From Salinicola aestuarinus (lineage in GTDB: Bacteria > Pseudomonadota > Gammaproteobacteria > Pseudomonadales > Halomonadaceae), in the NCBI RefSeq assembly GCF_003206645.1, contig NZ_PZJP01000002.1:62205-126204 (forward strand): a stretch of 64,000 nucleotides of DNA. The letters run 5' to 3'. Shown one piece after another: positions 1-64,000 of the stretch. Within the stretch, counting starts at the first letter, position 1. The number at the start of each line of letters is the position of its first letter. The position numbers were made by a program, and so were the translations under genes. Below the pieces are notes generated by a model, which was given only the letters and a program-made list of their open reading frames with translations, was not told where the DNA came from and did no database searches.

Positions 1-1487
<1,487 letters not shown>

Positions 1488-1511
1488 TCCCGGTTCTCGA
1501 GGAGTCAAGTA

Positions 1512-2720
1512 ATGGCAGTAGGTGAAGCAAGTTTTCCCAGCATGCCGTCGATTGGCGGCGTGCGCCTCGGTACCGCCGCCGCGGGGATCAAGAAACCGGG
1601 GCGGCGGGATCTTGTCGTGATCGAGATTCCCGAGTCGGCAAGTGTTGCGGCAACGTTCACTCGCAACGCTTTCTGCGCCGCTCCGGTGCATGTGGCGAAG
1701 GCGCATCTGTCGCAGCAATCGGCGCGCTATCTGTTGATCAATACCGGTAACGCCAACGCGGGGACGGGGGCTGCCGGTCTGCGGGACGCCGAGCGCTGCT
1801 GTGCGGCACTTGGCGAACTCGCCGGCGTCGAGCCAGAGACGGTTCTGCCGTTCTCGACCGGCGTGATCGGGGAGCCGCTGCCGGTCGAACGAATCGTCGC
1901 CGGCCTCGAGCCGGCCCTCGCAGCGCTCGCCGAAGACCAGTGGGCTGCGGCCGCCGAGGGGATCCTGACGACGGACACGCGCACCAAGGGCGCAACGCGT
2001 CAGGTCGAGTTGAGCGGCGGAACGGTGACTCTCAACGGCATCAGCAAAGGGTCAGGGATGATCTGTCCCAACATGGCGACGATGCTTGGCTTCGTCGCCT
2101 GCGATGCCGCGGTCGATGCCGAGACGCTTACCGAGTGGCTGCAGGAAGCGGTGAAGGTGTCGTTCAATGCCATTACCGTGGATTCCGACACCTCCACCAA
2201 CGACGCCTGCACGTTGATCGCAACCGGGCGCGGGCCCGCGGTTCAGACGGCCGAGGACGAGCAGCGCTTCCGGACGGCGTTGACGACGCTTTTGACCGAA
2301 CTGGCCCAGGCGATCATCCGTGATGCCGAAGGCGCCACCAAGTTCGTAACCATCGATGTCGAGCAGGCGACGAGCGTCGAAGAGGCGCGAGAGGTCGCCT
2401 TTACCGTCGCGCACTCGCCGCTGGTGAAGACCGCGCTCTATGCCAGCGATGCCAACTGGGGGCGAATCCTCGCCGCCGTTGGCCGGGCGCCGGTCGAGGC
2501 GCTCGACGTCGACAAGATTGGTATCGATCTCGGCGACGTGCGTCTCGTCGAGAACGGCGGCCGCGCCGATAGCTACACGGAAGAGGCCGGCAGCCGCGTG
2601 ATGGCGCAGGAAGAGATCGTCATCCGCATTCAGCTTGGCCGTGGCGACGCCGTCGCCACGGTCTGGACATCGGATCTGTCCCACGACTATGTCTCGATCA
2701 ATGCGGACTACCGCAGCTGA
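1512..2720 (+). CDS. argJ: Bifunctional ornithine acetyltransferase / N-acetylglutamate synthase ArgJ
   Basis: ArgJ moves the acetyl group from N-acetylornithine to glutamate in the cyclic arginine pathway. Bifunctional forms also make N-acetylglutamate from acetyl-CoA. The 402-residue protein carries the self-cleavage motif NMATMLGF, with the nucleophilic threonine at residue 190, which splits the precursor into alpha and beta chains. Conserved NTGNANAGTG (77-86) and TTDTRTKGA (153-161) are also present. The start is chosen by a GAGGAG ribosome site 7 bases upstream of ATG. The gene lies close behind secA and may be co-transcribed. Whether the enzyme is mono- or bifunctional cannot be read from the sequence. 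Confidence 0.96.
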   Translation: MAVGEASFPSMPSIGGVRLGTAAAGIKKPGRRDLVVIEIPESASVAATFTRNAFCAAPVHVAKAHLSQQSARYLLINTGNANAGTGAAGLRDAERCCAALGELAGVEPETVLPFSTGVIGEPLPVERIVAGLEPALAALAEDQWAAAAEGILTTDTRTKGATRQVELSGGTVTLNGISKGSGMICPNMATMLGFVACDAAVDAETLTEWLQEAVKVSFNAITVDSDTSTNDACTLIATGRGPAVQTAEDEQRFRTALTTLLTELAQAIIRDAEGATKFVTIDVEQATSVEEAREVAFTVAHSPLVKTALYASDANWGRILAAVGRAPVEALDVDKIGIDLGDVRLVENGGRADSYTEEAGSRVMAQEEIVIRIQLGRGDAVATVWTSDLSHDYVSINADYRS

Positions 2721-2803
2721 CGGCGCGACTACTCCACCGCGCCCTGAGTCGATCGACGACTAGCATCACCCACCAAGCGAGCCAAGGTGCGAGATTTAGC
2801 AAG

Positions 2804-3757
2804 ATGATCAAGAGACGGGTCCATGTAGCGGCTGCGGCCATCATTCGCGACGACGGCCGCGTGCTGATCGCCCGCCGTCCGGCCACTGCCGATCAGGGCG
2901 GTCTGTGGGAGTTTCCCGGCGGGAAGCTCGCACCTTACGAAACCGGCTTCGAGGCACTCAAACGCGAGCTCGGCGAAGAGCTTGGCGTCCAGATTCACCG
3001 TGCCCAGCCGCTGATACGGGTGCACCACGAGTACGCTGACAAGCACATCCTGCTCGATGTCTGGCAGGTGCGCGAGTATGAAGGCGAGCCCTACGGTCGC
3101 GAAGGCCAGCCGGTCCGCTGGGTCGACGTCGATGATCTGCAGAACTATGCCTTCCCGGCCGCGAATCTGCCGATTCTGCGTGCCGTGGCGCTGCCGCAGG
3201 AGTATCTGATCACCGCCGAGACGCCGGACGACGAGATTTTCCTCCAACGTCTGGAGCGCGCGCTCAAGGAAGATCACATCAAGCTGGTGCAGCTGCGCGC
3301 CAAGTCGCTGGACGATGACGCCTATCAGGCAAGAGCGGAGAAGACGCTTGCGCTGTGCCGGCAATATTCGGCACGACTGCTGCTCAACGCCGACCCGGAG
3401 TGGCTCGAGCGAGTCGACGCCGATGGCGTTCATTTGACCAGTCATCGTCTGATGTCGTTGTCGCGCCGGCCGATTCCCAGTCACAAATGGCTTTCTGCCT
3501 CGACGCACAACGACGCTCAGCTCGGTCAGGCCGCAGAACTCGATTGCGACTTCGTGACGCTGTCGCCGCTGGCGCCGACGCCGTCACACCCGGATGCGGT
3601 GACGCTCGGCTGGCACGACTTCCAGCAGATGACCGAAACCGCAGCGATGCCGGTTTTCGCCCTCGGGGGGATGACCCGTCATCACGCCAATCAGGCGCGA
3701 GCGGTCGGTGCCCAGGGTATCGCCTCGATCCGTGATTTCTGGCGCGATGATCGCTGA
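2804..3757 (+). CDS. Nudix hydrolase (MutT-like) fused to a thiamine-phosphate-synthase-like domain
   Basis: Residues 1-130 form a Nudix domain with a complete Nudix box (G40 to V62: G-x5-E-x7-REL-x-EE-x-GV), as in MutT, which hydrolyses 8-oxo-dGTP. From about residue 135 to the end a TIM-barrel segment resembles ThiE/TenI (QLRAKS, DGVHLTS, ALGGM). ThiE normally shows an N-D pair and a GQ-x-D motif; here the equivalent places read LLNADPE and GVHLTSH, so thiamine phosphate synthase activity is doubtful. Such MutT-ThiE-like fusions are known in gammaproteobacteria, commonly between argJ and yacG as here. No strong ribosome site precedes the ATG. A strong terminator follows. Confidence 0.9.
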   Translation: MIKRRVHVAAAAIIRDDGRVLIARRPATADQGGLWEFPGGKLAPYETGFEALKRELGEELGVQIHRAQPLIRVHHEYADKHILLDVWQVREYEGEPYGREGQPVRWVDVDDLQNYAFPAANLPILRAVALPQEYLITAETPDDEIFLQRLERALKEDHIKLVQLRAKSLDDDAYQARAEKTLALCRQYSARLLLNADPEWLERVDADGVHLTSHRLMSLSRRPIPSHKWLSASTHNDAQLGQAAELDCDFVTLSPLAPTPSHPDAVTLGWHDFQQMTETAAMPVFALGGMTRHHANQARAVGAQGIASIRDFWRDDR

Positions 3758-3780
3758 GTGACGAGCGCCATCCCGGAATG

Positions 3781-3811
3781 AAAGACGCCGCTCCTCGAGA
3801 GCGGCGTCTTT
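3781..3811 (+). terminator. Intrinsic terminator after the Nudix gene
   Basis: Two perfect 13-base arms (AAAGACGCCGCTC and its complement) are separated by a 5-base loop. The 3' arm ends in TTT, followed by CGTT. It lies 24 bases after the stop codon. Confidence 0.85.
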
Positions 3812-3879
3812 CGTTGGGCATTCGCGATATCAGTGATCAGTCAGCCCTGGGCGACGACAACCGCGCCGAGCGATGGGGG

Positions 3880-3901
3880 GGGCTGCACGACGGTGCAGCC
3901 C
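3880..3901 (-). terminator. Hairpin downstream of yacG
   Basis: A perfect 9-base stem (GGGCTGCAC / GTGCAGCCC) with a GACG loop sits 5 bases after the yacG stop. Read on the minus strand it is followed by a C-run rather than a U-run, so it may stop transcription weakly or only protect the 3' end. Confidence 0.5.
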
Positions 3902-3906
3902 GTCGG

Positions 3907-4149
3907 TCACTCACCACGTTCGAGTTTGTCGATCAGCTCGTCGAGTTGGCTTTCGTCCATGTGCGGCTCACCGGCGATCCGGTGCGAGCCATCCGCCCAT
4001 GCGCCGAGGTCTAGCAGCTTGCAGCGTTTGGAGCAGAAGGGGCGGTAGGTGTTCTCCGATGTCCACTCGACGGCAGTTCGACACTGTGGGCAGGGCACCG
4101 TGAGCGGGCTTTTGCCGTTGGAGTCGCGGGAGTCTTTGCCGGAAGTCAT
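3907..4149 (-). CDS. yacG: DNA gyrase inhibitor / zinc protein YacG
   Basis: This small zinc protein binds GyrB and inhibits DNA gyrase in E. coli. At 80 residues it has the four zinc cysteines C20-x2-C23 and C39-x3-C43 followed by the [10 protein letters not shown] motif and an acidic tail. Its ATG overlaps the coaE stop by 4 bases (ATGA), so the two are translationally coupled. The family normally sits with coaE and pilD, as here. Confidence 0.95.
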
Positions 4150-4823
4150 GAAGCACCGTTTGAGGTCGAAAGGGATGTTGGCCGCCGATGAAGCGTGCGA
4201 TAGCAGGCATCGAGCGTGACGACCTTCTCGCGCAGGTCAGCGAGCGAGGCGCTATTGTCGATGACGTCATCCGCCGCTGCAAGGCGCTCGTCGCGGGCGA
4301 TCTGGGCGGCGATGATCGCTTCCACCTGCTGTTGGTCAACGCCGTCCCGCGCCAGCGTACGCTCGATTTGCACGTGGGTAGGCACGTCCACGACCAGTAG
4401 GCGATCGGTCATCTCCCGCTGTCCCGACTCCAGTAGCAGCGGAGAGACCAGCAGGCAGTAGGGGCCTTCTCGTCGCAACCGCGCCAGATGCTCCTGGAGC
4501 CGCCCGCGGATGCGGGGGTGGGTCTCGTTCTCGAGCCAGGCGCGCTCGGTCGGGTCGTCGAAGATGCGCTGCCGAAGCCCGCGGCGATCAAGGGTGCCGT
4601 CTTCGTTGAGGATCGCTTTGCCATAGCGCCCGATGATCGCGTCCAGCGCCGGCTCGCCTGGCATGACGACCTCTCGGGCGACGTGGTCGGCATCGACCCA
4701 GCCGATGCCGAGCTCGCCGAAGGCGTGAGCGACGGCACTCTTGCCTGAACCGATGCCGCCGGTGACGCCGATGATCGGTCCCGGCGCTGACTGAGACTCT
4801 TCATCCACAGTGGGTGTCGTCAT
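4146..4823 (-). CDS. coaE: Dephospho-CoA kinase
   Basis: CoaE phosphorylates the 3'-hydroxyl of dephospho-CoA with ATP, the last step of coenzyme A synthesis in the cytosol. The 225-residue protein has the P-loop TGGIGSGKS (21-29), the [12 protein letters not shown] substrate motif and a lid with RLLVVDVP. The N-terminus is about 15 residues longer than in E. coli. The start is backed by an AGGGAGAAAGG ribosome site. It lies between pilD (31-base gap) and yacG (overlap) in one minus-strand operon. Confidence 0.96.
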
Positions 4824-4854
4824 TTGCCTTTCTCCCTTGGCACTGGCCGCGGGC

Positions 4855-5709
4855 TCATGCGCCGAGCAGCAGTGTCTGATAAGCGCCGATCAGCGGCTCG
4901 CCGATGAGCAGGACCACCCAGCCCGCCAGGGCGATAAACGGGCCGAACGGTAGCGGCTGGTCACGTTGATGACGTTGAGTAGCCACCATGACAACGCCGA
5001 CGATGGCGCCGAGCCCGGCCGAAAGCAGCAGTAGCAGCGGCAGGCTCTGCCAGCCGAGCCAGGCGCCGAGCGCCGCCATCAGCTTGAAATCCCCGTAGCC
5101 CATCCCCTCCTTGCCGGTGGTCAGTTTGAACACCCAGTAGACACTCCAGAGAATCAGATAGCCCGCCACGGCGCCGAGTACGCCGCTCGCCAGCATCAGC
5201 GGTTGCAGCAGCAGCTGGTACAGCAGCCCGGCCCAGAGCAGCGGCAGGGTGAGCGCATCCGGCAGTAGCTGCGTGCGCCAGTCGATCACGGCGAGCGCCA
5301 GCAGCGTCAGACAGGCCCCCAGCAGCCAGAGGGTGGGCCACGCCAGGCCCTGTACCCCAACCAGGCTGACGGCGAGAAGACCGCCGAGCAGTTCCACCAG
5401 CGGATACTGCACGCTGATCGTGGCCTTGCAGCTGGCACAGCGGCCGCGGCGCTTGAGCCAGCCGACGATCGGTAGGTTGTCGTGCCAGGCGATGAAGTTG
5501 CCGCAGTTCGGGCAGTGCGAGCGTGGCGTGGCCAGGTCGTAGCGGCTCTCGGCATCGGTCTCCAGCGACAGTGCCAACTGAGCCTCGGCACGCCAGCGGC
5601 GCATCAGCATCACCGGCAGGCGCACGATCACGACGTTGAGGAAACTGCCGAAGACGGCGCCGAAGAGAAAGACGAGCGGCCAGAGCAGCAGAGAGGGCAA
5701 ATCGAACAA
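4855..5709 (-). CDS. pilD: Prepilin peptidase / N-methyltransferase PilD
   Basis: PilD is an inner-membrane aspartyl protease that cuts the leader of type IV prepilins and methylates the new N-terminal phenylalanine. The 284-residue protein has the zinc tetrad C66-x2-C69 and C91-x2-C94, catalytic aspartates D143 (VIDWRTQLLPD) and D207 (GMGYGDFK), and about eight hydrophobic helices. Translation appears to begin at TTG, with GGAG 8 bases upstream. It is downstream of pilB and pilC, and would process PilA encoded nearby and possibly type II secretion pseudopilins. Confidence 0.96.
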   Translation of the reverse strand: MFDLPSLLLWPLVFLFGAVFGSFLNVVIVRLPVMLMRRWRAEAQLALSLETDAESRYDLATPRSHCPNCGNFIAWHDNLPIVGWLKRRGRCASCKATISVQYPLVELLGGLLAVSLVGVQGLAWPTLWLLGACLTLLALAVIDWRTQLLPDALTLPLLWAGLLYQLLLQPLMLASGVLGAVAGYLILWSVYWVFKLTTGKEGMGYGDFKLMAALGAWLGWQSLPLLLLLSAGLGAIVGVVMVATQRHQRDQPLPFGPFIALAGWVVLLIGEPLIGAYQTLLLGA

Positions 5710-5843
5710 GAGACACTCCGGGTCGAGCTTGGATTGAGACGAATGGCGACACGAGTGGCCACGAGCGTGCCTAGGGTAACGTATTCCGCCCCGTGCTTAG
5801 AGACCTGTCGAGGGTGGCGAGCACCGGAGGCGGTCGAGAACGG

Positions 5844-7070
5844 CTAGATGGCAGAGCCCATCTGAAAGATCGGAAGATACATCGACGCGACCAGTCCGCC
5901 CACCAGCACGCCGAGCACCACGATGATCAGTGGTTCGAGCAGGGAAGTCAGGGCATCGACCTGATTGTCGACCTCCTCCTCATAGAAGTCCGCCACCTTG
6001 TTGAGCATGGCATCGAGCTCGCCGGACTCCTCGCCGATACTGACCATCTGCACGGCCATGACCGGGAAGACCCTGGCGCGGCGCATCGCGAAGTTGAGCT
6101 GTTGGCCACCGCCTACGTCCTCGCGAACCTTGTCGATGGCGCGCTGATGCACTTGATTGCCGGCCGCGCCGGCGGCGGTTTCCAGTGCTTCTACCAGCGG
6201 GATGCCGGCGTTGAAGGTGGTCGCCAGCGTGCGCGAAAAGCGCGCGATGGAGCTCTTGTCGACGATGTTGCCGAGCACCGGCAGCTTGAGCATCACGCCA
6301 TGCATTCGAAAGGCGAAGCTCGGCGAGCGCTTCATCATGGATCGCAAGCCGAAGAGGCCTGCAATGACGGCGAGGATAGCCTGCCACCAGTGCGCCTGGG
6401 CTAGCGCCGAAAGCTGGATGGTCATTCGTGTGAACATCGGCAGCTCCGCGCCGAAGCCCGCGAAGAGACTTTCGAACTGCGGCACGACTTTGATCAACAG
6501 CAGCGCCGTAACGCCAATGCCGACACCAATGACCGCCACCGGATAATAGAGTGCCTTCTTGACGCGCTCCTTGAGCGTTTCGATCTTCTCGCGGTAGCTC
6601 GCGACGCGTTCGAGCATCTGGTCCAGTGCGCCGGCCTGTTCGCCGGCGGCCGCCATGTTGACGAACATTCGATCGAAGCGAGCGGGATGCTTGGCCAGCG
6701 CCTCGGAGAGACTCGCGCCGGCGCTGATGTCGTTGGCAAGCGTTTCGACCAGGTTGCGCATCGCTGGATTCTTGAGCGTCTCTGCCACCACCTTGCAGCC
6801 CTGCAGCAGCGGTACGCCGGCACGGAGCATCGTCGCCAGCTGGCGGGAGAAGAGTGTGATATCCCGGGACTTGATGCGCCCCAGGCCGAAAACGCTGGTC
6901 TTGCGCGTGATGCGCCGGACGATCACCTTTTGGCGGGCGAGCTCCTGGCGGACCTCGTCGATTTCGCTGGCGATGAGTTCGCCGCTGATCGTCTCGCCGC
7001 GCAGGTTCTTGCCCCGCCACTGCCAGCGGTGCATGACGAGGCGCTTGGGTGGCTTGAATGACTTGGCCAT
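5844..7070 (-). CDS. pilC: Type IV pilus inner-membrane platform protein PilC
   Basis: PilC is the polytopic platform that couples the PilB and PilT motors to pilin extraction and insertion. The 408-residue protein has two T2SSF repeats (about 70-195 and 272-395), each with paired membrane helices, and the typical motifs FSRQLATMLRAGVPL and ARFSRTLATTFNAGIPL. ATG is preceded by AGGAG. It lies 50 bases downstream of pilB and is very probably in the same transcript. Confidence 0.96.
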   Translation of the reverse strand: MAKSFKPPKRLVMHRWQWRGKNLRGETISGELIASEIDEVRQELARQKVIVRRITRKTSVFGLGRIKSRDITLFSRQLATMLRAGVPLLQGCKVVAETLKNPAMRNLVETLANDISAGASLSEALAKHPARFDRMFVNMAAAGEQAGALDQMLERVASYREKIETLKERVKKALYYPVAVIGVGIGVTALLLIKVVPQFESLFAGFGAELPMFTRMTIQLSALAQAHWWQAILAVIAGLFGLRSMMKRSPSFAFRMHGVMLKLPVLGNIVDKSSIARFSRTLATTFNAGIPLVEALETAAGAAGNQVHQRAIDKVREDVGGGQQLNFAMRRARVFPVMAVQMVSIGEESGELDAMLNKVADFYEEEVDNQVDALTSLLEPLIIVVLGVLVGGLVASMYLPIFQMGSAI

Positions 7071-7120
7071 CGAGGGCTCCTGAGGCGGTAAGCGTGGCAG
7101 CGTTCAAGGCGGTGGCGCGT

Positions 7121-8845
7121 TCAGTCGGTGGTGACGCGATTGATCTCTTCGAGACTGGTGACGCCCGCGAGTACCGTCTCGATGCCGCTTTGGCGCAGCC
7201 CTGGATAGCCCTCCTGACGTGCCAGTCGGGCTAGCTCGAGCGCGTTGCTGTCGCTCATGATCATCTGATTCATCGCGTCTTTAACCGGCACGACCTCGTA
7301 GATGCCGATACGCCCCTTGTAGCCGAGCGTGCAGTGGTCGCATCCCACGGCACGATACAGCGTGGCGCCTGCGAGCCGGGCGCGGTCGATGCCTTCGGCA
7401 CCCAGGACCTCTTCGGTCACTTCCGCCGGGCGCTTACAGCGGGGGCAGAGCTTGCGTGCCAGGCGCTGGGCGATGATCAGCGAGACGGAGCTTGCGATGT
7501 TGAAGCTGGGCACCCCCATATTGCGGAGGCGGGTCAGGGTTTCCGCGGCGGAGTTGGTGTGCAGCGTCGAGAGCACCAGGTGCCCGGTCTGCGCGGCCTT
7601 GATCGCGATCTCCGCGGTCTCGAGGTCGCGAATCTCGCCCACCATCACCACGTCGGGGTCCTGCCGCAGAAATGCGCGCAGGGCACTGGCGAAATCGAGC
7701 CCGATACGCGGCTGAACGTTGACCTGGTTGACACCGGGCACCTTGAGCTCGACCGGGTCCTCCGCCGTGGAGATATTGCGCTCCTCCGTATTGAGCCGGT
7801 TGATGCCGGTATAGAGCGTCACCGTCTTGCCGCTGCCGGTCGGCCCCGTGACCAGAATCATCCCCTGGGGCTCGGCCAGCGCGGCTTCGAAGAGTTCGCG
7901 CTGCGATGGGGCGAAGCCGAGGGCGTCGATGCCCCAGTTCGCGGTCTGGGCATCGAGAAGGCGCAGTACGATCTTCTCGCCGAAGACGGTGGGTAGCGTA
8001 TTGACGCGAAAATCGATCGCCCGAGTAGCGTCGAGTCGAATCTTCATGGCCCCGTCCTGCGGTAGCCGGCGCTCGGAAATATCGAGTCGCGCCATCACCT
8101 TCAGCCGCGCCGACAGACGCGAGCGCAGCGTCAGTGGCGGTCTAGCGATCTCATGAAGCATGCCGTCGATGCGAAAGCGCACGCGGTAGCTCGCCTCGTA
8201 AGGTTCGAAGTGGACATCGGAGGCACCCCGGTTGATGGCGTCACGCAGGATCTTGTTGACGAAGCGGACAATCGGCTGGTCGTCCTCGCCGCCATCGAAT
8301 GCCTTGGCGTCGTTGTCGAGATCGTCTTCGCTGCTGTCGAGCGTGAGCGACTCGCTTGCCTGATCGAGCGCTTCCAGCATCCCGGAGGTCTCGTGGCTAC
8401 GGTATCGCCTGGCGAGGGCCCGCTCGAGCTGATCGAAAGGCACCAGCACGCCCTCGATCGCGAGTCCGGTGGTGAACTGCAGTTCGTCGAGCTTGGCGAG
8501 TGTCGCCGGAAAGGCGATGGCGACCGTCAGCCGGCGGTCATCACGCGCGAGTGGGAGCACCTGAAAATGGCGCACCACCTTGTCGGCGACAGGCTCGACA
8601 ATCGGCAGCTGCTCCCAGTCGACGTGGGTCAGATCGAGAAACGGCAGCCCGTACTCTCGTGCTGCCAGCTCGCCCGCGACGGTGGGGTCGACACGGCCGT
8701 TGCGCACCAGATACTCGAGCAGCGTCTGCGATGCCTCGCGGGCGGCATGGTTGGCCATCTCCAGTGCCGCGGCCTCGATCAATCCCCGATCGACGAAGCG
8801 CTGGGCAAGGTGCTGCTGCGCACGCAGGGGAATGGAGTCCGGCAT
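7121..8845 (-). CDS. pilB: Type IV pilus extension ATPase PilB
   Basis: PilB is a hexameric AAA+-like GspE-family ATPase that powers pilus polymerisation at the cytoplasmic face. From the chosen start it has 574 residues: an N-terminal MshEN/T2SSE-N domain, Walker A GPTGSGKT (334-341), an Asp box and Walker B (RQDPDVVMVGEIRD), a His box (TGHLVLSTLHTN), and a C-terminal zinc knuckle with LCPRCKR and CDHC. An upstream in-frame ATG (8893) would add 16 residues. I prefer 8845 because GAGAGG lies correctly in front of it and family members begin near there. It is divergent from pilA. Confidence 0.95.
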   Translation of the reverse strand: MPDSIPLRAQQHLAQRFVDRGLIEAAALEMANHAAREASQTLLEYLVRNGRVDPTVAGELAAREYGLPFLDLTHVDWEQLPIVEPVADKVVRHFQVLPLARDDRRLTVAIAFPATLAKLDELQFTTGLAIEGVLVPFDQLERALARRYRSHETSGMLEALDQASESLTLDSSEDDLDNDAKAFDGGEDDQPIVRFVNKILRDAINRGASDVHFEPYEASYRVRFRIDGMLHEIARPPLTLRSRLSARLKVMARLDISERRLPQDGAMKIRLDATRAIDFRVNTLPTVFGEKIVLRLLDAQTANWGIDALGFAPSQRELFEAALAEPQGMILVTGPTGSGKTVTLYTGINRLNTEERNISTAEDPVELKVPGVNQVNVQPRIGLDFASALRAFLRQDPDVVMVGEIRDLETAEIAIKAAQTGHLVLSTLHTNSAAETLTRLRNMGVPSFNIASSVSLIIAQRLARKLCPRCKRPAEVTEEVLGAEGIDRARLAGATLYRAVGCDHCTLGYKGRIGIYEVVPVKDAMNQMIMSDSNALELARLARQEGYPGLRQSGIETVLAGVTSLEEINRVTTD

Positions 8846-8949
8846 AACGACGCCTCTCAGGGTCAGTGAACCGGGATGAACGATCGACGGCACCGAGGAT
8901 CGTCAGGCCGGCAGGAGTGCACCGGCTATCGGCGGGGCAGGAAATTTCT

Positions 8950-8976
8950 TTAAGTTTCGCGACGGGTCGCCGATAA
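8950..8976 (+). promoter_or_regulatory. Sigma-28 (FliA)-type promoter upstream of pilA
   Basis: TTAAGTTT, then exactly 11 bases, then GCCGATAA. The enterobacterial FliA consensus is TAAAGTTT-N11-GCCGATAA, so 15 of 16 positions match with ideal spacing. Transcription would start near 8983 and leave a leader of about 160 bases before the pilA ATG. The match is seen directly; activity and dependence on FliA are inferred. Confidence 0.65.
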
Positions 8977-9145
8977 GCGTGACCGTGTGAGTTTGCGTAA
9001 TGCAACGTATCTATTCGGTGTTCGGGCTCCGGGTCCGGTGCCGAGCGTGGCGTCACGCGGACCCACCCGATCGCCACGCGACGCCGGCCGTGACCGGCGG
9101 CGTCAACCATCGAATCAGCAAAACAAGACAGGGCAGGGAACGTCG

Positions 9146-9646
9146 ATGCAGCAGAACTCCAGTCAGCAAGCACACCGGCAGGGCGGTTTTACCCTGATCG
9201 AACTGATGATCGTCGTGGCGATTATTGGCATTCTCGCGGCCATCGCGATTCCGCAGTATCAGGACTATGTGGCACGCTCCCAGGCGACTAGTGCACTGGC
9301 AAGCATTCGGGGCGTGCAAACTGGAGCGGAAGAGGCAATCTTGCGTGGTAAGACCCCAAAGTTGACAGGGGAAGTTACTGAAGGCGCCACCGACGAAGTG
9401 GACGTGGGGATTGGCTCTGACTCGCTCGATCTAGGAACGATTTCACTAGAACGTGAAGGGGACGTTAATGGCGCTTATCAATTAGTTATGACATTTGATG
9501 GTGAGGCTAATCCAAGGCTCAGCGTAAGCGACGCAAACACGTTAGGTCTCTACCGGGATGTCAATGGAAGATGGACCTGCCAAGGCACGATACCTACTGA
9601 GTTCCTCCCGCAAAACTGCGAAACAGGAAGTGGTGCGAGTTCCTAA
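9146..9646 (+). CDS. pilA: Type IV major pilin (PilA-like, type IVa)
   Basis: This is the structural subunit of the type IV pilus. The 166-residue precursor has a 14-residue leader ending in Gly14, then the classic methylated N-terminus [20 protein letters not shown] with Glu at mature position 5, an alpha-1 spine, and two C-terminal cysteines (C145 and C158) that would close the D-loop. The frame stays open upstream to 8987, but leader length and a purine-rich GGGCAGGGA site support ATG at 9146. The 3' two thirds are clearly AT-richer than the neighbours (27 of 60 bases G/C at 9481-9540) and use rarer codons, as expected for a diversifying or transferred pilin tip. Confidence 0.95.
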
Positions 9647-9656
9647 ACATGGTGCT

Positions 9657-9677
9657 AGGCCGGCCCCGCCGGCCTTT
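9657..9677 (+). terminator. Terminator after pilA
   Basis: An 8-base stem AGGCCGGC / GCCGGCCT with a CCC loop, then a short T stretch, starts 10 bases after the pilA stop. Confidence 0.75.
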
Positions 9678-9708
9678 ACTATCTTCCTGTCGATTGAAGT
9701 TTCTCGCT

Positions 9709-9993
9709 TCAATAAAGCCCTTTCTCCTCCCCCACGACTTCCCGCAACACTTCCAGAAACAGCTTGTCTGCCTCCGAGTGCTCTTCGGGATCTTCGGGAA
9801 TATGAATACTGGTGGTCTCCGAGATCTCGTTGGCGATCTGCGCCCACGCCTCGGGGTCGCGGCCGCCGTCGGAGCGGCGCTTGGCGATGGTCAGCGAGCT
9901 TTCGAGGATCGCGGGGTCCTGCAGCAGTTTTTTGATGAAGGCACGAAGCTCGTGAATGACGCGAACCTTCTGCATTTCCGATGCCGAACTCAT
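9709..9993 (-). CDS. Hypothetical protein, 94 residues
   Basis: I do not recognise the family. The protein is short, soluble and charged: a helical first half with RVIHELRAFIKKLLQDPAILESS, and an acidic C-terminus with PEDPEEHSEADKLFLEV. No signal peptide, membrane segment or cysteine is present. The frame is open further upstream, but ATG at 9993 is preceded by AGGAGAGAG at good spacing. It is convergent with pilA and shares its terminator region. Codon use matches the core genes, so it is likely real. Confidence 0.7.
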   Translation of the reverse strand: MSSASEMQKVRVIHELRAFIKKLLQDPAILESSLTIAKRRSDGGRDPEAWAQIANEISETTSIHIPEDPEEHSEADKLFLEVLREVVGEEKGLY

Positions 9994-10198
9994 CGCTCTC
10001 TCCTGTTGTGATCTGAATTGTCGGGTCTCGCAGCGCCGCCGACGCCTTGCCGGCTGCGATAGCGGCAACAGGCATCGGCGTGGGGCTGAATGGCGCCACG
10101 ATAGCACAGGCGCCAAGCGCGACGGAGTCGCCCCGATCGGTGTTGCGCTCGCCGGGAGGCGCTGGCGTCTTCAACTGTCGCCGCGGTCGGCTTTCGCC

Positions 10199-10204
10199 TA
10201 TGAT
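10199..10204 (+). promoter_or_regulatory. Candidate -10 box of trkH
   Basis: TATGAT lies 42 bases before the trkH start. No good -35 box is found at 16-18 bases, so this is a weak call. Confidence 0.3.
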
Positions 10205-10245
10205 CGCCAGGCGTTTCAACGTGCGATGCGGACGAAGGAGCCCCC

Positions 10246-11697
10246 GTGGAAGGCGCCAAACCCATATTCAAAGTGCTGGCACTGCTGCTGGCGGTGCTGG
10301 CGGCGTTCATGCTGCCGCCGATCGTGCTGCTGGGGCTGGAGAACGATCCGGATCTATGGGCATTCCTGAAGTCGATTGGACTGGTCGTGGCCACCGTCGT
10401 CCTGCTGCTGGTATGGACCTGGCGCACCCCGGTGTCGCTCAAGACGCGACACATGTTCATTCTGACCACCTCGAGCTGGGTGGCGATCAGCGCGTTCGCG
10501 AGCCTGCCGCTGGTACTGGGCGCGCCGCAGCTCTCCTTCACCAACGCCGTCTTCGAGTCCATCTCCGCGATTACCACGACCGGCTCCACCATTCTGAGTG
10601 GCATCGAGAATCTTTCCGACGGGCTCAAGCTCTGGCGCGGGCTCATGCAGTGGATGGGCGGTATCGGCATCATCGTCATGGCGATCGCCATTCTGCCGTT
10701 TCTCAAGGTGGGCGGCATGCGGTTGTTTCAGACCGAATCCTCCGACTGGTCGGACAAGGTGCTGCCGCGAGCCGGGGGAATCGCCAAGGCTTCCGCTCTC
10801 ATTTACCTCGTCTTCACGCTCGTCGCGGTACTCAGTTATCACCTGGCGGGGATGGGAACGTTGGATGCGGTAGTTCACGCCATGAGCTCCGTCTCCACCG
10901 GCGGGTTCGCCAACTACGATGCCTCTTTCGGTATCTATGGCGATCGCCCGGTGATCCTCTGGCTCGGCTCGCTGTTCATGCTGGCGGGAGCGCTACCGTT
11001 CGTGCTCTACATCCGCCTCATCCGGGATAGTCGCGGTGCACTCTGGCGCGATCAGCAGGTGCGCGGCCTGCTGCGGCTGTTGGTCGTGGTGATCGCGGCG
11101 CTGACGCTCTATCGCGTGGCGGCGTTCGGTGAGGCGCCGTTCGCCGCGCTGACGGCGGTTACCTTCAACGTGATTTCGGTAGTGTCGACGACGGGGTACG
11201 CCAGCACGGACTACAGCCTCTGGGGGCCGTTCGCGGTAACGGCGTTCTTCTTCATCACCTTTGTCGGCGGCTGCAGTGGCTCGACCAGCGGCGGCATGAA
11301 GATCTTCCGCTTTCAGGTCGGTGGGTTGATGCTGCTCAATCAGCTGCGTTATCTGGTGCATCCCAACGGGGTTTTCGCCCAGCGCTACAACGGCCGGCCA
11401 CTGCACGAAGAGGTGGTCCGGGCGGTTATCGCCTTTTCATTCTTCTTCTTTCTTACCTTCGCGGTCTTTGCGCTGGCGCTGTCGGCGCTGGGGCTCGACA
11501 TCGTGACGGCGGTGACCGGGGCGGCGACGGCGCTGGCCAATGTCGGCCCGGGGCTGGGCGATACCATCGGACCGGCAGGCAATTTTGCGCCGCTGCCGGA
11601 TGCCGCGAAGTGGATACTCTGCCTTGGCATGCTGATGGGACGCCTCGAGATTCTGACGGTCCTGGTCCTGCTGATGCCCTTCTTCTGGCGACGGTGA
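10246..11697 (+). CDS. trkH: TrkH-family potassium uptake channel subunit
   Basis: This is the inner-membrane potassium translocating subunit, which works with a cytosolic TrkA-type NAD/ATP-binding subunit not found in this window. The 483-residue protein has the four P-loops of the SKT superfamily with their filter glycines: TTTGSTI, SSVSTGGF, VSTTGYAS and ANVGPGLG. Each is flanked by membrane helices (M1-P-M2 four times, plus two N-terminal helices). It starts at GTG with GAAGGAG just upstream. In halophiles Trk uptake supports turgor; that role is inferred. It could equally be called TrkI, since Halomonas strains carry several paralogues. Confidence 0.92.
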   Translation: MEGAKPIFKVLALLLAVLAAFMLPPIVLLGLENDPDLWAFLKSIGLVVATVVLLLVWTWRTPVSLKTRHMFILTTSSWVAISAFASLPLVLGAPQLSFTNAVFESISAITTTGSTILSGIENLSDGLKLWRGLMQWMGGIGIIVMAIAILPFLKVGGMRLFQTESSDWSDKVLPRAGGIAKASALIYLVFTLVAVLSYHLAGMGTLDAVVHAMSSVSTGGFANYDASFGIYGDRPVILWLGSLFMLAGALPFVLYIRLIRDSRGALWRDQQVRGLLRLLVVVIAALTLYRVAAFGEAPFAALTAVTFNVISVVSTTGYASTDYSLWGPFAVTAFFFITFVGGCSGSTSGGMKIFRFQVGGLMLLNQLRYLVHPNGVFAQRYNGRPLHEEVVRAVIAFSFFFFLTFAVFALALSALGLDIVTAVTGAATALANVGPGLGDTIGPAGNFAPLPDAAKWILCLGMLMGRLEILTVLVLLMPFFWRR

Positions 11698-11715
11698 GGT
11701 CCCGACGATAGCGCC

Positions 11716-12510
11716 TTACTGCCGATGAGCATTGGAGTCGTCGGCCACGTCGTTGCGCTTTGAGTCGCCAAATTGACGTTTCAGGCGCGGCAGCCACTGC
11801 TTCTTCCAGCGCCGCTGAAGCGTGCGCTGCCAGCGCGGCTTTTGGCGTAGGGCGTTCTCCTGGGCGGTCAGCGTCTCGCCGCTCAAGCGCGCCTTGAGCT
11901 TGATTCCGCTCGCCAGGTCGCTGCGTCGCAGCGGCTTGAGTAGAAAGCGCAGAGCCCGTCCCCCGGGCAGGTAGAGGGCGGACGCGAAATCGATCAGCAC
12001 CACACGCCCGCGGCTCACGATCACGTTGGAGCCGCGCACATCGTTGTGGACCATCGAGGCGTGATGCAGGGAGGCGAGCACGGTCATCAACTGGATGAAG
12101 TAGGCCGGGTTGCCGGTATCGATCTCGCTCAAGAGTTCACCGGGGACATATTCGATCAGCAACGAGAGCTTGCCGAGCTGGGCGACGACGCGGGGCGCAT
12201 GGGGCCAGTCATCAAGACGCTCAAGCAGGCGCCGCTCGCGACGAACCAGCAGGCGCGCCGGAAGCGCCAGCCAGCTATCGGCATAGCGGGTGTAGTCCTT
12301 GCAGATCACCGGCTCGCCGTGGTGGTGCGTCAGCAGAACGTCAGCTTTGAGCAGTCCCTTGCCACGTTGCAGGGTGCGAGACAGTTCGGGTTGGTCATCG
12401 GTCCCTTCGTTCTCGGGCGACGCCTGGGTCGCCACCATCTCGATGGCGTTCGGGTCAGTCGCTCCGCGAGTGGCTGCGGTGATATCAGTGGGAGAGTCGG
12501 GGCATGACAT
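11716..12510 (-). CDS. Small kinase-like protein of the InaA/Kdo-kinase (WaaP) type
   Basis: The 264-residue cytosolic protein has a protein-kinase-like fold. K71 (VICKDY) fits the ATP lysine; the catalytic loop is MVHNDVRGSNVIV (H155, D157, N162) and the metal motif is IDFA with D174. The LPS core kinase/InaA family uses this layout. E. coli InaA is acid- and salicylate-inducible with no proven substrate, while WaaP phosphorylates LPS heptose, so the substrate here is unknown. No ribosome site precedes the ATG; the upstream DNA is an AT-rich island with palindromes. It is convergent with trkH, 18 bases apart. Confidence 0.75.
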   Translation of the reverse strand: MSCPDSPTDITAATRGATDPNAIEMVATQASPENEGTDDQPELSRTLQRGKGLLKADVLLTHHHGEPVICKDYTRYADSWLALPARLLVRRERRLLERLDDWPHAPRVVAQLGKLSLLIEYVPGELLSEIDTGNPAYFIQLMTVLASLHHASMVHNDVRGSNVIVSRGRVVLIDFASALYLPGGRALRFLLKPLRRSDLASGIKLKARLSGETLTAQENALRQKPRWQRTLQRRWKKQWLPRLKRQFGDSKRNDVADDSNAHRQ

Positions 12511-12552
12511 AATGAGATGTGAACTAATTAGATTGCTAAACTTAATCTCATT
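12511..12552. promoter_or_regulatory. AT-rich palindromic control region of the kinase-like gene
   Basis: AATGAGAT (12511-12518) is repeated inverted as ATCTCATT (12545-12552), and between them lies the perfect 8-base palindrome CTAATTAG (12524-12531). The stretch is far more AT-rich than anything nearby and abuts the start codon. It looks like an operator/promoter; the regulator is unknown. Confidence 0.4.
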
Positions 12553-12678
12553 TTAAGAAATGACCGGAGCTGATGCCAGAGGAAATGTCGCCTATCGGCG
12601 ACAAGGTCGATTCTGGCCAGGGAACGAGGGGAGAAAGGGGCTGGCTGGGCCCGGCCGATGAGTCATCGTCGGAAACGA

Positions 12679-12705
12679 CGACGCCACCGGTTTACGGTGG
12701 CGTCG
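12679..12705 (-). terminator. Terminator of the acyltransferase/rdgC operon
   Basis: A perfect 11-base stem CGACGCCACCG / CGGTGGCGTCG has a 5-base loop. On the minus strand it is followed by TTTCC. It lies 24 bases after the acyltransferase stop. Confidence 0.75.
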
Positions 12706-12728
12706 CGGTGTCAAAGGGTGCGGATTCG

Positions 12729-13925
12729 TCAGTCGCCTTCTGGTGTGATCCGTCCGGCGCGGTTGAGGATCGGGTTGGCGTACTGGCGTAGCCACCAGGG
12801 TCGCAGCGCCGGTGGCACCGTGGCCATTCGCGTGCGAAAGCGGTCGCGATCTTCTTGGGTCACCCCAGAGAGGTCCACGAGATCCGGGGCGAGTCCGGTT
12901 TCGGCCAGCGCGAGCTGATGGGTCGGGAACAGCGGATAGTGCTCGAGTACCTGGCGGTCGATCTCCGCCGCGACCGCGTCGGGGGTGTCGAAATCCGCCG
13001 AGAGCGGCTCGCCAAACGCCAGTTTGACCCGGCCCTTGTCACCGGTGATCCCGGTCACGATGGAGCGAATGTCCTCGAATTCCACCTTGTCGTAGTGCCC
13101 GGCGGTGCGCTTGGCTTCGAGTTCTCGGGCCTTGTTGATGTCGCAGGGATCGAACTCGTAGCTGATCGAGACCGGCACGATCTTGAGCTCACGAATCGCA
13201 TTGCCGACCACGGCATCCTTCTCTTCCGCTCGGCGTGCCATGCAGAGCATCTTGACGATGGCCGTGTCAGTGCAGTCGATCCCGTCCTTGGCGCGGCCCT
13301 CGCGCTGAGCGAGCCATACCGAGTGGTTGTCGTCAGTGATCGAGTGGCGAATATAGCCGGAGAGCGACTGATAGGCTGCCAGCATCGCCCGTTTACCCTT
13401 CGCCGAGCGCGGCACGATGAAGCTCTTGTTGAGCCGCATCAGGTCGGTGACGAAAGGCTTCTGCAGCAGGTTGTCGCCGATAGCGATACGCACGGTGTCG
13501 TGGCCGCCGGCGTGAAGGGCGTAGTTGACGAACGCCGGATCGAGGGCGATGTCCCGGTGGTTACCGATGAACAAGTACGCCTCGTCGGCAGAGAGCTTGT
13601 CGAGGCCTTCGACGCTGAAGCCGCGGGTGGTCCGGCTGATCATATGCGCCATGTAGTTGGCGATGCGCTGCTGGAATTCGCGAATCGTGCTGACGCCGCG
13701 CATCTCCCGTTGCAGCCGGAAGCTGGCAATGGCCCGCGCCAGCGGTGGCGTCAGCTTGGCCAGCCGCGGCAGACGGTAGCGGGTAATGGCGTTGAGCAGT
13801 TCGCTGTCGTGCGCCAGGCGCCCTAGCACGTCGGCGACTTCGTCGTCGTGGTAAGGGCGAATATCGGCGAAGCGATCCAGGTCGATCGCTGCTTCGGCGC
13901 TGTTGGGTGCGTCGGTTGGCATCAT
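12729..13925 (-). CDS. Glycerol-phosphate acyltransferase family protein (PlsC-like)
   Basis: A 398-residue protein of the LPLAT superfamily. The acceptor motif region reads FIGNHRDIALDPAF (H123); counting from the histidine the aspartates fall at +2 and +6, not the classic +5 of HX4D, so the active-site spacing is unusual. Further matches are FIVPRSAKGKRAM and WLAQREGRAKDG, which take the places of motifs II and III. No clear membrane helix is present. A role in lysophospholipid or polar-lipid acylation is inferred from the superfamily. Its ATG overlaps the rdgC stop by 4 bases, suggesting coupling. Confidence 0.8.
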   Translation of the reverse strand: MMPTDAPNSAEAAIDLDRFADIRPYHDDEVADVLGRLAHDSELLNAITRYRLPRLAKLTPPLARAIASFRLQREMRGVSTIREFQQRIANYMAHMISRTTRGFSVEGLDKLSADEAYLFIGNHRDIALDPAFVNYALHAGGHDTVRIAIGDNLLQKPFVTDLMRLNKSFIVPRSAKGKRAMLAAYQSLSGYIRHSITDDNHSVWLAQREGRAKDGIDCTDTAIVKMLCMARRAEEKDAVVGNAIRELKIVPVSISYEFDPCDINKARELEAKRTAGHYDKVEFEDIRSIVTGITGDKGRVKLAFGEPLSADFDTPDAVAAEIDRQVLEHYPLFPTHQLALAETGLAPDLVDLSGVTQEDRDRFRTRMATVPPALRPWWLRQYANPILNRAGRITPEGD

Positions 13926-14848
13926 GGAGTCGGTGTCGATGGGTCGGCTTCGCCGCCGAGCCAGTCGATGAGTTGTTCGATGAAGGTCGAAAGCGCCTGG
14001 GACATCAGCGCGAAATCGGTTTCCAGGCGCACGGCAGGATCATCGTCGTCCTCGCTCTGACTGGCCTCGTCGAGCACGCTGTCGTCGAACGCCAGCGACT
14101 TGAGCGCCAGATCGTCGTGCAGCACGGTGCGCAGCACGCCTTCGCTGCCGAGACTGAGCTGGCTCGCCTGGCGGCCGTTCTCCAGCAGCGACTGGATCTC
14201 TTCGCTATCCAGGTCCACCTGGCGGGCCCGCAGTACGCCATCATCCTCGGCGGCGCGCAGCTCGACCTGGTCGCCGAGAACGAGACTCTCCGGGCGACTG
14301 CCGGCATCACTCAGCCACTGCGTCATACCGCGAGCAGGCGGTGTCTTGGTTGCCAACGGCGTCACTTTCAGTGACCCGAGGGTTTGACGTAGCAGATCGA
14401 GCACCTCCTCGGCGCGCTTTCGGCTGGCGGCATTGATGCCGATCAGGCGACGCTGGGTATCCCACCACAGCTCGACCCGCTGTGTCCGCGTAAAGGCCTG
14501 CGGCAGCAGCTCCTCGAGTACCTGCTCCTTGAGCAGCTGACGCTCGCGACGCGACAGCGGCTGGCCTTCGGCGTGCTCGCGCGCTTCCCGGCGCTCGTTG
14601 ACCTCTTCGTTGACCACCGCGGCGGGCAGCAGACGCTCCTGACGGAGCATCGCCATGAGCCGGTGGCCCTGAATTTCGTGTACGCGCTGTTCGCTGGTGC
14701 GGCCGGCCGGCGCGGTCCAGCCGACGCGTCGTGCCTCGCGATCCGAGACGGGGCGAAACGCCGATGCCGCCAGTGCATTCTCCAGATCCTCCAGCGAGAG
14801 GACTTCGAGATCATGGCAGCGATACAGATGACAATGCTTGAACCACAT
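13922..14848 (-). CDS. rdgC: Recombination-associated protein RdgC
   Basis: RdgC forms a ring-shaped dimer around double-stranded DNA and limits RecA loading. The protein begins MWFKHCHLYR, the family signature start, so I place the start at 14848 rather than at an ATG 30 bases upstream. It has 308 residues against about 303 in E. coli. Other family motifs are VNEEVNER and WWDTQRRLIGINAASRKRAE. It is translationally coupled to the downstream acyltransferase gene and diverges from the thioesterase gene. Confidence 0.94.
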   Translation of the reverse strand: MWFKHCHLYRCHDLEVLSLEDLENALAASAFRPVSDREARRVGWTAPAGRTSEQRVHEIQGHRLMAMLRQERLLPAAVVNEEVNERREAREHAEGQPLSRRERQLLKEQVLEELLPQAFTRTQRVELWWDTQRRLIGINAASRKRAEEVLDLLRQTLGSLKVTPLATKTPPARGMTQWLSDAGSRPESLVLGDQVELRAAEDDGVLRARQVDLDSEEIQSLLENGRQASQLSLGSEGVLRTVLHDDLALKSLAFDDSVLDEASQSEDDDDPAVRLETDFALMSQALSTFIEQLIDWLGGEADPSTPTP

Positions 14849-14960
14849 GCGCCCGTTCCCGTTTGAAAGGGGGCACATTATGGCGAAACGACCCCGTGCT
14901 TACCACCGAGGCAGACCATCGTCGTTTGGCGGCCTGTTTCAAACGCGCGTATGTTTTTTA

Positions 14961-14981
14961 GCTTCGAGCTTCGAGCTTCGA
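14961..14981 (+). repeat. GCTTCGA x3 direct repeat
   Basis: Three perfect consecutive copies of GCTTCGA lie just after a run of six T, 27 bases before the thioesterase start. This is a short slippage-prone repeat in the 5' region. Confidence 0.85.
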
Positions 14982-15008
14982 GCAACGCCAATGATCAGGG
15001 AGAGACTC

Positions 15009-15449
15009 ATGGATTCACGCATCACCGTGACGCACGTCCGCGTGCGCGGCTTTCATCTGGACGGCTACGGCCACGTCAATCATGCCCGCTACCTGGAGTT
15101 TCTCGAGGAGGGGCGCTGGGCCTTTGTCGATGACCACCCCGAATTCGCCGAGGCACTGGCCGCCGGGGTGGCGCTGGTGGCGGTCAACCTCAACATCGAT
15201 TACCGCCGGGCGGCGGTGATGCACGACGATCTCGACGTGCGAACCTGTCTCTCTCGCCTCGGCGGGCGCAGCGGTCGCGTGAGCCATGAGATCGTGCATC
15301 GCCGCAGCGGCGAGGTCGTGGTGGCGGCCTCTCTCACCTTCGTGCTGCTCGATCAGCGCAGTCATGAGGTCATCGCACTCGACGGCGACTGGCGCCAGCG
15401 ACTGACGCCGTTGGTGACGACCCTGGATTCGACGCCGGAGGCACACTGA
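15009..15449 (+). CDS. Acyl-CoA thioesterase, YbgC/4HBT hotdog family
   Basis: A 146-residue single hotdog-fold protein. The signature LDGYGHVNHARYLEFLEEGR contains catalytic D18 and the HVNHARYLEF helix of 4-hydroxybenzoyl-CoA thioesterase-type enzymes. Such enzymes hydrolyse acyl-CoA thioesters; the chain length preferred here is unknown. I chose ATG at 15009 because AGGGAGAG precedes it and homology begins there, although the frame is open much further upstream. It is divergent from rdgC, with a GCTTCGA triple repeat in its leader. Confidence 0.85.
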   Translation: MDSRITVTHVRVRGFHLDGYGHVNHARYLEFLEEGRWAFVDDHPEFAEALAAGVALVAVNLNIDYRRAAVMHDDLDVRTCLSRLGGRSGRVSHEIVHRRSGEVVVAASLTFVLLDQRSHEVIALDGDWRQRLTPLVTTLDSTPEAH

Positions 15450-15510
15450 CGCCTTGCGAGAAAACCCGGCGTACACGGGTACATGCCTGCCTTTGAAGCC
15501 CCTGAAATGG

Positions 15511-15516
15511 TATGAT
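15511..15516 (+). promoter_or_regulatory. Candidate -10 box of gyrA
   Basis: TATGAT lies about 105 bases before the gyrA start in a gene-free stretch. Only a poor -35 (TGCCTT, 17-base spacing) is present. Confidence 0.35.
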
Positions 15517-15621
15517 CCCGAGATTGTACGGCTGACTCGTTCAGCTGCCTTGTCGGGGCTTCATTAACGCTGCCGCGGACGGACCTCGTTCGCGGCGGTG
15601 GCGCAAAGGATTTGACGACCC

Positions 15622-18393
15622 ATGGGTGATATCGCCAGAGAAATTTTGCCGGTCAACATCGAGGATGAGCTCAAGCAGTCCTATCTGGACTATGCGATGA
15701 GCGTCATCATCGGACGTGCACTGCCGGACGTCCGCGATGGTTTGAAGCCGGTGCATCGGCGCGTGCTTTACGCGATGCACGAGCTCAACAACGACTGGAA
15801 CAAACCCTACAAGAAGTCGGCGCGTGTGGTCGGCGACGTGATCGGTAAGTATCACCCCCACGGCGATAGCGCGGTCTACGACACCATCGTGCGCATGGCG
15901 CAGAGTTTCTCGATGCGCCACGTGCTCGTCGACGGTCAGGGCAACTTCGGTTCCATCGACGGCGATAACGCCGCGGCGATGCGTTATACCGAAGTGCGCA
16001 TGGCGCGCCTCTCCCACGAGCTGCTCGCCGATCTCGAGAAAGACACGGTCGACTGGGTCGACAACTACGACGGCACCGAACGCATTCCGGAAGTGCTGCC
16101 GACGAAAGTGCCGAACCTGTTGATCAACGGCGCTTCGGGTATTGCCGTCGGCATGGCGACCAACATTCCGCCGCACAACATGGTCGAAGTGATCGACGGC
16201 TGTCTGGCGCTGATCAACGATTACACGCTTACCATCGACGATCTGATGGAGTACATCCCGGGGCCTGACTTCCCGACCTCCGGCATTATCAACGGCCGCG
16301 CCGGAATCCTCGAGGCCTACCGCACCGGGCGCGGGCGTATCTACGTGCGCGCCAAGCACACGGTGGAGTTCGACAAGAAGAGCGGGCGTGATCACATCAT
16401 CGTCACCGAGCTTCCGTATCAGGTGAACAAGGCGCGGCTGATCGAGAAGATCGCCGAGCTGGTCAAAGAGAAGCGCATCGAAGGCATCGCCGAGCTTCGC
16501 GACGAGTCCGACAAGGAAGGACTCCGGGTGGTGATCGAGGTCAAGCGCGGCGAGTCCGGCGATGTCGTCGTCAACAACCTGTTCGCGCACACCCAGCTCG
16601 AGACCGTTTTCGGTATCAACATGGTGGCGCTCGACGACGGCCAGCCGAAGACGCTCAATCTCAAGCAGCTGCTCGAGGCATTCATCCGCCACCGCCGTGA
16701 GGTGGTGACTCGCCGTACGCTGTTCGAACTCAAGAAGGCCCGTGAACGTGGCCACCTTCTCGAGGGTCTGACGGTTGCGATCTCCAACATCGACGAGGTG
16801 ATCGAGCTGATCAAGGCCTCGCCGAATGCGGCAGAGGCCAAGGAGAAGCTCCTCGGCCGTGACTGGCAGCCGGGGCAGGTGACCGGCATGCTGGACCGCG
16901 CGGGCGCCAACTCGTGCAAGCCTGAGGATCTCGAGGAGGGCTTCGGTCTCTCCGACGATCGCAGCCTCTACCGGCTCTCTCCGGCGCAGGCCCAGGCCAT
17001 CCTCGAACTGCGTCTGCACCGTCTGACCGGTCTCGAGACCGAAAAGCTGCTCGACGAATATCTGGGCATTCTTCAGCGCATCGCCGAGCTGAATCATATC
17101 CTCGCCTCGCCCGACCGCCTGCTCGAGGTGATTCGCGAGGAGCTGGAGTCGATTCGCGATCAGTACGGCAATGCGCGGCGTACCGAGATTCACACCAGTC
17201 GTCTCGATCTGCGCATGGAAGACCTGATCGCCGAAGAGGACATGGTGGTCACGCTCTCCCGCGGCGGCTACGCCAAGACGCAGCCGATCACCGATTACCA
17301 GGCGCAGAAGCGCGGCGGTCGCGGCAAGTCAGCGACCAGCATGAAGGACGAGGACGTGATCGAGCATCTGATCGTCGCCTCGACCCACGACACCATGCTG
17401 CTCTTCTCCAACCGCGGCAAAGTCTACTGGCTCAAGACCTACGAGATGCCCAACGCCAGCCGTGGCTCCCGCGGCAAGCCGTTGGTCAATCTGCTGCCGC
17501 TCGACGAAGGCGAGGCGATCAACGCCATCCTGCCGGTGCGGGATTACAACCCGGAGAGCTACATCTTCTTCGCCACCGCCCACGGCACCGTCAAGCGCAC
17601 CTCGCTGGATCAGTTCTCGCGACCGCGTAGCGTCGGTCTGATCGCGCTGGATCTCGACGAGGGCGATCGGCTGGTGGGCGCGGCGATCACCTCCGGGGCT
17701 GATCACGTCATGCTGCTCTCCTCAAATGGCAAGGCGATCCGCTTCGAAGAAAGCAACGTGCGCGCCATGGGCCGCACCGCCCGCGGTGTCCGCGGCATGC
17801 GTCTCGCCGACGGTGCCGAGGTCATCAGCCTGATCATTCCGCAGAGCCAGACCATCGACGTCAACGCCGACGCTGAGGTCGAGGCCGATGAAGCCAGCGC
17901 AGAGAGTGGCAACGACGAGCAGATCTATATCCTCACCGGCTCCGAAAACGGCTACGGCAAGCGGACTCGGCTCGAAGAGTTCCCGATCCGCGGGCGCGGC
18001 GGCCAAGGCGTCATCGCGATGCAGACCACCGAGCGTAACGGCGCGCTGGTGGCGGCGATGCAGGTTCGCTCCAGCGACGAGATGATGCTGATCACCGACC
18101 GCGGGACGCTGGTGAGAACGCGCGTCTCCGAAGTCTCGATCAGCGCGCGTAATACTCAGGGCGTCACGCTGATCCGGACCAGTGAAGGCGAGTGCCTGGT
18201 CAAGACGGTGCGCGTCGACGAGCCGCAGGAAGTACCGGTTCCGGAAGACGAGGCCGTCGAAGGTGAGGCGGTGGATGGCGAGACGGCGGTCGATGCGTCG
18301 GCAGCGTCTGCAATCTCCGACGAGACCGATGACGAGGTTGACGACGCGGCACCGTCCAGCGGTGACGACACCCCGCGCGACAGCGACGACTGA
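15622..18393 (+). CDS. gyrA: DNA gyrase subunit A
   Basis: GyrA is the breakage-reunion subunit of the topoisomerase that introduces negative supercoils. The 923-residue protein has catalytic Y122 (AAMRYTEVR), the quinolone region HGDSAVYD with S83 and D87 (both the sensitive wild-type residues) and the GyrA box QKRGGRGK near 562, followed by the six-bladed pinwheel. Two things are odd: an acidic insert between blades (about residues 747-769) and a long acidic Ser/Asp/Glu tail from about 861. Both lengthen it beyond the 875 residues of E. coli and fit a moderate halophile. serC follows behind a strong hairpin. Confidence 0.98.
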
Positions 18394-18398
18394 AGAGC

Positions 18399-18424
18399 GT
18401 CGGCGCCGGCCGCCCGGCGCCGAC
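18399..18424 (+). terminator. Strong hairpin between gyrA and serC
   Basis: An 11-base perfect stem GTCGGCGCCGG / CCGGCGCCGAC has a 4-base loop, followed by TTGGTGTGGTTTT. It begins 6 bases after the gyrA stop and would end or attenuate gyrA transcription before serC. Confidence 0.65.
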
Positions 18425-18450
18425 TTGGTGTGGTTTTAGGAACATCGACA

Positions 18451-19548
18451 ATGACACGTCTGCATAACTTCTGCGCCGGGCCGGCTGCAATGCCCTCGGC
18501 AGTACTGAACCGGGCTCGCGAAGAGATGCTCGATTACCGCGGCCAGGGGCTGTCGGTCATGGAGATGAGTCATCGCAGCCCGACCTTCGAGGCGATTGCT
18601 GCCAAGGCGGAGCGAGACTTCCGCGATCTGCTCGCGATCCCCGACAACTATCGGGTGCTGTTCATGCAGGGGGGCGCAACGATGCAGTTCGCCTGTGTGC
18701 CGCTCAACCTGCTGGGCGGCGGCGGCTCGCCCAACTATCTCGATACTGGCATCTGGTCGACCAAGGCGATCAAGGAGGCCGGACATCTCGGCGGCGCTCA
18801 TGTGGCGGCCTCGACGCGTGAGTCGGGCTACGACCGGGTGCCGCGCGCCGACGAGATTGCGCTGTCGTCCGATGCCGCCTATCTGCACTACTGCCACAAC
18901 GAGACCATCGGAGGCCTCGCCTTCGATTACGTCCCCGACGTTGGCAGCGGCCGGGAAACGGTGCCGCTAGTCTGTGACATGTCGTCGTCGATTCTCTCGA
19001 CGCCGCTGGATGTCAGTCAGTACGGTGTCATCTACGCCGGCGCCCAGAAAAATATCGGGCCTGCCGGCATCACCGTGGTGATCGTGCGCGAGGATCTGCT
19101 CGATCGTGCCGTCGCGAGCACGCCTTCGCTGCTTGGCTGGAAGGTCTACGCCGACAACGACTCCATGATCAACACGCCGCCCACTTATGCCTGGTATCTG
19201 GCGGGGCTGGTCTTCGAGTGGTTGAAAGAGGATGTCGGCGGTCTGGAGGCCATGGAGGCGATCAACCGCCGCAAGAGCCAGGCACTCTACGACACTATCG
19301 ACACCAGCGATTTCTACGCCAACCCGATCGCGCCGGCCAACCGCTCGCTGATGAACGTGCCGTTCACGCTGGCGGATGAGGCGCTCAATGCGCGCTTCCT
19401 GGAGGAGGCGCAGAGCAATGGGCTGCTCAACCTGAAGGGACATCGCAGCGTCGGCGGCATGCGTGCGAGCCTCTATAATGCGGTCAGCGAAGCGGACGTC
19501 AGCGCGCTGATCACGTTCATGCAGGACTTCGAGCGCCGTTGTGGTTGA
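18451..19548 (+). CDS. serC: Phosphoserine / phosphohydroxythreonine aminotransferase
   Basis: SerC is a PLP enzyme that converts 3-phosphohydroxypyruvate to phosphoserine and acts in pyridoxine synthesis. It has 365 residues (E. coli 362). The Schiff-base lysine is K200 in YAGAQKNIGPAG, and FCAGPAAMP is the typical start. ATG at 18451 has AGGAAC upstream; a longer frame from 18430 has no support. Together with pheA and tyrA-aroA it forms the conserved serine/aromatic cluster of pseudomonads and relatives. Confidence 0.97.
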   Translation: MTRLHNFCAGPAAMPSAVLNRAREEMLDYRGQGLSVMEMSHRSPTFEAIAAKAERDFRDLLAIPDNYRVLFMQGGATMQFACVPLNLLGGGGSPNYLDTGIWSTKAIKEAGHLGGAHVAASTRESGYDRVPRADEIALSSDAAYLHYCHNETIGGLAFDYVPDVGSGRETVPLVCDMSSSILSTPLDVSQYGVIYAGAQKNIGPAGITVVIVREDLLDRAVASTPSLLGWKVYADNDSMINTPPTYAWYLAGLVFEWLKEDVGGLEAMEAINRRKSQALYDTIDTSDFYANPIAPANRSLMNVPFTLADEALNARFLEEAQSNGLLNLKGHRSVGGMRASLYNAVSEADVSALITFMQDFERRCG

Positions 19549-19587
19549 GCGGATGGTTACATCACTGCAGTCAGTCAGGAAACGCTC

Positions 19588-20685
19588 ATGAGCGATACCT
19601 CCCAGCCGCAGGACCTCGCCGCGCTGCGCCAGCGCATCGATGCCCTGGATGCCGAACTCCTGCGGCTCATCAGCGAGCGCGCCGAGTGCGCCGCCAGGGT
19701 CGCGCACGTCAAGACCGCGGATGATCCGGACGCGGTCTTTTATCGACCCGAGCGTGAAGCCCAGGTCTTGCGCCGTGTGATGGATAACAACCCGGGGCCA
19801 CTCCACGCGGAGGAGATGGCGCGGCTGTTCCGCGAGATCATGTCGGCTTGCCTGGCGCTGGAAAAGCCGATCAAGGTCGCCTATCTCGGTCCCGAGGGAA
19901 CCTTTACCCAGCAGGCGGCGCTCAAGCACTTCGGACACAGTGCGAACAGCCTGCCGATGGCCGCCATCGACGAAGTCTTTCGGGAAGTGGAGGCCGGCGC
20001 GGTCAACTACGGGGTGGTGCCGGTCGAGAACTCCACCGAGGGGGTGGTCAATCACACTCTGGACTCGTTCATGGATTCGGGTCTGCACATCAGTGGCGAG
20101 GTGGTGCTGCGCATTCACCATCACCTGCTGGTGTCGAGTGTCACGCGCAAGGACAAGATCTCGCGGATCTATTCGCATCCACAGTCGCTGGCACAGTGTC
20201 GCAAATGGCTCGACGCGCACTATCCCCACGCCGAGCGAGTGGCGGTCTCCTCCAACGCGGAGGCCGCGCGCCTGGTCAAGACCGAGTGGCACAGCGCGGC
20301 GATCGCCGGGGATATGGCGGCCCAGCTCTATGGGTTGGAGCACGTCGCCGAGAAGATCGAAGATAGTCCGGACAACTCGACGCGCTTTCTGATCATCGGT
20401 AACGAATCCGTGCCGCCCTCCGGTACCGACAAGACGTCGATCGTGGTCGCCATGCGCAACCAGCCAGGCGTGCTGCATGACCTGCTGGAACCGTTTCATC
20501 GTCATCACGTCGACCTGACACGGTTGGAGACGCGGCCCTCGCGTCATGGCGCTTGGAACTATGTCTTTTTCATCGACTTCAAGGGGCACGTCGACGATGA
20601 CGGCATTCTCGACGTCCTCGAGGAGGTGCGCGGCCACGCCTCTGACATGAAGATACTCGGGTCCTATCCGGTCGGTGTTCTCTAG
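19588..20685 (+). CDS. pheA: Chorismate mutase / prephenate dehydratase (P-protein)
   Basis: A bifunctional enzyme taking chorismate through prephenate to phenylpyruvate for phenylalanine synthesis. Of 365 residues, about 1-90 are an AroQ chorismate mutase (LRQRIDALDAELLRLISERA), 96-275 the dehydratase (YLGPEGTFTQQAA, PVENSTEGVV, STRFLIIG with the catalytic threonine) and 285-360 an ACT regulatory domain (QPGVLHDLLEPF, LTRLETRPSR), so phenylalanine feedback is expected. AGGAAA precedes the ATG. Confidence 0.97.
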   Translation: MSDTSQPQDLAALRQRIDALDAELLRLISERAECAARVAHVKTADDPDAVFYRPEREAQVLRRVMDNNPGPLHAEEMARLFREIMSACLALEKPIKVAYLGPEGTFTQQAALKHFGHSANSLPMAAIDEVFREVEAGAVNYGVVPVENSTEGVVNHTLDSFMDSGLHISGEVVLRIHHHLLVSSVTRKDKISRIYSHPQSLAQCRKWLDAHYPHAERVAVSSNAEAARLVKTEWHSAAIAGDMAAQLYGLEHVAEKIEDSPDNSTRFLIIGNESVPPSGTDKTSIVVAMRNQPGVLHDLLEPFHRHHVDLTRLETRPSRHGAWNYVFFIDFKGHVDDDGILDVLEEVRGHASDMKILGSYPVGVL

Positions 20686-20686
20686 G

Positions 20687-22942
20687 ATGCACGACGCAAG
20701 CGCGCGAGAGGCGGGTAGGGCGACAGGCGGGCCCCCCGTTCTGCTCATCGTCGGGCTGGGAATGATCGGCGGTTCCTTCGCCGCTGCGCTCAAGGCCAAT
20801 GGGTTCGGCGGCGAAATCCTCGGTTACGACCTCAATGCCGACGAGATCGAGACCGGTCTGCGGCTGGGAGTCATCGATGACGGAGGAACGCAGCTCTCCC
20901 CGCTGGTCGAGAGAAGCGACATCGTCTGTCTCGCGGTGCCGGTGCTGGCAATGGGGCCGGTGCTGCGCGAGATGGCGCCGCTGGTAGGTGAGCGGATTCT
21001 GACCGACGTGGGTAGCACCAAGCGCGCGGTGCATGAGGCGGTCGTGGGAGCGCTGGGGTACTTCCCCCCGCGTTTCGTACTCGGCCATCCCATTGCGGGT
21101 TCGGAGAAGAGCGGCGTTGCCGCCGCCAACCCGGCGCTGTTCCGTCAGCACAAGGTGATTCTGACCCCGACCCCGGAGACCGCCACTGACGCGGTGGGCG
21201 CCGTGCGCGGGCTCTGGCAGTGCTGCGGCGCGCAGGTACTGGAGATGTCGATGGCAGAGCACGACCAGGTATTGGCGCGCACCAGTCATCTCCCGCACCT
21301 GCTGGCTTTCTCGCTCGTGGATACGCTGGCTCGGCAGGATGCGCGACTCGATATCTTTCGCTACGCGGCGGGCGGATTCCGTGACTTCACGCGCATTGCC
21401 GGCAGCGATCCGGTGATGTGGCGCGATGTCTTTACCGCCAACCGGGATGCGGTGCTCGGGGCGCTGGACGATTTCGAGGCGGGGCTTGCCCGTCTGCGGG
21501 TGGCGGTGGAACAGGGCGATAGCGACGCCATGTTGGGCACCTTCGATCGCGCCAGCCACGCGCGACACTATTTCGAAACGCTGTTGAATCAGACGAGTTA
21601 TCAGACCATGGAAGCACGACAGGTTCAGTACCGGGTCTCGCCCGGCGGTTCGGTCGCGGGGCGAATTCGCGTGCCCGGCGACAAGTCGATTTCGCATCGC
21701 TCGATCATGCTTGGTGCGCTCGCTGACGGCGTCACCGAGGTCAAGGGGTTTCTCGAGGGCGAGGATAGCCTGGCGACGCTGCAGGCGTTTCGCGACATGG
21801 GCGTGGCGATCGAAGGCCCCCATCAGGGCCGCGTCACCATTCACGGGGTCGGGCTTCAGGGTCTCGAGCGCCCCGCCGGGCCCATCTACGTGGGTAACTC
21901 CGGCACGGCGATGCGGCTCTTCGCCGGGCTGCTTGCTGGACAGGCGTTCGATACCGAACTGACCGGCGACGCCTCGCTGACCAAGCGGCCCATGGCCCGG
22001 GTCGCCGACCCGCTTCGTACCATGGGTGCGGTGATCGACACCGCCGAGGGCGGCCGACCGCCTCTCAGGATCCACGGCGGCCAGCCGCTCAAGGGCATCG
22101 ATTACGACATGCCGATGGCGAGCGCGCAGGTCAAATCCTGTCTGCTGCTGGCCGGTCTCTATGCCAAGGGCGAGACACGCGTGCGCGAGCCCGCTCCGAC
22201 ACGGGATCATACCGAGCGCATGCTCAATGGCTTCGGCTACGCGGTCAGCCGTGAAGGCGATGTCGCGCGTCTCGAGGGCGGCGGGTCGCTGACCAGCGCG
22301 CCGATCGACGTACCGTCGGACATCTCTTCCGCCACCTTCTTTCTGGTCGCCGCGGCGATCACCCCGGGGTCGGATCTGGTGCTCGAGCATGTGGGTATCA
22401 ACCCGACACGCATCGGCGTGATCAATATTCTCAAGCAGATGGGCGCCGACCTTCGGCTGGAAAACCCGCGGGAAGTCGGCGGCGAGCCGGTCGCCGACCT
22501 CTACATTCGCTATGCGCCGCTGACGGGGATCGACATCCCTGTCGAGCAGGTACCGCTGGCGATCGACGAATTCCCGGCGCTGTTCGTGGCCGCGGCCAAC
22601 GCCGAGGGCACGACTCGTCTGCGCGGTGCCGAGGAGCTGCGCGTCAAGGAGTCCGATCGGATTCAGGCGATGGCCGACGGCCTCGCGGTGCTCGGCGTCG
22701 ACGCCGTCGTCTATGAAGACGGTATCGACATCGTCGGCAAGGGCGGGGAGGGCGCCAACTATGGTGGCGGCCAGGTCGACAGCCTTGGCGATCACCGCAT
22801 TGCGATGGCGTTCACCGTGGCCGCCCTGCGCGCAAACGAGCCGATCTTGATCGACGATTGTGCCAACGTTGCGACCTCGTTCCCCGGCTTCGTTACCCTG
22901 GCGAACCGGGTCGGTCTGCAGCTCGAGGAGGTGACGGCATGA
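20687..22942 (+). CDS. tyrA/aroA: Fused prephenate dehydrogenase (TyrA) and EPSP synthase (AroA)
   Basis: The first part (about 305 residues) is an NAD(P)-dependent prephenate/arogenate dehydrogenase ([21 protein letters not shown]), making 4-hydroxyphenylpyruvate or tyrosine. The second (about 440) is 5-enolpyruvylshikimate-3-phosphate synthase ([28 protein letters not shown]). Both motif sets look intact. The ATG lies one base after the pheA stop; an in-frame GTG at 20675 would overlap pheA. An internal ATG at 21608 near the domain junction could start a separate AroA. The fusion is known in Pseudomonas and relatives. In P. aeruginosa an aminotransferase gene (hisC2) lies between pheA and this gene; here it is absent. 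Confidence 0.95.
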
Positions 22943-23619
22943 GCGATACGACGTCGATCGTGACCATCGATGGTCCGGGTGGGGCCGGCAAGGGCACGAT
23001 CAGCCGTATGATCGCCGAGCGATTCGGCTGGCATCTGCTCGATTCCGGCGCACTCTACCGGCTGACGGCGCTCGCCGCGCTGCGCAAAGGCGTAGCCACC
23101 GACGACCCTGCCGGCCTGGCCGAGCAGGCCCGCGATCTCGATGTCGTCTTTGCTGTCGATGACGGTCGAGCGACGATTCTGCTCGAGGGCGACGACGTCA
23201 CCCGCGAGATTCGCCGGGAAGAGGTGGGTGGCGCGGCATCGCGCGTGGCGGCCCTCCCGGTGGTTCGCGAGGCACTGCTCCAGCGTCAGCGCGATTTCCG
23301 TAAGCCTCCGGGGCTGGTTGCCGATGGGCGCGACATGGGGACGGTGGTTTTCCCCGACGCGCCGCTCAAGATCTACCTCACCGCCTCCGCCGAGGAGCGT
23401 GCCAAGCGGCGCCAGCGTCAATTGCACGAGGCGGGGGAGAATGCTAGACTTTCGACCCTTTTGGAAGAAATCAAAGCGCGCGATGCGCGTGATATGCAGC
23501 GTGCGGTGGCGCCGCTCAAGCCGGCAATCGATGCCGTCGAGCTCGACACCACGCAGCTGGATATACCGGAAGTCGTGAAGCGTATCGAAACGCTGATCGT
23601 CGAGCGCGAACTGACCTGA
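22939..23619 (+). CDS. cmk: Cytidylate kinase
   Basis: Cmk phosphorylates CMP and dCMP for nucleotide and phospholipid synthesis. The 226-residue protein shows the P-loop [11 protein letters not shown] (10-20), LDSGALYRL and [12 protein letters not shown]. The ATG overlaps the aroA stop by 4 bases (ATGA), and GAGGAGG lies upstream. The frame remains open to 22858, but the P-loop position fixes the start. Confidence 0.97.
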
Positions 23620-23829
23620 GGTCGACAGCGCTAGGCAGCAGCCGATGACACACTTCCGTTCCGGGGCCCCTGGCAAGATGTCAAGATGTGCAGCGACCAC
23701 GCATGCCAAGTCGCGGCATATCCAACCAGCGCCAACGTCCCCAGGGATATGTCGATAAGGCCCGTGCTCGCTGGTGGTACGGAGGAAGGCGGTCTTGGCC
23801 GTCATTAACGTTGATTACGTAGGAATCAC

Positions 23830-25509
23830 ATGAGCGAAAGCTTTGCTGAACTGTTTGAACAATCTCTCCAGGACATCAACATGGAGCCCGGTGCCATTGT
23901 CATGGCAACCGTGGTCGACATCGAAGGCGACTGGATCACCGTCAATGCTGGCCTGAAGTCCGAAGGCCAGATCCCGGTCGCGCAATTCCGCGACGACAAT
24001 GGTGAAATGACCATTTCGGTCGGTGATGAAGTCAAGGTTGCACTGGAAGCCGTCGAAGACGGGTTCGGTGAAACCCGCCTGTCCCGCGAGAAGGCCAAGC
24101 GTGCCGAAGCGTGGAAAGAGCTGGAAGCGGCCTTCGAGAAGGACGAGATCGTCAAGGGCGTGATCAACGGGAAGGTCAAGGGCGGCTTTACCGTCGACGT
24201 CTCCTCCATTCGCGCGTTCCTGCCGGGTTCGCTGGTCGACGTGCGTCCGGTCCGCGACACCGCGCACCTCGAGCACAAAGAGCTCGACTTCAAGGTCATC
24301 AAGCTCGACCCGAAGCGCAACAACGTTGTCGTTTCCCGTCGTGCCGTTCTCGAAGCCGAGAACAGCGCCGAGCGTGAAGCGCTGCTCGCCACGCTTCAGG
24401 AAGGCCAGCAGATCAACGGTATCGTCAAGAACCTCACCGACTACGGCGCTTTCGTCGACCTCGGTGGCGTCGACGGCCTGCTGCACATCACCGACATGGC
24501 TTGGAAGCGTATCAAGCATCCGAGCGAAATCGTTGCCGTCGGCGACGAGATCAATGTCAAGGTGCTGAAGTTCGATCGTGAGCGCAACCGCGTCTCGCTG
24601 GGCCTCAAGCAGCTGGGCGAAGATCCGTGGGTCAACATCGTCGGCCGCTATCCGGAAGGCACCAAGGTCAACGCGACAGTGACCAATCTGACCGACTACG
24701 GCTGCTTCGCCGAGCTGGAAGAGGGTGTCGAAGGTCTGGTCCACGTCTCCGAAATGGATTGGACCAACAAGAACATCCACCCGTCCAAGGTTGTTCAGGT
24801 CGGTGATGACGTCGAAGTTATGGTGCTGGATATCGACGAAGAGCGTCGTCGTATCTCCCTCGGTATCAAGCAGTGCACCACCAACCCGTGGGAAGACTTC
24901 AGCGGCCGTTACAACAAGGGCGACCGCGTTGCAGGTACCATCAAGTCGATCACCGACTTCGGTATCTTCATCGGTCTGGAAGGCGGCATCGACGGTCTGG
25001 TGCACCTCTCCGACATCTCCTGGAGCGAAGCGGGCGAAGAAGCGGTTCGTCAGTTCAAGAAGGGCGACGAAGCAGAAGCCGTCATCCTCTCGATCGATCC
25101 GGAGCGTGAGCGCATCTCGCTGGGCATCAAGCAGCTCGAGTCCGATCCGGTCTCCGAGTTCCTGGCCGTCAACGACAAGGGTGCCGTCGTGACGGGCCGC
25201 ATCGTCGAAGTCGATGCCAAGGAAGCCCATGTTGAGCTGGCCACTGATGTCGTCGCTGTGCTCAAGGCGTCGGAAATCAGCGCTGACCGTGTCGAAGACG
25301 CGCGCAACGTGCTGAACGAAGGCGACAACGTTGAAGCGAAAATCATCAACGTCGATCGCAAGAGCCGCGTCATCAACCTGTCCATCAAAGCGAAGGACCA
25401 GGTCGATACTCGCCGCAACATGACGAAGCTTCGTGATCAGCAGGAAGACGACGTCAACGGTCCGACCACCATCGGTGATCTGATCAAGCAGCAGATGAGC
25501 CAGGACTGA
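23830..25509 (+). CDS. rpsA: 30S ribosomal protein S1
   Basis: S1 binds mRNA leaders and unfolds them for initiation. The 559-residue protein has six S1 (OB-fold) repeats; repeats 3-6 are most regular, each with G-(F/Y)-x-DLGG/LEGG-DGL-H cores such as GALVDLGG-like and [19 protein letters not shown]. Usual length is about 557. The 210-base gap after cmk probably holds the rpsA leader through which S1 represses its own translation in enterobacteria; I did not find a convincing promoter there. A strong terminator follows, and ihfB, usually next, is about 7 kb away. Confidence 0.98.
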
Positions 25510-25539
25510 TCTCGCGATTCGAGATCTGATCGGCTAACA

Positions 25540-25568
25540 AAAACAGCGCCTCCGGGCGCTGTTTTTTT
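25540..25568 (+). terminator. rpsA terminator
   Basis: Arms AAAACAGCGCC and GGCGCTGTTTT flank a TCCG loop and are followed by a continuing T run, 30 bases after the stop. This is a classic intrinsic terminator. Confidence 0.93.
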
Positions 25569-25594
25569 ATGTCTGCCGTTTGCGTCGTTCACTG

Positions 25595-25666
25595 TGCTCG
25601 GGTGCTCGGGTGCTCGGGTGCTCGGGTACTCGGGTGCTCGGGTGCTCGGGTGCTCGAGGGTTCGGG
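25595..25666 (+). repeat. 8-bp tandem repeat TGCTCGGG, about 9 units
   Basis: Four perfect units TGCTCGGG, then TACTCGGG, two perfect units, then TGCTCGAG and GGTTCGGG. It lies between the rpsA terminator and an orphan minus-strand gene. The unit is not a multiple of three and no coding frame is supported. The rest of the 304-base gap (25667-25813) shows nothing I can name. Confidence 0.92.
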
Positions 25667-25813
25667 GGCTTGGCAGGCCGGAGGAGGGCGCCTGCGACAA
25701 CAAACGCGTCGCCGCTTGCGCATCGCACTGGGAATGAGAGGCACGACGGTGCAGGTCGGTTTAATCAGGCGTTGTGGCCGGTGAAGCCGTTGCCGAGTCA
25801 GCTCGAGGTGGGA

Positions 25814-26206
25814 TCAGTGGCGTAGCCAGTCGCGAAGCCGGCGGCGTGGCGATGCTTGACGCGTTGCATCACTCCCGCAAAGCCCGTGGACGCTCTGCTG
25901 AAGCGGCGCGATGACCGCATCGAGATGGTAGCGGCAAAGCGCCTGATCCAGCGCGCCCGGGCACTGTGCCATCAGCAGGCCGCAGTGATAGGTCGCTACA
26001 TCCAGCGCGGCACGCACCTCGGGAAAGGGGGCTGCCGCTTCCCGGCTGTTCTTGAGTTCGCGCAGCAACATCCTCAACATCTCGGCATCCAGCCAGCACG
26101 GGGTCGTATCCGTTGCATCGCCCTGGGGAAGCGACTTTTTGACCGCCTGGAAAGAGACCTGGAGGAAGACGCAGGTGTAGTGAAGCTGGGCGCGTTCAGA
26201 AGTCAT
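25814..26206 (-). CDS. Hypothetical protein, about 130 residues
   Basis: I do not recognise a family. The protein is probably soluble, with five cysteines, a helical middle (LDAEMLRMLLRELKNSREA) and a basic tail (RQASPRRRLRDWLRH). I use ATG at 26206; an in-frame GTG lies 9 bases upstream. No clear ribosome site is seen. It is isolated between the tandem-repeat region and trmJ. It may be lineage-specific; that it is expressed is only inferred from frame length and codon use. Confidence 0.5.
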   Translation of the reverse strand: MTSERAQLHYTCVFLQVSFQAVKKSLPQGDATDTTPCWLDAEMLRMLLRELKNSREAAAPFPEVRAALDVATYHCGLLMAQCPGALDQALCRYHLDAVIAPLQQSVHGLCGSDATRQASPRRRLRDWLRH

Positions 26207-26323
26207 GGTCGGCACCGGCTATTGATGAGATCGATTCCCATTCTCTATTCGGCGCCGATGCTTGTCAAAGCCAATCCCTTTCAGGATGTCATCACGCTTG
26301 GGTAACAGCGTGCGGTAGGGCCA

Positions 26324-27052
26324 TCACCGGGGCTCACCGGACTTCTCTAGGGCTGCCAGTACCCCCCGCAGAATGGAAAGCTCCTTGCGGCTTGGCTCGG
26401 CGCGCGCGAAGAGGGCGCGCAAGTGAGCTTCTGTCTTGGCGTGGGGTTGATTGAGAAAACCGGCTGCGCTCAGGGCCTGGTGCAGGTGGGCGTGGAAATG
26501 CTCGAGCTGCTCAACGGTCGGGTAAGGTCCGCCGGCCGACAGGGCAGGCTTGGCGTTCTCGCGACGGTTGGCCTGGCGAAAGGCTTCGTAGGCGACGATC
26601 TGTACTGCCTGCGACAGATTCAGGATGCCGTAATCCGGGTTGGCGGGGATGGTCAGTTGATGCGTGCAATGACCGATCTCTTCGTTGGTGAGGCCGTAGC
26701 GCTCGCGACCGAAGACAATGGCGATACGCCCTTCCTCGAGGCGCTTGGCGGCGTCTTCCATCATGACATCGGGCCCGTCATAGCAGGGCAGTGGCAGGCT
26801 GCGCAGTCGCGCGCTGGCGCCGATCACCTGAACGCAGTCGCCGACGGCCTCGGAAAGCGAACCGACCACGCGGCAGTCGTCGATGAGGTCGCTGGCACCG
26901 GCGGCAAGTCGGGTGGCGTCTTCGTCGGGAAACTGGCGCGGGTTGACGAGTACCAGATCGCTGAGGCCCATGGTTTTCATGGCACGGGCGCTGGCACCAA
27001 TGTTGCCAGGGTGGAACGTCTGGACGAGAACGATGCGAATGCGATCGAGCAT
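26324..27052 (-). CDS. trmJ: tRNA (cytidine/uridine-2'-O)-methyltransferase TrmJ
   Basis: A SpoU (SPOUT) methyltransferase that 2'-O-methylates position 32 of several tRNAs using SAM. From the chosen start it has 243 residues. Motif 1 is NIGASARAMKTMG, motif 2 VFGRERYGLTNEEI, motif 3 YGILNLSQAVQIVAYEA, and the C-terminal helical tail with LHQALSAAGFL is typical of TrmJ. A long upstream extension of the frame runs through the groEL terminator and is rejected. In many relatives trmJ sits beside suhB/iscR; here it follows groEL. Confidence 0.94.
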   Translation of the reverse strand: MLDRIRIVLVQTFHPGNIGASARAMKTMGLSDLVLVNPRQFPDEDATRLAAGASDLIDDCRVVGSLSEAVGDCVQVIGASARLRSLPLPCYDGPDVMMEDAAKRLEEGRIAIVFGRERYGLTNEEIGHCTHQLTIPANPDYGILNLSQAVQIVAYEAFRQANRRENAKPALSAGGPYPTVEQLEHFHAHLHQALSAAGFLNQPHAKTEAHLRALFARAEPSRKELSILRGVLAALEKSGEPR

Positions 27053-27098
27053 GCGCTGAAGGCTCCGGGGCAGGAAATGAGATGACAAACGCGAGACG

Positions 27099-27126
27099 AA
27101 AAAAAGCCCCGCCGAGTGGCGGGGCT
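27099..27126 (-). terminator. groESL terminator
   Basis: On the minus strand AGCCCCGCC and GGCGGGGCT flank an ACTC loop and are followed by an uninterrupted T run. It starts 55 bases after the groEL stop. Confidence 0.95.
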
Positions 27127-27180
27127 CTCCATGATACCTGAATATCATGCTGCCTGAGCGGGTCAGGCGGGGCGGGGCAT

Positions 27181-28839
<1,659 letters not shown>

Positions 28840-28887
28840 CTACTCTGAAACGTGAAATGGTGACGAACCGTTGAGCGAGGAGGGCGA

Positions 28888-29181
28888 TCAGCCTTCGACG
28901 ACGGCCAGGATGTCGCCTTCGCTCATGATCAGCACTTCTTCGCCGTCGATTTTCTGCTTCTCGACGCCGAAGCCTTCCTTGAAAATGACCGTGTCGCCGA
29001 CTTTGACGTCCAGGGCGCGAACATCGCCACTGTCGAGAATGCGGCCATTGCCTACCGCCAGAATCTCACCGCGCGTCGGCTTTTCCTGGGCGCTGCCCGG
29101 AAGCACGATGCCGCCAGCCGTTTTTTGCTCTTCTTCTTTGCGGCGTACGATGACGCGATCGTGCAAGGGACGGATATTCAT
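28888..29181 (-). CDS. groES: Co-chaperonin GroES (Hsp10)
   Basis: The heptameric lid of the GroEL chamber. It has 97 residues and begins [14 protein letters not shown]. The mobile loop ([15 protein letters not shown]) carries the I-V-L contact motif for GroEL. AGGAG precedes the ATG. It is first in the operon behind a sigma-32 promoter. Confidence 0.99.
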
Positions 29182-29309
29182 TGCTCACGTTCTCCTGATG
29201 GTTACATGTTGCAAATGCACGTTCCCACATGAGCGATGCTCAGGGGGGAAGAAGGCTGACGCCTTCCGGTTAATCGGCCTTATGGCCTAAAGCTATCGCT
29301 GCTGCCTTG

Positions 29310-29335
29310 ATGGGGCCGGACGTTGCGCTTTCAAG
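29310..29335 (-). promoter_or_regulatory. Sigma-32 heat-shock promoter of groESL
   Basis: Read on the minus strand: CTTGAAA, 13 bases, CCCCAT. This matches the E. coli RpoH consensus in both boxes with ideal spacing. The groES start is about 125 bases downstream. No CIRCE inverted repeat was noticed, so control is probably by RpoH only. Confidence 0.88.
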
Positions 29336-29389
29336 GCTGAGATCAAAAAAAATTCGTTGAATCGGTAGCTTGTCGAGTCTCGGTGACGC

Positions 29390-29890
29390 TCATCGCGGTC
29401 GCGAATCGTTATCGCATTTTTCCACGAACTCACCCTCGAGCGGCTCCCCGGTATCGTCGCGACGATGTTCTCTGCCAGGCCGCGGGTCTGGGCCACGCTG
29501 CCAGTCGTCACTGGCATCGACTCTCGCGCCGTAAGGCTGTCCCGTGTTCGGTGCTACCCGTGTCCAGCGTCGGAGTAGTCGGCCGCTCCCCGGAATCAGG
29601 CAGAGCAGTCCGGCCATGTCGGATAAAAAGCCCGGCGCAATGAGCAGGATGCCAGCCAGCAGAAACCCGGCGCCGTGGAGTAGTTCGTCGGAGGGAACCT
29701 CGCCGCGCGCAAATCGTTCGCGAGCGCGCTGGAAGGTCAGCAGGCTCTCGCGACGAATCAGATGAATACCGAATGCCGCGCTAAGGGCGATCCAGAGCAG
29801 CGTGACCAGCAAGCCGAGTTTGGCACCGAGGGTGAACAGCACCACGAAGTCGGCGATTGCCATGAGCACGAGCAATAAGAGAAGGGGCAT
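29390..29890 (-). CDS. fxsA: FxsA family membrane protein
   Basis: An inner-membrane protein whose overproduction in E. coli relieves phage T7 exclusion by the F factor; its normal job is unknown. The 166 residues contain three or four hydrophobic helices (about 1-17, 23-42 and 70-100) with the family motifs IRRESLLTFQRAR and LIAPGFLSDMAGLLCLIPG, then a charged cytosolic tail. AGGGAGA precedes the ATG. It lies just upstream of the groESL promoter in the same direction, as in many gammaproteobacteria. Confidence 0.9.
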   Translation of the reverse strand: MPLLLLLVLMAIADFVVLFTLGAKLGLLVTLLWIALSAAFGIHLIRRESLLTFQRARERFARGEVPSDELLHGAGFLLAGILLIAPGFLSDMAGLLCLIPGSGRLLRRWTRVAPNTGQPYGARVDASDDWQRGPDPRPGREHRRDDTGEPLEGEFVEKCDNDSRPR

Positions 29891-30002
29891 GACGTCTCCC
29901 TGATTGAGTCTGCCTGACTCTCTCAGATGGAGACGATCGGCCGGAATGCAAGTCGCGCGGCCGACGGGGACCGCGCGAAAGGAGGGCTAGATCAAGTGGA
30001 GG

Positions 30003-30263
30003 TTAAAGCGTCGCATCGTCGCCGAGGTTGTCGACGGTCTTCGGTCCGATGCCACTGACGCGGGTGAGATCTTCGAGGCTTTCGAACGCGCCGTGGGTTT
30101 CGCGCTCGTCGACGATGGCCTGAGCCTTGACCTCACCGATGCCCGGTAGCGAGGCCAGCGATTCGACGGAAGCCTGATTGACGTTGACGGCATCCTGGGC
30201 GAGGACGCTGATGCTGAAACCGAGCGCTACAGCAAGGAGTGCGGTGCGTATTATCTTTGTCAT
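30003..30263 (-). CDS. ComEA-like helix-hairpin-helix protein
   Basis: An exported small DNA-binding-type protein. From ATG at 30263 (GGAGAAGG 2-6 bases upstream) it has 86 residues: a signal peptide with cleavage expected after VLAQ/LA-Q near residue 19, then a double helix-hairpin-helix with VNVNQASVESLASLPGIGEVKAQAIV and VSGIGPKTVDNL. ComEA binds incoming DNA in the periplasm during natural transformation. Together with the type IV pilus genes in this window it hints at competence, but many non-competent gammaproteobacteria carry such proteins. Confidence 0.87.
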   Translation of the reverse strand: MTKIIRTALLAVALGFSISVLAQDAVNVNQASVESLASLPGIGEVKAQAIVDERETHGAFESLEDLTRVSGIGPKTVDNLGDDATL

Positions 30264-30440
30264 TACCTTCTCCATCGGGGTGTTGGTATCAAATTGAGGC
30301 ACGCGGGGCGGTGCCCCCATAAAACCCATCGACAGACCTCGGCGAGACTTGAATCGCCATCCCCTCGAATTTGACCGTCATCCCCGAGGGCCCACCGGAT
30401 TGGGTATACTCGCCCGCGAATTCGTCTGCCGGAGAGCTTC

Positions 30441-31139
30441 ATGGCCGCTATCTCGACTCCCCTGATCATCGCGCTCGACTACGCCGATCTGCCTTCAGCT
30501 CTGGCGATGGCGGACTCGCTCGATCCCACCCGCTGCCGAGTCAAAATCGGCAAGGAGCTATTTACCCGAACGGGGCCGGCAGCGATCGATGCCCTGCATG
30601 AGCGCGGGTTCGAGGTGTTCCTGGATTTGAAGTTCCACGACATTCCCAACACGGCCGCCGCCGCCGTGGAAGCTGCCGCCGACCGCGGCGTCTGGATGAC
30701 CAATGTTCATGCCGGCGGTGGCCGGCGAATGATGGAGGCGTGTGCGGCGCGGCTTGCAGAGAAAAGACATGCGACGCGGCTGATTGCCGTCACTGTGCTG
30801 ACGAGCTTGTCGGATGACGAACTGGGCGAAATCGGAGTGGTGGGGAGCGCTGCGGAGCAGGTCGAGCGACTGGCGATGCTCGCCCAGCAGAGCGGCATGC
30901 ACGGTGTCGTCTGTTCAGCGAAAGAGAGCACTCGGCTGCGCGAGCGCTGTGGCGACGCGTTTCTGAAAGTGACACCCGGGATCCGCCCGGCCGATGCCGA
31001 CGGTGGCGATCAGCGCCGCATCATGACGCCGGAAGGGGCCATGGCGGCCGGTAGCACGCACCTGGTCGTTGGCCGAGCCGTGACGCGCGCCGCGATCCCC
31101 ATGGAGGCGCTGACGGCGATAGAGCGCGCCATCGCCTAG
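30441..31139 (+). CDS. pyrF: Orotidine-5'-phosphate decarboxylase
   Basis: PyrF decarboxylates OMP to UMP, the last step of de novo pyrimidine synthesis. The 232-residue TIM barrel has the catalytic array K35 (RVKIGKEL), D62, K64 and D67 (DLKFHDIPNT), plus TPGIRP and VVGRAVT phosphate-binding loops. Convergent with lapB, 4 bases apart. In enterobacteria lapAB-pyrF are in one direction; here pyrF faces lapB. Confidence 0.97.
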   Translation: MAAISTPLIIALDYADLPSALAMADSLDPTRCRVKIGKELFTRTGPAAIDALHERGFEVFLDLKFHDIPNTAAAAVEAAADRGVWMTNVHAGGGRRMMEACAARLAEKRHATRLIAVTVLTSLSDDELGEIGVVGSAAEQVERLAMLAQQSGMHGVVCSAKESTRLRERCGDAFLKVTPGIRPADADGGDQRRIMTPEGAMAAGSTHLVVGRAVTRAAIPMEALTAIERAIA

Positions 31140-31143
31140 TGGC

Positions 31144-32328
31144 TCATTCGCCCTCGATACCGGTGATGGGCTTGCTCGTGCCCCAGCTGTGACAGTGAGG
31201 GCACTGCCAGGTGAGCTGTTCGGCATCGAAGCCACAGCGCTGGCAACGATAGCGGGGGCGAACACTCAAGAGTTGTTGGGTGTGCTGCTTGAGTAGCTCC
31301 AGTCGATCCCTCTCCCCCGGATCGCTATCTTCGAGATACAGATCCATCAGGAAATCCACGCCGCGCAGACTGGGTTGCTCACGCAGTTGGTCGCTGACGA
31401 AAGCGCACGCCATCTCAGTGCCTTGGCGTTTCTTGAGGGCATGAGCGGCCATAATCACGATCGTGGTCTGCGGGTTATGCTGAAGCTGTTCTTCAAGGAA
31501 TTGCCACCAGCCCGTGTCGTCGTCAAGTAGCTGATAGGCGTCTCGGAGCGGCAGCAGCACCAGCGGCGCAAAGCTGGCATCCTGCTCGAAAATCCGCTGC
31601 CAGCAGCGAATGGCATTGCGGTACTGGCTGATGTCCCATTCGATCTGGCCCAGAATCCAGTTGGCGCGGACACAGCGGTCGTCGATGTTGAGCGCCTGAC
31701 GCAGGGCTTTTCTGGCCAGCGACGGGCTGGCATCCCGGCGATACTCCATTGCCAATTCGCACTGCCAGTGTGCCGCCGCTCTGCGGATGTCGGCATCAGT
31801 GCGGATCAGTGGCTGTGCGACCTCCAGTGCTTGCGACCACTCTTTCTCCCGCTGGAAGAGATCCACGAGTAACCGCTTGCCGGCGAGTTTCTGTTCGTCG
31901 TCGGCGTTGGCTTTCTGCAGCCCCTGTAACAGGCGTTCGGCGCGGTCCAGTAGACCTAGATTGAGGAAGTCGCGAGAAAGTTCGAGCTGAACTTGACCGC
32001 TCTGGACGGCCGTTAGCGCGGGGCGCGCCAGCAGGTTCTGATGAATGCGCACGGCGCGATCGGCTTCGCCGCGTGACCGGTAGAGATTGCCAAGGGCAAT
32101 GTGCGTTTCAACCGTGTCGCTGTTGACCTCCAGCGCTTGCGTGAAGGTCTCGATGGCTCGGTCTGGCTGCTCGTTGAGCAGGTGGTTGAGACCCACGAAG
32201 TAGTCCCGCGGTAGCGAAGACTCCCCGCCTCGCGACGCGGTCTTTCGTCGACCGCCGTCACGCCGGCCCAACCACCAGCCAATGGCGATGGCTGCCACTA
32301 GCATGGCCAGTAGCAGAGCATCGCTCAT
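31144..32328 (-). CDS. lapB: LPS assembly protein LapB (YciM)
   Basis: LapB is an inner-membrane TPR protein that presents LpxC to FtsH and so limits LPS synthesis. The 394-residue protein has one N-terminal membrane helix (about 5-20), a run of TPR repeats (about 50-300) and a C-terminal rubredoxin-like knuckle C362-x2-C365 and C376-x2-C379. Length and layout match E. coli (389). The gene starts one base after lapA stops. Confidence 0.96.
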   Translation of the reverse strand: MSDALLLAMLVAAIAIGWWLGRRDGGRRKTASRGGESSLPRDYFVGLNHLLNEQPDRAIETFTQALEVNSDTVETHIALGNLYRSRGEADRAVRIHQNLLARPALTAVQSGQVQLELSRDFLNLGLLDRAERLLQGLQKANADDEQKLAGKRLLVDLFQREKEWSQALEVAQPLIRTDADIRRAAAHWQCELAMEYRRDASPSLARKALRQALNIDDRCVRANWILGQIEWDISQYRNAIRCWQRIFEQDASFAPLVLLPLRDAYQLLDDDTGWWQFLEEQLQHNPQTTIVIMAAHALKKRQGTEMACAFVSDQLREQPSLRGVDFLMDLYLEDSDPGERDRLELLKQHTQQLLSVRPRYRCQRCGFDAEQLTWQCPHCHSWGTSKPITGIEGE

Positions 32329-32329
32329 G

Positions 32330-32635
32330 TCAGGTGCTTTCCTTGAACTCCCGCGTCCGCAGACGATCGAGTTCCTTGCGCTGTTGCTGATTGTGGCGCT
32401 GGGCGCGAGTCAGAAGCGTCCGTAGCCGCAGATACATGCCCGTCATCGCGAACATCCCGAGTATGACGCCGCAGGCGAGCGCCACCAGAAGCCATAGGGA
32501 GAGTGAGGCGGGAGGCAGTTCGACCCAGATCAAATCCAGCGGCATCGGTTGCTGGTTATTGACGGCGAACAGAATACCGAGCAGCAGCACGACGATGAGA
32601 ATGACAGCGAGTATGACGCCCTTGAGCCAGCGCAT
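32330..32635 (-). CDS. lapA: LapA domain membrane protein
   Basis: A 101-residue inner-membrane protein with two hydrophobic helices (about 6-24 and 43-65) and a basic coiled tail (RAQRHNQQQRKELDRLRTRE), matching the LapA/DUF1049 family that partners LapB in lipopolysaccharide assembly. It lies between ihfB and lapB on the same strand. Confidence 0.93.
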   Translation of the reverse strand: MRWLKGVILAVILIVVLLLGILFAVNNQQPMPLDLIWVELPPASLSLWLLVALACGVILGMFAMTGMYLRLRTLLTRAQRHNQQQRKELDRLRTREFKEST

Positions 32636-32721
32636 AAGGATTCCTGATAACGAGCCTCGGCGGCGAGTTCAGTGAGCTCGCCGACCGACGGTGGGCTTGC
32701 GAGAGCCCGGTGACTGGGTGA

Positions 32722-33018
32722 TCAATAGCCGAGCGCTCGGCTGGCATTGACCTGTTCGCGCAATTCCTTGCCCGGTTTGAAATGAGGGACGAACTTGCCA
32801 TTGAGGTCAACCGGGTCGCCGGTCTTGGGGTTGCGACCCGTGCGCGGCTCGCGAAAATGCAGGGAGAAACTCCCGAAACCCCGAATTTCGACCCGCCCGC
32901 CATCGGCGAGGGCACTGGTGATATCGTCCAGAATGACCCGGACCGCGGCTTCGACTTCCTTCGCCGAGAGCTCGGGGCGACGGGTGGCAATCTGCTCGAT
33001 CAATTCCGACTTGGTCAT
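32722..33018 (-). CDS. ihfB: Integration host factor subunit beta
   Basis: IHF is a sequence-specific DNA-bending heterodimer. The 98-residue protein begins [11 protein letters not shown] and has the beta-arm [25 protein letters not shown] with the intercalating proline. A GTG two codons upstream is possible, but GGAGAG spacing favours ATG at 33018. ihfB usually follows rpsA directly; here it is separated from it by some 7 kb including groESL and pyrF. Confidence 0.97.
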
Positions 33019-33100
33019 CGACACTCTCCGTGGGCATCGGCCCGGCGGTTAGGGGCGCACAATTGGAACGCCGACTTCTATTGTTGTCGATTCAGCATAC

Positions 33101-33117
33101 TTCGCAAGTTTTGCGAA
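33101..33117. promoter_or_regulatory. 7-bp palindrome upstream of ihfB
   Basis: TTCGCAA-GTT-TTGCGAA, a perfect dyad in the AT-richer centre of the ihfB/sdhE divergent region. On the minus strand TTGCGA-N16-AACAAT could serve as an ihfB promoter overlapping the dyad, so an operator role is plausible. Confidence 0.4.
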
Positions 33118-33299
33118 AACAACGCACTAGGTTCCGATGGTTCGATCTTGGGCCACGGTATGGCAAGGCTATCGTCGGGCGACCCGGCTCTCGCCAAGTC
33201 GCATGTAGGGACTGGCATTTCCCCTCACGGCGACATCAATAGTGGGAGTGTCTCGCGTTGGTCTACAATGGGCTGTCGTTCCAGCCTCCAGGAGACCCC

Positions 33300-33584
33300 G
33301 TGTCCGATAACGAAGATACCGTAAGAAAGCGTCTTTACTGGCACTCCCGCCGCGGCATGTGGGAACTCGACCTGCTCCTCGTGCCATTTCTCGAAGATTG
33401 CTATGACGCGCTCTCGCCGGAGGATCAGGTCCGTTACCGCGAGCTCATCGCGGCAGAGGACCAGGATCTCTTCACCTGGCTGATGCGTCGTGAGTGGCCG
33501 GAGGATGAGGATCTACGTCGAATCGTTCAGATGATCGTTGAACATGCCGAAGCCCTCGATCGCCGTCGACATCAAACGCTCTAG
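33300..33584 (+). CDS. sdhE: FAD assembly factor SdhE
   Basis: SdhE (CptB, DUF339) promotes covalent flavinylation of SdhA and FrdA. The 94-residue protein has the conserved RGMWE motif (R18-E22) followed by LDLLLVPFLEDCYDALS. The start is GTG at 33300 with AGGAG 5 bases upstream; the frame is open further back but without a site. cptA overlaps its 3' end by 41 bases. Confidence 0.94.
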   Translation: MSDNEDTVRKRLYWHSRRGMWELDLLLVPFLEDCYDALSPEDQVRYRELIAAEDQDLFTWLMRREWPEDEDLRRIVQMIVEHAEALDRRRHQTL

Positions 33585-33957
33585 GCTAGCGCTGACGGCT
33601 CAAGGTCTCTCGCTTGTGTTGCTCGTCGTGTACACGGCGAGCTTCGCGTCACGACCGCTGGCCGTCGTCTGGCTGGTCGCAGGCGTCGGCTATCTGGCGT
33701 CGAGTTGGCGTCGCGCCGCTGGACACCGCCGCTTGCGCTGGCGATGGGGAGAGAGCCGCGCGATCTGGGAATGTTCAGTGGATGGGCGAGACTGGCAAGA
33801 GATTCGTTGCCAACCGGTGCGTATCGGGCCTTGGCTGTCCGGGCTCAAGCTCGACGGCAGAACGCACTGGCTCTATCCCGATAGTCTCAGCGTCAACGAT
33901 TTCCGAAGTCTTCGAGAGACTTTACTGATTCACGAGGGGCAAGCATCGAGGCGGTGA
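33544..33957 (+). CDS. cptA: YgfX / CptA family membrane protein
   Basis: A 137-residue protein with two hydrophobic helices near the N-terminus (about 18-34 and 37-52) and a soluble C-terminal half (LKLDGRTHWLYPDSLSVNDFRSLRETLL), the layout of YgfX, which pairs with SdhE in gammaproteobacteria. It was once proposed as the toxin of a toxin-antitoxin pair acting on FtsZ and MreB; SdhE is now seen mainly as a flavinylation factor. ATG at 33544 lies inside sdhE. Confidence 0.85.
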   Translation: MPKPSIAVDIKRSRLALTAQGLSLVLLVVYTASFASRPLAVVWLVAGVGYLASSWRRAAGHRRLRWRWGESRAIWECSVDGRDWQEIRCQPVRIGPWLSGLKLDGRTHWLYPDSLSVNDFRSLRETLLIHEGQASRR

Positions 33958-34028
33958 GGTTCACGCGGTCATTGGCGATGATGACCAGGCACAAGTCGGG
34001 CATCGCCGAATGCCGTCGATACAACGCA

Positions 34029-34056
34029 AACGGCCCCGCCACTAGGCGGGGCCGTT
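34029..34056. terminator. Terminator between cptA and the DUF883 gene
   Basis: Perfect 12-base arms AACGGCCCCGCC / GGCGGGGCCGTT around an ACTA loop, between convergent genes. The minus-strand exit shows TTTG, the plus-strand exit GCCGTT. A second hairpin (ACTCGGC / GCCGAGT, 34068-34089) follows. Confidence 0.75.
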
Positions 34057-34098
34057 GCCGTTCGACAACTCGGCGGGTGACTGCCGAGTCGACGTGGC

Positions 34099-34335
34099 TC
34101 AGCGGCGTCCGACCAGAAAGCCGATCGCGAAGCCGGCGAGAGCCGCGACACCCATGCTGCTCCAGGCATTGCGATGGACATAGTCATCGGTCTCACGCCA
34201 GGCCTCTTCGGCGTGCTCGACGAGGTCAGTGCCGAGATCGTCGGCGCGATGGCGGGCATGATCGATGCCCTTGCGACCGCGGCGCTTGGCATCTTCGTAG
34301 TAGTAACGCGCATCTTCACGGTATTTGCGGCTCAT
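34099..34335 (-). CDS. DUF883 (ElaB/YqjD-like) membrane-anchored protein
   Basis: A 78-residue protein with a charged helical N-terminal part (KYREDARYYYEDAKRRGRKG) and a single C-terminal glycine-rich helix ending FAIGFLVGRR. E. coli YqjD, ElaB and YgaM share this design, are C-tail anchored in the inner membrane and bind ribosomes in stationary phase. That role is inferred here. It is one of three such genes nearby. Confidence 0.82.
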   Translation of the reverse strand: MSRKYREDARYYYEDAKRRGRKGIDHARHRADDLGTDLVEHAEEAWRETDDYVHRNAWSSMGVAALAGFAIGFLVGRR

Positions 34336-34388
34336 GGATCGTCCTTAATCTATGGATGGGGTTCGTAGGCAGTTGGTGCCGTCGCTAC

Positions 34389-34751
34389 TCAACGCTTGCG
34401 AATCAGCAGCGCGACAAAGGCCCCGGCGAAGGCAGCTATACCCACGCTTTGCCAGGGTTTGGCCTGCACGAAAGCATCGCAGCTTTCGCACGTATCCGCG
34501 ACCTGCGCGTTGACGCGCCGTCGCGATCGCTCCGCCCAGCCGTCGTGGCCGGCAAGATAGGCGGCCACGTAACGGGGCGGCTCATCGATGCTCTCCTCGA
34601 GCGGTTCAGCCCCGAAATCATCTCGGGCGCTCATCGGCTCGCCGGTACTCGACGCATCGCTCAACTGGCTGCCGGTCTCCGCGGCCGCCGCGATGTCGTC
34701 GTCGAGACGCTGGACCTGCGGGTCTTTATCTGCACGATGAAAAAGGCTCAC
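34389..34751 (-). CDS. DUF883-like C-tail-anchored protein
   Basis: A 120-residue protein with an acidic, disordered-looking N-terminal half (DDDIAAAAETGSQLSDASS) and a C-terminal anchor KPWQSVGIAAFAGAFVALLI, the hallmark of the ElaB/YqjD family. A CESC pair precedes the anchor, which is unusual for the family. It runs in the same direction as the gene at 34099, 53 bases upstream of it. Confidence 0.72.
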   Translation of the reverse strand: MSLFHRADKDPQVQRLDDDIAAAAETGSQLSDASSTGEPMSARDDFGAEPLEESIDEPPRYVAAYLAGHDGWAERSRRRVNAQVADTCESCDAFVQAKPWQSVGIAAFAGAFVALLIRKR

Positions 34752-34825
34752 ATCACGTCCCTCGGTATCGGTGAAAGCTCGCTATCAGTGTAGACAGCTT
34801 TGCCCGATGCGCCCCGTTTCTCACG

Positions 34826-37800
34826 TCATCGATCACGCTCGTCCTTTGCGATCTCGGCGGCAAGCTCTGCATCGAGCCGGCGCCCGACACGCCCCGGGGA
34901 GCCGCTGCGTTGGGCCAAGAGTGCGTAGGCAACCGGGACGATGAAGAGTGTCAGCAAGGTAGCAATCGCGACGCCCCAGAAGATCACGGTACCCATGACA
35001 ATGCGCGACTCCGCCCCTGGCCCGAATGCGAGCAGTAGCGGTACGGCGCCGGCCATGGTGGTAATGGTCGTCATCAGTATCGGTCTGAGCCGCGTCACCG
35101 ATGCCTCTATCAGTGCGGTCTCGAAAGGCCGCCCCTGGTCGCGCAGCTGATTGGCGAACTCGACGATGAGAATGCCGTTCTTGGTGGCAAGCCCCACGAG
35201 CATGACCAGCCCGACTTGGCTGTAGATGTTGAGCGATTGGCCGCCAGCCCAAAGCCCAAGAAGCGCGCCACCGATGGCCATCGGCACCGTGAGCATGATG
35301 ATCAGCGGATGGATGAAGCTCTCGAACTGCGCCGCGAGCACGAGGAAGACCACCAGAATGCCGATCACGAGGAGAAACGTCGTGGCGCCGCTGGCCTGCT
35401 GATAGTCGCGCGAGGGGCCCTTGTAGTCGATGACCGCCTCGGCGGGAAGTTCCTCCGAGGCCAGAGTCCGCAGTGTGCGAAGGGCCTCGCCCAGCGTCGT
35501 CCCCTCGGCGAGATTGGCCTCCAGCGTGATGGCACGCATGCGATTGAAGCGGTTGAGCTCGCTGGCACCCGCGAATGATGAAACCTCGACCAGGCTTGCC
35601 AACGGGATTAGCGCGTCGCCGGTTGCGCTGCGCACCTGGACGTTGTCGAGAACGCTGGGGTTTCGCTGACGGTCGCGTTCCCCTTCGAGGATCACGTCGT
35701 ACTCCTCGCCATCGTCCACGTAAGTCGTGACACTGCGCCCGCCGAAGAGGGTTTCGAGTGTTCTGCCGATGGTCGATACCGTGACGCCGAGCGATGCGGC
35801 GCGATCGTAATCGATATCGATGCGAAGCTGCGGCTGGGTCTCCTCGTAGTCGCTGTCGATGGCTTCCATGTCGTGGCCGCCGTCGCTGCGCAGGCGAGTG
35901 AGCATGCGGTCGCGCCACTCAGCCAGTGCGTCGTAGGTGCCGCCGCCGATGACGAACTGGATCGGCTTCTCGACCCGGCCGCCAAAGCCCTGCCGCATGA
36001 CCGGCGTGGCCGTCACGCCCGGCAGATCGCCAAGCTTTTGGCGGATCTCGTCCATGATGGCCCATGCCGAGCGCCGCTCGCCCCAGTCACTGAGCGAAAC
36101 GATCGCAAGGCCGTCATTGAAGTTCTCGAGGCTGCCGAAGCCGCGCGGCCCGCGTATCGAGAGCTGCATGATGTCGCCACGCGCTACCAGCGACATCAAG
36201 CGCGCTTCGATCTCATCGAAGTAATCCTGCATGTAGCGAAACGTCGCGCCTGGCGGCCCTTCGATCAGCACGAAAAAGTTGCCGCGGTCCTCTCGCGGCG
36301 TGTACTCACTCGGCAACTGTTGAGAGAGCCAGCCGGTCCCGGCGAGCAGGAGAGAGAACGTGACGACCACCGTCCAGCGTCGGCGAAGCGTCCCGCGTAG
36401 CGCGCGACGGTAGCCCGCCTGCACGCGCCCCAGCACGGTGTGGACGCCGCGGCTGATGCGGTTGTCATGAAGTCCCGGGTGGAGCAGTTTCGAACAGAGC
36501 ATCGGGGTCAGCGACAGCGCCACCCCGCAGGATATCGCGACGGCGGCGGCCAGCGTCAGCGCGAATTCGGAGAACAGTCGGCCGATATCTCCCTCGAGCA
36601 AGCTCAGTGGTACGAAGACCGCGACCAGCACCAGCGTGGTCGCGACCACCGCAAAGCCGATTTGGCGCGTGCCGCGCAGGGCGGCGACCAATGGCGTCTC
36701 ACTGAGGACCACCATGCGCCGATGCACGTTCTCGATGACCACGATGGCGTCATCGACCACCAGACCGATGGCGAGCACCAGTGCCAGTAGCGTCAGCAGA
36801 TTGAGAGTGAAGCCGAACGCGGCGAGGAAGACGAAGGTGCCGATCAGGGAGATGGGAACAGTGATCGCTGGCACCAGGGTCGTGCGCAGGTTGCCCAGAA
36901 ACAGAAAGATCACCATCACTACCATCGCCATGGCAATGAACAGTGTGATCACCACCTCCCGAAGGGCGCCGGAGACGAAAATCGATGAGTCGAAGTTGAG
37001 CGCGAGCGCCATGCCGGCGGGCAGGCTCTCCTGGAGGCGTGCCATTTCTGCCCGAGTGGCCTCGGCAACTTCCAGCACGCTTGCCGTCGACTGCTTGATC
37101 ACTCCCAGACCGACCCTCGGTACGGTATTGCCGCGATAGATCGAGCGCTCCTCGATCGAGCCCACTTCGACCCGCGCCACGTCTGCCAGTCTCACCAGAT
37201 AGCCGTCGCTCCCCCGGGCGATGGCCAGGTCGCGGAAATCCTCGGCCGTCACGAAGTTGCGGGGAATGCGCAGCGTGAACTGGCGCTCCCGGGACTCCAG
37301 AAAGCCCGCCGGCAGCTCCACGTTCTCTGTCTGGAGTGCCGCGGCCACGTCGTCGACCGTCAACTGGCGGGAGGCGAGCGCGTTGCGGTCAAGCCAGACC
37401 CGCATGGCGTACTCCTTGCCGCCACTCAGTCGCACCCGGGCGACGCCATCCTGAGTCGAGAACCGGTCCACCAGATAGCGATTGGCGTAGTCGGTGAGCT
37501 CGGGAATGGTGTAGCCCTCGCCGAAAAGCGACAGCCAGACGATGACGTCGTCGCTGCTGTCGCTCTTCTCGATTTCGGGAGATTCCGCCTGAGCCGGGAG
37601 GTCGTCGGCCACCGCCGAGATGCGATCGCGAATATCGTTGGCGGCGCCGTCGATGTCGCGCGTCAGCGAGAACTCGACGTCGATCTCCGACTCGCCGTCG
37701 GCGCTTTGCGATTCGATCGATACGATCCCCTCGAGGCCGGCAATACGGTCCTCGAGAAGCTGGGTGATCTGGGTTTCGACCACGCTGGCCGACCCGCCGG

Positions 37801-37954
37801 GATAGCGTGTCTCGATGCTCACGATGGGCGGGTCGATGGCCGGATACTCCTGCAGCGGAAGGCGCTCCATGGCGAGCAGACCAAAGGCGAGCAGTAGCAG
37901 CGAGCCGACAGTAGCGAGGACGGGGCGACGAATCGAAAGATCGGAGAGGCGCAT
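34826..37954 (-). CDS. RND multidrug efflux permease (AcrB/MexF superfamily)
   Basis: An inner-membrane proton/substrate antiporter of the HAE1 resistance-nodulation-division group. The 1042 residues give the usual two halves, each with a helix, a large periplasmic loop and five to six helices. The proton relay pair is D401-D402 in GLVVDDAIVVIENV, and the second-half lysine lies in LVGLATKNGILIVEF. The ATG overlaps the adaptor stop by one base (TGATG). No outer-membrane channel gene is adjacent, so a shared TolC/OprM-type protein would be needed. Substrates cannot be told from sequence. Confidence 0.94.
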   Translation of the reverse strand: MRLSDLSIRRPVLATVGSLLLLAFGLLAMERLPLQEYPAIDPPIVSIETRYPGGSASVVETQITQLLEDRIAGLEGIVSIESQSADGESEIDVEFSLTRDIDGAANDIRDRISAVADDLPAQAESPEIEKSDSSDDVIVWLSLFGEGYTIPELTDYANRYLVDRFSTQDGVARVRLSGGKEYAMRVWLDRNALASRQLTVDDVAAALQTENVELPAGFLESRERQFTLRIPRNFVTAEDFRDLAIARGSDGYLVRLADVARVEVGSIEERSIYRGNTVPRVGLGVIKQSTASVLEVAEATRAEMARLQESLPAGMALALNFDSSIFVSGALREVVITLFIAMAMVVMVIFLFLGNLRTTLVPAITVPISLIGTFVFLAAFGFTLNLLTLLALVLAIGLVVDDAIVVIENVHRRMVVLSETPLVAALRGTRQIGFAVVATTLVLVAVFVPLSLLEGDIGRLFSEFALTLAAAVAISCGVALSLTPMLCSKLLHPGLHDNRISRGVHTVLGRVQAGYRRALRGTLRRRWTVVVTFSLLLAGTGWLSQQLPSEYTPREDRGNFFVLIEGPPGATFRYMQDYFDEIEARLMSLVARGDIMQLSIRGPRGFGSLENFNDGLAIVSLSDWGERRSAWAIMDEIRQKLGDLPGVTATPVMRQGFGGRVEKPIQFVIGGGTYDALAEWRDRMLTRLRSDGGHDMEAIDSDYEETQPQLRIDIDYDRAASLGVTVSTIGRTLETLFGGRSVTTYVDDGEEYDVILEGERDRQRNPSVLDNVQVRSATGDALIPLASLVEVSSFAGASELNRFNRMRAITLEANLAEGTTLGEALRTLRTLASEELPAEAVIDYKGPSRDYQQASGATTFLLVIGILVVFLVLAAQFESFIHPLIIMLTVPMAIGGALLGLWAGGQSLNIYSQVGLVMLVGLATKNGILIVEFANQLRDQGRPFETALIEASVTRLRPILMTTITTMAGAVPLLLAFGPGAESRIVMGTVIFWGVAIATLLTLFIVPVAYALLAQRSGSPGRVGRRLDAELAAEIAKDERDR

Positions 37955-39132
37955 CAGTCAGCCAATTCCGACGCGCTCGACTGGCGCTGACGTTCGAGAA
38001 CACCGCGGATCTCGTCGCCGGTGACATTCTCGGCCATCACCTCGACTTCATCCCCCGCGTGAACCTTGAGCGTGCCGTGGGTGACGACACGGTCACCTTC
38101 GGTGAGGCCCGCGACGATCTCTACCTTGCCATCGCGCCGCTCGCCGATCGTCACCTCCCGCCGAGAGACTCGAGCGGGTGTTGCGTCGTCGAGTCGCCAA
38201 ACGGTCTGGCGCTCGCCGTCGGGGATCAGAGCCCCTTCCGGCACGCTCAGCGCCTGTCGAGGGGGCTGGCTGAGGATGACGACCATGAGCATGCCGGGGC
38301 GCAGCAGTGACTCGGTGTTATCCAGCAGCGCACGCACGGTGGCGCTCCGGGTGACGGAATCGATGCGCGTGCCGAGCGTTGCGACATCGGCCTCGAAGGT
38401 GCGTTCGGGATAGCTCGGGGTCGTGGCGCTGAGGGCCAGTCCGGGATGAACCGCCGAGATCAGCGTCGCCGGTACGGTGAAGTCGAGCTTCATCACGTCG
38501 AGCTTGTCGAGGGTGACGAGTTCGGTGCCCGGCGTTATCAGTGCGCCTTCGCTTAGGTTGCGCAGGCCGACGGTGCCGCTGAAGGGCGTACGGATGCGAT
38601 GATCGTCGATGCGTGCCCGAATTTCGTCGATTTCCGCCTGGCTCTGGGCGACCAGTGCCGCGCTATCCTCGAAGGTGGCGCGGACTCCCAGGTTACGATC
38701 CTGGAGCTGCTGAGCCCGGGCGAGGGCGTTCCGGCGCTGCTGTAGCAACGCCTCGGCGGCACGCAGTCTCGCCTGGGGCCCGACGTCGTCGAGCTGAACC
38801 AGCCACTGCCCGCCATCGACCCGGCCGCCATCGTCGAAATTGAGCGACGTGACGCGGCCTGTCACCGTGGCGGAGAGCGTGACGCTCTCGTCCGCGCGAA
38901 GGGTTCCCAGGGCTTCCAGTGAGTCTTGCCAGCTTTGCGTCGTGGCCGTTGCCGTCATGACCGGGGTGGGGGCCTGCTGCGCGTCGGCTACCCCGGTCAG
39001 CCCGAGGCAGAGCACGGCTATCACGCAGACGGCCGCGATCAACAATGTCAGGCGTATCGTCAGAGTGGTCTGGACGCCTTCAGGGAGCGCGACTGCGAGT
39101 GGGGAGGGGCGAATAGTTGTTGGCATGAGCAT
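37954..39132 (-). CDS. RND efflux periplasmic adaptor (membrane fusion protein)
   Basis: The periplasmic adaptor of the pump encoded immediately downstream. Of 392 residues, the first 50 form a membrane anchor/signal region (LTLLIAAVCVIAVLCLGLTG) ending near ADAQQ. A lipoyl half-motif (GRVTSLNFDDGGRVDGGQWL), an alpha-hairpin (about 125-180) and beta-barrel domains follow. No lipobox cysteine is evident. The start may be the third codon (also ATG). Confidence 0.92.
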   Translation of the reverse strand: MLMPTTIRPSPLAVALPEGVQTTLTIRLTLLIAAVCVIAVLCLGLTGVADAQQAPTPVMTATATTQSWQDSLEALGTLRADESVTLSATVTGRVTSLNFDDGGRVDGGQWLVQLDDVGPQARLRAAEALLQQRRNALARAQQLQDRNLGVRATFEDSAALVAQSQAEIDEIRARIDDHRIRTPFSGTVGLRNLSEGALITPGTELVTLDKLDVMKLDFTVPATLISAVHPGLALSATTPSYPERTFEADVATLGTRIDSVTRSATVRALLDNTESLLRPGMLMVVILSQPPRQALSVPEGALIPDGERQTVWRLDDATPARVSRREVTIGERRDGKVEIVAGLTEGDRVVTHGTLKVHAGDEVEVMAENVTGDEIRGVLERQRQSSASELAD

Positions 39133-39404
39133 CCGTCGAAAGGGCGGCGACGTTCCCTCCCTCGTCTGAGGGGAGAGGGACGACCGATAAATGAATCGCC
39201 AAGGGGCGGCTCCGAAGTCGGGGCGGCCGCCCTCACTGGACTCGCGTGCCTAACGGCGATGCAGCGATCGTAGCTTGGTCGATTTTGCTATCATTTGCCG
39301 CCTTCAATGTAATGCGATGCGGTTGAGATCATGATCATTTTTGTACGGCGTCGCCCAGGGGCTCCAAGTTATCCAACCTTCGCCCTCGAGCATCGGGAAA
39401 GCTT

Positions 39405-40586
39405 ATGAATACCTATGACGTCGTGGTGATCGGTGCTGGCGCTGCGGGGCTGATGTGCGCGCTCACGGCGGGTTACCGCGGTCAGCGGGTCAGGGTCATT
39501 GATCATGCCAACAAGGCGGGCAAGAAGATTCTGATGTCCGGCGGCGGGCGCTGCAATTTCACCAACCTGGCGACGGCGCCCAAGCACTTCTTCTCCCAGA
39601 ACCCGCACTTCGCCATCTCGGCACTCAAACGCTACACCCCGCAGGACTTCGTCGAGCTCGTCGAACGCCATGGGATCGAGTACGTCGAAAAAGCCCCGGG
39701 ACAGCTTTTCTGCGCCGAGTCGGCCAAGGACATCGTCGCCATGCTGCTCACCGAATGCGAGTGGGCCGGCGTCGATGTGACGCTGTCGACCCCGGTCGAT
39801 GAGGTAGAGCGCCATGGAGAGGGCATGCGTCTCGTCGCCGGGGGAGAGCGCATTGCAGCGGGTGCCGTGGTGGTCGCTACCGGCGGGCTCTCGATTCCGA
39901 CACTGGGCGCAACGGGGTTCGGCTACGACTTGGCGCGTCGTTTCGGACTCGCGGTGACCTCGACTCAGGCAGCGCTCGTGCCATTCACGGTAACGTCGCA
40001 TTGGAAGGAGGAGCTGGGCACGCTTGCCGGGCTCTCCAGTGATGTCACCGTCAGCTGCGGTGACGGTCGCTATCGCGAGCCACTGCTTTTCACCCACCGC
40101 GGCCTCTCGGGCCCCGGCATGCTGCAGGCGTCGAGCCACTGGTCCCCGGGAGCGGCGGTCGAGGTCGATTGGCTGCCGGGACTGGACGTGGAAGCGCAGC
40201 TTGCCGCTCAGCGCCAGATCGCGCCGCGGCGAATGCTTTCCGGTTGGCTCAACGAGACGCTGCCCAAGCGGTTAGTGCAGGCCTTGATGCGTTGGCTGGG
40301 ATGGCAGGATCGAGCGCTGGCGACGCTCTCCAATCGCGATATCGAGTCGCTGGGGACCGGGCTCAAGGCGTGGCAGTTCAAGCCGGCGGGGACCGAAGGC
40401 TGGCGGACGGCCGAAGTGACGCTCGGCGGTGTCGAGACAAACGCCATTTCTTCCAAGACGTTTGCCGTTCGCGACCTGCCGCAGCTCTACTTCATCGGTG
40501 AGGTTCTGGACGTCACCGGTCAGCTGGGTGGCTTTAACTTTCAGTGGGCCTGGGCCTCCGGCGTCGCCTGCGGCCAAGCCGTGTAG
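39405..40586 (+). CDS. Flavoprotein of the HI0933/YhiN family
   Basis: A 393-residue cytosolic FAD-binding oxidoreductase with an N-terminal dinucleotide fold (VVIGAGAAGLMCAL), the family motif GKKILMSGGGRCNFTN and the C-terminal FAD motif LDVTGQLGGFNFQWAWASG. The reaction of this widespread family is not established. GGGAAAGC precedes the ATG. The 272-base region before it, shared with the divergent efflux operon, contains AT-rich TATCAT (39289-39294), a possible -10 without a clear -35. Confidence 0.92.
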   Translation: MNTYDVVVIGAGAAGLMCALTAGYRGQRVRVIDHANKAGKKILMSGGGRCNFTNLATAPKHFFSQNPHFAISALKRYTPQDFVELVERHGIEYVEKAPGQLFCAESAKDIVAMLLTECEWAGVDVTLSTPVDEVERHGEGMRLVAGGERIAAGAVVVATGGLSIPTLGATGFGYDLARRFGLAVTSTQAALVPFTVTSHWKEELGTLAGLSSDVTVSCGDGRYREPLLFTHRGLSGPGMLQASSHWSPGAAVEVDWLPGLDVEAQLAAQRQIAPRRMLSGWLNETLPKRLVQALMRWLGWQDRALATLSNRDIESLGTGLKAWQFKPAGTEGWRTAEVTLGGVETNAISSKTFAVRDLPQLYFIGEVLDVTGQLGGFNFQWAWASGVACGQAV

Positions 40587-40611
40587 CAGGACGCTGCATT
40601 CATAACGAATC

Positions 40612-40634
40612 AGGGGCGCCATCAAGGCACCCCT
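40612..40634. terminator. Imperfect hairpin between yhiN-like gene and yqjK
   Basis: AGGGGCGCC and GGCACCCCT pair with one C/A mismatch around an ATCAA loop, between two convergent genes. No T run follows on either side. Confidence 0.4.
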
Positions 40635-40668
40635 AATCGCAATCCCGACGCCGCCGCCACGTCCTGAT

Positions 40669-40968
40669 TCAGCGTTTACGGCCTCGACTGGCCTTGTAGA
40701 GCGCCTTGCCACGGTTGTACATCAAAAAGCCCGTCATGACGCGGCGTAGCAGTCGGCCGGTCGATCGCGGCTTGCGAGCTGTTCGCATCGCAAAGAGGCT
40801 GCCCGCTGCCATTAGCGGCACCTTGAGCTGCGTCAGTTTTTCCCAACCACGATCGATGGGGGCAGTGGCGTCTCGCCACTCACGCATCGCCGCTGTGGTC
40901 TCCAGACGGTGCTGAAGAATCTGCTGCTCGATCGCCTCGATCTGCTGTTCACGGGTGCGCTCAGTCAT
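40669..40968 (-). CDS. yqjK: YqjK-like protein
   Basis: A 99-residue basic protein: a helical charged N-terminus (EQQIEAIEQQILQHRLE) and a C-terminal half rich in Lys/Arg (RTARKPRSTGRLLRRVMTG). Position after yqjD and yqjE and the matching length of E. coli YqjK (99) support the name more than the sequence itself. Its ATG overlaps the yqjE stop by 8 bases. Function unknown. Confidence 0.7.
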   Translation of the reverse strand: MTERTREQQIEAIEQQILQHRLETTAAMREWRDATAPIDRGWEKLTQLKVPLMAAGSLFAMRTARKPRSTGRLLRRVMTGFLMYNRGKALYKASRGRKR

Positions 40969-41341
40969 GCGACGGCTCCAGCGCCTGACGATCCCGCTCC
41001 AGATTGTTCAGCGTTGCGGCCATCAGTTTGCGTCGCTTCGCCACGCGTTTGGCGGACAGGATGAACCCCCCCGAGATCACGAAGAGCACCGCAGCGCAGA
41101 TCGCAATCGCCAGCAGGCGGTTATCTTCCCAGTACATCACCACGACCAGCAGAATCAGCATGCCGAGGGCAAAAGACAGCGTGATGAGGCCGGCGCCAGC
41201 GAGCAACAGCATGGTCAGCATGCGGTCGCGCTCGGCTTCCCATTCGACCACGGCGAGACGCAATCGCGTCTCGCCGCTGGCGATCAAGTTGGTGATCAGC
41301 CGCCGGGCGGCAGCGACCACGCTCTCCGCCGGCCCCGCCAT
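40961..41341 (-). CDS. yqjE: YqjE family (phage-holin-like, DUF1469) membrane protein
   Basis: A 126-residue protein with two adjacent membrane helices (about 43-68 and 74-97) after an amphipathic N-terminal part ([23 protein letters not shown]), typical of the YqjE holin-superfamily III group. The family name does not imply lysis; the function is unknown. Start and the yqjD stop share one base (TAATG). Confidence 0.85.
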   Translation of the reverse strand: MAGPAESVVAAARRLITNLIASGETRLRLAVVEWEAERDRMLTMLLLAGAGLITLSFALGMLILLVVVMYWEDNRLLAIAICAAVLFVISGGFILSAKRVAKRRKLMAATLNNLERDRQALEPSHD

Positions 41342-41700
41342 TAGCTACGCCCCAGCAGCAGCCCCAGTACGACGCCGGCTGCAGCGCCAATACCGATGCT
41401 GGTCCACGGCTTTTCGTGCACGTAGCGGTCGGTGGCGTCCATCTGATCACGCGCCGATGAAGAGATCGCCTCTCCCCGTGCTTCGAGGCTGGCGCGAGTC
41501 TCCTGCAGGCGCTGCTGCGCGCGGTCGCGAAGCTCTGCGAGGTTGCCGCGGGAGTCGTCGGCCGTCGCGTGAATCAGCTCTTCCACCGTATGGGAGAGAT
41601 TGCGCAGGTCTTCCTTGAGCTGCTGGGTCGACGCTTCTCGTTCGCGCCCGGCATTTTGTCCATATTCGGAAGCGTTACCGCCGACGGGTTGCATGGTCAT
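41341..41700 (-). CDS. yqjD: YqjD/ElaB family ribosome-associated membrane protein (DUF883)
   Basis: A 119-residue protein: a coiled helical region (QQLKEDLRNLSHTVEELIHA, RDRAQQRLQETRASLEARG) and the C-terminal anchor KPWTSIGIGAAAGVVLGLLLG. E. coli YqjD tethers ribosomes to the inner membrane in stationary phase. ATG at 41700 has AGAGGA upstream; a longer frame is not supported. First gene of a yqjD-yqjE-yqjK operon as in E. coli. Confidence 0.88.
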   Translation of the reverse strand: MTMQPVGGNASEYGQNAGREREASTQQLKEDLRNLSHTVEELIHATADDSRGNLAELRDRAQQRLQETRASLEARGEAISSSARDQMDATDRYVHEKPWTSIGIGAAAGVVLGLLLGRS

Positions 41701-41790
41701 GTGTGTCGTCCTCTGACAGTCGATTGGCGCAGTGCCGGTTGGCAGGGTTGCGCATGGCACGGTTCAGCATAGTCAGATGGTACGGCCGCA

Positions 41791-42717
41791 TCAACGCGTG
41801 CCGGGAATCCCGGCGAGAAAGGTGTTGATGCTGAACCCCAGACCGATGCGCTGAACGTCGTTACTGTAGTCGATCAGGCTTTCACCGTAGCCACGGTAGT
41901 ACTGAACGTAACCGCGTACCTTGCCGAACAGCGGGAACGAGTAGTCGATCTGACCGCCGTAGTTGTTCTTGCCGGGGTTCCCTCGAACCATCAGCGACAG
42001 CTCTTGTTCGCCAATCGCTTTCACGACGGTGATGTCCCCGTAGCCGATGTAATTCTCGAGATCCGGATTGTCGTCATTGTCGTCTTTCTCGGGCACCCGC
42101 CAGTGCGGCATCACGCTCACGGCCCAGTCCCCACGCTCGAAGATGGCCTCTGCATAGAACCGGTTCCAGCTACGTGACAGCGGGTCGGACCGGCCGTTCG
42201 ACTGATGCGCGAACCCTAGACGATTGATCGTGTTGGTCCAGCCAAAGAGGGTGGCTCTGTTGTCGAAGCTGATAAACGCCTCGGGCTCGTAGTTGGTCTC
42301 CCGGAAGGGCGCTGATGCCTCCGAGTTATAGGCCTGCCACCAGCTGCGTTGGGTATAGGCAAAGAACAGGTCACCGCTGGAGTTGAAGATGTCGTCGAGC
42401 AGCTTGACCTTGAAGCTCAACTGGAACTTGATCTCCGTCTTGTCGACATCGCCGTCTGTCGAGATCTCCTCGAAATCCGAGTAGTCCGGATTGGTGTTGT
42501 AGGTCCACGGCATGATGTAGTTTCGGCGATAGGTCGTGATCGCCAGTGGGTTCTCCGCCGTTTCTGCTTCGAGCGTGCGCCGTGTGTCGGCCAGATCATT
42601 GGCCTGCTGAACCGGATCTTCAGGGGCTGAGGTCGCGGTCTGAGCTTGCACTGTCGGCGCCGCGAGCGCCCCGAGTAGAACGAGGGCGGGAGTGGGCAGG
42701 TAACGGCGGAGTGTCAT
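41791..42717 (-). CDS. pldA: Outer-membrane phospholipase A (OMPLA)
   Basis: An integral outer-membrane beta-barrel enzyme that hydrolyses phospholipids misplaced in the outer leaflet when it dimerises with calcium. The 308-residue precursor has a signal peptide ending VQA-Q (25-26). The catalytic triad is H171 and S173 in AHQSNGRSDP and N185 in SRSWNRFY, with the same residue spacing as H142-S144-N156 of E. coli. Alternating hydrophobic strands run to the C-terminus. The start was moved in from a longer open frame because of the signal peptide. Divergent from mscK. Confidence 0.95.
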   Translation of the reverse strand: MTLRRYLPTPALVLLGALAAPTVQAQTATSAPEDPVQQANDLADTRRTLEAETAENPLAITTYRRNYIMPWTYNTNPDYSDFEEISTDGDVDKTEIKFQLSFKVKLLDDIFNSSGDLFFAYTQRSWWQAYNSEASAPFRETNYEPEAFISFDNRATLFGWTNTINRLGFAHQSNGRSDPLSRSWNRFYAEAIFERGDWAVSVMPHWRVPEKDDNDDNPDLENYIGYGDITVVKAIGEQELSLMVRGNPGKNNYGGQIDYSFPLFGKVRGYVQYYRGYGESLIDYSNDVQRIGLGFSINTFLAGIPGTR

Positions 42718-42876
42718 GGGCGATCCTGTCTGATGATCCAAGTAGTGTTTTCGGCCGCGGGTTCGGCGCCTGCAGCCTTTATCGGGCGGCCGGGGCGCCG
42801 GTTTAGCGACGATTTCTAACATTTCGGCTAGGGAAAGCAACTTTCTCGTCAAGGCCGAGCGCTCACCGGTATATCG

Positions 42877-42920
42877 GCCGAGCCGTGCATCGTTGAAAGT
42901 CGCCAACGATACGGCTCGGC
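42877..42920. repeat. Long imperfect inverted repeat between pldA and mscK
   Basis: Outer arms GCCGAGCCGT (42877-42886) and ACGGCTCGGC (42911-42920) pair perfectly; inner arms ATCGTTG (42889-42895) and CAACGAT (42904-42910) also pair. Only a 2-base GC bulge interrupts 17 base pairs, with an 8-base loop. It lies in the divergent promoter region, about 90 bases from mscK and 160 from pldA. No T run follows on either strand, so it is not an ordinary terminator. Confidence 0.8.
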
Positions 42921-43007
42921 ATCCTGCAATGCTGGCGCTAAACTCCGCCACCAGAATGCGGTGTCGGGCGTTGAGACCTCCGGCATAACAGCGATGAAGG
43001 AGTCGGC

Positions 43008-46000
43008 ATGGTGGATCATTCGGCGGCGCGGCCTGCGAGAGTTGGCGTCGTACGTTCTGGGGAGGGAGCGAACGCCGAGCGTCGCGCCGACCCGGGCAAA
43101 TGGCTGACGGCAAAGCGTATCACGTTCGCTTTGCTGGCATTGTGCATACTCCTTGCATGCGCGGGCGTGCAGGCGCAGTCCACGAGTGATCTGCCGTCGC
43201 GTCAGACCCTCGAAAAGACGCGGGATCGGCTCGCCGCGATTGAGGCGCCCAGCGAGTCGCAGCAGGAGGACAAGGAAGCCACGCGCGCGGCGCTCGAAAC
43301 GCTCGATCAGCTCGAAGCCGCGCGTGATGAGTTGGCGACGCTCGAGAAGAATGTCCAGCAGGCGCCCGAGCAGGTGCGTGAACTCAAGCGCCAGCTCGCC
43401 GAGCTGGGCGACAGCTCCGCGCCCACGGCCGATGCGCTCGACGAACTCTCGGCGGAGGCGCTAGCCAACCGAACGCGTGACTCGCTCGACCGACTCGAAT
43501 CGCTCCAGAACCAGTTGGCGTCGGTCAAGGCGCGGCTGATCAGCGCCGAGACGCTTCCCGAGCGCGCCCAGGCCCAGATGGCGCAGGCCATGCGCCAGGC
43601 CGAGGCGGCACGGTCGGAGCTCCAAACCCCCAGCGATGACGAAGAGGCCGGTACCTTCGAGCCGAAACAGGCCCGCTATCAACTGCAGCTCGCCCTCGCC
43701 GAGCTCCAGGCTGACTACCACAGCCGGGAGCTATCCAATAACACCCAGATGCGCGAGCTCGATGCCGCCCGACGGGATCTGATCGAGCGGCGTATCGCGC
43801 TGGAGCAGGCGCGACTGGAATCCCTGCAGGCGGCGCTGGACCGGGCTCGGCGCGAGCAGTCCGAGCAGGCGGTTGCCGACATCAGCGCGGAGGATGCCGA
43901 GGCGATCGCCAACCATCCGGTGCTCAGCGATATCCAGAAAACCAACCGCTCGCTCAGCGACCGGCTGCTCGAGGTGACCGATCGCACCAATGAGCTGATC
44001 CGAGAGGCGATCAGCGCGCGTTCGGGGCTGGATCGTGTCCGCCAGGTAAAGCGCACGCTCAACCAGCAGATCGATGCGGTGCGCGGTAGTCCATTGCTGT
44101 CGCGGATTCTCAATGAGCAGCGCCGGGCGCTGCCGGAGGTCGATACGCTCGGCGGACTTCAGGAGGAGATCGCCGAGACTCGGCTGAGTCAGTTCGATCT
44201 GGTGAATCGCCGTGAGTCGTTGAATGACCCGCGCTCACTCGCCGAGCAGAGTCTCGAAAACGCGGATATTGACGTCACCCCCTCGATGGAGAGCGCGCTG
44301 ACCGAGCTCTACCGCTCGCGGAGTGACATTCTGGAGCAGCTCGATCGTGAGTACGGCAATTTGCTGACGGTGGCGATCGACGTTCAGCTCAATCAAGAGC
44401 AGCTCGCTGACATCACACGCTCGCTACGTGCGGTGATCGAGGAACAGCTTTTCTGGGTCGCCAGCGGGCGCCCGCTCACGCTCGGCTGGTGGCGCGAGGC
44501 GCCGGGCAATCTCGCCGCGCAGGTGAGTCGCGGCGAGTGGCAGGGCGCCGTGGCGAGCCTATGGCAGTGGCCGGGGCTGCACGCACTGGCGGTAACGCCA
44601 CTGTTGCTGCTGGCGGCGGGGCTTCTGCTTCTGCGCCGACGAATCAAGGCGCGGCTGCTGACGCTGCATGATCAGATCGGCCGGCTCAAGCGGGACACGC
44701 AGATGCATACCCCGCGGGCGATTCTCTTGAACCTGCTGCTGGCCGCGCACGGTCCGCTGCTGCTGTCGGCACTCGGCGGGCTTTTGCGCTTCGGCGATGA
44801 TCCCTTCGCTCTGCGCTTGGGTAGCGCCGTCCTGCAGCTCGCGCTTGCCTGGGGCGTATTGGGGTGGGCACGGCGGCTGCTGGTCGCCGACGGCGTCGCG
44901 ACTCGGCATTTTCACTGGTCGAGCGGCTACGTCGGCCAGCTGCGTCGGCTGGTGTTCTGGCTGGGCATTACGTTGATCCCGATCATTCTGATCAGCGGGA
45001 CCTCGCCGGGGAGTCAGGCCGATCTCTCCAACCGCCCGGTGTCGCTGCTACTGCTGCTGAGTGGCCTTCTGGCGATGAGCTGGGTACTGGTACGGCTGAT
45101 CCTTGCCCACGTCCCCTATTTCGGCCTCAAGCTCTTCCGACTGCTGCTCGGTCTGGCGCTGGCGCTGGTGCCCCTGATCCTCGCCGGCCTCGTCGCTCTC
45201 GGCTATGAATATGCAACGCTCAAGCTGATCGGTCGCTTCGTGACCTCGGTCTATGTCTTCGGGCTCTGGATCCTGGTCGAGGCGACCGTGGTGCGCGGCC
45301 TGGCGGTGGCACAGCGGCGTCTTGCCTATCGCCGGGCGGTGGCGCGACGTCGCGCGCAGATCCAGGAAGGCGCCGAGGGCGGCCTCGAGGTCGTCGAGGA
45401 GCCGCCGCTGGATATGGAACAGATCAACCAGCAGTCGTTGCGACTCTCCAAACTGATTCTGTTCATCGCGTTCACGTTCGTCTTCTATCTGATCTGGTCG
45501 GATCTGCTCGCGGTCTTCACCTATCTCGACGGCGTCACTGTCTGGGAAATTCAGCATGGGCAGGGCGATGCACTGACCCTGAATCCGATCACCGTCGCCG
45601 ACGTTCTGATCGCCCTGGTGACCGTGGCGCTGACGATGATAATGGCGCGCAATCTACCGGGGCTTCTGGAAGTCATGGTGCTCTCGCGGCTATCGCTCAA
45701 GCAGGGCAGCGCCTATGCGATCTCGTCGTTGCTCTCCTACACCATCGTCGGCACGGGGGTGGTTGCCTCGCTGGGGACGCTCGGGGTCTCCTGGGACAAG
45801 CTGCAGTGGCTTGTCGCCGCGCTCGGCGTCGGGTTGGGTTTCGGGCTGCAGGAGATCTTCGCCAACTTCATCTCGGGTCTGATCATTCTGTTCGAGCGGC
45901 CCATGCGGATCGGAGACACCATTACCCTCGGCCAGCTTCACGGGTCGGTGAGCCGGATTCGGATTCGCGCGACCACGGTCACCGATTTCGATCGCAAGGA

Positions 46001-46550
46001 GATCATCATCCCCAACAAGACGTTCGTCACCGATCAGCTCATCAACTGGTCGCTTTCCGACAACGTCACTCGCGTGGTGCTGACCTACGGAGTCGCCCAT
46101 GGCTCCGATCTCGACGAAGTCCATCGCCTGCTGCGCCAGGTTGCCGACGACAATCGCCGAGTGCTGCGCGATCCGGAGCCACAGGTGTTCTGTATCAGCT
46201 ATGGGCCGACGGCGTTCAACTTCGAGCTGCGAATCTTCGTCAACGACCTGCTCGACCGCCTCTACGCCAGCGATGAGATCAATCGCCGACTCGACCAGCT
46301 CTTCAAGGAGCACGGTGTCCGCGTCGCGTTCAACCAGATGGATGTCTGGCTACACAATGATGAAGGTCAGTCGGCCTGGGTGCAGCGCCAGACGGCGGCG
46401 CGAGAGCTTGGCGCGACGGAGGAAGCGACCCAGCCCGCGCCGGGGCCGCGAACGGCGCGCAGCGGCGACGACGGCAACCTGGATGCTCCCACGGCCGGTG
46501 ATGGCGTAGGTGATGGCGGGGGCGAGGGTGGAGGTGACGGCGGCCGCTAA
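43008..46550 (+). CDS. mscK: MscK/KefA-type giant mechanosensitive channel
   Basis: An inner-membrane tension-gated channel releasing potassium or solutes on hypo-osmotic shock. The 1180-residue protein has an N-terminal signal/anchor (ITFALLALCILLACAGVQA), a long periplasmic coiled-coil domain (about 60-500), around eleven membrane helices, and the MscS pore and beta domain near the end (LGVGLGFGLQEIFANFISGLIIL, TTVTDFDRKEIIIPNK). A Gly/Asp-rich tail (GVGDGGGEGGGDGGR) is extra. Starts with AAGGAG in front of ATG. In a halophile it would protect cells against dilution shock (inference). Confidence 0.94.
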   Translation: MVDHSAARPARVGVVRSGEGANAERRADPGKWLTAKRITFALLALCILLACAGVQAQSTSDLPSRQTLEKTRDRLAAIEAPSESQQEDKEATRAALETLDQLEAARDELATLEKNVQQAPEQVRELKRQLAELGDSSAPTADALDELSAEALANRTRDSLDRLESLQNQLASVKARLISAETLPERAQAQMAQAMRQAEAARSELQTPSDDEEAGTFEPKQARYQLQLALAELQADYHSRELSNNTQMRELDAARRDLIERRIALEQARLESLQAALDRARREQSEQAVADISAEDAEAIANHPVLSDIQKTNRSLSDRLLEVTDRTNELIREAISARSGLDRVRQVKRTLNQQIDAVRGSPLLSRILNEQRRALPEVDTLGGLQEEIAETRLSQFDLVNRRESLNDPRSLAEQSLENADIDVTPSMESALTELYRSRSDILEQLDREYGNLLTVAIDVQLNQEQLADITRSLRAVIEEQLFWVASGRPLTLGWWREAPGNLAAQVSRGEWQGAVASLWQWPGLHALAVTPLLLLAAGLLLLRRRIKARLLTLHDQIGRLKRDTQMHTPRAILLNLLLAAHGPLLLSALGGLLRFGDDPFALRLGSAVLQLALAWGVLGWARRLLVADGVATRHFHWSSGYVGQLRRLVFWLGITLIPIILISGTSPGSQADLSNRPVSLLLLLSGLLAMSWVLVRLILAHVPYFGLKLFRLLLGLALALVPLILAGLVALGYEYATLKLIGRFVTSVYVFGLWILVEATVVRGLAVAQRRLAYRRAVARRRAQIQEGAEGGLEVVEEPPLDMEQINQQSLRLSKLILFIAFTFVFYLIWSDLLAVFTYLDGVTVWEIQHGQGDALTLNPITVADVLIALVTVALTMIMARNLPGLLEVMVLSRLSLKQGSAYAISSLLSYTIVGTGVVASLGTLGVSWDKLQWLVAALGVGLGFGLQEIFANFISGLIILFERPMRIGDTITLGQLHGSVSRIRIRATTVTDFDRKEIIIPNKTFVTDQLINWSLSDNVTRVVLTYGVAHGSDLDEVHRLLRQVADDNRRVLRDPEPQVFCISYGPTAFNFELRIFVNDLLDRLYASDEINRRLDQLFKEHGVRVAFNQMDVWLHNDEGQSAWVQRQTAARELGATEEATQPAPGPRTARSGDDGNLDAPTAGDGVGDGGGEGGGDGGR

Positions 46551-46628
46551 ATCGCGCTTGCCGGATAAGCGCTCGCACGGCGTGGCGTGACGCCGTCGAT
46601 CGATCGCGATGGGGTGGCGTTTTTCGAT

Positions 46629-46657
46629 ATGACAACTATATTTTCATACAGTATCGA
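46629..46657 (+). promoter_or_regulatory. Candidate promoter of the DUF3072 gene
   Basis: ATGACA, 17 bases, TATCGA in an AT-rich island 49 bases before the start codon. The -35 fits 5 of 6 positions, the -10 only 3 of 6. Confidence 0.35.
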
Positions 46658-46705
46658 TTGACGCCGTACTCTTCGCTCAGCCGAGCGATGACGCAAGGAG
46701 ATGAC

Positions 46706-46966
46706 ATGAGCGACAGCAAAGATGGTAACGACCCGCAGTCCGCAGACAATCAGCCGCCGAGCAGTGGTTCGCCGACCGGCAACGTCGAAAAGGATCCGGA
46801 AGACTGGGTCACCGGCGAGGAGAGCATGACCGGGGCTCAGCACTCGTATCTCAAGACGCTGTGTGAAGAGGCGGGCGTCGACTTCGACGAGAACATCACC
46901 AAGGCCCAGGCCTCTCAGCAGATCGACGAGCTCCAACAGAAGACCGGGCGCGGCGAGGATCATTGA
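46706..46966 (+). CDS. DUF3072 family small acidic protein
   Basis: An 86-residue soluble protein with a disordered, polar N-terminus and the conserved block EDWVTGEESMTGAQHSYLKT followed by LCEEAGVDF, which marks the DUF3072 family. Function unknown; the family is common in soil and halophilic bacteria. AAGGAG precedes the ATG. A terminator follows. Confidence 0.88.
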   Translation: MSDSKDGNDPQSADNQPPSSGSPTGNVEKDPEDWVTGEESMTGAQHSYLKTLCEEAGVDFDENITKAQASQQIDELQQKTGRGEDH

Positions 46967-47003
46967 ATCGCGCGGCTCGCCGGATGCCGAGTCCCAGCCC
47001 TCT

Positions 47004-47030
47004 AGCCCACCGAGATCGGTGGGCTTTTTT
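47004..47030 (+). terminator. Terminator after the DUF3072 gene
   Basis: AGCCCACCGA / TCGGTGGGCT stem followed by TTTTT, 38 bases after the stop. It also lies in front of the convergent tlyA end. Confidence 0.93.
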
Positions 47031-47047
47031 CATGGGATGCCGGGCGT

Positions 47048-47803
47048 TCAGCGCTTGACGGCGTGAAGCAGGAACTCGCGATTGCCGTCGCCGCCCTGAA
47101 TTGGGCTCTCCTGCCAGCCCCCGACGGTAAGTCCCAGCCCGTTGCATTGGCTTTCTAGCGTCTGGCGTACCTGGTCAAAGAGGGCCGCGTCGCGAACGAT
47201 GCCGCGGTCGTCCACTTTTCCCGGACCTACCTCGAACTGCGGCTTCACCAGCGAATAGAGTTCGCCGCCGTGGCGCAATACCTCGGCGATCCCGGGCAGT
47301 ATCAATGTCTGCGAGATGAACGAGACGTCCATGACGACCGCATCGATCCCTTCGGGGGCCAGCTCGGCGATCCGCGCGTGCGGCAGGTCCCGTGCGTTGG
47401 TTCCCTCTAGGCAGCTCACCCGGGGATCGTCACGCAGCGTCTCCACCAGCTGACCATGGCCGACCTCAATGCCGATCACGTGGCGTGCTCCGTAACGCAG
47501 GGCGCAGTCGGTGAAGCCACCGGTGGACTGACCGATATCCAGCACCGTGAGACCGTCGAGTCGACGCTGCCGGGCCTCGAGCAGCGCTTCCAGCTTGAGC
47601 CCGGCACGCGAGACGTAGCGCTCCTCGGGAGAGTCGACGATTGCGACTTCCGTGCTCTCCGGGAGCTTCTCGCCCGGTTTGGTCGCGACGCGCCAGCGCT
47701 CGCCCTCATGGACACGAAGGCTCACGTAGCCGTCGCGAATCAGCCGCTGCGCGCGGGTGCGCGAACGGACGTGGGCGGTGACAAGTTGATCAAGACGTTT
47801 CAA
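47048..47803 (-). CDS. tlyA: TlyA family rRNA 2'-O-methyltransferase / hemolysin-like protein
   Basis: A 251-residue protein with an N-terminal S4 RNA-binding domain (MKRLDQLVTAHVRSRTRAQRL) and an FtsJ-type Rossmann methyltransferase domain (VLDIGQSTGGFTDCAL, SAM site). In mycobacteria TlyA 2'-O-methylates 16S and 23S rRNA and makes cells capreomycin-sensitive. Start: TTG at 47803, whose TTGA overlaps the stop of the upstream binding-protein gene; the first ATG of the frame lies inside that gene and adds 29 unrelated residues. Last gene of the tctDE operon, which is an unexpected place for it. Confidence 0.9.
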   Translation of the reverse strand: MKRLDQLVTAHVRSRTRAQRLIRDGYVSLRVHEGERWRVATKPGEKLPESTEVAIVDSPEERYVSRAGLKLEALLEARQRRLDGLTVLDIGQSTGGFTDCALRYGARHVIGIEVGHGQLVETLRDDPRVSCLEGTNARDLPHARIAELAPEGIDAVVMDVSFISQTLILPGIAEVLRHGGELYSLVKPQFEVGPGKVDDRGIVRDAALFDQVRQTLESQCNGLGLTVGGWQESPIQGGDGNREFLLHAVKR

Positions 47804-48960
47804 GGCGAGGCAGGCTCCTGAGTCGGTTCGAGAGTCGAGGTGAGTGAGGCGGATGGCTCTGGCGGATGGTTGTCGAAGGCCTGTCGCCACTGCTCGAGCA
47901 GCGCCTGGCGCTTGAGTGTATCCAGAGGCGCCAGCAGTCCGGGACCGATGCGCACCGGGCGGATTGCATCACCTAGCGTATCGCGCAGGGCATTGGCAGT
48001 TCCCAGGCCGGTGATGCCAGGATGCACCGCGCCCAGGGACGTTTCGGTCGCGATCAGGCGCTGGGCCGGCTCGCCGAGCAGGTAGTCGACGAAGCGCTCG
48101 GCCGTCCGTGGGTGCGGGGCGTCGCGCAGGGTCATCACCATCCGCTGCAACACCAGCGCATAGTCACGGGGCACCACGATTTCGAGTTCCGGATGCGCGT
48201 TGACGTAGGACTGCGCGTAGGAGCCAATCAGGTTGTAGCCGATCCAGTAGCGTCCGTCGCTCAATCCTTCCAGCATCGCGGAGGTCGTCGTTTCCAGCGC
48301 CGCCTCGCTGCGCCCGAGCGCCTCCACCAGCGCCCAGTAGCGGGCCGAGATTCGGGCGTCCTCGACGGCGTAGGTATAGCCCGCGCCGCTGAGTCGAGGG
48401 TCGTAGGTGACCACGCGGCCACGCAGCGGCTCGGGCATCTCCTCCAGTCGCTCGAGGAGCTCGGCGTGGCTACGCGGCGGGGCCATGCGCGCGGCGAGGT
48501 CGCGGCGATAGACCATCACGATGGGTTCGAAGGTGACGCCGAAGAGCTCTTGACGCCAGCGCGCCCAGGCGGGCCAGGCGCTGGCCATCGCCGTCTCGAG
48601 GGGGGCGGACAACCCGTCGTTGGCGAGCTGAAACTGCCACGGCATCGCCGGCGAGATCAGCACATCGGCCTCCGGCCTGGCGTGCTGCTGTCTTACCCGG
48701 GCATGAAGCTCGATGCTCTGAAGGTTGTGGTAGACGATATCGACATCCGGATTGCGGCGGTGGAAATCCGCGAGCAGCGGTCGCATCTGCGGCATGTCCA
48801 GCACGCCGTAGATCACCAGCGGGCGGGCGTCGGCGGCGTCGTTCACTAGATGCAGGGTGTCCGCTGGCGCCGGCACGGGCGCAAGCAGCCACACGGTGAG
48901 CAGTGAGGCAACCGGCATCGTAAGACGACGTGGGATAGCTTGCCGAGGCGCGCAGCGCAT
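47800..48960 (-). CDS. Periplasmic solute-binding protein coupled to TctE
   Basis: A 386-residue family-1/6-type (ferric-binding-like) extracellular solute-binding protein. It has a signal peptide (PRRLTMPVASLLTVWLLAPVPAPA-like, cleaved near residue 33), then PLVIYGVLDMPQMRPLLADF and DVLISPAMPWQFQLANDG. The ATG at 48960 shares a base with the kinase stop (TGATG); an ATG 30 bases further up is less likely. No ABC permease or ATPase gene is near, so it probably senses or presents ligand to TctE rather than feeding an ABC transporter (inference from context). Overlaps tlyA by 4 bases. Confidence 0.85.
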   Translation of the reverse strand: MRCAPRQAIPRRLTMPVASLLTVWLLAPVPAPADTLHLVNDAADARPLVIYGVLDMPQMRPLLADFHRRNPDVDIVYHNLQSIELHARVRQQHARPEADVLISPAMPWQFQLANDGLSAPLETAMASAWPAWARWRQELFGVTFEPIVMVYRRDLAARMAPPRSHAELLERLEEMPEPLRGRVVTYDPRLSGAGYTYAVEDARISARYWALVEALGRSEAALETTTSAMLEGLSDGRYWIGYNLIGSYAQSYVNAHPELEIVVPRDYALVLQRMVMTLRDAPHPRTAERFVDYLLGEPAQRLIATETSLGAVHPGITGLGTANALRDTLGDAIRPVRIGPGLLAPLDTLKRQALLEQWRQAFDNHPPEPSASLTSTLEPTQEPASP

Positions 48961-50354
48961 CAGGCGTCGCAGAAGGTGATGACGATGCATAGTCCGGGGC
49001 GCTCCGAGTGCTCGGGGTAGGCGTCATGCAGTGTGAGGCGGGCTCCGTGGGCGCGGGCGACGCTGTCGACGATAGCGAGCCCGAGGCCGGTGCCGCTTCC
49101 GCTTTCCTGGCCCCGATGAAAGGGGCGCAACGCCAGCAGGCGTTCCGACTCGGGAATGCCGGGGCCGTTATCTTCGACGATCAGCCGAGGCGGCGCCGTT
49201 TCGATGCGTACCGTCACCAGCGTCGCGCCGTAAACCGAGGCGTTGTCGACCAGATTGATGAGGGCCTCCTCCAGCTGCCAGGGCGTCGCGTCGACGACGA
49301 CGGTGCGCGGCGCCGCCTCGATGCCGAGATCGACGCCGCGACGATGCAAGCGCGAAAACGTGTTTCGCACGCAACCGCGGGCGAGAGCGACCAAATCGAC
49401 CCGTTCACGGTCGAGAGCCGCTTCAGGGTTGTTGAGCCGGGTCAGCGAAAGCAACTGACCGGCGAGGCGAGAGGCGCGATTGGCGGTGTCGTCCATCGTC
49501 ACCAGCGCCTCACGCCAGCGTGCCGGGTCGGACTGACGCAGCGCCAGTTCCGCGCGGGCGGAGAGTCCCGCCAGCGGGGTGCGTAGCTGGTGAGAGGCGT
49601 CGCCGATGAAGCGCTCCTGGTTCGCCCGCACGCGGCGCATGCGCGCCAGGAGTTCGTTGAGTGCTTCGCGAAGCTCGGCCAGCTCGCGGGGCATCTCGAG
49701 CGTCAGCGGTGAGAGCGTTCGCGGATCACGCTCCCGAATCGCCCGCCGCAGGCGCGTCAGCGGTTCGAGGGCAATGCGCGCCGACAGCAGCACGATGATC
49801 ATCGCCAGGCCCGCGATGACCAGCACGTTGACCAGGCTGGCACGGAACAGCTGACTGGCCAGCGCCTCGCGACCCTCGAGCGTCTGCGCCACGCGAACCT
49901 CGAAGCGGTCGCTTCGATCCCATCCCTCGAGTCGGGCTCGCAGCACCCCGAGCCGAAGCGCCATGTCATCCGAGGTGACATCGGCGTAGCTCATGCGGGG
50001 CTCGCCATCGCCGGCCGGCAGCGCCGGCAGCGGTCTATTGCCGGTGACGTAGTGCCCGTGGACATCATAAAGCGCGTAGAAGACACGCTCCTCGGCATCG
50101 GTGGCGAGCATTTCCAGTGCCGAAGCCGGCAGATTCAGCCACAGCCCACTCTGCTGCCAGCGGACCTGCTCGGCGATGGAGAGCGAGGCGGCGTCCAGCA
50201 GCCGATCGTAGGCACGATCGGCGGCCTGCCGAGAGGTCAGCCAGGCCTCGACCAGCATGATCGCCGCGAGTAGTGCCAGCGGCAGTAGCAGCCAGATCGC
50301 CAGCCGACGGTAGAGGCTCAGGTGCGACAGGCGAATGGGGGGCGCGAGGCTCAA
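48960..50354 (-). CDS. tctE: Sensor histidine kinase TctE-like
   Basis: A membrane histidine kinase for tricarboxylate control. From TTG at 50354 it has 464 residues: helix 1 (about 17-36), a periplasmic sensor of about 135 residues of the 2CSK_N type, helix 2 (about 173-191), HAMP, H-box FIGDASHQLRTPLAGL with H255, N-box (NLVDNASVYG) and G-boxes (VEDNGPGIPE, GTGLGLAI). The TTG overlaps the regulator stop as TTGA, a coupling signal; the ATG-started longer frame would run back through tctD. Cognate regulator is the preceding gene. Confidence 0.93.
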   Translation of the reverse strand: MSLAPPIRLSHLSLYRRLAIWLLLPLALLAAIMLVEAWLTSRQAADRAYDRLLDAASLSIAEQVRWQQSGLWLNLPASALEMLATDAEERVFYALYDVHGHYVTGNRPLPALPAGDGEPRMSYADVTSDDMALRLGVLRARLEGWDRSDRFEVRVAQTLEGREALASQLFRASLVNVLVIAGLAMIIVLLSARIALEPLTRLRRAIRERDPRTLSPLTLEMPRELAELREALNELLARMRRVRANQERFIGDASHQLRTPLAGLSARAELALRQSDPARWREALVTMDDTANRASRLAGQLLSLTRLNNPEAALDRERVDLVALARGCVRNTFSRLHRRGVDLGIEAAPRTVVVDATPWQLEEALINLVDNASVYGATLVTVRIETAPPRLIVEDNGPGIPESERLLALRPFHRGQESGSGTGLGLAIVDSVARAHGARLTLHDAYPEHSERPGLCIVITFCDA

Positions 50355-51022
50355 GAAAGCTCCAGTACATACCCGAGTCCGCGCACCGTGCGCAGCCCGA
50401 TATCGGTGTCGGCGAGGCGCCGACGAAGCCGATGCACGTAGACCTCGATGGCGTTGTCGCCGAGAGGCTCGCCGACGAAGGCCTCGTCCAGCAACCGCGT
50501 TTTCTCTACCGGCTCGCCGGCGTGCTGCAGCAGGCAAGCGAGCAAGCGGTGCTCCCGCGGCGGTAGCGCGAGGGGGGCGTCGCCGAGCTGGAATCGCTGG
50601 TGTTGGCGATCGAGCTGCAGCGGGCCCAGCACCAGCGGACCCTGCTCACGACCGTCGCGGCGGCGGAGCAGAGCGCGAACCCTGGCTTCCAGCTCATCGA
50701 GTGCAAAGGGCTTGGCGAGATAGTCGTCAGCGCCGAGATCGAGACCCGTGACGCGGTCCTCGATCGCTCCGCGCGCCGTCAAGATGAGTACCGGCGTGCT
50801 GCGGTCGTGACGGCGCAGCGCTGCCAGCACCTCGAGACCGCTGAGAGTGGGAATGTTCAGATCGAGTAGCACGAGGTCGTAAGCGTGGCCGGCGCTGAGC
50901 TGCGCGAGGGCGGCCGCACCGTCGTCGAGGCAGGTGACCTGCTGGGACGACGTCGTCAGCGTCTCGGCCAGGGTGTCGGCCAGCAACGGGTCGTCTTCGA
51001 CCAGCAGCAGTGTCACGGGCAT
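50351..51022 (-). CDS. tctD: Response regulator TctD-like (OmpR/PhoB family)
   Basis: A 223-residue transcriptional regulator. Receiver domain: acidic pair E9-D10-D11, phospho-acceptor D54 (LVLLDLNIP), T of ILTARG, K of YLAKPF; the C-terminal winged helix (about 125-220) ends with RTVRGLGYVLE. It should control the divergent tctCBA operon through sites such as the inverted repeat near 51230. First gene of a four-gene overlapping operon with tctE. Confidence 0.94.
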   Translation of the reverse strand: MPVTLLLVEDDPLLADTLAETLTTSSQQVTCLDDGAAALAQLSAGHAYDLVLLDLNIPTLSGLEVLAALRRHDRSTPVLILTARGAIEDRVTGLDLGADDYLAKPFALDELEARVRALLRRRDGREQGPLVLGPLQLDRQHQRFQLGDAPLALPPREHRLLACLLQHAGEPVEKTRLLDEAFVGEPLGDNAIEVYVHRLRRRLADTDIGLRTVRGLGYVLELS

Positions 51023-51178
51023 CGGCGAACTCCAGTCGGTCGGGGCCAGCGGCTTGGCTCGGGGTCATGAGCGACGGACGTATGGCCGTCGATGGGGGCG
51101 GACGCTGGGCGGTGGCGAAATTGTAAACGAAGTGACAATCGGCGCATTGAACTTTAGTCGGCATTTGCGTGATGCCCG

Positions 51179-51207
51179 TTGACCGGGTCTCAGCCCCGCC
51201 CTAATTT
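51179..51207 (+). promoter_or_regulatory. Sigma-70 promoter of tctCBA
   Basis: TTGACC, exactly 17 bases, TAATTT. Predicted transcription start near 51214, giving a leader of about 105 bases before tctC. Good match to the consensus in both boxes. Confidence 0.6.
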
Positions 51208-51229
51208 CCGCAGAGGGAAACAAAGTTCT

Positions 51230-51249
51230 ACCTTACAAAACTGTAAGGT
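51230..51249 (+). promoter_or_regulatory. Inverted repeat in the tctC leader
   Basis: ACCTTACA-AAAC-TGTAAGGT, a perfect 8-base dyad just downstream of the predicted start. A related half-site TGTAAACG occurs near 51122. It may be a TctD operator, a CRP-independent repressor site or an RNA hairpin. Confidence 0.5.
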
Positions 51250-51319
51250 TCGAGATGCCGACGGTACCCGACCGGTTACCGCGCCGATAACAACGCCGCT
51301 CACGGGCGAGGAGATCACC

Positions 51320-52306
51320 ATGTTTGTAGCCAAATCCATACGCTGGGTCGCCACGGCCGCTGTCGCGCTGACTGCGACCAGTGCGTTTGCCTTCGAACCG
51401 ACGGGCAAGGTCGAGTGCATCGCGCCCTCCGACCCGGGCGGCGGTTGGGACTTCACCTGCCGCAGCGTGGGTAACGTGCTCGAGGCGCTCGATCTGGTAC
51501 CGGCGAGCGTCCAGACCATCAACATGGCGGGGGCCGGCGGCGGTGTCGCTTTCGCGCATACCGTGAGCAAGCGCGCCGGCGATGACCAGCTACTGGTGGC
51601 GGCATCGACCGCGACCACCACGCGACTGGCGCAACAGCAGTTCCCGGGCATGGACGCCGACATGGTCAACTGGATCGGCGCGGTCGGTGCGGACTACGGC
51701 GTCATCGCGGTCTCGCAGGCGTCGCCCTACCACACGCTGACCGAGCTGATGGATGCCATGAAAGAGGACCCGCGAGCGGTGAAGTTTGCCGGAGGGAGCG
51801 CCAATGGCGGCTGGGATCACCTGAAAGTGCTGATCGCCGCCAAGGCAGCCGGGGTCGAGAACCTGCCGCGCATCCCTTATCTCTCCTACAACAACGGCGG
51901 TGAGGCGATGACGCAGGTCATCGGCGGCCACGTCGACGCCTTCACGGGCGATGTGACCGAAACCCAGGGGTTTCTGAACTCCGGTGACCTACGGGTGCTG
52001 GCGGTGCTCTCCGAAGAGCGGCTGGCGGGAGACTTCTCCGACATTCCCACGGCCAGGGAGCAGGGCATCGATGCGGTCGGGCCGAACTGGCGCGGTTTCT
52101 ACATTCCGGCCGATGTCGATGACGACGCCAGACAGTACTGGGTCGACGCCCTCGACACGCTCTATGCCAGCGATGAATGGAAGCAGGTGATGCAGAACAA
52201 TGGCCTGATGCCTTTCCATCCGGGGTCCCAGGAGTTCGAATCCTTCGTCAAGCAGCAGATCAGTGACATTCAGACCCTTTCACAGGATATCGGGCTGATT
52301 CGATGA
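51320..52306 (+). CDS. tctC: Tripartite tricarboxylate transporter substrate-binding protein TctC
   Basis: The periplasmic receptor of the TTT transporter. It has 328 residues from ATG at 51320 (GAGGAG upstream), a signal peptide ending SAFA-F (about 24), then the family body with GGGWDFTCRSVG, AGGGVAFAH, GGSANGGWDHLK and IPTAREQGIDAVG. E. coli-type relatives bind citrate or other tricarboxylates; the true ligand is not shown by sequence. tctB starts inside its stop (ATGA overlap). Confidence 0.95.
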   Translation: MFVAKSIRWVATAAVALTATSAFAFEPTGKVECIAPSDPGGGWDFTCRSVGNVLEALDLVPASVQTINMAGAGGGVAFAHTVSKRAGDDQLLVAASTATTTRLAQQQFPGMDADMVNWIGAVGADYGVIAVSQASPYHTLTELMDAMKEDPRAVKFAGGSANGGWDHLKVLIAAKAAGVENLPRIPYLSYNNGGEAMTQVIGGHVDAFTGDVTETQGFLNSGDLRVLAVLSEERLAGDFSDIPTAREQGIDAVGPNWRGFYIPADVDDDARQYWVDALDTLYASDEWKQVMQNNGLMPFHPGSQEFESFVKQQISDIQTLSQDIGLIR

Positions 52307-52749
52307 GCCAGTTAAACGACCGTGTCTTCGGCCTGGTGATGCTGGTGATCGCCGTCGCCTATTACTACGGCGCGACCCAGTTTCCGGTCCCCTTCGGTGG
52401 ATCGGAAGCCGTGGGGCCCGAGACCTTTCCCAAGCTGTTGGCCGTGATCCTGGCCGTCTGCAGCCTGTACATGATCGTCAAGCCTGACGCCGACAATCCG
52501 TGGCCGGTGTCGCGGACGTTCCTGGAGTTGGCCATCGCCATCGTCACCCTGATCGTCTACGCGCTGCTGCTCGAACCTCTGGGCTTCATTCTCGCCACCA
52601 CGCTGGCGGTGGGGACGCTCTGCTGGCGCATGGGGGCGAAGCCGTCGCGTAGCTACCTCACGGGTCTGATCAGTGGTGTGGTTGTCTACGTCCTGTTCAA
52701 TTACGGACTCGAACTGCCGCTGCCACTCGGTCTGCTGGAGGTGAGCTGA
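52303..52749 (+). CDS. tctB: TctB small membrane subunit
   Basis: The 148-residue four-helix inner-membrane subunit of the TTT transporter, with the family features GSEAVGPETFPKLLAVILAV near the N-terminus and LLLEPLGFILATTLAVGTLCW later. Overlaps tctC by 4 bases and tctA by 1. Poorly conserved in sequence, but context makes it safe. Confidence 0.92.
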   Translation: MSQLNDRVFGLVMLVIAVAYYYGATQFPVPFGGSEAVGPETFPKLLAVILAVCSLYMIVKPDADNPWPVSRTFLELAIAIVTLIVYALLLEPLGFILATTLAVGTLCWRMGAKPSRSYLTGLISGVVVYVLFNYGLELPLPLGLLEVS

Positions 52750-54269
52750 TGGAAACGCTGCACTATCTCTCGCTCGGCTTCGGCGTCGCGCTGCAGCCCG
52801 AGAACCTGATGTTCGCGCTGATCGGCTGCTTCATCGGCACGCTGATCGGCGCGCTGCCGGGACTCGGTCCCGCCAACGGCGTCGCGATTTTGATTCCGCT
52901 CGCCTTCACGCTGGGGCTGCAGCCGGAAACCGCGCTGATCATGCTCACCGCCGTTTATGCCGGCGCCATGTACGGCGGGCGTATCTCGTCGATCCTGCTC
53001 AACATTCCTGGTGACGAGCCGGCGATGATGACCTGCCTCGACGGCTACCCGATGGCGCGCAAGGGCAAGGCGGCCGAGGCCCTGGCGATTTCGGCGATCG
53101 CCTCGTTCATGGGCAGCCTGATCGCCACCATCGGTCTGATCCTGCTGGCGCCACTGCTCGCACGGTTTGCCCTGACCTTCGGCCCGGCGGAGTATTTCGC
53201 GCTGTTCGTGCTGGCTTTCGCCACCCTCGGCGGCATTACCGGGAAGAATCCGATGAAGACGCTGATGGCCGCCGCGATCGGTCTGATCATCGCGACCGTG
53301 GGTATCGATCTCTCCACCGGCACGCAGCGCTACACCTTCGATGTGCTGGAGCTCTACGAGGGGGTCGACTTCATCATCGCCATTGTCGGTCTGTTTGCGA
53401 TCTCTGAGCTTCTGTTCTTCATCGAGGAGAAGGCCGGAGCCGGGCGCGGCATGATCAAGGTCAACCCGCTGAAGCTCAACTGGCGCGAGATTGGCATGAT
53501 CTTCCCGACAACGCTTCGCAGCGGTGTGCTCGGCTTCATTGCCGGCGTGTTGCCGGGGGCGGGAGCATCGCTGGGCAGCTTTATCACCTACACGCTGGAG
53601 AAGAAGATCGTCGGCAAGAAAGGTTACTTCGGTGAGGGCGACCCGCGCGGTGTCGCCGCGCCGGAGGCGGGCAACAACGGTGCCTCCAGCGGTGCGCTGG
53701 TGCCCATGCTGACGCTCGGCGTACCGGGCAGCGGTACGACCGCCGTGCTGCTCGCCATGCTGGTATCGCTGAACATTACGCCGGGCCCGATGATGTTCAC
53801 CCAGAACGCGGATCTGGTGTGGGGCGTGATCGCGGCACTGCTGGTGGGCAACTTCATGCTGCTGCTGTTGAACATCCCGCTGGTCGGCGTGTTCGTGAAG
53901 ATTCTGTCGGTACCGCCGATGTATCTGCTGCCGATCGTCACCATGGTGGCATTCGTGGGGATCTATTCGATCAGTCACTCGACCTTCGATCTCTACTTCA
54001 TGATCGCCTTTGGCGTGGGCGGCTACATCCTGCGCAAGCTGGAGATTCCGCTAGTGCCCGTCATCCTGGGGCTGCTGCTGGGCCCGGAAATGGAGAAGAA
54101 CCTGCGTCACGCCATGCAGATCTCCGACGGCGACTGGTCGATCCTCTGGGGCAGTGGCCTCTCCATCGGGCTCTGGCTGGTGGCGATTATCGGCCTACTG
54201 CTGCCGGTCATCGTCGGGCCGATCCTGCGTCGCCGCATGCAGGCGGCCAAGGCGACAACTCAGGACTGA
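52749..54269 (+). CDS. tctA: TctA large membrane subunit
   Basis: The main translocation subunit of the TTT family, 506 residues with about twelve helices in two repeats, each with the family motif: GALPGLGPANGVAILIPL near 33 and GVLPGAGASLGSFITY near 263. Driven by the membrane ion gradient rather than ATP. Last gene of tctCBA, followed by a hairpin terminator. Confidence 0.96.
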   Translation: METLHYLSLGFGVALQPENLMFALIGCFIGTLIGALPGLGPANGVAILIPLAFTLGLQPETALIMLTAVYAGAMYGGRISSILLNIPGDEPAMMTCLDGYPMARKGKAAEALAISAIASFMGSLIATIGLILLAPLLARFALTFGPAEYFALFVLAFATLGGITGKNPMKTLMAAAIGLIIATVGIDLSTGTQRYTFDVLELYEGVDFIIAIVGLFAISELLFFIEEKAGAGRGMIKVNPLKLNWREIGMIFPTTLRSGVLGFIAGVLPGAGASLGSFITYTLEKKIVGKKGYFGEGDPRGVAAPEAGNNGASSGALVPMLTLGVPGSGTTAVLLAMLVSLNITPGPMMFTQNADLVWGVIAALLVGNFMLLLLNIPLVGVFVKILSVPPMYLLPIVTMVAFVGIYSISHSTFDLYFMIAFGVGGYILRKLEIPLVPVILGLLLGPEMEKNLRHAMQISDGDWSILWGSGLSIGLWLVAIIGLLLPVIVGPILRRRMQAAKATTQD

Positions 54270-54295
54270 GCTTGCGCCGACGCGCGGCACGTTGC

Positions 54296-54321
54296 GAAGC
54301 CCCATCATCCGATGGGGCTTC
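54296..54321 (+). terminator. Hairpin after tctA
   Basis: GAAGCCCCATC / GATGGGGCTTC, an 11-base stem around ATCC, 26 bases after the tctA stop. No T run follows, so it may be partly Rho-assisted. Confidence 0.65.
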
Positions 54322-54468
54322 GAGGGGGGAGAATCACCGCCTCGCGGGGGCCTCTCCCATACGTTATGCCTGGCGTCTGTCAGCGTGACGTCGTTGCGCG
54401 CCGCTTGGCGAGTCCAACGGATGAAGCGGGGTTTGACGGTAAACTGGCGTTGGCGTTCGTTGCCGCTA

Positions 54469-54497
54469 TTGCTCGATGTGAATCACGCTGATATATT
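54469..54497 (+). promoter_or_regulatory. Candidate distal promoter of ffs
   Basis: TTGCTC-N17-TATATT. The roughly 300-base gap between tctA and ffs contains the tctA hairpin and this AT-rich stretch but no coding frame I can support. Confidence 0.4.
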
Positions 54498-54549
54498 ATG
54501 CGCCTCGTTCGGCAAGGTGTTGATGACACAGCCTTTGCCGCAACGGCGG

Positions 54550-54555
54550 TATACT
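54550..54555 (+). promoter_or_regulatory. Candidate proximal -10 box of ffs
   Basis: TATACT lies 17 bases before the mature 4.5S RNA start. No matching -35 at 16-18 bases. Confidence 0.45.
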
Positions 54556-54571
54556 GAATATCGCGCACTAT

Positions 54572-54686
54572 GGTGGCCCTTACCGGTCCTCCCGCAACGC
54601 TAGACCGCAAACCCCGCCAGGCCCGGAAGGGAGCAACGGTAGTGGTGGACGCGTGTGCCGGGATGTGGCTGGTCGGGGCCGCCTCC
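54572..54686 (+). ncRNA. ffs: 4.5S RNA (small bacterial signal recognition particle RNA)
   Basis: The RNA core of the signal recognition particle; binds Ffh and directs inner-membrane proteins to FtsY and SecYEG. The sequence matches E. coli 4.5S RNA closely in the Ffh-binding hairpin (CCCGGAAGGGAGCA, containing the GGAA tetraloop) and the returning arm (GACGCGTGTGCCGGGATGT), as well as in TCCCGCAACGCTA near the 5' end. The 5' GGTGGCCC and 3' GGGGCCGCC ends pair. Length about 115, close to the 114 of E. coli; ends are good to a few bases. Its place before dnaX-ybaB-recR is also seen in pseudomonads. Confidence 0.95.
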
Positions 54687-54776
54687 ATTTGTGCCCTCCT
54701 GTTTGTGCTTTTCCCCGGCTTTCTCGCCATCTTTTGCTCAGCCCTTTGCCCACGCCAAAGCGTTGGCGCGTCAATG

Positions 54777-54856
54777 TTCTGGTCCTGCATCGTTCTGGTC
54801 CTGCATCGTTCTGGTCCTGCATCGTTCTGGTCCTGCATCGTTCTGGTCCTGCATCG
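54777..54856 (+). repeat. Five perfect 16-bp tandem repeats
   Basis: TTCTGGTCCTGCATCG repeated five times without a mismatch, 90 bases after the 4.5S RNA. A 6-base hairpin (CGCCAA/TTGGCG, 54753-54768) lies just before it. The rest of the 488-base gap up to dnaX (54857-55174) holds a weak hairpin (CGACCC/GGGTCG near 54955) and the dnaX promoter candidate, and nothing else I can name. Confidence 0.97.
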
Positions 54857-55031
54857 CATCCCCACGGTTGGTACATCTGCAGACAGCACCTAGGTAGCAT
54901 CCCCGCCTCTTTATCGCTGATCCGTCTACGCTCCCCGTTGAGGTTTGCTCTACGACCCTTGTTTTGGGGTCGAGCCCCTGACGCCAGTCAACCTCCCCTT
55001 GCGGTTCCGATCGCCTCCACGGCGCGTCGCC

Positions 55032-55061
55032 TCGTCACTCTGTAGACCAGCCTGCTAGAAT
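55032..55061 (+). promoter_or_regulatory. Candidate dnaX promoter
   Basis: TCGTCA-N18-TAGAAT, with the -10 inside GCTAGAATGG. About 113 bases before the dnaX start. Confidence 0.4.
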
Positions 55062-55174
55062 GGCGCCTTCTTCAACGACGCCGCCTGCGGTCGCCGTCGC
55101 CAGGCGCCACGGCGACCCGCCGAGCGTCACCGTACGACAAGCCGCGAGTCCCCACGCGAGGAGCGCCCAAGCGC

Positions 55175-57607
55175 ATGAGTTATCAGGTTCTGGCCCGCAA
55201 ATGGCGACCACGCACCTTCCATGAACTGGTCGGTCAGGAGCATGTCAGTCGAGCGCTGGTCAACGCGCTCGATCAGGGCCGGCTTCACCACGCCTATCTC
55301 TTCACCGGCACTCGCGGGGTCGGCAAGACAACGCTGGCGCGGATTCTCTCAAAGTGTCTCAACTGCGAGCAGGGCGTCACGTCGCGCCCCTGCGGCACCT
55401 GTCAGACCTGCGTCGACATCGACAATGGCCGTTTCGTCGATCTGATCGAGGTCGACGCTGCCTCGCGCACCAAGGTCGAAGACACCCGTGAGCTGCTCGA
55501 CAATGTTCAGTACGCGCCGACCCAGGGGCGCTACAAGGTGTACCTCATCGATGAAGTGCACATGCTTTCGACCCACAGCTTCAATGCGCTGCTGAAGACG
55601 CTCGAAGAACCGCCGCCCCACGTCAAATTCCTGCTCGCGACTACCGACCCGCAAAAATTGCCGGTAACGGTGCTGTCGCGCTGTCTGCAGTTCACGCTCA
55701 AGAACATGGCGCCGGAGCGAGTGGTCGAGCATCTGACCCGGGTGCTCGAGGCGGAAGAGGTCGCCTTCGACACCTCGGCACTCTGGTTGCTCGGCAAGGC
55801 CGCCGACGGGTCGATGCGCGATGCGATGAGCCTGACCGATCAGGCGATCGCCTTCGGTCAGGGCGAGATTCGACGTGAAGACGTTGCGGCGATGCTGGGC
55901 ACGCTGGACCACGCGCACCTCATCGCGCTGGCGGAGGCGCTTGCCGAGGTGGATGCCGAGCGGCTGCTCGCCGAGGTCGCGTCGCTGGCCGAGCAGGGGC
56001 CGGATTTCGCCGGCATTCTGGATGAGGTCGCCGGGCTCATGCACCGCCTGGCTATTGCGCAGATGGTGCCGGGAGCGCTCGATAACGGGCACGGTGACCG
56101 CGAGCAGTTGCTTGCGCTTGCCAGCCGCTTCACTGCCGAGGACGTGCAGCTCTACTACCAGATCGCGCTGCAGGGGCGGGCCGACATGGATAGCGCGCCG
56201 GACACGCGCACCGCGCTCGAGATGTCGCTGCTGCGGATGCTCGCGTTCCGCCCGCAGGGCGTACCGACGCCGCCGCAGACCGAGCTACCGCTTCGCGGAC
56301 AACCTCAGCGCGCCGAACCGGCTGCTGCCTCCTCGGCGCCGGCTGCCTCCGAGCCCGATAGCCCGGCACCGGTGACCGCCGGCGTCGGTACACAGGGCGA
56401 GTCGACGACTCAGGCGCCGCCCTGGGCGGCCGAGGACGCGATGCCGTCGCCTGAGCCGGCCGGCGCTCCTACGCCTGAGCCGGCCGGTGCCCCGGCGACA
56501 TCGCGGCCGAGCAGCGCGCCGCCGACGCTCGATACGCCGCCGCCGGACGCCCCGGCAACCGCGGCTGTCGCGGGCGACGATCGCCCCGTGGACGACGTCC
56601 CGCCCTGGCAGGTCGATGAAGCACCCGCCGGACCTGCCGCGGCGCTTCGCGAGACGCTCAATGGGGCGAACGAGCCGGCCATCGATGCCCCGGACCGACA
56701 CGCCGCCGAGCCGGCATCGCCGCCTGAAGCAGCGCCCGATACCGTCGCGCCGCCTCGCGAGAGGTCACAGCCCGAGCTTGAGTCAGTCGACGTGTCTCGT
56801 GACAACACCACGAGTGCCCCGGCTGTCGCGCCTGATGACGCGTTGGAACCGTCTATGGCGGCACACCGCGAGGCGGCTGCTGCCCGAGACGCCGGCGAGC
56901 CGGGGGGCGATCAGGACGAGAGTGACGAGGCGGGGCGTGAGGATACCGAGGATGGCTATGGTGACAGCGCCAGCCTCGAGGCCGCCGCGGCATTCGAATC
57001 CTGGTCGGCCCAGGCCGCCAGTCAGGATGGCATGATCGACGACGATGTGTCCTGGCAGAGTGAGCGCGCCGATGAGGCCGGCCACAGTACCGCCGGTCCC
57101 CGTGTCGATGCGGCAAGTGATGCGGATGCGTCAATGGATGTGTCTGCTCCGCCGGTTGAGGCCGGTCAGGCGTCAGCGGCCGTCGGCGGTGCGGCGCGAC
57201 TGACTCACGAGGTCTGGCTTGCGCAATTCGACGCCCTCGAGATCGGTGGCTTGACGCGTAACCTGGCCGCCAACTGCGTGGTCGCCGAGGATGACGGTCA
57301 AACGCTTCGCCTGAGGCTCGACCCGGCACAGTCGGCAATGCTTTCGGAAACGCACGAATCGCGCATCAAGCAGGCCATCGCTGCGCTCGGCTATCCTCGG
57401 GGGCTTCAGATCGATGTCGCCCCGCTGGACGGTGCCCAGGAGACGGCGAGGCTTCAGCGCGAGCGCAAGGCGAGAGAGCAGCACGCACGCGCCGTTGAAG
57501 CGCTGCGCAACGATCCTCATATACAGGAGCTCGAGGCGCGCTTTGGCGCCCGGCTGCTGGAAGAGACCGTCAGCGCTAGCGGCGGTGACGCCGGTCGCGC
57601 CCGCTGA
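55175..57607 (+). CDS. dnaX: DNA polymerase III subunit tau (DnaX)
   Basis: The clamp-loader ATPase and organiser of the replicase. It has 810 residues against 643 in E. coli. Walker A is GTRGVGKT (45-52), zinc ligands C64, C73, C76 and C79, Walker B LIDEVHML, arginine finger in LSRCLQF. From about 370 to 680 runs a very long Pro/Ala/Asp/Glu-rich linker with an internal repeat (PEPAGAPTPEPAGAPA); residues 690-810 form the alpha-binding domain. The A-AAA-AAG frameshift site that makes gamma in E. coli is absent from the linker. Head of a dnaX-ybaB-recR operon. Confidence 0.96.
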   Translation: MSYQVLARKWRPRTFHELVGQEHVSRALVNALDQGRLHHAYLFTGTRGVGKTTLARILSKCLNCEQGVTSRPCGTCQTCVDIDNGRFVDLIEVDAASRTKVEDTRELLDNVQYAPTQGRYKVYLIDEVHMLSTHSFNALLKTLEEPPPHVKFLLATTDPQKLPVTVLSRCLQFTLKNMAPERVVEHLTRVLEAEEVAFDTSALWLLGKAADGSMRDAMSLTDQAIAFGQGEIRREDVAAMLGTLDHAHLIALAEALAEVDAERLLAEVASLAEQGPDFAGILDEVAGLMHRLAIAQMVPGALDNGHGDREQLLALASRFTAEDVQLYYQIALQGRADMDSAPDTRTALEMSLLRMLAFRPQGVPTPPQTELPLRGQPQRAEPAAASSAPAASEPDSPAPVTAGVGTQGESTTQAPPWAAEDAMPSPEPAGAPTPEPAGAPATSRPSSAPPTLDTPPPDAPATAAVAGDDRPVDDVPPWQVDEAPAGPAAALRETLNGANEPAIDAPDRHAAEPASPPEAAPDTVAPPRERSQPELESVDVSRDNTTSAPAVAPDDALEPSMAAHREAAAARDAGEPGGDQDESDEAGREDTEDGYGDSASLEAAAAFESWSAQAASQDGMIDDDVSWQSERADEAGHSTAGPRVDAASDADASMDVSAPPVEAGQASAAVGGAARLTHEVWLAQFDALEIGGLTRNLAANCVVAEDDGQTLRLRLDPAQSAMLSETHESRIKQAIAALGYPRGLQIDVAPLDGAQETARLQRERKAREQHARAVEALRNDPHIQELEARFGARLLEETVSASGGDAGRAR

Positions 57608-57688
57608 TCGCGTCACACCAGCGTTTTTATTGTCTGTCGGTCGGCGTGATGGCGCCGGCCGTATCCGTATCGAATCGAGGAGATCGCA

Positions 57689-58015
57689 ATGTTAAAGGGT
57701 GGCATGGGTAACCTGATGAAGCAGGCTCAGGAAATGCAGGAAAAGATGCAGAAGGTTCAGGAAGAGATCGCCGAGATGGAAGTGGACGGCGAAGCCGGTG
57801 CCGGCATGATCAAGGTCACCATGAATGGCCGGCACGACCTGACCCGCGTCACTATCGATCCCTCCGTGATGGAGGAAGACAAGGAGCTTCTGGAAGACCT
57901 GCTGGCAGCAGCGGTCAACGACGCCTCCCGCAAGATCGAGACGCAGTCGAAATCGCGCATGGAAGAAGCCTCTTCCGGGCTCAATCTGCCACCGGGCATG
58001 AAGATGCCGTTCTGA
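57689..58015 (+). CDS. ybaB: Nucleoid-associated protein YbaB/EbfC
   Basis: A 108-residue DNA-binding dimer with tweezer-like fold, beginning [20 protein letters not shown] and containing [20 protein letters not shown], the family core. Sits between dnaX and recR as in most bacteria. Ends MKMPF as E. coli YbaB. Confidence 0.96.
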
Positions 58016-58620
58016 TGAGTTTTTCCCCGCTCGTTGACCAGCTCCTCGAGACACTGCGTGTGTTGCCCGGTGTCGGGCCCAAGACGGCGCAACGTATGGC
58101 GCTGCATCTGCTGGAGCGCGACCGTCATGGTGGGCGGCGCCTGGCCGAAACGCTGGTGACCGCCATTGAAAAGGTCGGCTACTGTGAACGGTGCCGCACC
58201 CTGACCGAGGAGACAGTCTGCGGCGTCTGCCGCGACGCTCGGCGCGACACGGGCTCGCTGTGTATCGTCGAGTCGCCGGCAGACATGCTGGCGATCGAGC
58301 AGGCGGGTGGTTTTCGCGGGCTTTACTTCGTACTTCACGGTCACCTCTCGCCGCTCGACGGTATCGGCCCCGACGACATCGGGCTGGATCATCTCGAAGC
58401 GCGTCTGCTGGAGGAGCCGGTGACCGAGATCATTCTCGCCACCAATCCCACCGTCGAAGGCGAGGCCACGGCGCATTACATTGCCGAGCATCTTGCCGAT
58501 CGGGACGCCAATGTTTCGCGTCTGGCCTATGGTGTGCCCATGGGGGGCGAGCTCGAGTACGTCGATGGCGGCACCCTGACGCGTGCTTTTCAGGGGCGAC
58601 AGCCCTTCGCTCGTGAGTGA
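58015..58620 (+). CDS. recR: Recombination mediator RecR
   Basis: RecR forms a clamp with RecO and RecF to load RecA on gapped DNA. The 201-residue protein has a helix-hairpin-helix ([17 protein letters not shown]), the C4 zinc finger C57, C60, C69, C72, the Toprim start [13 protein letters not shown] and the C-terminal Walker-B-like tail. Its ATG shares one base with the ybaB stop. Confidence 0.97.
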
Positions 58621-58680
58621 AAATCCTCCCGACCCTTGTTTCTTACCCGCCATTGCCAACACCGTTGGCCCAGGAACCGA

Positions 58681-59808
58681 ATGACAGTCGATTACGCCCT
58701 TCAGTGGGTCGATGATGCCGAGACGCTGGCCGCGGCTGCCGCTGCGCTGGCGGATGCCGATATTATCGCGGTGGACACCGAGTTCTTCCGCGAGACCAGC
58801 TTTTTCCCGGTCCCGGCGCTGATTCAGCTGACGGCGGGTGAGACCGTCTATCTGGTCGATCCTCAGGCGGTCGAGGCCGATGAGGGCATGCGCCGGCTAC
58901 TGTCCGGTGGCCCGCTCAAGCTGATTCACGCCTGCAGCGAGGATCTCGAAGTGCTTGCCATGTGGTCCGGCGTCGAGCTTGCCCCGATGGTGGATACCCA
59001 GATCGCCGAGTCGTTGCTCGGCACGGATACCGCGATCGGCTATCGACGTCTGGTTCAGGCGCGCTGTGGGGTCGACATCCCTAAGGAAGAGACGCGTTCC
59101 AACTGGCTGGAGCGCCCGCTCTCGCCGGCGCAGCTCGACTATGCGGCGCTGGATGTGGTCTTCCTGCTGCCGATCTGGGAGCAACAGCGCGCGGCATTGG
59201 TGGCGCGTTCACGCCTCGACTGGCTCGCCGAGGAGTGCGCCACCATCAGTGGCGCGCGTGAGGCGGCGGTGCCGGAGCGTTGGTATCTGCGACACCGTCA
59301 GCTGTGGCGACTGACACCCCGACAGATTGAGGCTTATCGACAGCTTGCCGCCTGGCGCGAGCGCGAGGTGCGTCGGCGCGATACCCCGCGGGGATGGCTG
59401 GCCAAGGACGGCGTACTTTTCGCCGTGGCCGAGGCGATGCCCAAGAACCGCTACGAGCTGGCCGCGGTCGAAGGCGTGACGCCGTCGCTGGTCAAGCGCG
59501 AGGGCGACGCGCTGCTCGAGCGCGTCAAAGCGGCTCACCAGTGTGAAGAAAGCGAGTTGCCGCCGGCTGTGCCGATGCCCACGACGCCTGCGTTCAAGCG
59601 TCGCATGAAAGCCCTCAAGCAGGTGGTCAATGACGAGGCTCAGACCCTCGAACTGGCGCCGGAGCGGCTCGCCAATCGGGCCGAGATGGAGGCGCTGACC
59701 AGTGCAAATCTCGCCACCGATGCGCTACCGCTTCCCGGCGGCTGGCGGGGAGAACGTCTGGCCGAGCGCTGGCGCGCCGCGCTCGCCGAGGTGGAGGCCG
59801 ACGCATGA
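58681..59808 (+). CDS. rnd: Ribonuclease D
   Basis: A 3'-5' exoribonuclease that trims tRNA and other stable RNA ends. From ATG at 58681 it has 375 residues: the DEDDy exonuclease domain with AVDTEFFRE (D-x-E), IHACSEDLEVL (D) and YAALDVVFLLPIW (Y, D), followed by HRDC domains. Downstream ycgL overlaps by 4 bases. Confidence 0.95.
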   Translation: MTVDYALQWVDDAETLAAAAAALADADIIAVDTEFFRETSFFPVPALIQLTAGETVYLVDPQAVEADEGMRRLLSGGPLKLIHACSEDLEVLAMWSGVELAPMVDTQIAESLLGTDTAIGYRRLVQARCGVDIPKEETRSNWLERPLSPAQLDYAALDVVFLLPIWEQQRAALVARSRLDWLAEECATISGAREAAVPERWYLRHRQLWRLTPRQIEAYRQLAAWREREVRRRDTPRGWLAKDGVLFAVAEAMPKNRYELAAVEGVTPSLVKREGDALLERVKAAHQCEESELPPAVPMPTTPAFKRRMKALKQVVNDEAQTLELAPERLANRAEMEALTSANLATDALPLPGGWRGERLAERWRAALAEVEADA

Positions 59809-60098
59809 GTCACGCTCGCCACCTGATCTGCGACATCGTGAAGAGCCCGCGTCACGACGAGATGTATCTTTATCTCGACAAGACGCAAGGCATGGAGCCC
59901 GTGCCGGCGGCGCTACGCGAGCGTTTCGGCAAGCCCATGGCGGTGATGACGCTGCTGCTGCGGCCGGAGCGACCGCTGGCGCGGGTCGATGTCGCCAAGG
60001 TGATCGAATCGATTCGCCGTCAGGGCTTCTATCTGCAGATGCCGCCGGCGAAGGCGCCTTACCTGCTGGACCTTTTTACGCCCCGGGATGAGGTGTGA
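59805..60098 (+). CDS. ycgL: YcgL domain protein
   Basis: A 97-residue soluble alpha/beta protein with the YcgL core CDIVKSPRHDEMYLYLDK and IRRQGFYLQMPP. Function unknown; commonly linked to rnd and ycgN in gammaproteobacteria. The ATG overlaps the rnd stop (ATGA). Confidence 0.92.
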   Translation: MSHARHLICDIVKSPRHDEMYLYLDKTQGMEPVPAALRERFGKPMAVMTLLLRPERPLARVDVAKVIESIRRQGFYLQMPPAKAPYLLDLFTPRDEV

Positions 60099-60142
60099 TC
60101 GCGCCGTGAGACACCACCTTGCCGTTGACGAAGAGGGCCGCC

Positions 60143-60595
60143 ATGCGTGAGCGATTCTGGGAGCGATTCTCTCTCGAGGAGCTGACCGAACCCGAGTGGG
60201 AAGCGCTCTGCGATGGCTGTGGCAAGTGCTGCCTGGTCAAGATGGAGCACCCGGAAACCGGCGACGTGGCGACGCTCAACGTTGCCTGCCGCCTGCTGGA
60301 TACGGATACCTGTCGCTGCAGCGATTACCCCAATCGTTTCGACACAGTGCCGGAGTGCACCCAGCTCGGTCTGCACAACCTGTCGAGCTTTCGCTGGCTG
60401 CCACACAGCTGCGCCTATCGTCGGCTCTCCGAAGGGCGCAAATTGGCGAGCTGGCATCCGCTGCGAAAGGGAGATACGACGCGCATGCACGAGCGGGGCA
60501 TGAGCGTGCGCCATTTTGCCGTCAGTGAGACCGAGGTCGACGAGGCGGATTGGGAGTCCCACATCATCGAGATCATCCCCCTGACCGATCCCTGA
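60143..60595 (+). CDS. ycgN: YcgN family cysteine cluster protein
   Basis: A 150-residue protein starting MRERFWERFSLEELTEPEWE with the cysteine motif CDGCGKCCLVKME and further Cys at CRLLDTDTC and CSDYPNR, which belongs to the UPF0260/YkgJ-like metal- or Fe-S-binding group. Function unknown. A purine-rich GAAGAGGG precedes the ATG; an upstream TTG is possible. Between here and the convergent peptidase is a weak CTCGCCG/CGGCGAG hairpin. Confidence 0.9.
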   Translation: MRERFWERFSLEELTEPEWEALCDGCGKCCLVKMEHPETGDVATLNVACRLLDTDTCRCSDYPNRFDTVPECTQLGLHNLSSFRWLPHSCAYRRLSEGRKLASWHPLRKGDTTRMHERGMSVRHFAVSETEVDEADWESHIIEIIPLTDP

Positions 60596-60704
60596 CGGCG
60601 GCACTGCGTCAGAGGGCGGTCTGAAAGCCTGCCTGAATCCATCACTCGTCAGCACGCCAGATCTCGCCGGCATTGTCGTCGGCGAGCGATTCTCGTCGAG
60701 CCCG

Positions 60705-62831
60705 TCAGTCGGCTGGTGCCGTGTCCAGCGAACTGTCGGCGCCCAGCGCCCAAAGAATGAAAGCGTCCTGACGGGCGTTGTCCCGCCATGCCTTGAAACG
60801 GCCCGACGCGCCGCCGTGGCCGGCCGCCATGTCGGTGCGCAGCAGCACGGGGCCGCGCGCGCTGCCGAGCTCGGTCAGACGGGCATAGAGCTTCGCCGGC
60901 TCCCAATAGGGAACGCGGGAGTCGTGCCAGCTCCCTTGAAGCAGCACGCTCGGGTAGGGCTGCGCGGTCAGGTTGTCCAGCGGCGAGTAGTCGCGAATCC
61001 GGCCGCGGACCGCCGGGTCGATCGGGTTGCCCCACTCGGTGTATTCCGCTGTGGTGAGCGGCAGATCCGGGTTCTCCATGGTCCGCAGCACATCGACGAA
61101 GGGCACGTCGAGTACTGCGGCGCAGAACGCTTCCGGCTCGAGATTGAGGCTTGCCCCCACCAGCAGGCCGCCGGCACTGGCGCCGTAGGCGGCGACGCGA
61201 TCGGGATCGGCAAGGCCTTCCTCCACCAGCGCATGACGGGCAGCGAGAAAGTCGCGAAAGCTGTTCGCCTTGTGCTCGAGCTTGCCGGCGAGATACCAGG
61301 GTTCGCCGCGATCGCCGCCACCGCGAACATGAGCGACGGCGAAGGCGATGCCCCGCGACAACAGCTCCAGGCGCGCCACGGAGAACCACGGCTCGAGCAC
61401 TTCGCCGTAGGCGCCGTAGCCGTAGAGCAGGGTTGGCATCGGCCCCTGATCGAGAAGGTCGGCGCGGGCCACCACGGAGACCGGGATGCGTTCGCCGTCG
61501 TGACCGGTGGCCCACAGCCGTCGACACACCAGGTCGGCCGGGCCGAGGTTGCCATGCAGTGGCTGCTCCTTGAGCAGGCGCTGCTGGCCGCTATCGAGGT
61601 CGTGTTCGACCCAGCGCACCGGTAGCGTGAACGACTCCTCGCGCAGATGCAGCTTGCGCTCGTCGAAGTTGGGTGTGTCCCCGAGCTCCAGGCTACAGGG
61701 CGCTTCCGGTAGCGGCAGGCGGTAGCCCGGCAGGCCGTCGCCTCGATCCTGCAATGTCCCGGTGCCGCTATCGCCGTCTGCGTCAGGGGAGAGCTCGATC
61801 GCCCGCAGATAGACCTGGGCCTCGAGATGATCGCGCTCGGTCAGGATCAACCCCCAGCTGAAGGCGTCGACGCCCTCGAGTGTCACCTCATCGCGATGCG
61901 GCACGAACGCCGACCAGTTGCCCGGGTCGGAAACTGGGGCGACGTCGAGTCGGAAGTGCGCGCCGTCACGGTTGTTCAGCACGTAGAAATGGTTGCCGCG
62001 GTGGTCGATCGCGTACTCGACGCCAGGCTCGCGAGGACGCACACAGTGCAAGCTGGCATCGGGGCGGTCCGCCGGCAGCAGGTAGCACTCCGAGGTCTCC
62101 TTGGAGGCCGTCTCCAGCACGATCCACTCTCTCGAGCGGGTCTTGTCGAAGCTGACCCAGAACTCGACATCACTCTCCTCGAAGAGCTTTTCGCAACGGT
62201 CGTCTTCCGGCCGCAAGCGCCAGATCGTCGACGGACGCTGGGTCGCGTCATAGCGCGTGAACAGCAGCGTGCGGTTGTCCTCGGCCCACAGCAGCTCCGG
62301 TCCCAGTCGGCGACGCAGCCGCTCCGGCTCGCCGTCCGGCAGCCGTTTTAGATACAGATCGAAGAACTCGTTGCCGCTGACGTCTTCGCTCCAGGCAAGC
62401 CAGTTCTCATCCGGTGAAATGGCCATGTCGCCAAGCTCGAGAAACTCATGGTCCTTCGAACGCGACTCCAGATCGAGCAGCAGCTCGGGCACCGCATCGG
62501 GCGCGAGCGACTGGCGCCACCAGAGCGGATAGTCGGCGTCGGCCGCGGTTTCGCTCCAGTAGCGGTAGCGTTCGATCGCCACGGGCAGCCCCACCACGGC
62601 CAGCTCTCGCCGGGCCAGGTGTCCCTGGTAAAGCGACTCTTCCAGCGCGAGCAGCGGCGAGAAAAAACGGTCGCTTTCGGTGTTGGCGGCTTTCAGGAAG
62701 GCCTTGACCTGCGGGTCGTCGCGGGATTCCAGCCAGTGCCAGTCCGGGTCGTCGTCGCGACGAAAGCGCGCGACGGGAAGGTCCTGGCGGGCGTTGGGCG
62801 AGGCATCGGATGACGAGGAAGTGCGAGACAT
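60705..62831 (-). CDS. ptrB: S9 family peptidase, oligopeptidase B-type (PtrB)
   Basis: A cytosolic serine oligopeptidase that cuts small peptides after basic residues. The 708-residue protein has an N-terminal beta-propeller (about 70-415) and a C-terminal alpha/beta hydrolase. The nucleophile S552 lies in YGASAGGLL, the acid in LQGSWHDSRVPYWEPAKL and the base in AAGHGGASGR. The EYTEWGNP and GYGAYGEVLEPWFSVARL blocks are typical of oligopeptidase B. E. coli PtrB has 686 residues. Stand-alone gene. Confidence 0.92.
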   Translation of the reverse strand: MSRTSSSSDASPNARQDLPVARFRRDDDPDWHWLESRDDPQVKAFLKAANTESDRFFSPLLALEESLYQGHLARRELAVVGLPVAIERYRYWSETAADADYPLWWRQSLAPDAVPELLLDLESRSKDHEFLELGDMAISPDENWLAWSEDVSGNEFFDLYLKRLPDGEPERLRRRLGPELLWAEDNRTLLFTRYDATQRPSTIWRLRPEDDRCEKLFEESDVEFWVSFDKTRSREWIVLETASKETSECYLLPADRPDASLHCVRPREPGVEYAIDHRGNHFYVLNNRDGAHFRLDVAPVSDPGNWSAFVPHRDEVTLEGVDAFSWGLILTERDHLEAQVYLRAIELSPDADGDSGTGTLQDRGDGLPGYRLPLPEAPCSLELGDTPNFDERKLHLREESFTLPVRWVEHDLDSGQQRLLKEQPLHGNLGPADLVCRRLWATGHDGERIPVSVVARADLLDQGPMPTLLYGYGAYGEVLEPWFSVARLELLSRGIAFAVAHVRGGGDRGEPWYLAGKLEHKANSFRDFLAARHALVEEGLADPDRVAAYGASAGGLLVGASLNLEPEAFCAAVLDVPFVDVLRTMENPDLPLTTAEYTEWGNPIDPAVRGRIRDYSPLDNLTAQPYPSVLLQGSWHDSRVPYWEPAKLYARLTELGSARGPVLLRTDMAAGHGGASGRFKAWRDNARQDAFILWALGADSSLDTAPAD

Positions 62832-63042
62832 GAGAAGGGGCGTATCCAGAAAGAGCGTCGGATTCAGGGGGCGTCAGCCTCGGCGCAAGGTGGCGACAAG
62901 AGGGTTCGGCCTTCGCTGACGGCGACGCGTCAGCGCCCGATGAGGAGTCATGCAAGCCACGCGTGGCGCACGGCCGGGCGGCTGTGCTTTGTGTACGTGG
63001 AGTGTACCATGTCCCAAATCGTCCGATTCGAGAGTCACCGTC

Positions 63043-63513
63043 ATGCTGTTTTCCGATTCCCTTCCACAGCTCTGGCTGACCTATGCCGGCGTGTCGCTGA
63101 TCGTGCTGGCGACGGGTTACCTGGGCATTCGTTTGCTGCCGCTGCTGCCCAGGCTGCTGTTCGTTGGCGTCGTCGCGGGCTGCCTCTGGATGGTCGCGCC
63201 CTTCACCTTGCCACTGCTCGAGCCAGGACAGAGCTACTCGGGGTTGGCGCCGGCAATCGTGGTGCTGGCGGTGGGGGTGCTCCAGCACGATGGCGGACAG
63301 GCGGCGGCGTCGCTGCCGCTACTGCTGCTCGGGGCGGCAGTCGGTGCCGTGGTGGGCCTTGTGGCCTGGCGTTTGCTGCGCCGGCGGCGCAATGACAACG
63401 CGCCTCGTGGCCGAGGCGACAAGGCAGAGGCGTCGGGGCGGTCCGAGCCTGCGTCACGTCGCAGCGAATCCCGTAGCGACGCGGAGGGTCGACGCGAGCC
63501 GACCGTCGGTTGA
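63043..63513 (+). CDS. Hypothetical small membrane protein
   Basis: A 156-residue protein with three or four hydrophobic helices (about 12-30, 34-54, 62-78 and 84-106) and a basic, disordered tail (RRRRNDNAPRGRGDKAEASGR). I do not recognise a family. ATG at 63043 is chosen because the hydrophobic body begins there; the longer frame from 62950 is not supported. Lies 85 bases before the VWA gene and may be co-transcribed with it. Confidence 0.65.
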   Translation: MLFSDSLPQLWLTYAGVSLIVLATGYLGIRLLPLLPRLLFVGVVAGCLWMVAPFTLPLLEPGQSYSGLAPAIVVLAVGVLQHDGGQAAASLPLLLLGAAVGAVVGLVAWRLLRRRRNDNAPRGRGDKAEASGRSEPASRRSESRSDAEGRREPTVG

Positions 63514-63598
63514 CGCCGTCGCCAACATCGAGGGCGGTCGCGCCGACACGGCTAGCCGCCAGGGGCAAGAACCTTGAAGGGCTGAGGATGGCAACTGT

Positions 63599-64000
63599 AT
63601 GCGTACGCTGAGGCTTCTATGCTGGCTGGTGCTGCTGGTCATGGCGACCCCAGTCATGGCGCAGAGCGAGCCGGCCTCGGGCTCTGCACCGGACGTACGC
63701 ATGGTCGTCGACGTCTCCGGCAGCATGAAGCAGAACGATCCCCAGAATCTGCGCGCCAATGCGCTGGGGTTCGCCGCTGCGCTGCTGCCGCCGAGCGCGA
63801 CCAGCTCGGTCTGGACCTTCGGCACGACGGTGGACAATCCGCTCCGCACCGGCGCGGTCGATGCCAGCTGGCGAGAGCTTGCCGACCGTCTGGCGCCGCG
63901 TCTTACCGACTACCAGCAGTTCACCGACATCGAACGCGCGCTTCGTCAGGCCGCCGATGACGACGTCGACGCCACGAGCCCGTTGGGGGGAGGGCGCGAT
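63599..64000 (+). CDS. Secreted von Willebrand factor A domain protein (partial)
   Basis: Open to the window end, so 134 residues only. A signal peptide (RLLCWLVLLVMATPVMA, cleaved before QSEP) is followed by a VWA domain with the metal-ion site DVSGSMK (D-x-S-x-S). VWA proteins bind partners through a divalent metal; the full protein may have further domains downstream. The role cannot be judged from this fragment. Confidence 0.85.
   Translation, partial: MRTLRLLCWLVLLVMATPVMAQSEPASGSAPDVRMVVDVSGSMKQNDPQNLRANALGFAAALLPPSATSSVWTFGTTVDNPLRTGAVDASWRELADRLAPRLTDYQQFTDIERALRQAADDDVDATSPLGGGRD

Follow-up and report, generated by a model that had tools for sequence, protein, structure and literature searches.

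Which sigma factor reads the pilin gene of Salinicola, and does pilus production in this genus stand apart from the flagellar system or within it? In Pseudomonas pilA is under PilSR/sigma-54 control, and the usual account has flagella regulated separately from type IV pili, often oppositely, in the passage from swimming to attachment. A first-pass annotation of a 64-kb stretch of the Salinicola genome (the whole of which is termed ‘the window’) instead proposed a flagellar sigma-28 (FliA) promoter directly upstream of pilA. Comparison of this region and of other pilus loci across the genus, the family and an outgroup suggests that in Salinicola a large part of the machinery for type IVa pili (pilA, pilBCD, pilMNOPQ and fimV) probably belongs to the late (class III) flagellar regulon.

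FliA-type elements between pilB and pilA

In enteric-type bacteria, FliA reads the class III promoters of an FlhDC-led cascade, and it is their consensus, TAAAGTTT-N11-GCCGATAA, that was used for matching. The pilA-facing element consists of a -35 TTAAGTTT at 8950-8957 and a -10 GCCGATAA at 8969-8976 with 11 bases between them, and is identical to the consensus at 15 of 16 positions, just as the first-pass annotation had described it. It is the sole match in the window at three or fewer mismatches, and the window when shuffled 100 times held a mean of 0.09 such matches (maximum 1), which agrees with the annotation's claim that so good a match is unlikely by chance; the naming of the downstream gene as pilA likewise stands (Table 1). 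In the 3.87-Mb genome the element is the only one-mismatch match, and thus the best match to the FliA consensus. At three or fewer mismatches the genome holds 26 matches, as compared with 10 for the reversed pattern. Seven of these precede pilA, MCP-type (4), cheY or flgM genes and two precede GGDEF- or EAL-like genes, these genes being named by sequence likeness, whilst the other 17 lie inside coding frames or before genes that have no evident link to motility.

A scoring matrix was built from 16 predicted flagellar and chemotaxis sites of Salinicola, with pilus genes excluded; because these training sites had been picked as consensus matches, the matrix leans to the consensus. On this matrix the pilA-facing element reaches 29.2 bits (training sites, 21.9-28.7 bits) and the runner-up in the window 15.9 bits. 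None of 20 simulated 64-kb sequences contained a site of at least 22 bits.

The annotation overlooked a second element, which lies on the opposite strand, faces pilB and overlaps the first at the -35. It is made up of a -35 TAAAGAAA at 8952-8945, an 11-base spacer and a -10 GCCGATAG at 8933-8926, and is the weaker of the two, having four mismatches to the FliA consensus and a score of 13.0 bits that is below all 16 training sites. This is nevertheless the top minus-strand score in the window, where 0.65 sites of at least 13 bits are expected by chance per 64 kb; depending on the genome, the score of the element was reached by 0-8 of 200 shuffled regions. The strongest support for the pilB-facing element is its conservation, described below. 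The pilB-pilA region is predicted, with good confidence, to hold an overlapping pair of FliA-type promoters that are placed back to back.

The ATG at 8845 is the likely start of pilB, although its open frame extends to a GTG at 8893. A search of the window against Rfam at the gathering threshold returned a bacterial small SRP RNA (54581-54677) alone, and hence no known RNA element near the promoter pair.

Table 1. Features of the pil locus, in window coordinates
Feature	Position	Strand	Remarks
pilD, prepilin peptidase, 3' of pilC	4855-5709	-	Peptidase_A24
pilC, pilus platform protein, 3' of pilB	5844-7070	-	PilC/GspF family, below curated cut-offs
pilB, type IVa pilus assembly ATPase	7121-8845	-	771 bits; NCBIfam cut-off 676
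Second, weaker FliA-type element facing pilB	8926-8952	-	Predicted; expected start near 8919
CTTTAAG palindromic core common to both overlapping -35 elements	8948-8954		In 17/18 genomes
FliA (sigma-28)-type promoter facing pilA	8950-8976	+	Predicted; expected start near 8983
Conserved block just 3' of the pilA -10	8986-9011	+	Direct repeats, ~10-base period, in Salinicola
pilA, type IV pilin, 166 aa	9146-9646	+	Pfam Pilin (7.2e-16) and N_methyl

Conservation within Salinicola and sites at other genes

Both elements are found in the pilB-pilA region of all 18 Salinicola genomes, with invariant -35 and -10 blocks and variable spacers. Indeed TATCGGC, TTTCTT and GCCGATA are each present in 18/18 genomes, whereas in the nine bases that follow TATCGGC the top base has a frequency of 0.33-0.50; every genome has a left (pilB-side) gap of 11 bases, and the gap on the right measures either 18 or 19. 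Scores range from 14.3 to 29.2 bits for the pilA-facing element and from 11.6 to 17.0 bits for the pilB-facing one. The former was reached by none of 200 shuffled regions in 16 of the 18 genomes, by 3/200 in G013 and by 2/200 in G005. A strict divergent-pair pattern, run against 275 family genomes, gave one match in each of 17 genomes, all of them Salinicola, and its reversed control gave zero. The 18th Salinicola genome is G013, a variant pair in which the core is one T shorter than CTTTAAG. Because the pattern is strict about the TTTCTTTAAG core, its 0/257 outside Salinicola leaves room for looser pairs, and looser back-to-back pairs do occur there. Two genomes have broken pilus frames, with one in-frame TAG in the PilB match of G013 and with both PilB and PilM split in G014; these are either sequencing errors or decay.

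FliA-type sites also precede other pilus genes. Upstream of fimV, sites with no more than three mismatches lie 33-72 bases before the match in 18/18 genomes; the protein scores 36.3 bits with the FimV/HubP core model, which is under the cut-off of 43.45 (for a 486-aa portion of its frame). Upstream of pilM, a TCAAG[T/A]-type -35, an 11-base spacer and a GCCGTTA[A/T] -10 are likewise present in all 18 (11.2-19.9 bits), with a footprint that is less clean because the region is conserved beyond the motif as well. The retraction motor gene pilT was also considered as a further target and rejected, since 0/12 loci had a FliA-type site: no same-strand site better than five mismatches was present in the ~2-kb region covered at any of them, and the five-mismatch string that lies ~280 bases upstream in several loci is without a FliA-like -35 start.

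In this genome the motif recurs upstream of MCP, aer-like, cheY, flgM and motA genes. A downstream frame was recovered at 27 of the 28 Salinicola loci surveyed. Across the 18 genomes there were 17 one-mismatch consensus matches, 15 of which precede fimV (6), fliD (4), pilA (2), MCP (2) or cheY (1) genes; one fliD, one Cache-HAMP receptor and the pilin of the window were confirmed with Pfam, the rest of the 15 being named by sequence likeness, and a further locus among the 17 (L222) had no Pfam match. Weak sites appear at genes of flagellar function too. Five tandem flagellin genes with near-alike N-termini (L306:3870-9007, G000:C32) each have their own weak FliA-type site, the best of which score 11.2, 11.7, 11.2, 11.2 and 14.2 bits, and four of these sites read TACAGAAT/TAAAGAAC-N11-GCCGTTAA. 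Scores of this order are hence plausible for real late promoters in this genome, and the pilB-facing element, at 13.0 bits, is above four of the five. The flagellin sites also lend support to TAAAGAAA in the pilB-facing site and to GCCGTTAA in the pilM site. In the main cluster, a 300-base search turned up no individual FliA-type site for cheA, cheW, flhB, fliA or one MCP-like gene.

Several further observations were made in the course of this survey. In G008 (L285:3850-4430, C1), TAAATCTT-N11-GCCGATAA is located 71 bases before a PilV-type gene that heads a cluster of minor-pilin genes, in which a PilY1-like gene is also found. In several Salinicola genomes (L011 = G000:C32:638109, L224, L232 and L233) FliA-type sites stand before PAS/GGDEF-like proteins that are related to one another, and in G000 one stands before an EAL-like protein (L021 = G000:C29:780474), all named by sequence likeness, and cyclic-di-GMP enzymes may thus be part of the flagellar regulon. 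Direct repeats resembling GTAAC-N5-GTNTC, with a period of ~10 bases, immediately precede the pilM -35 (L286-L304) and are located, in many but not all Salinicola genomes, before fimV (L246-L263); we take them to be a possible OmpR/CpxR-type regulator site common to pilus genes. A matrix made from the pilM repeat finds the repeat on the plus strand just 3' of the pilA -10 in 9/18 genomes, where in the window it corresponds to 8986-9011. This block is a candidate regulator site, and a repeat motif common to pilM, pilA and fimV remains a lead because it is clear in 9/18 genomes only.

Regulators and distribution across the family

FliA, FlgM, FlhD and FlhC are all encoded in this genome, and FliA is encoded in 18/18 Salinicola genomes. 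Eight matches to PF00158 were found in the genome, four of which are long sigma-54 activators: NtrC and GlrR are over their cut-offs, one has LuxO as its best match but falls below the cut-off, and one is DctD-like by its neighbours. PilR was absent from the best 25 NCBIfam matches listed for each long activator. The annotation had also reported that no -24/-12 element is present, and this was borne out: between the FliA-type element and pilA, the best match to TGGCAC-N5-TTGC scores 10.7-12.7 of 16.4 in 18/18 genomes, as against good scores of 14.9-15.7 in 5/11 outgroup pilA regions. The regions of the rest of the family gave no good score either (0/41, the highest being 13.7). Sigma-54 control of pilA in Salinicola is consequently disfavoured by the low -24/-12 scores and the lack of an evident PilR in this genome. 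A simple scan of 8830-9160, which a non-consensus promoter could escape, gave no sigma-70-like match. The FliA reading of the annotation is well supported by sequence comparison, in that the element is conserved in the genus, the same motif stands at chemotaxis, motA and flgM genes, FliA and FlgM are encoded, and neither an evident PilR nor a good -24/-12 site is present.

Beyond the genus the picture is patchy. PilB was matched in 51 genomes, of which 50 upstream regions were taken (G031 was left out); three genomes without a pilin (G022, G034 and G030) were dropped, to leave 41 family and 6 outgroup regions. Each region was shuffled 200 times, and a site was called where its score was reached by no more than 4/200 shuffles. 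By this threshold 10 of the 41 scorable family regions outside Salinicola, in 6 of 19 genera, hold a site in either direction, as compared with about one region in 41 expected by chance. The annotation's check of conservation across the family was thus upheld within Salinicola but not throughout Halomonadaceae. The sites differ in arrangement: the three genomes of g2 (G046, G018 and G042) have a pilB-facing site of 28.7 bits each; the two of g7 have sites in both directions that lie apart; two of g27 have a pilA-facing site, one of them with a pilB-facing site that overlaps it back to back as in Salinicola; one genome of g31 has two elements that overlap in the same way; and single genomes of g34 and g36 have a site, the latter (1/5) being borderline at 4/200. 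The remaining 31 family regions, which include those of g5, g8, g24, g25, g29 and g30, have none, and g8 and g25 have regions in common with Halomonas-named records.

Additional named records were also scored (32 of 80 loci, 8 of the 32 being without a pilin). Among the 16 from the family outside Salinicola, some of which repeat genomes already counted, three reach at least 18 bits and the other 13 no more than 10.6. The three are Chromohalobacter sarecensis (28.7 bits) and C. israelensis (18.0), both pilB-facing, and Vreelandella neptunia (18.8), which is pilA-facing; three further Vreelandella are in the group at or below 10.6 bits.

Against the FliA reading, 29/38 scorable FliA-bearing family genomes outside Salinicola have pilA adjoining pilB and no FliA-type site. 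In 4/46 family genomes no FliA was found at E<=1e-50. Two of these (G051 and G230) have no sites, and G022, having no pilin, is unscored, whilst G200 (g31, L110) likewise counts against this reading, with sites of 22.7 bits (pilA-facing) and 10.5 bits (pilB-facing). Loss of the flagellum may have left the sites of G200 behind as relics, or its FliA may have been missed.

Alternative readings, precedents and a proposed mechanism

The best surviving alternative, which is compatible with the main reading and to which we give perhaps a minor share of the probability, is that the FliA promoters are genuine but secondary, pilA being read mainly from another promoter with, for example, 8986-9011 as an activator site. 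The second conserved block just 3' of the pilA -10 fits this, as do the FliA-bearing relatives that have pilA beside pilB without a site; against it, the simple scans, which a non-consensus promoter could escape, found neither a sigma-70-like nor a good sigma-54-like site. It is rather unlikely that the pilA-facing element alone serves as a sigma-28 promoter, with the TATCGGC-N11-TTTCTTTA arm acting as an upstream element or regulator site and pilB having a promoter of another kind. The lower score range of the pilB-facing element, the fair number of 13-bit sites to be expected by chance and the A/T-rich tract that adjoins the pilA -35 would accommodate such an arrangement. The arm, however, has its copy of GCCGATA at precisely 11 bases in 18/18 genomes, outscores most of the flagellin-gene sites of G000, and has a counterpart in g2 and in two Chromohalobacter records whose pilB-facing site is the strong one, and the simple scan of 8830-9160 offered no sigma-70-like match.

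That the palindrome is instead bound as an operator, with ATCGGC/GCCGAT half-sites, by some dimeric transcription factor is very improbable. Whilst the dyad symmetry about CTTTAAG and the retention of sites by G200 without a detected FliA are in keeping with an operator, the gap on the right may be 18 or 19 bases long, a one-base variation of the kind that promoter spacers show, cheY, flgM, MCP, fimV and pilM genes are preceded by this asymmetric -35/-10 unit too, and the two units lie apart in g7. Chance, or shared ancestry without function, has next to no claim: the 18 genomes are related and the 26 genome matches compare with 10 in the reversed control, but spacers and flanks have diverged where the blocks were kept, and in 16/18 genomes no shuffled region attained the pilA score.

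The proposed back-to-back FliA promoter pair has parallels in known systems. As in enteric-type, FlhDC-led systems, the sites share their -35/-10 motif and 11-base spacer with the predicted chemotaxis, motA and flgM promoters of this genome, and FlhD, FlhC, FliA and FlgM are present; unlike enteric-type class III promoters, the predicted ones of Salinicola stand in front of genes for type IVa pili, and two of them point away from each other with overlapping -35 elements. The divergent placing of pilA and pilBCD is shared with Pseudomonas, from whose PilSR/sigma-54 system Salinicola differs in lacking a good -24/-12 site and an evident PilR. The closest precedent comes from Bdellovibrio bacteriovorus and B. 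exovorus where FliA is reported to control the Tad/Flp (type IVb) pilin operon and pilA is named among the genes that are not FliA-regulated (PMC5430801). There too a flagellar sigma factor drives pilins, but in predators and at type IVb Tad pili, whereas in Salinicola the sites are at the type IVa genes pilA, pilB, pilM and fimV. In Acidithiobacillus caldus, type IV pilus RNA is reported to rise when rpoF is knocked out, a link of the flagellar sigma factor to type IV pili that has the opposite sign (PMC6543871). A FliA-driven type IVa pilin was not found in the available parts of two other papers (PMC5655016 and PMC11870540), a term search of a third (PMC8787478) gave no matching passage, and among the papers listed by one open-licence library no title or abstract opening describes a type IVa pilin under FliA. 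The annotation had not seen a swim-to-attach link of this kind described; a link between FliA and pili is nevertheless not without precedent, given the Tad/Flp pilins of Bdellovibrio (PMC5430801).

On the reading of these elements as FliA promoters, FlhDC would switch on the hook-basal body and FliA, and FlgM would hold FliA until the hook is complete and FlgM is exported, whereupon free FliA would allow the flagellins, chemotaxis genes and pilus genes to be transcribed together. E-sigma-28 at the overlapping pair would transcribe pilA in one direction and pilBCD in the other, with pilMNOPQ and fimV being transcribed by E-sigma-28 from sites of their own. Because the -35 elements overlap, one holoenzyme would be bound at a time, and pilA and pilB transcription would therefore alternate. 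The binding of FliA is predicted from the match to its consensus; the checkpoint, the extent of the operons and the mutual exclusion follow from FliA/FlgM biology, gene order and geometry.

Taken further, we lean, on balance, towards the view that the type IVa pilus machine of Salinicola, and in part that of further Halomonadaceae, has moved from PilSR/sigma-54 to the class III regulon by way of a bidirectional sigma-28 promoter, with pili being made only after the FlgM/hook checkpoint and with the retraction motor gene pilT remaining outside. If this is so, pilus production would hang on a completed flagellar hook, and the regulon of an organelle would have swapped its sigma factor between related families. 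Swimming and surface attachment may possibly be switched on together in Salinicola.
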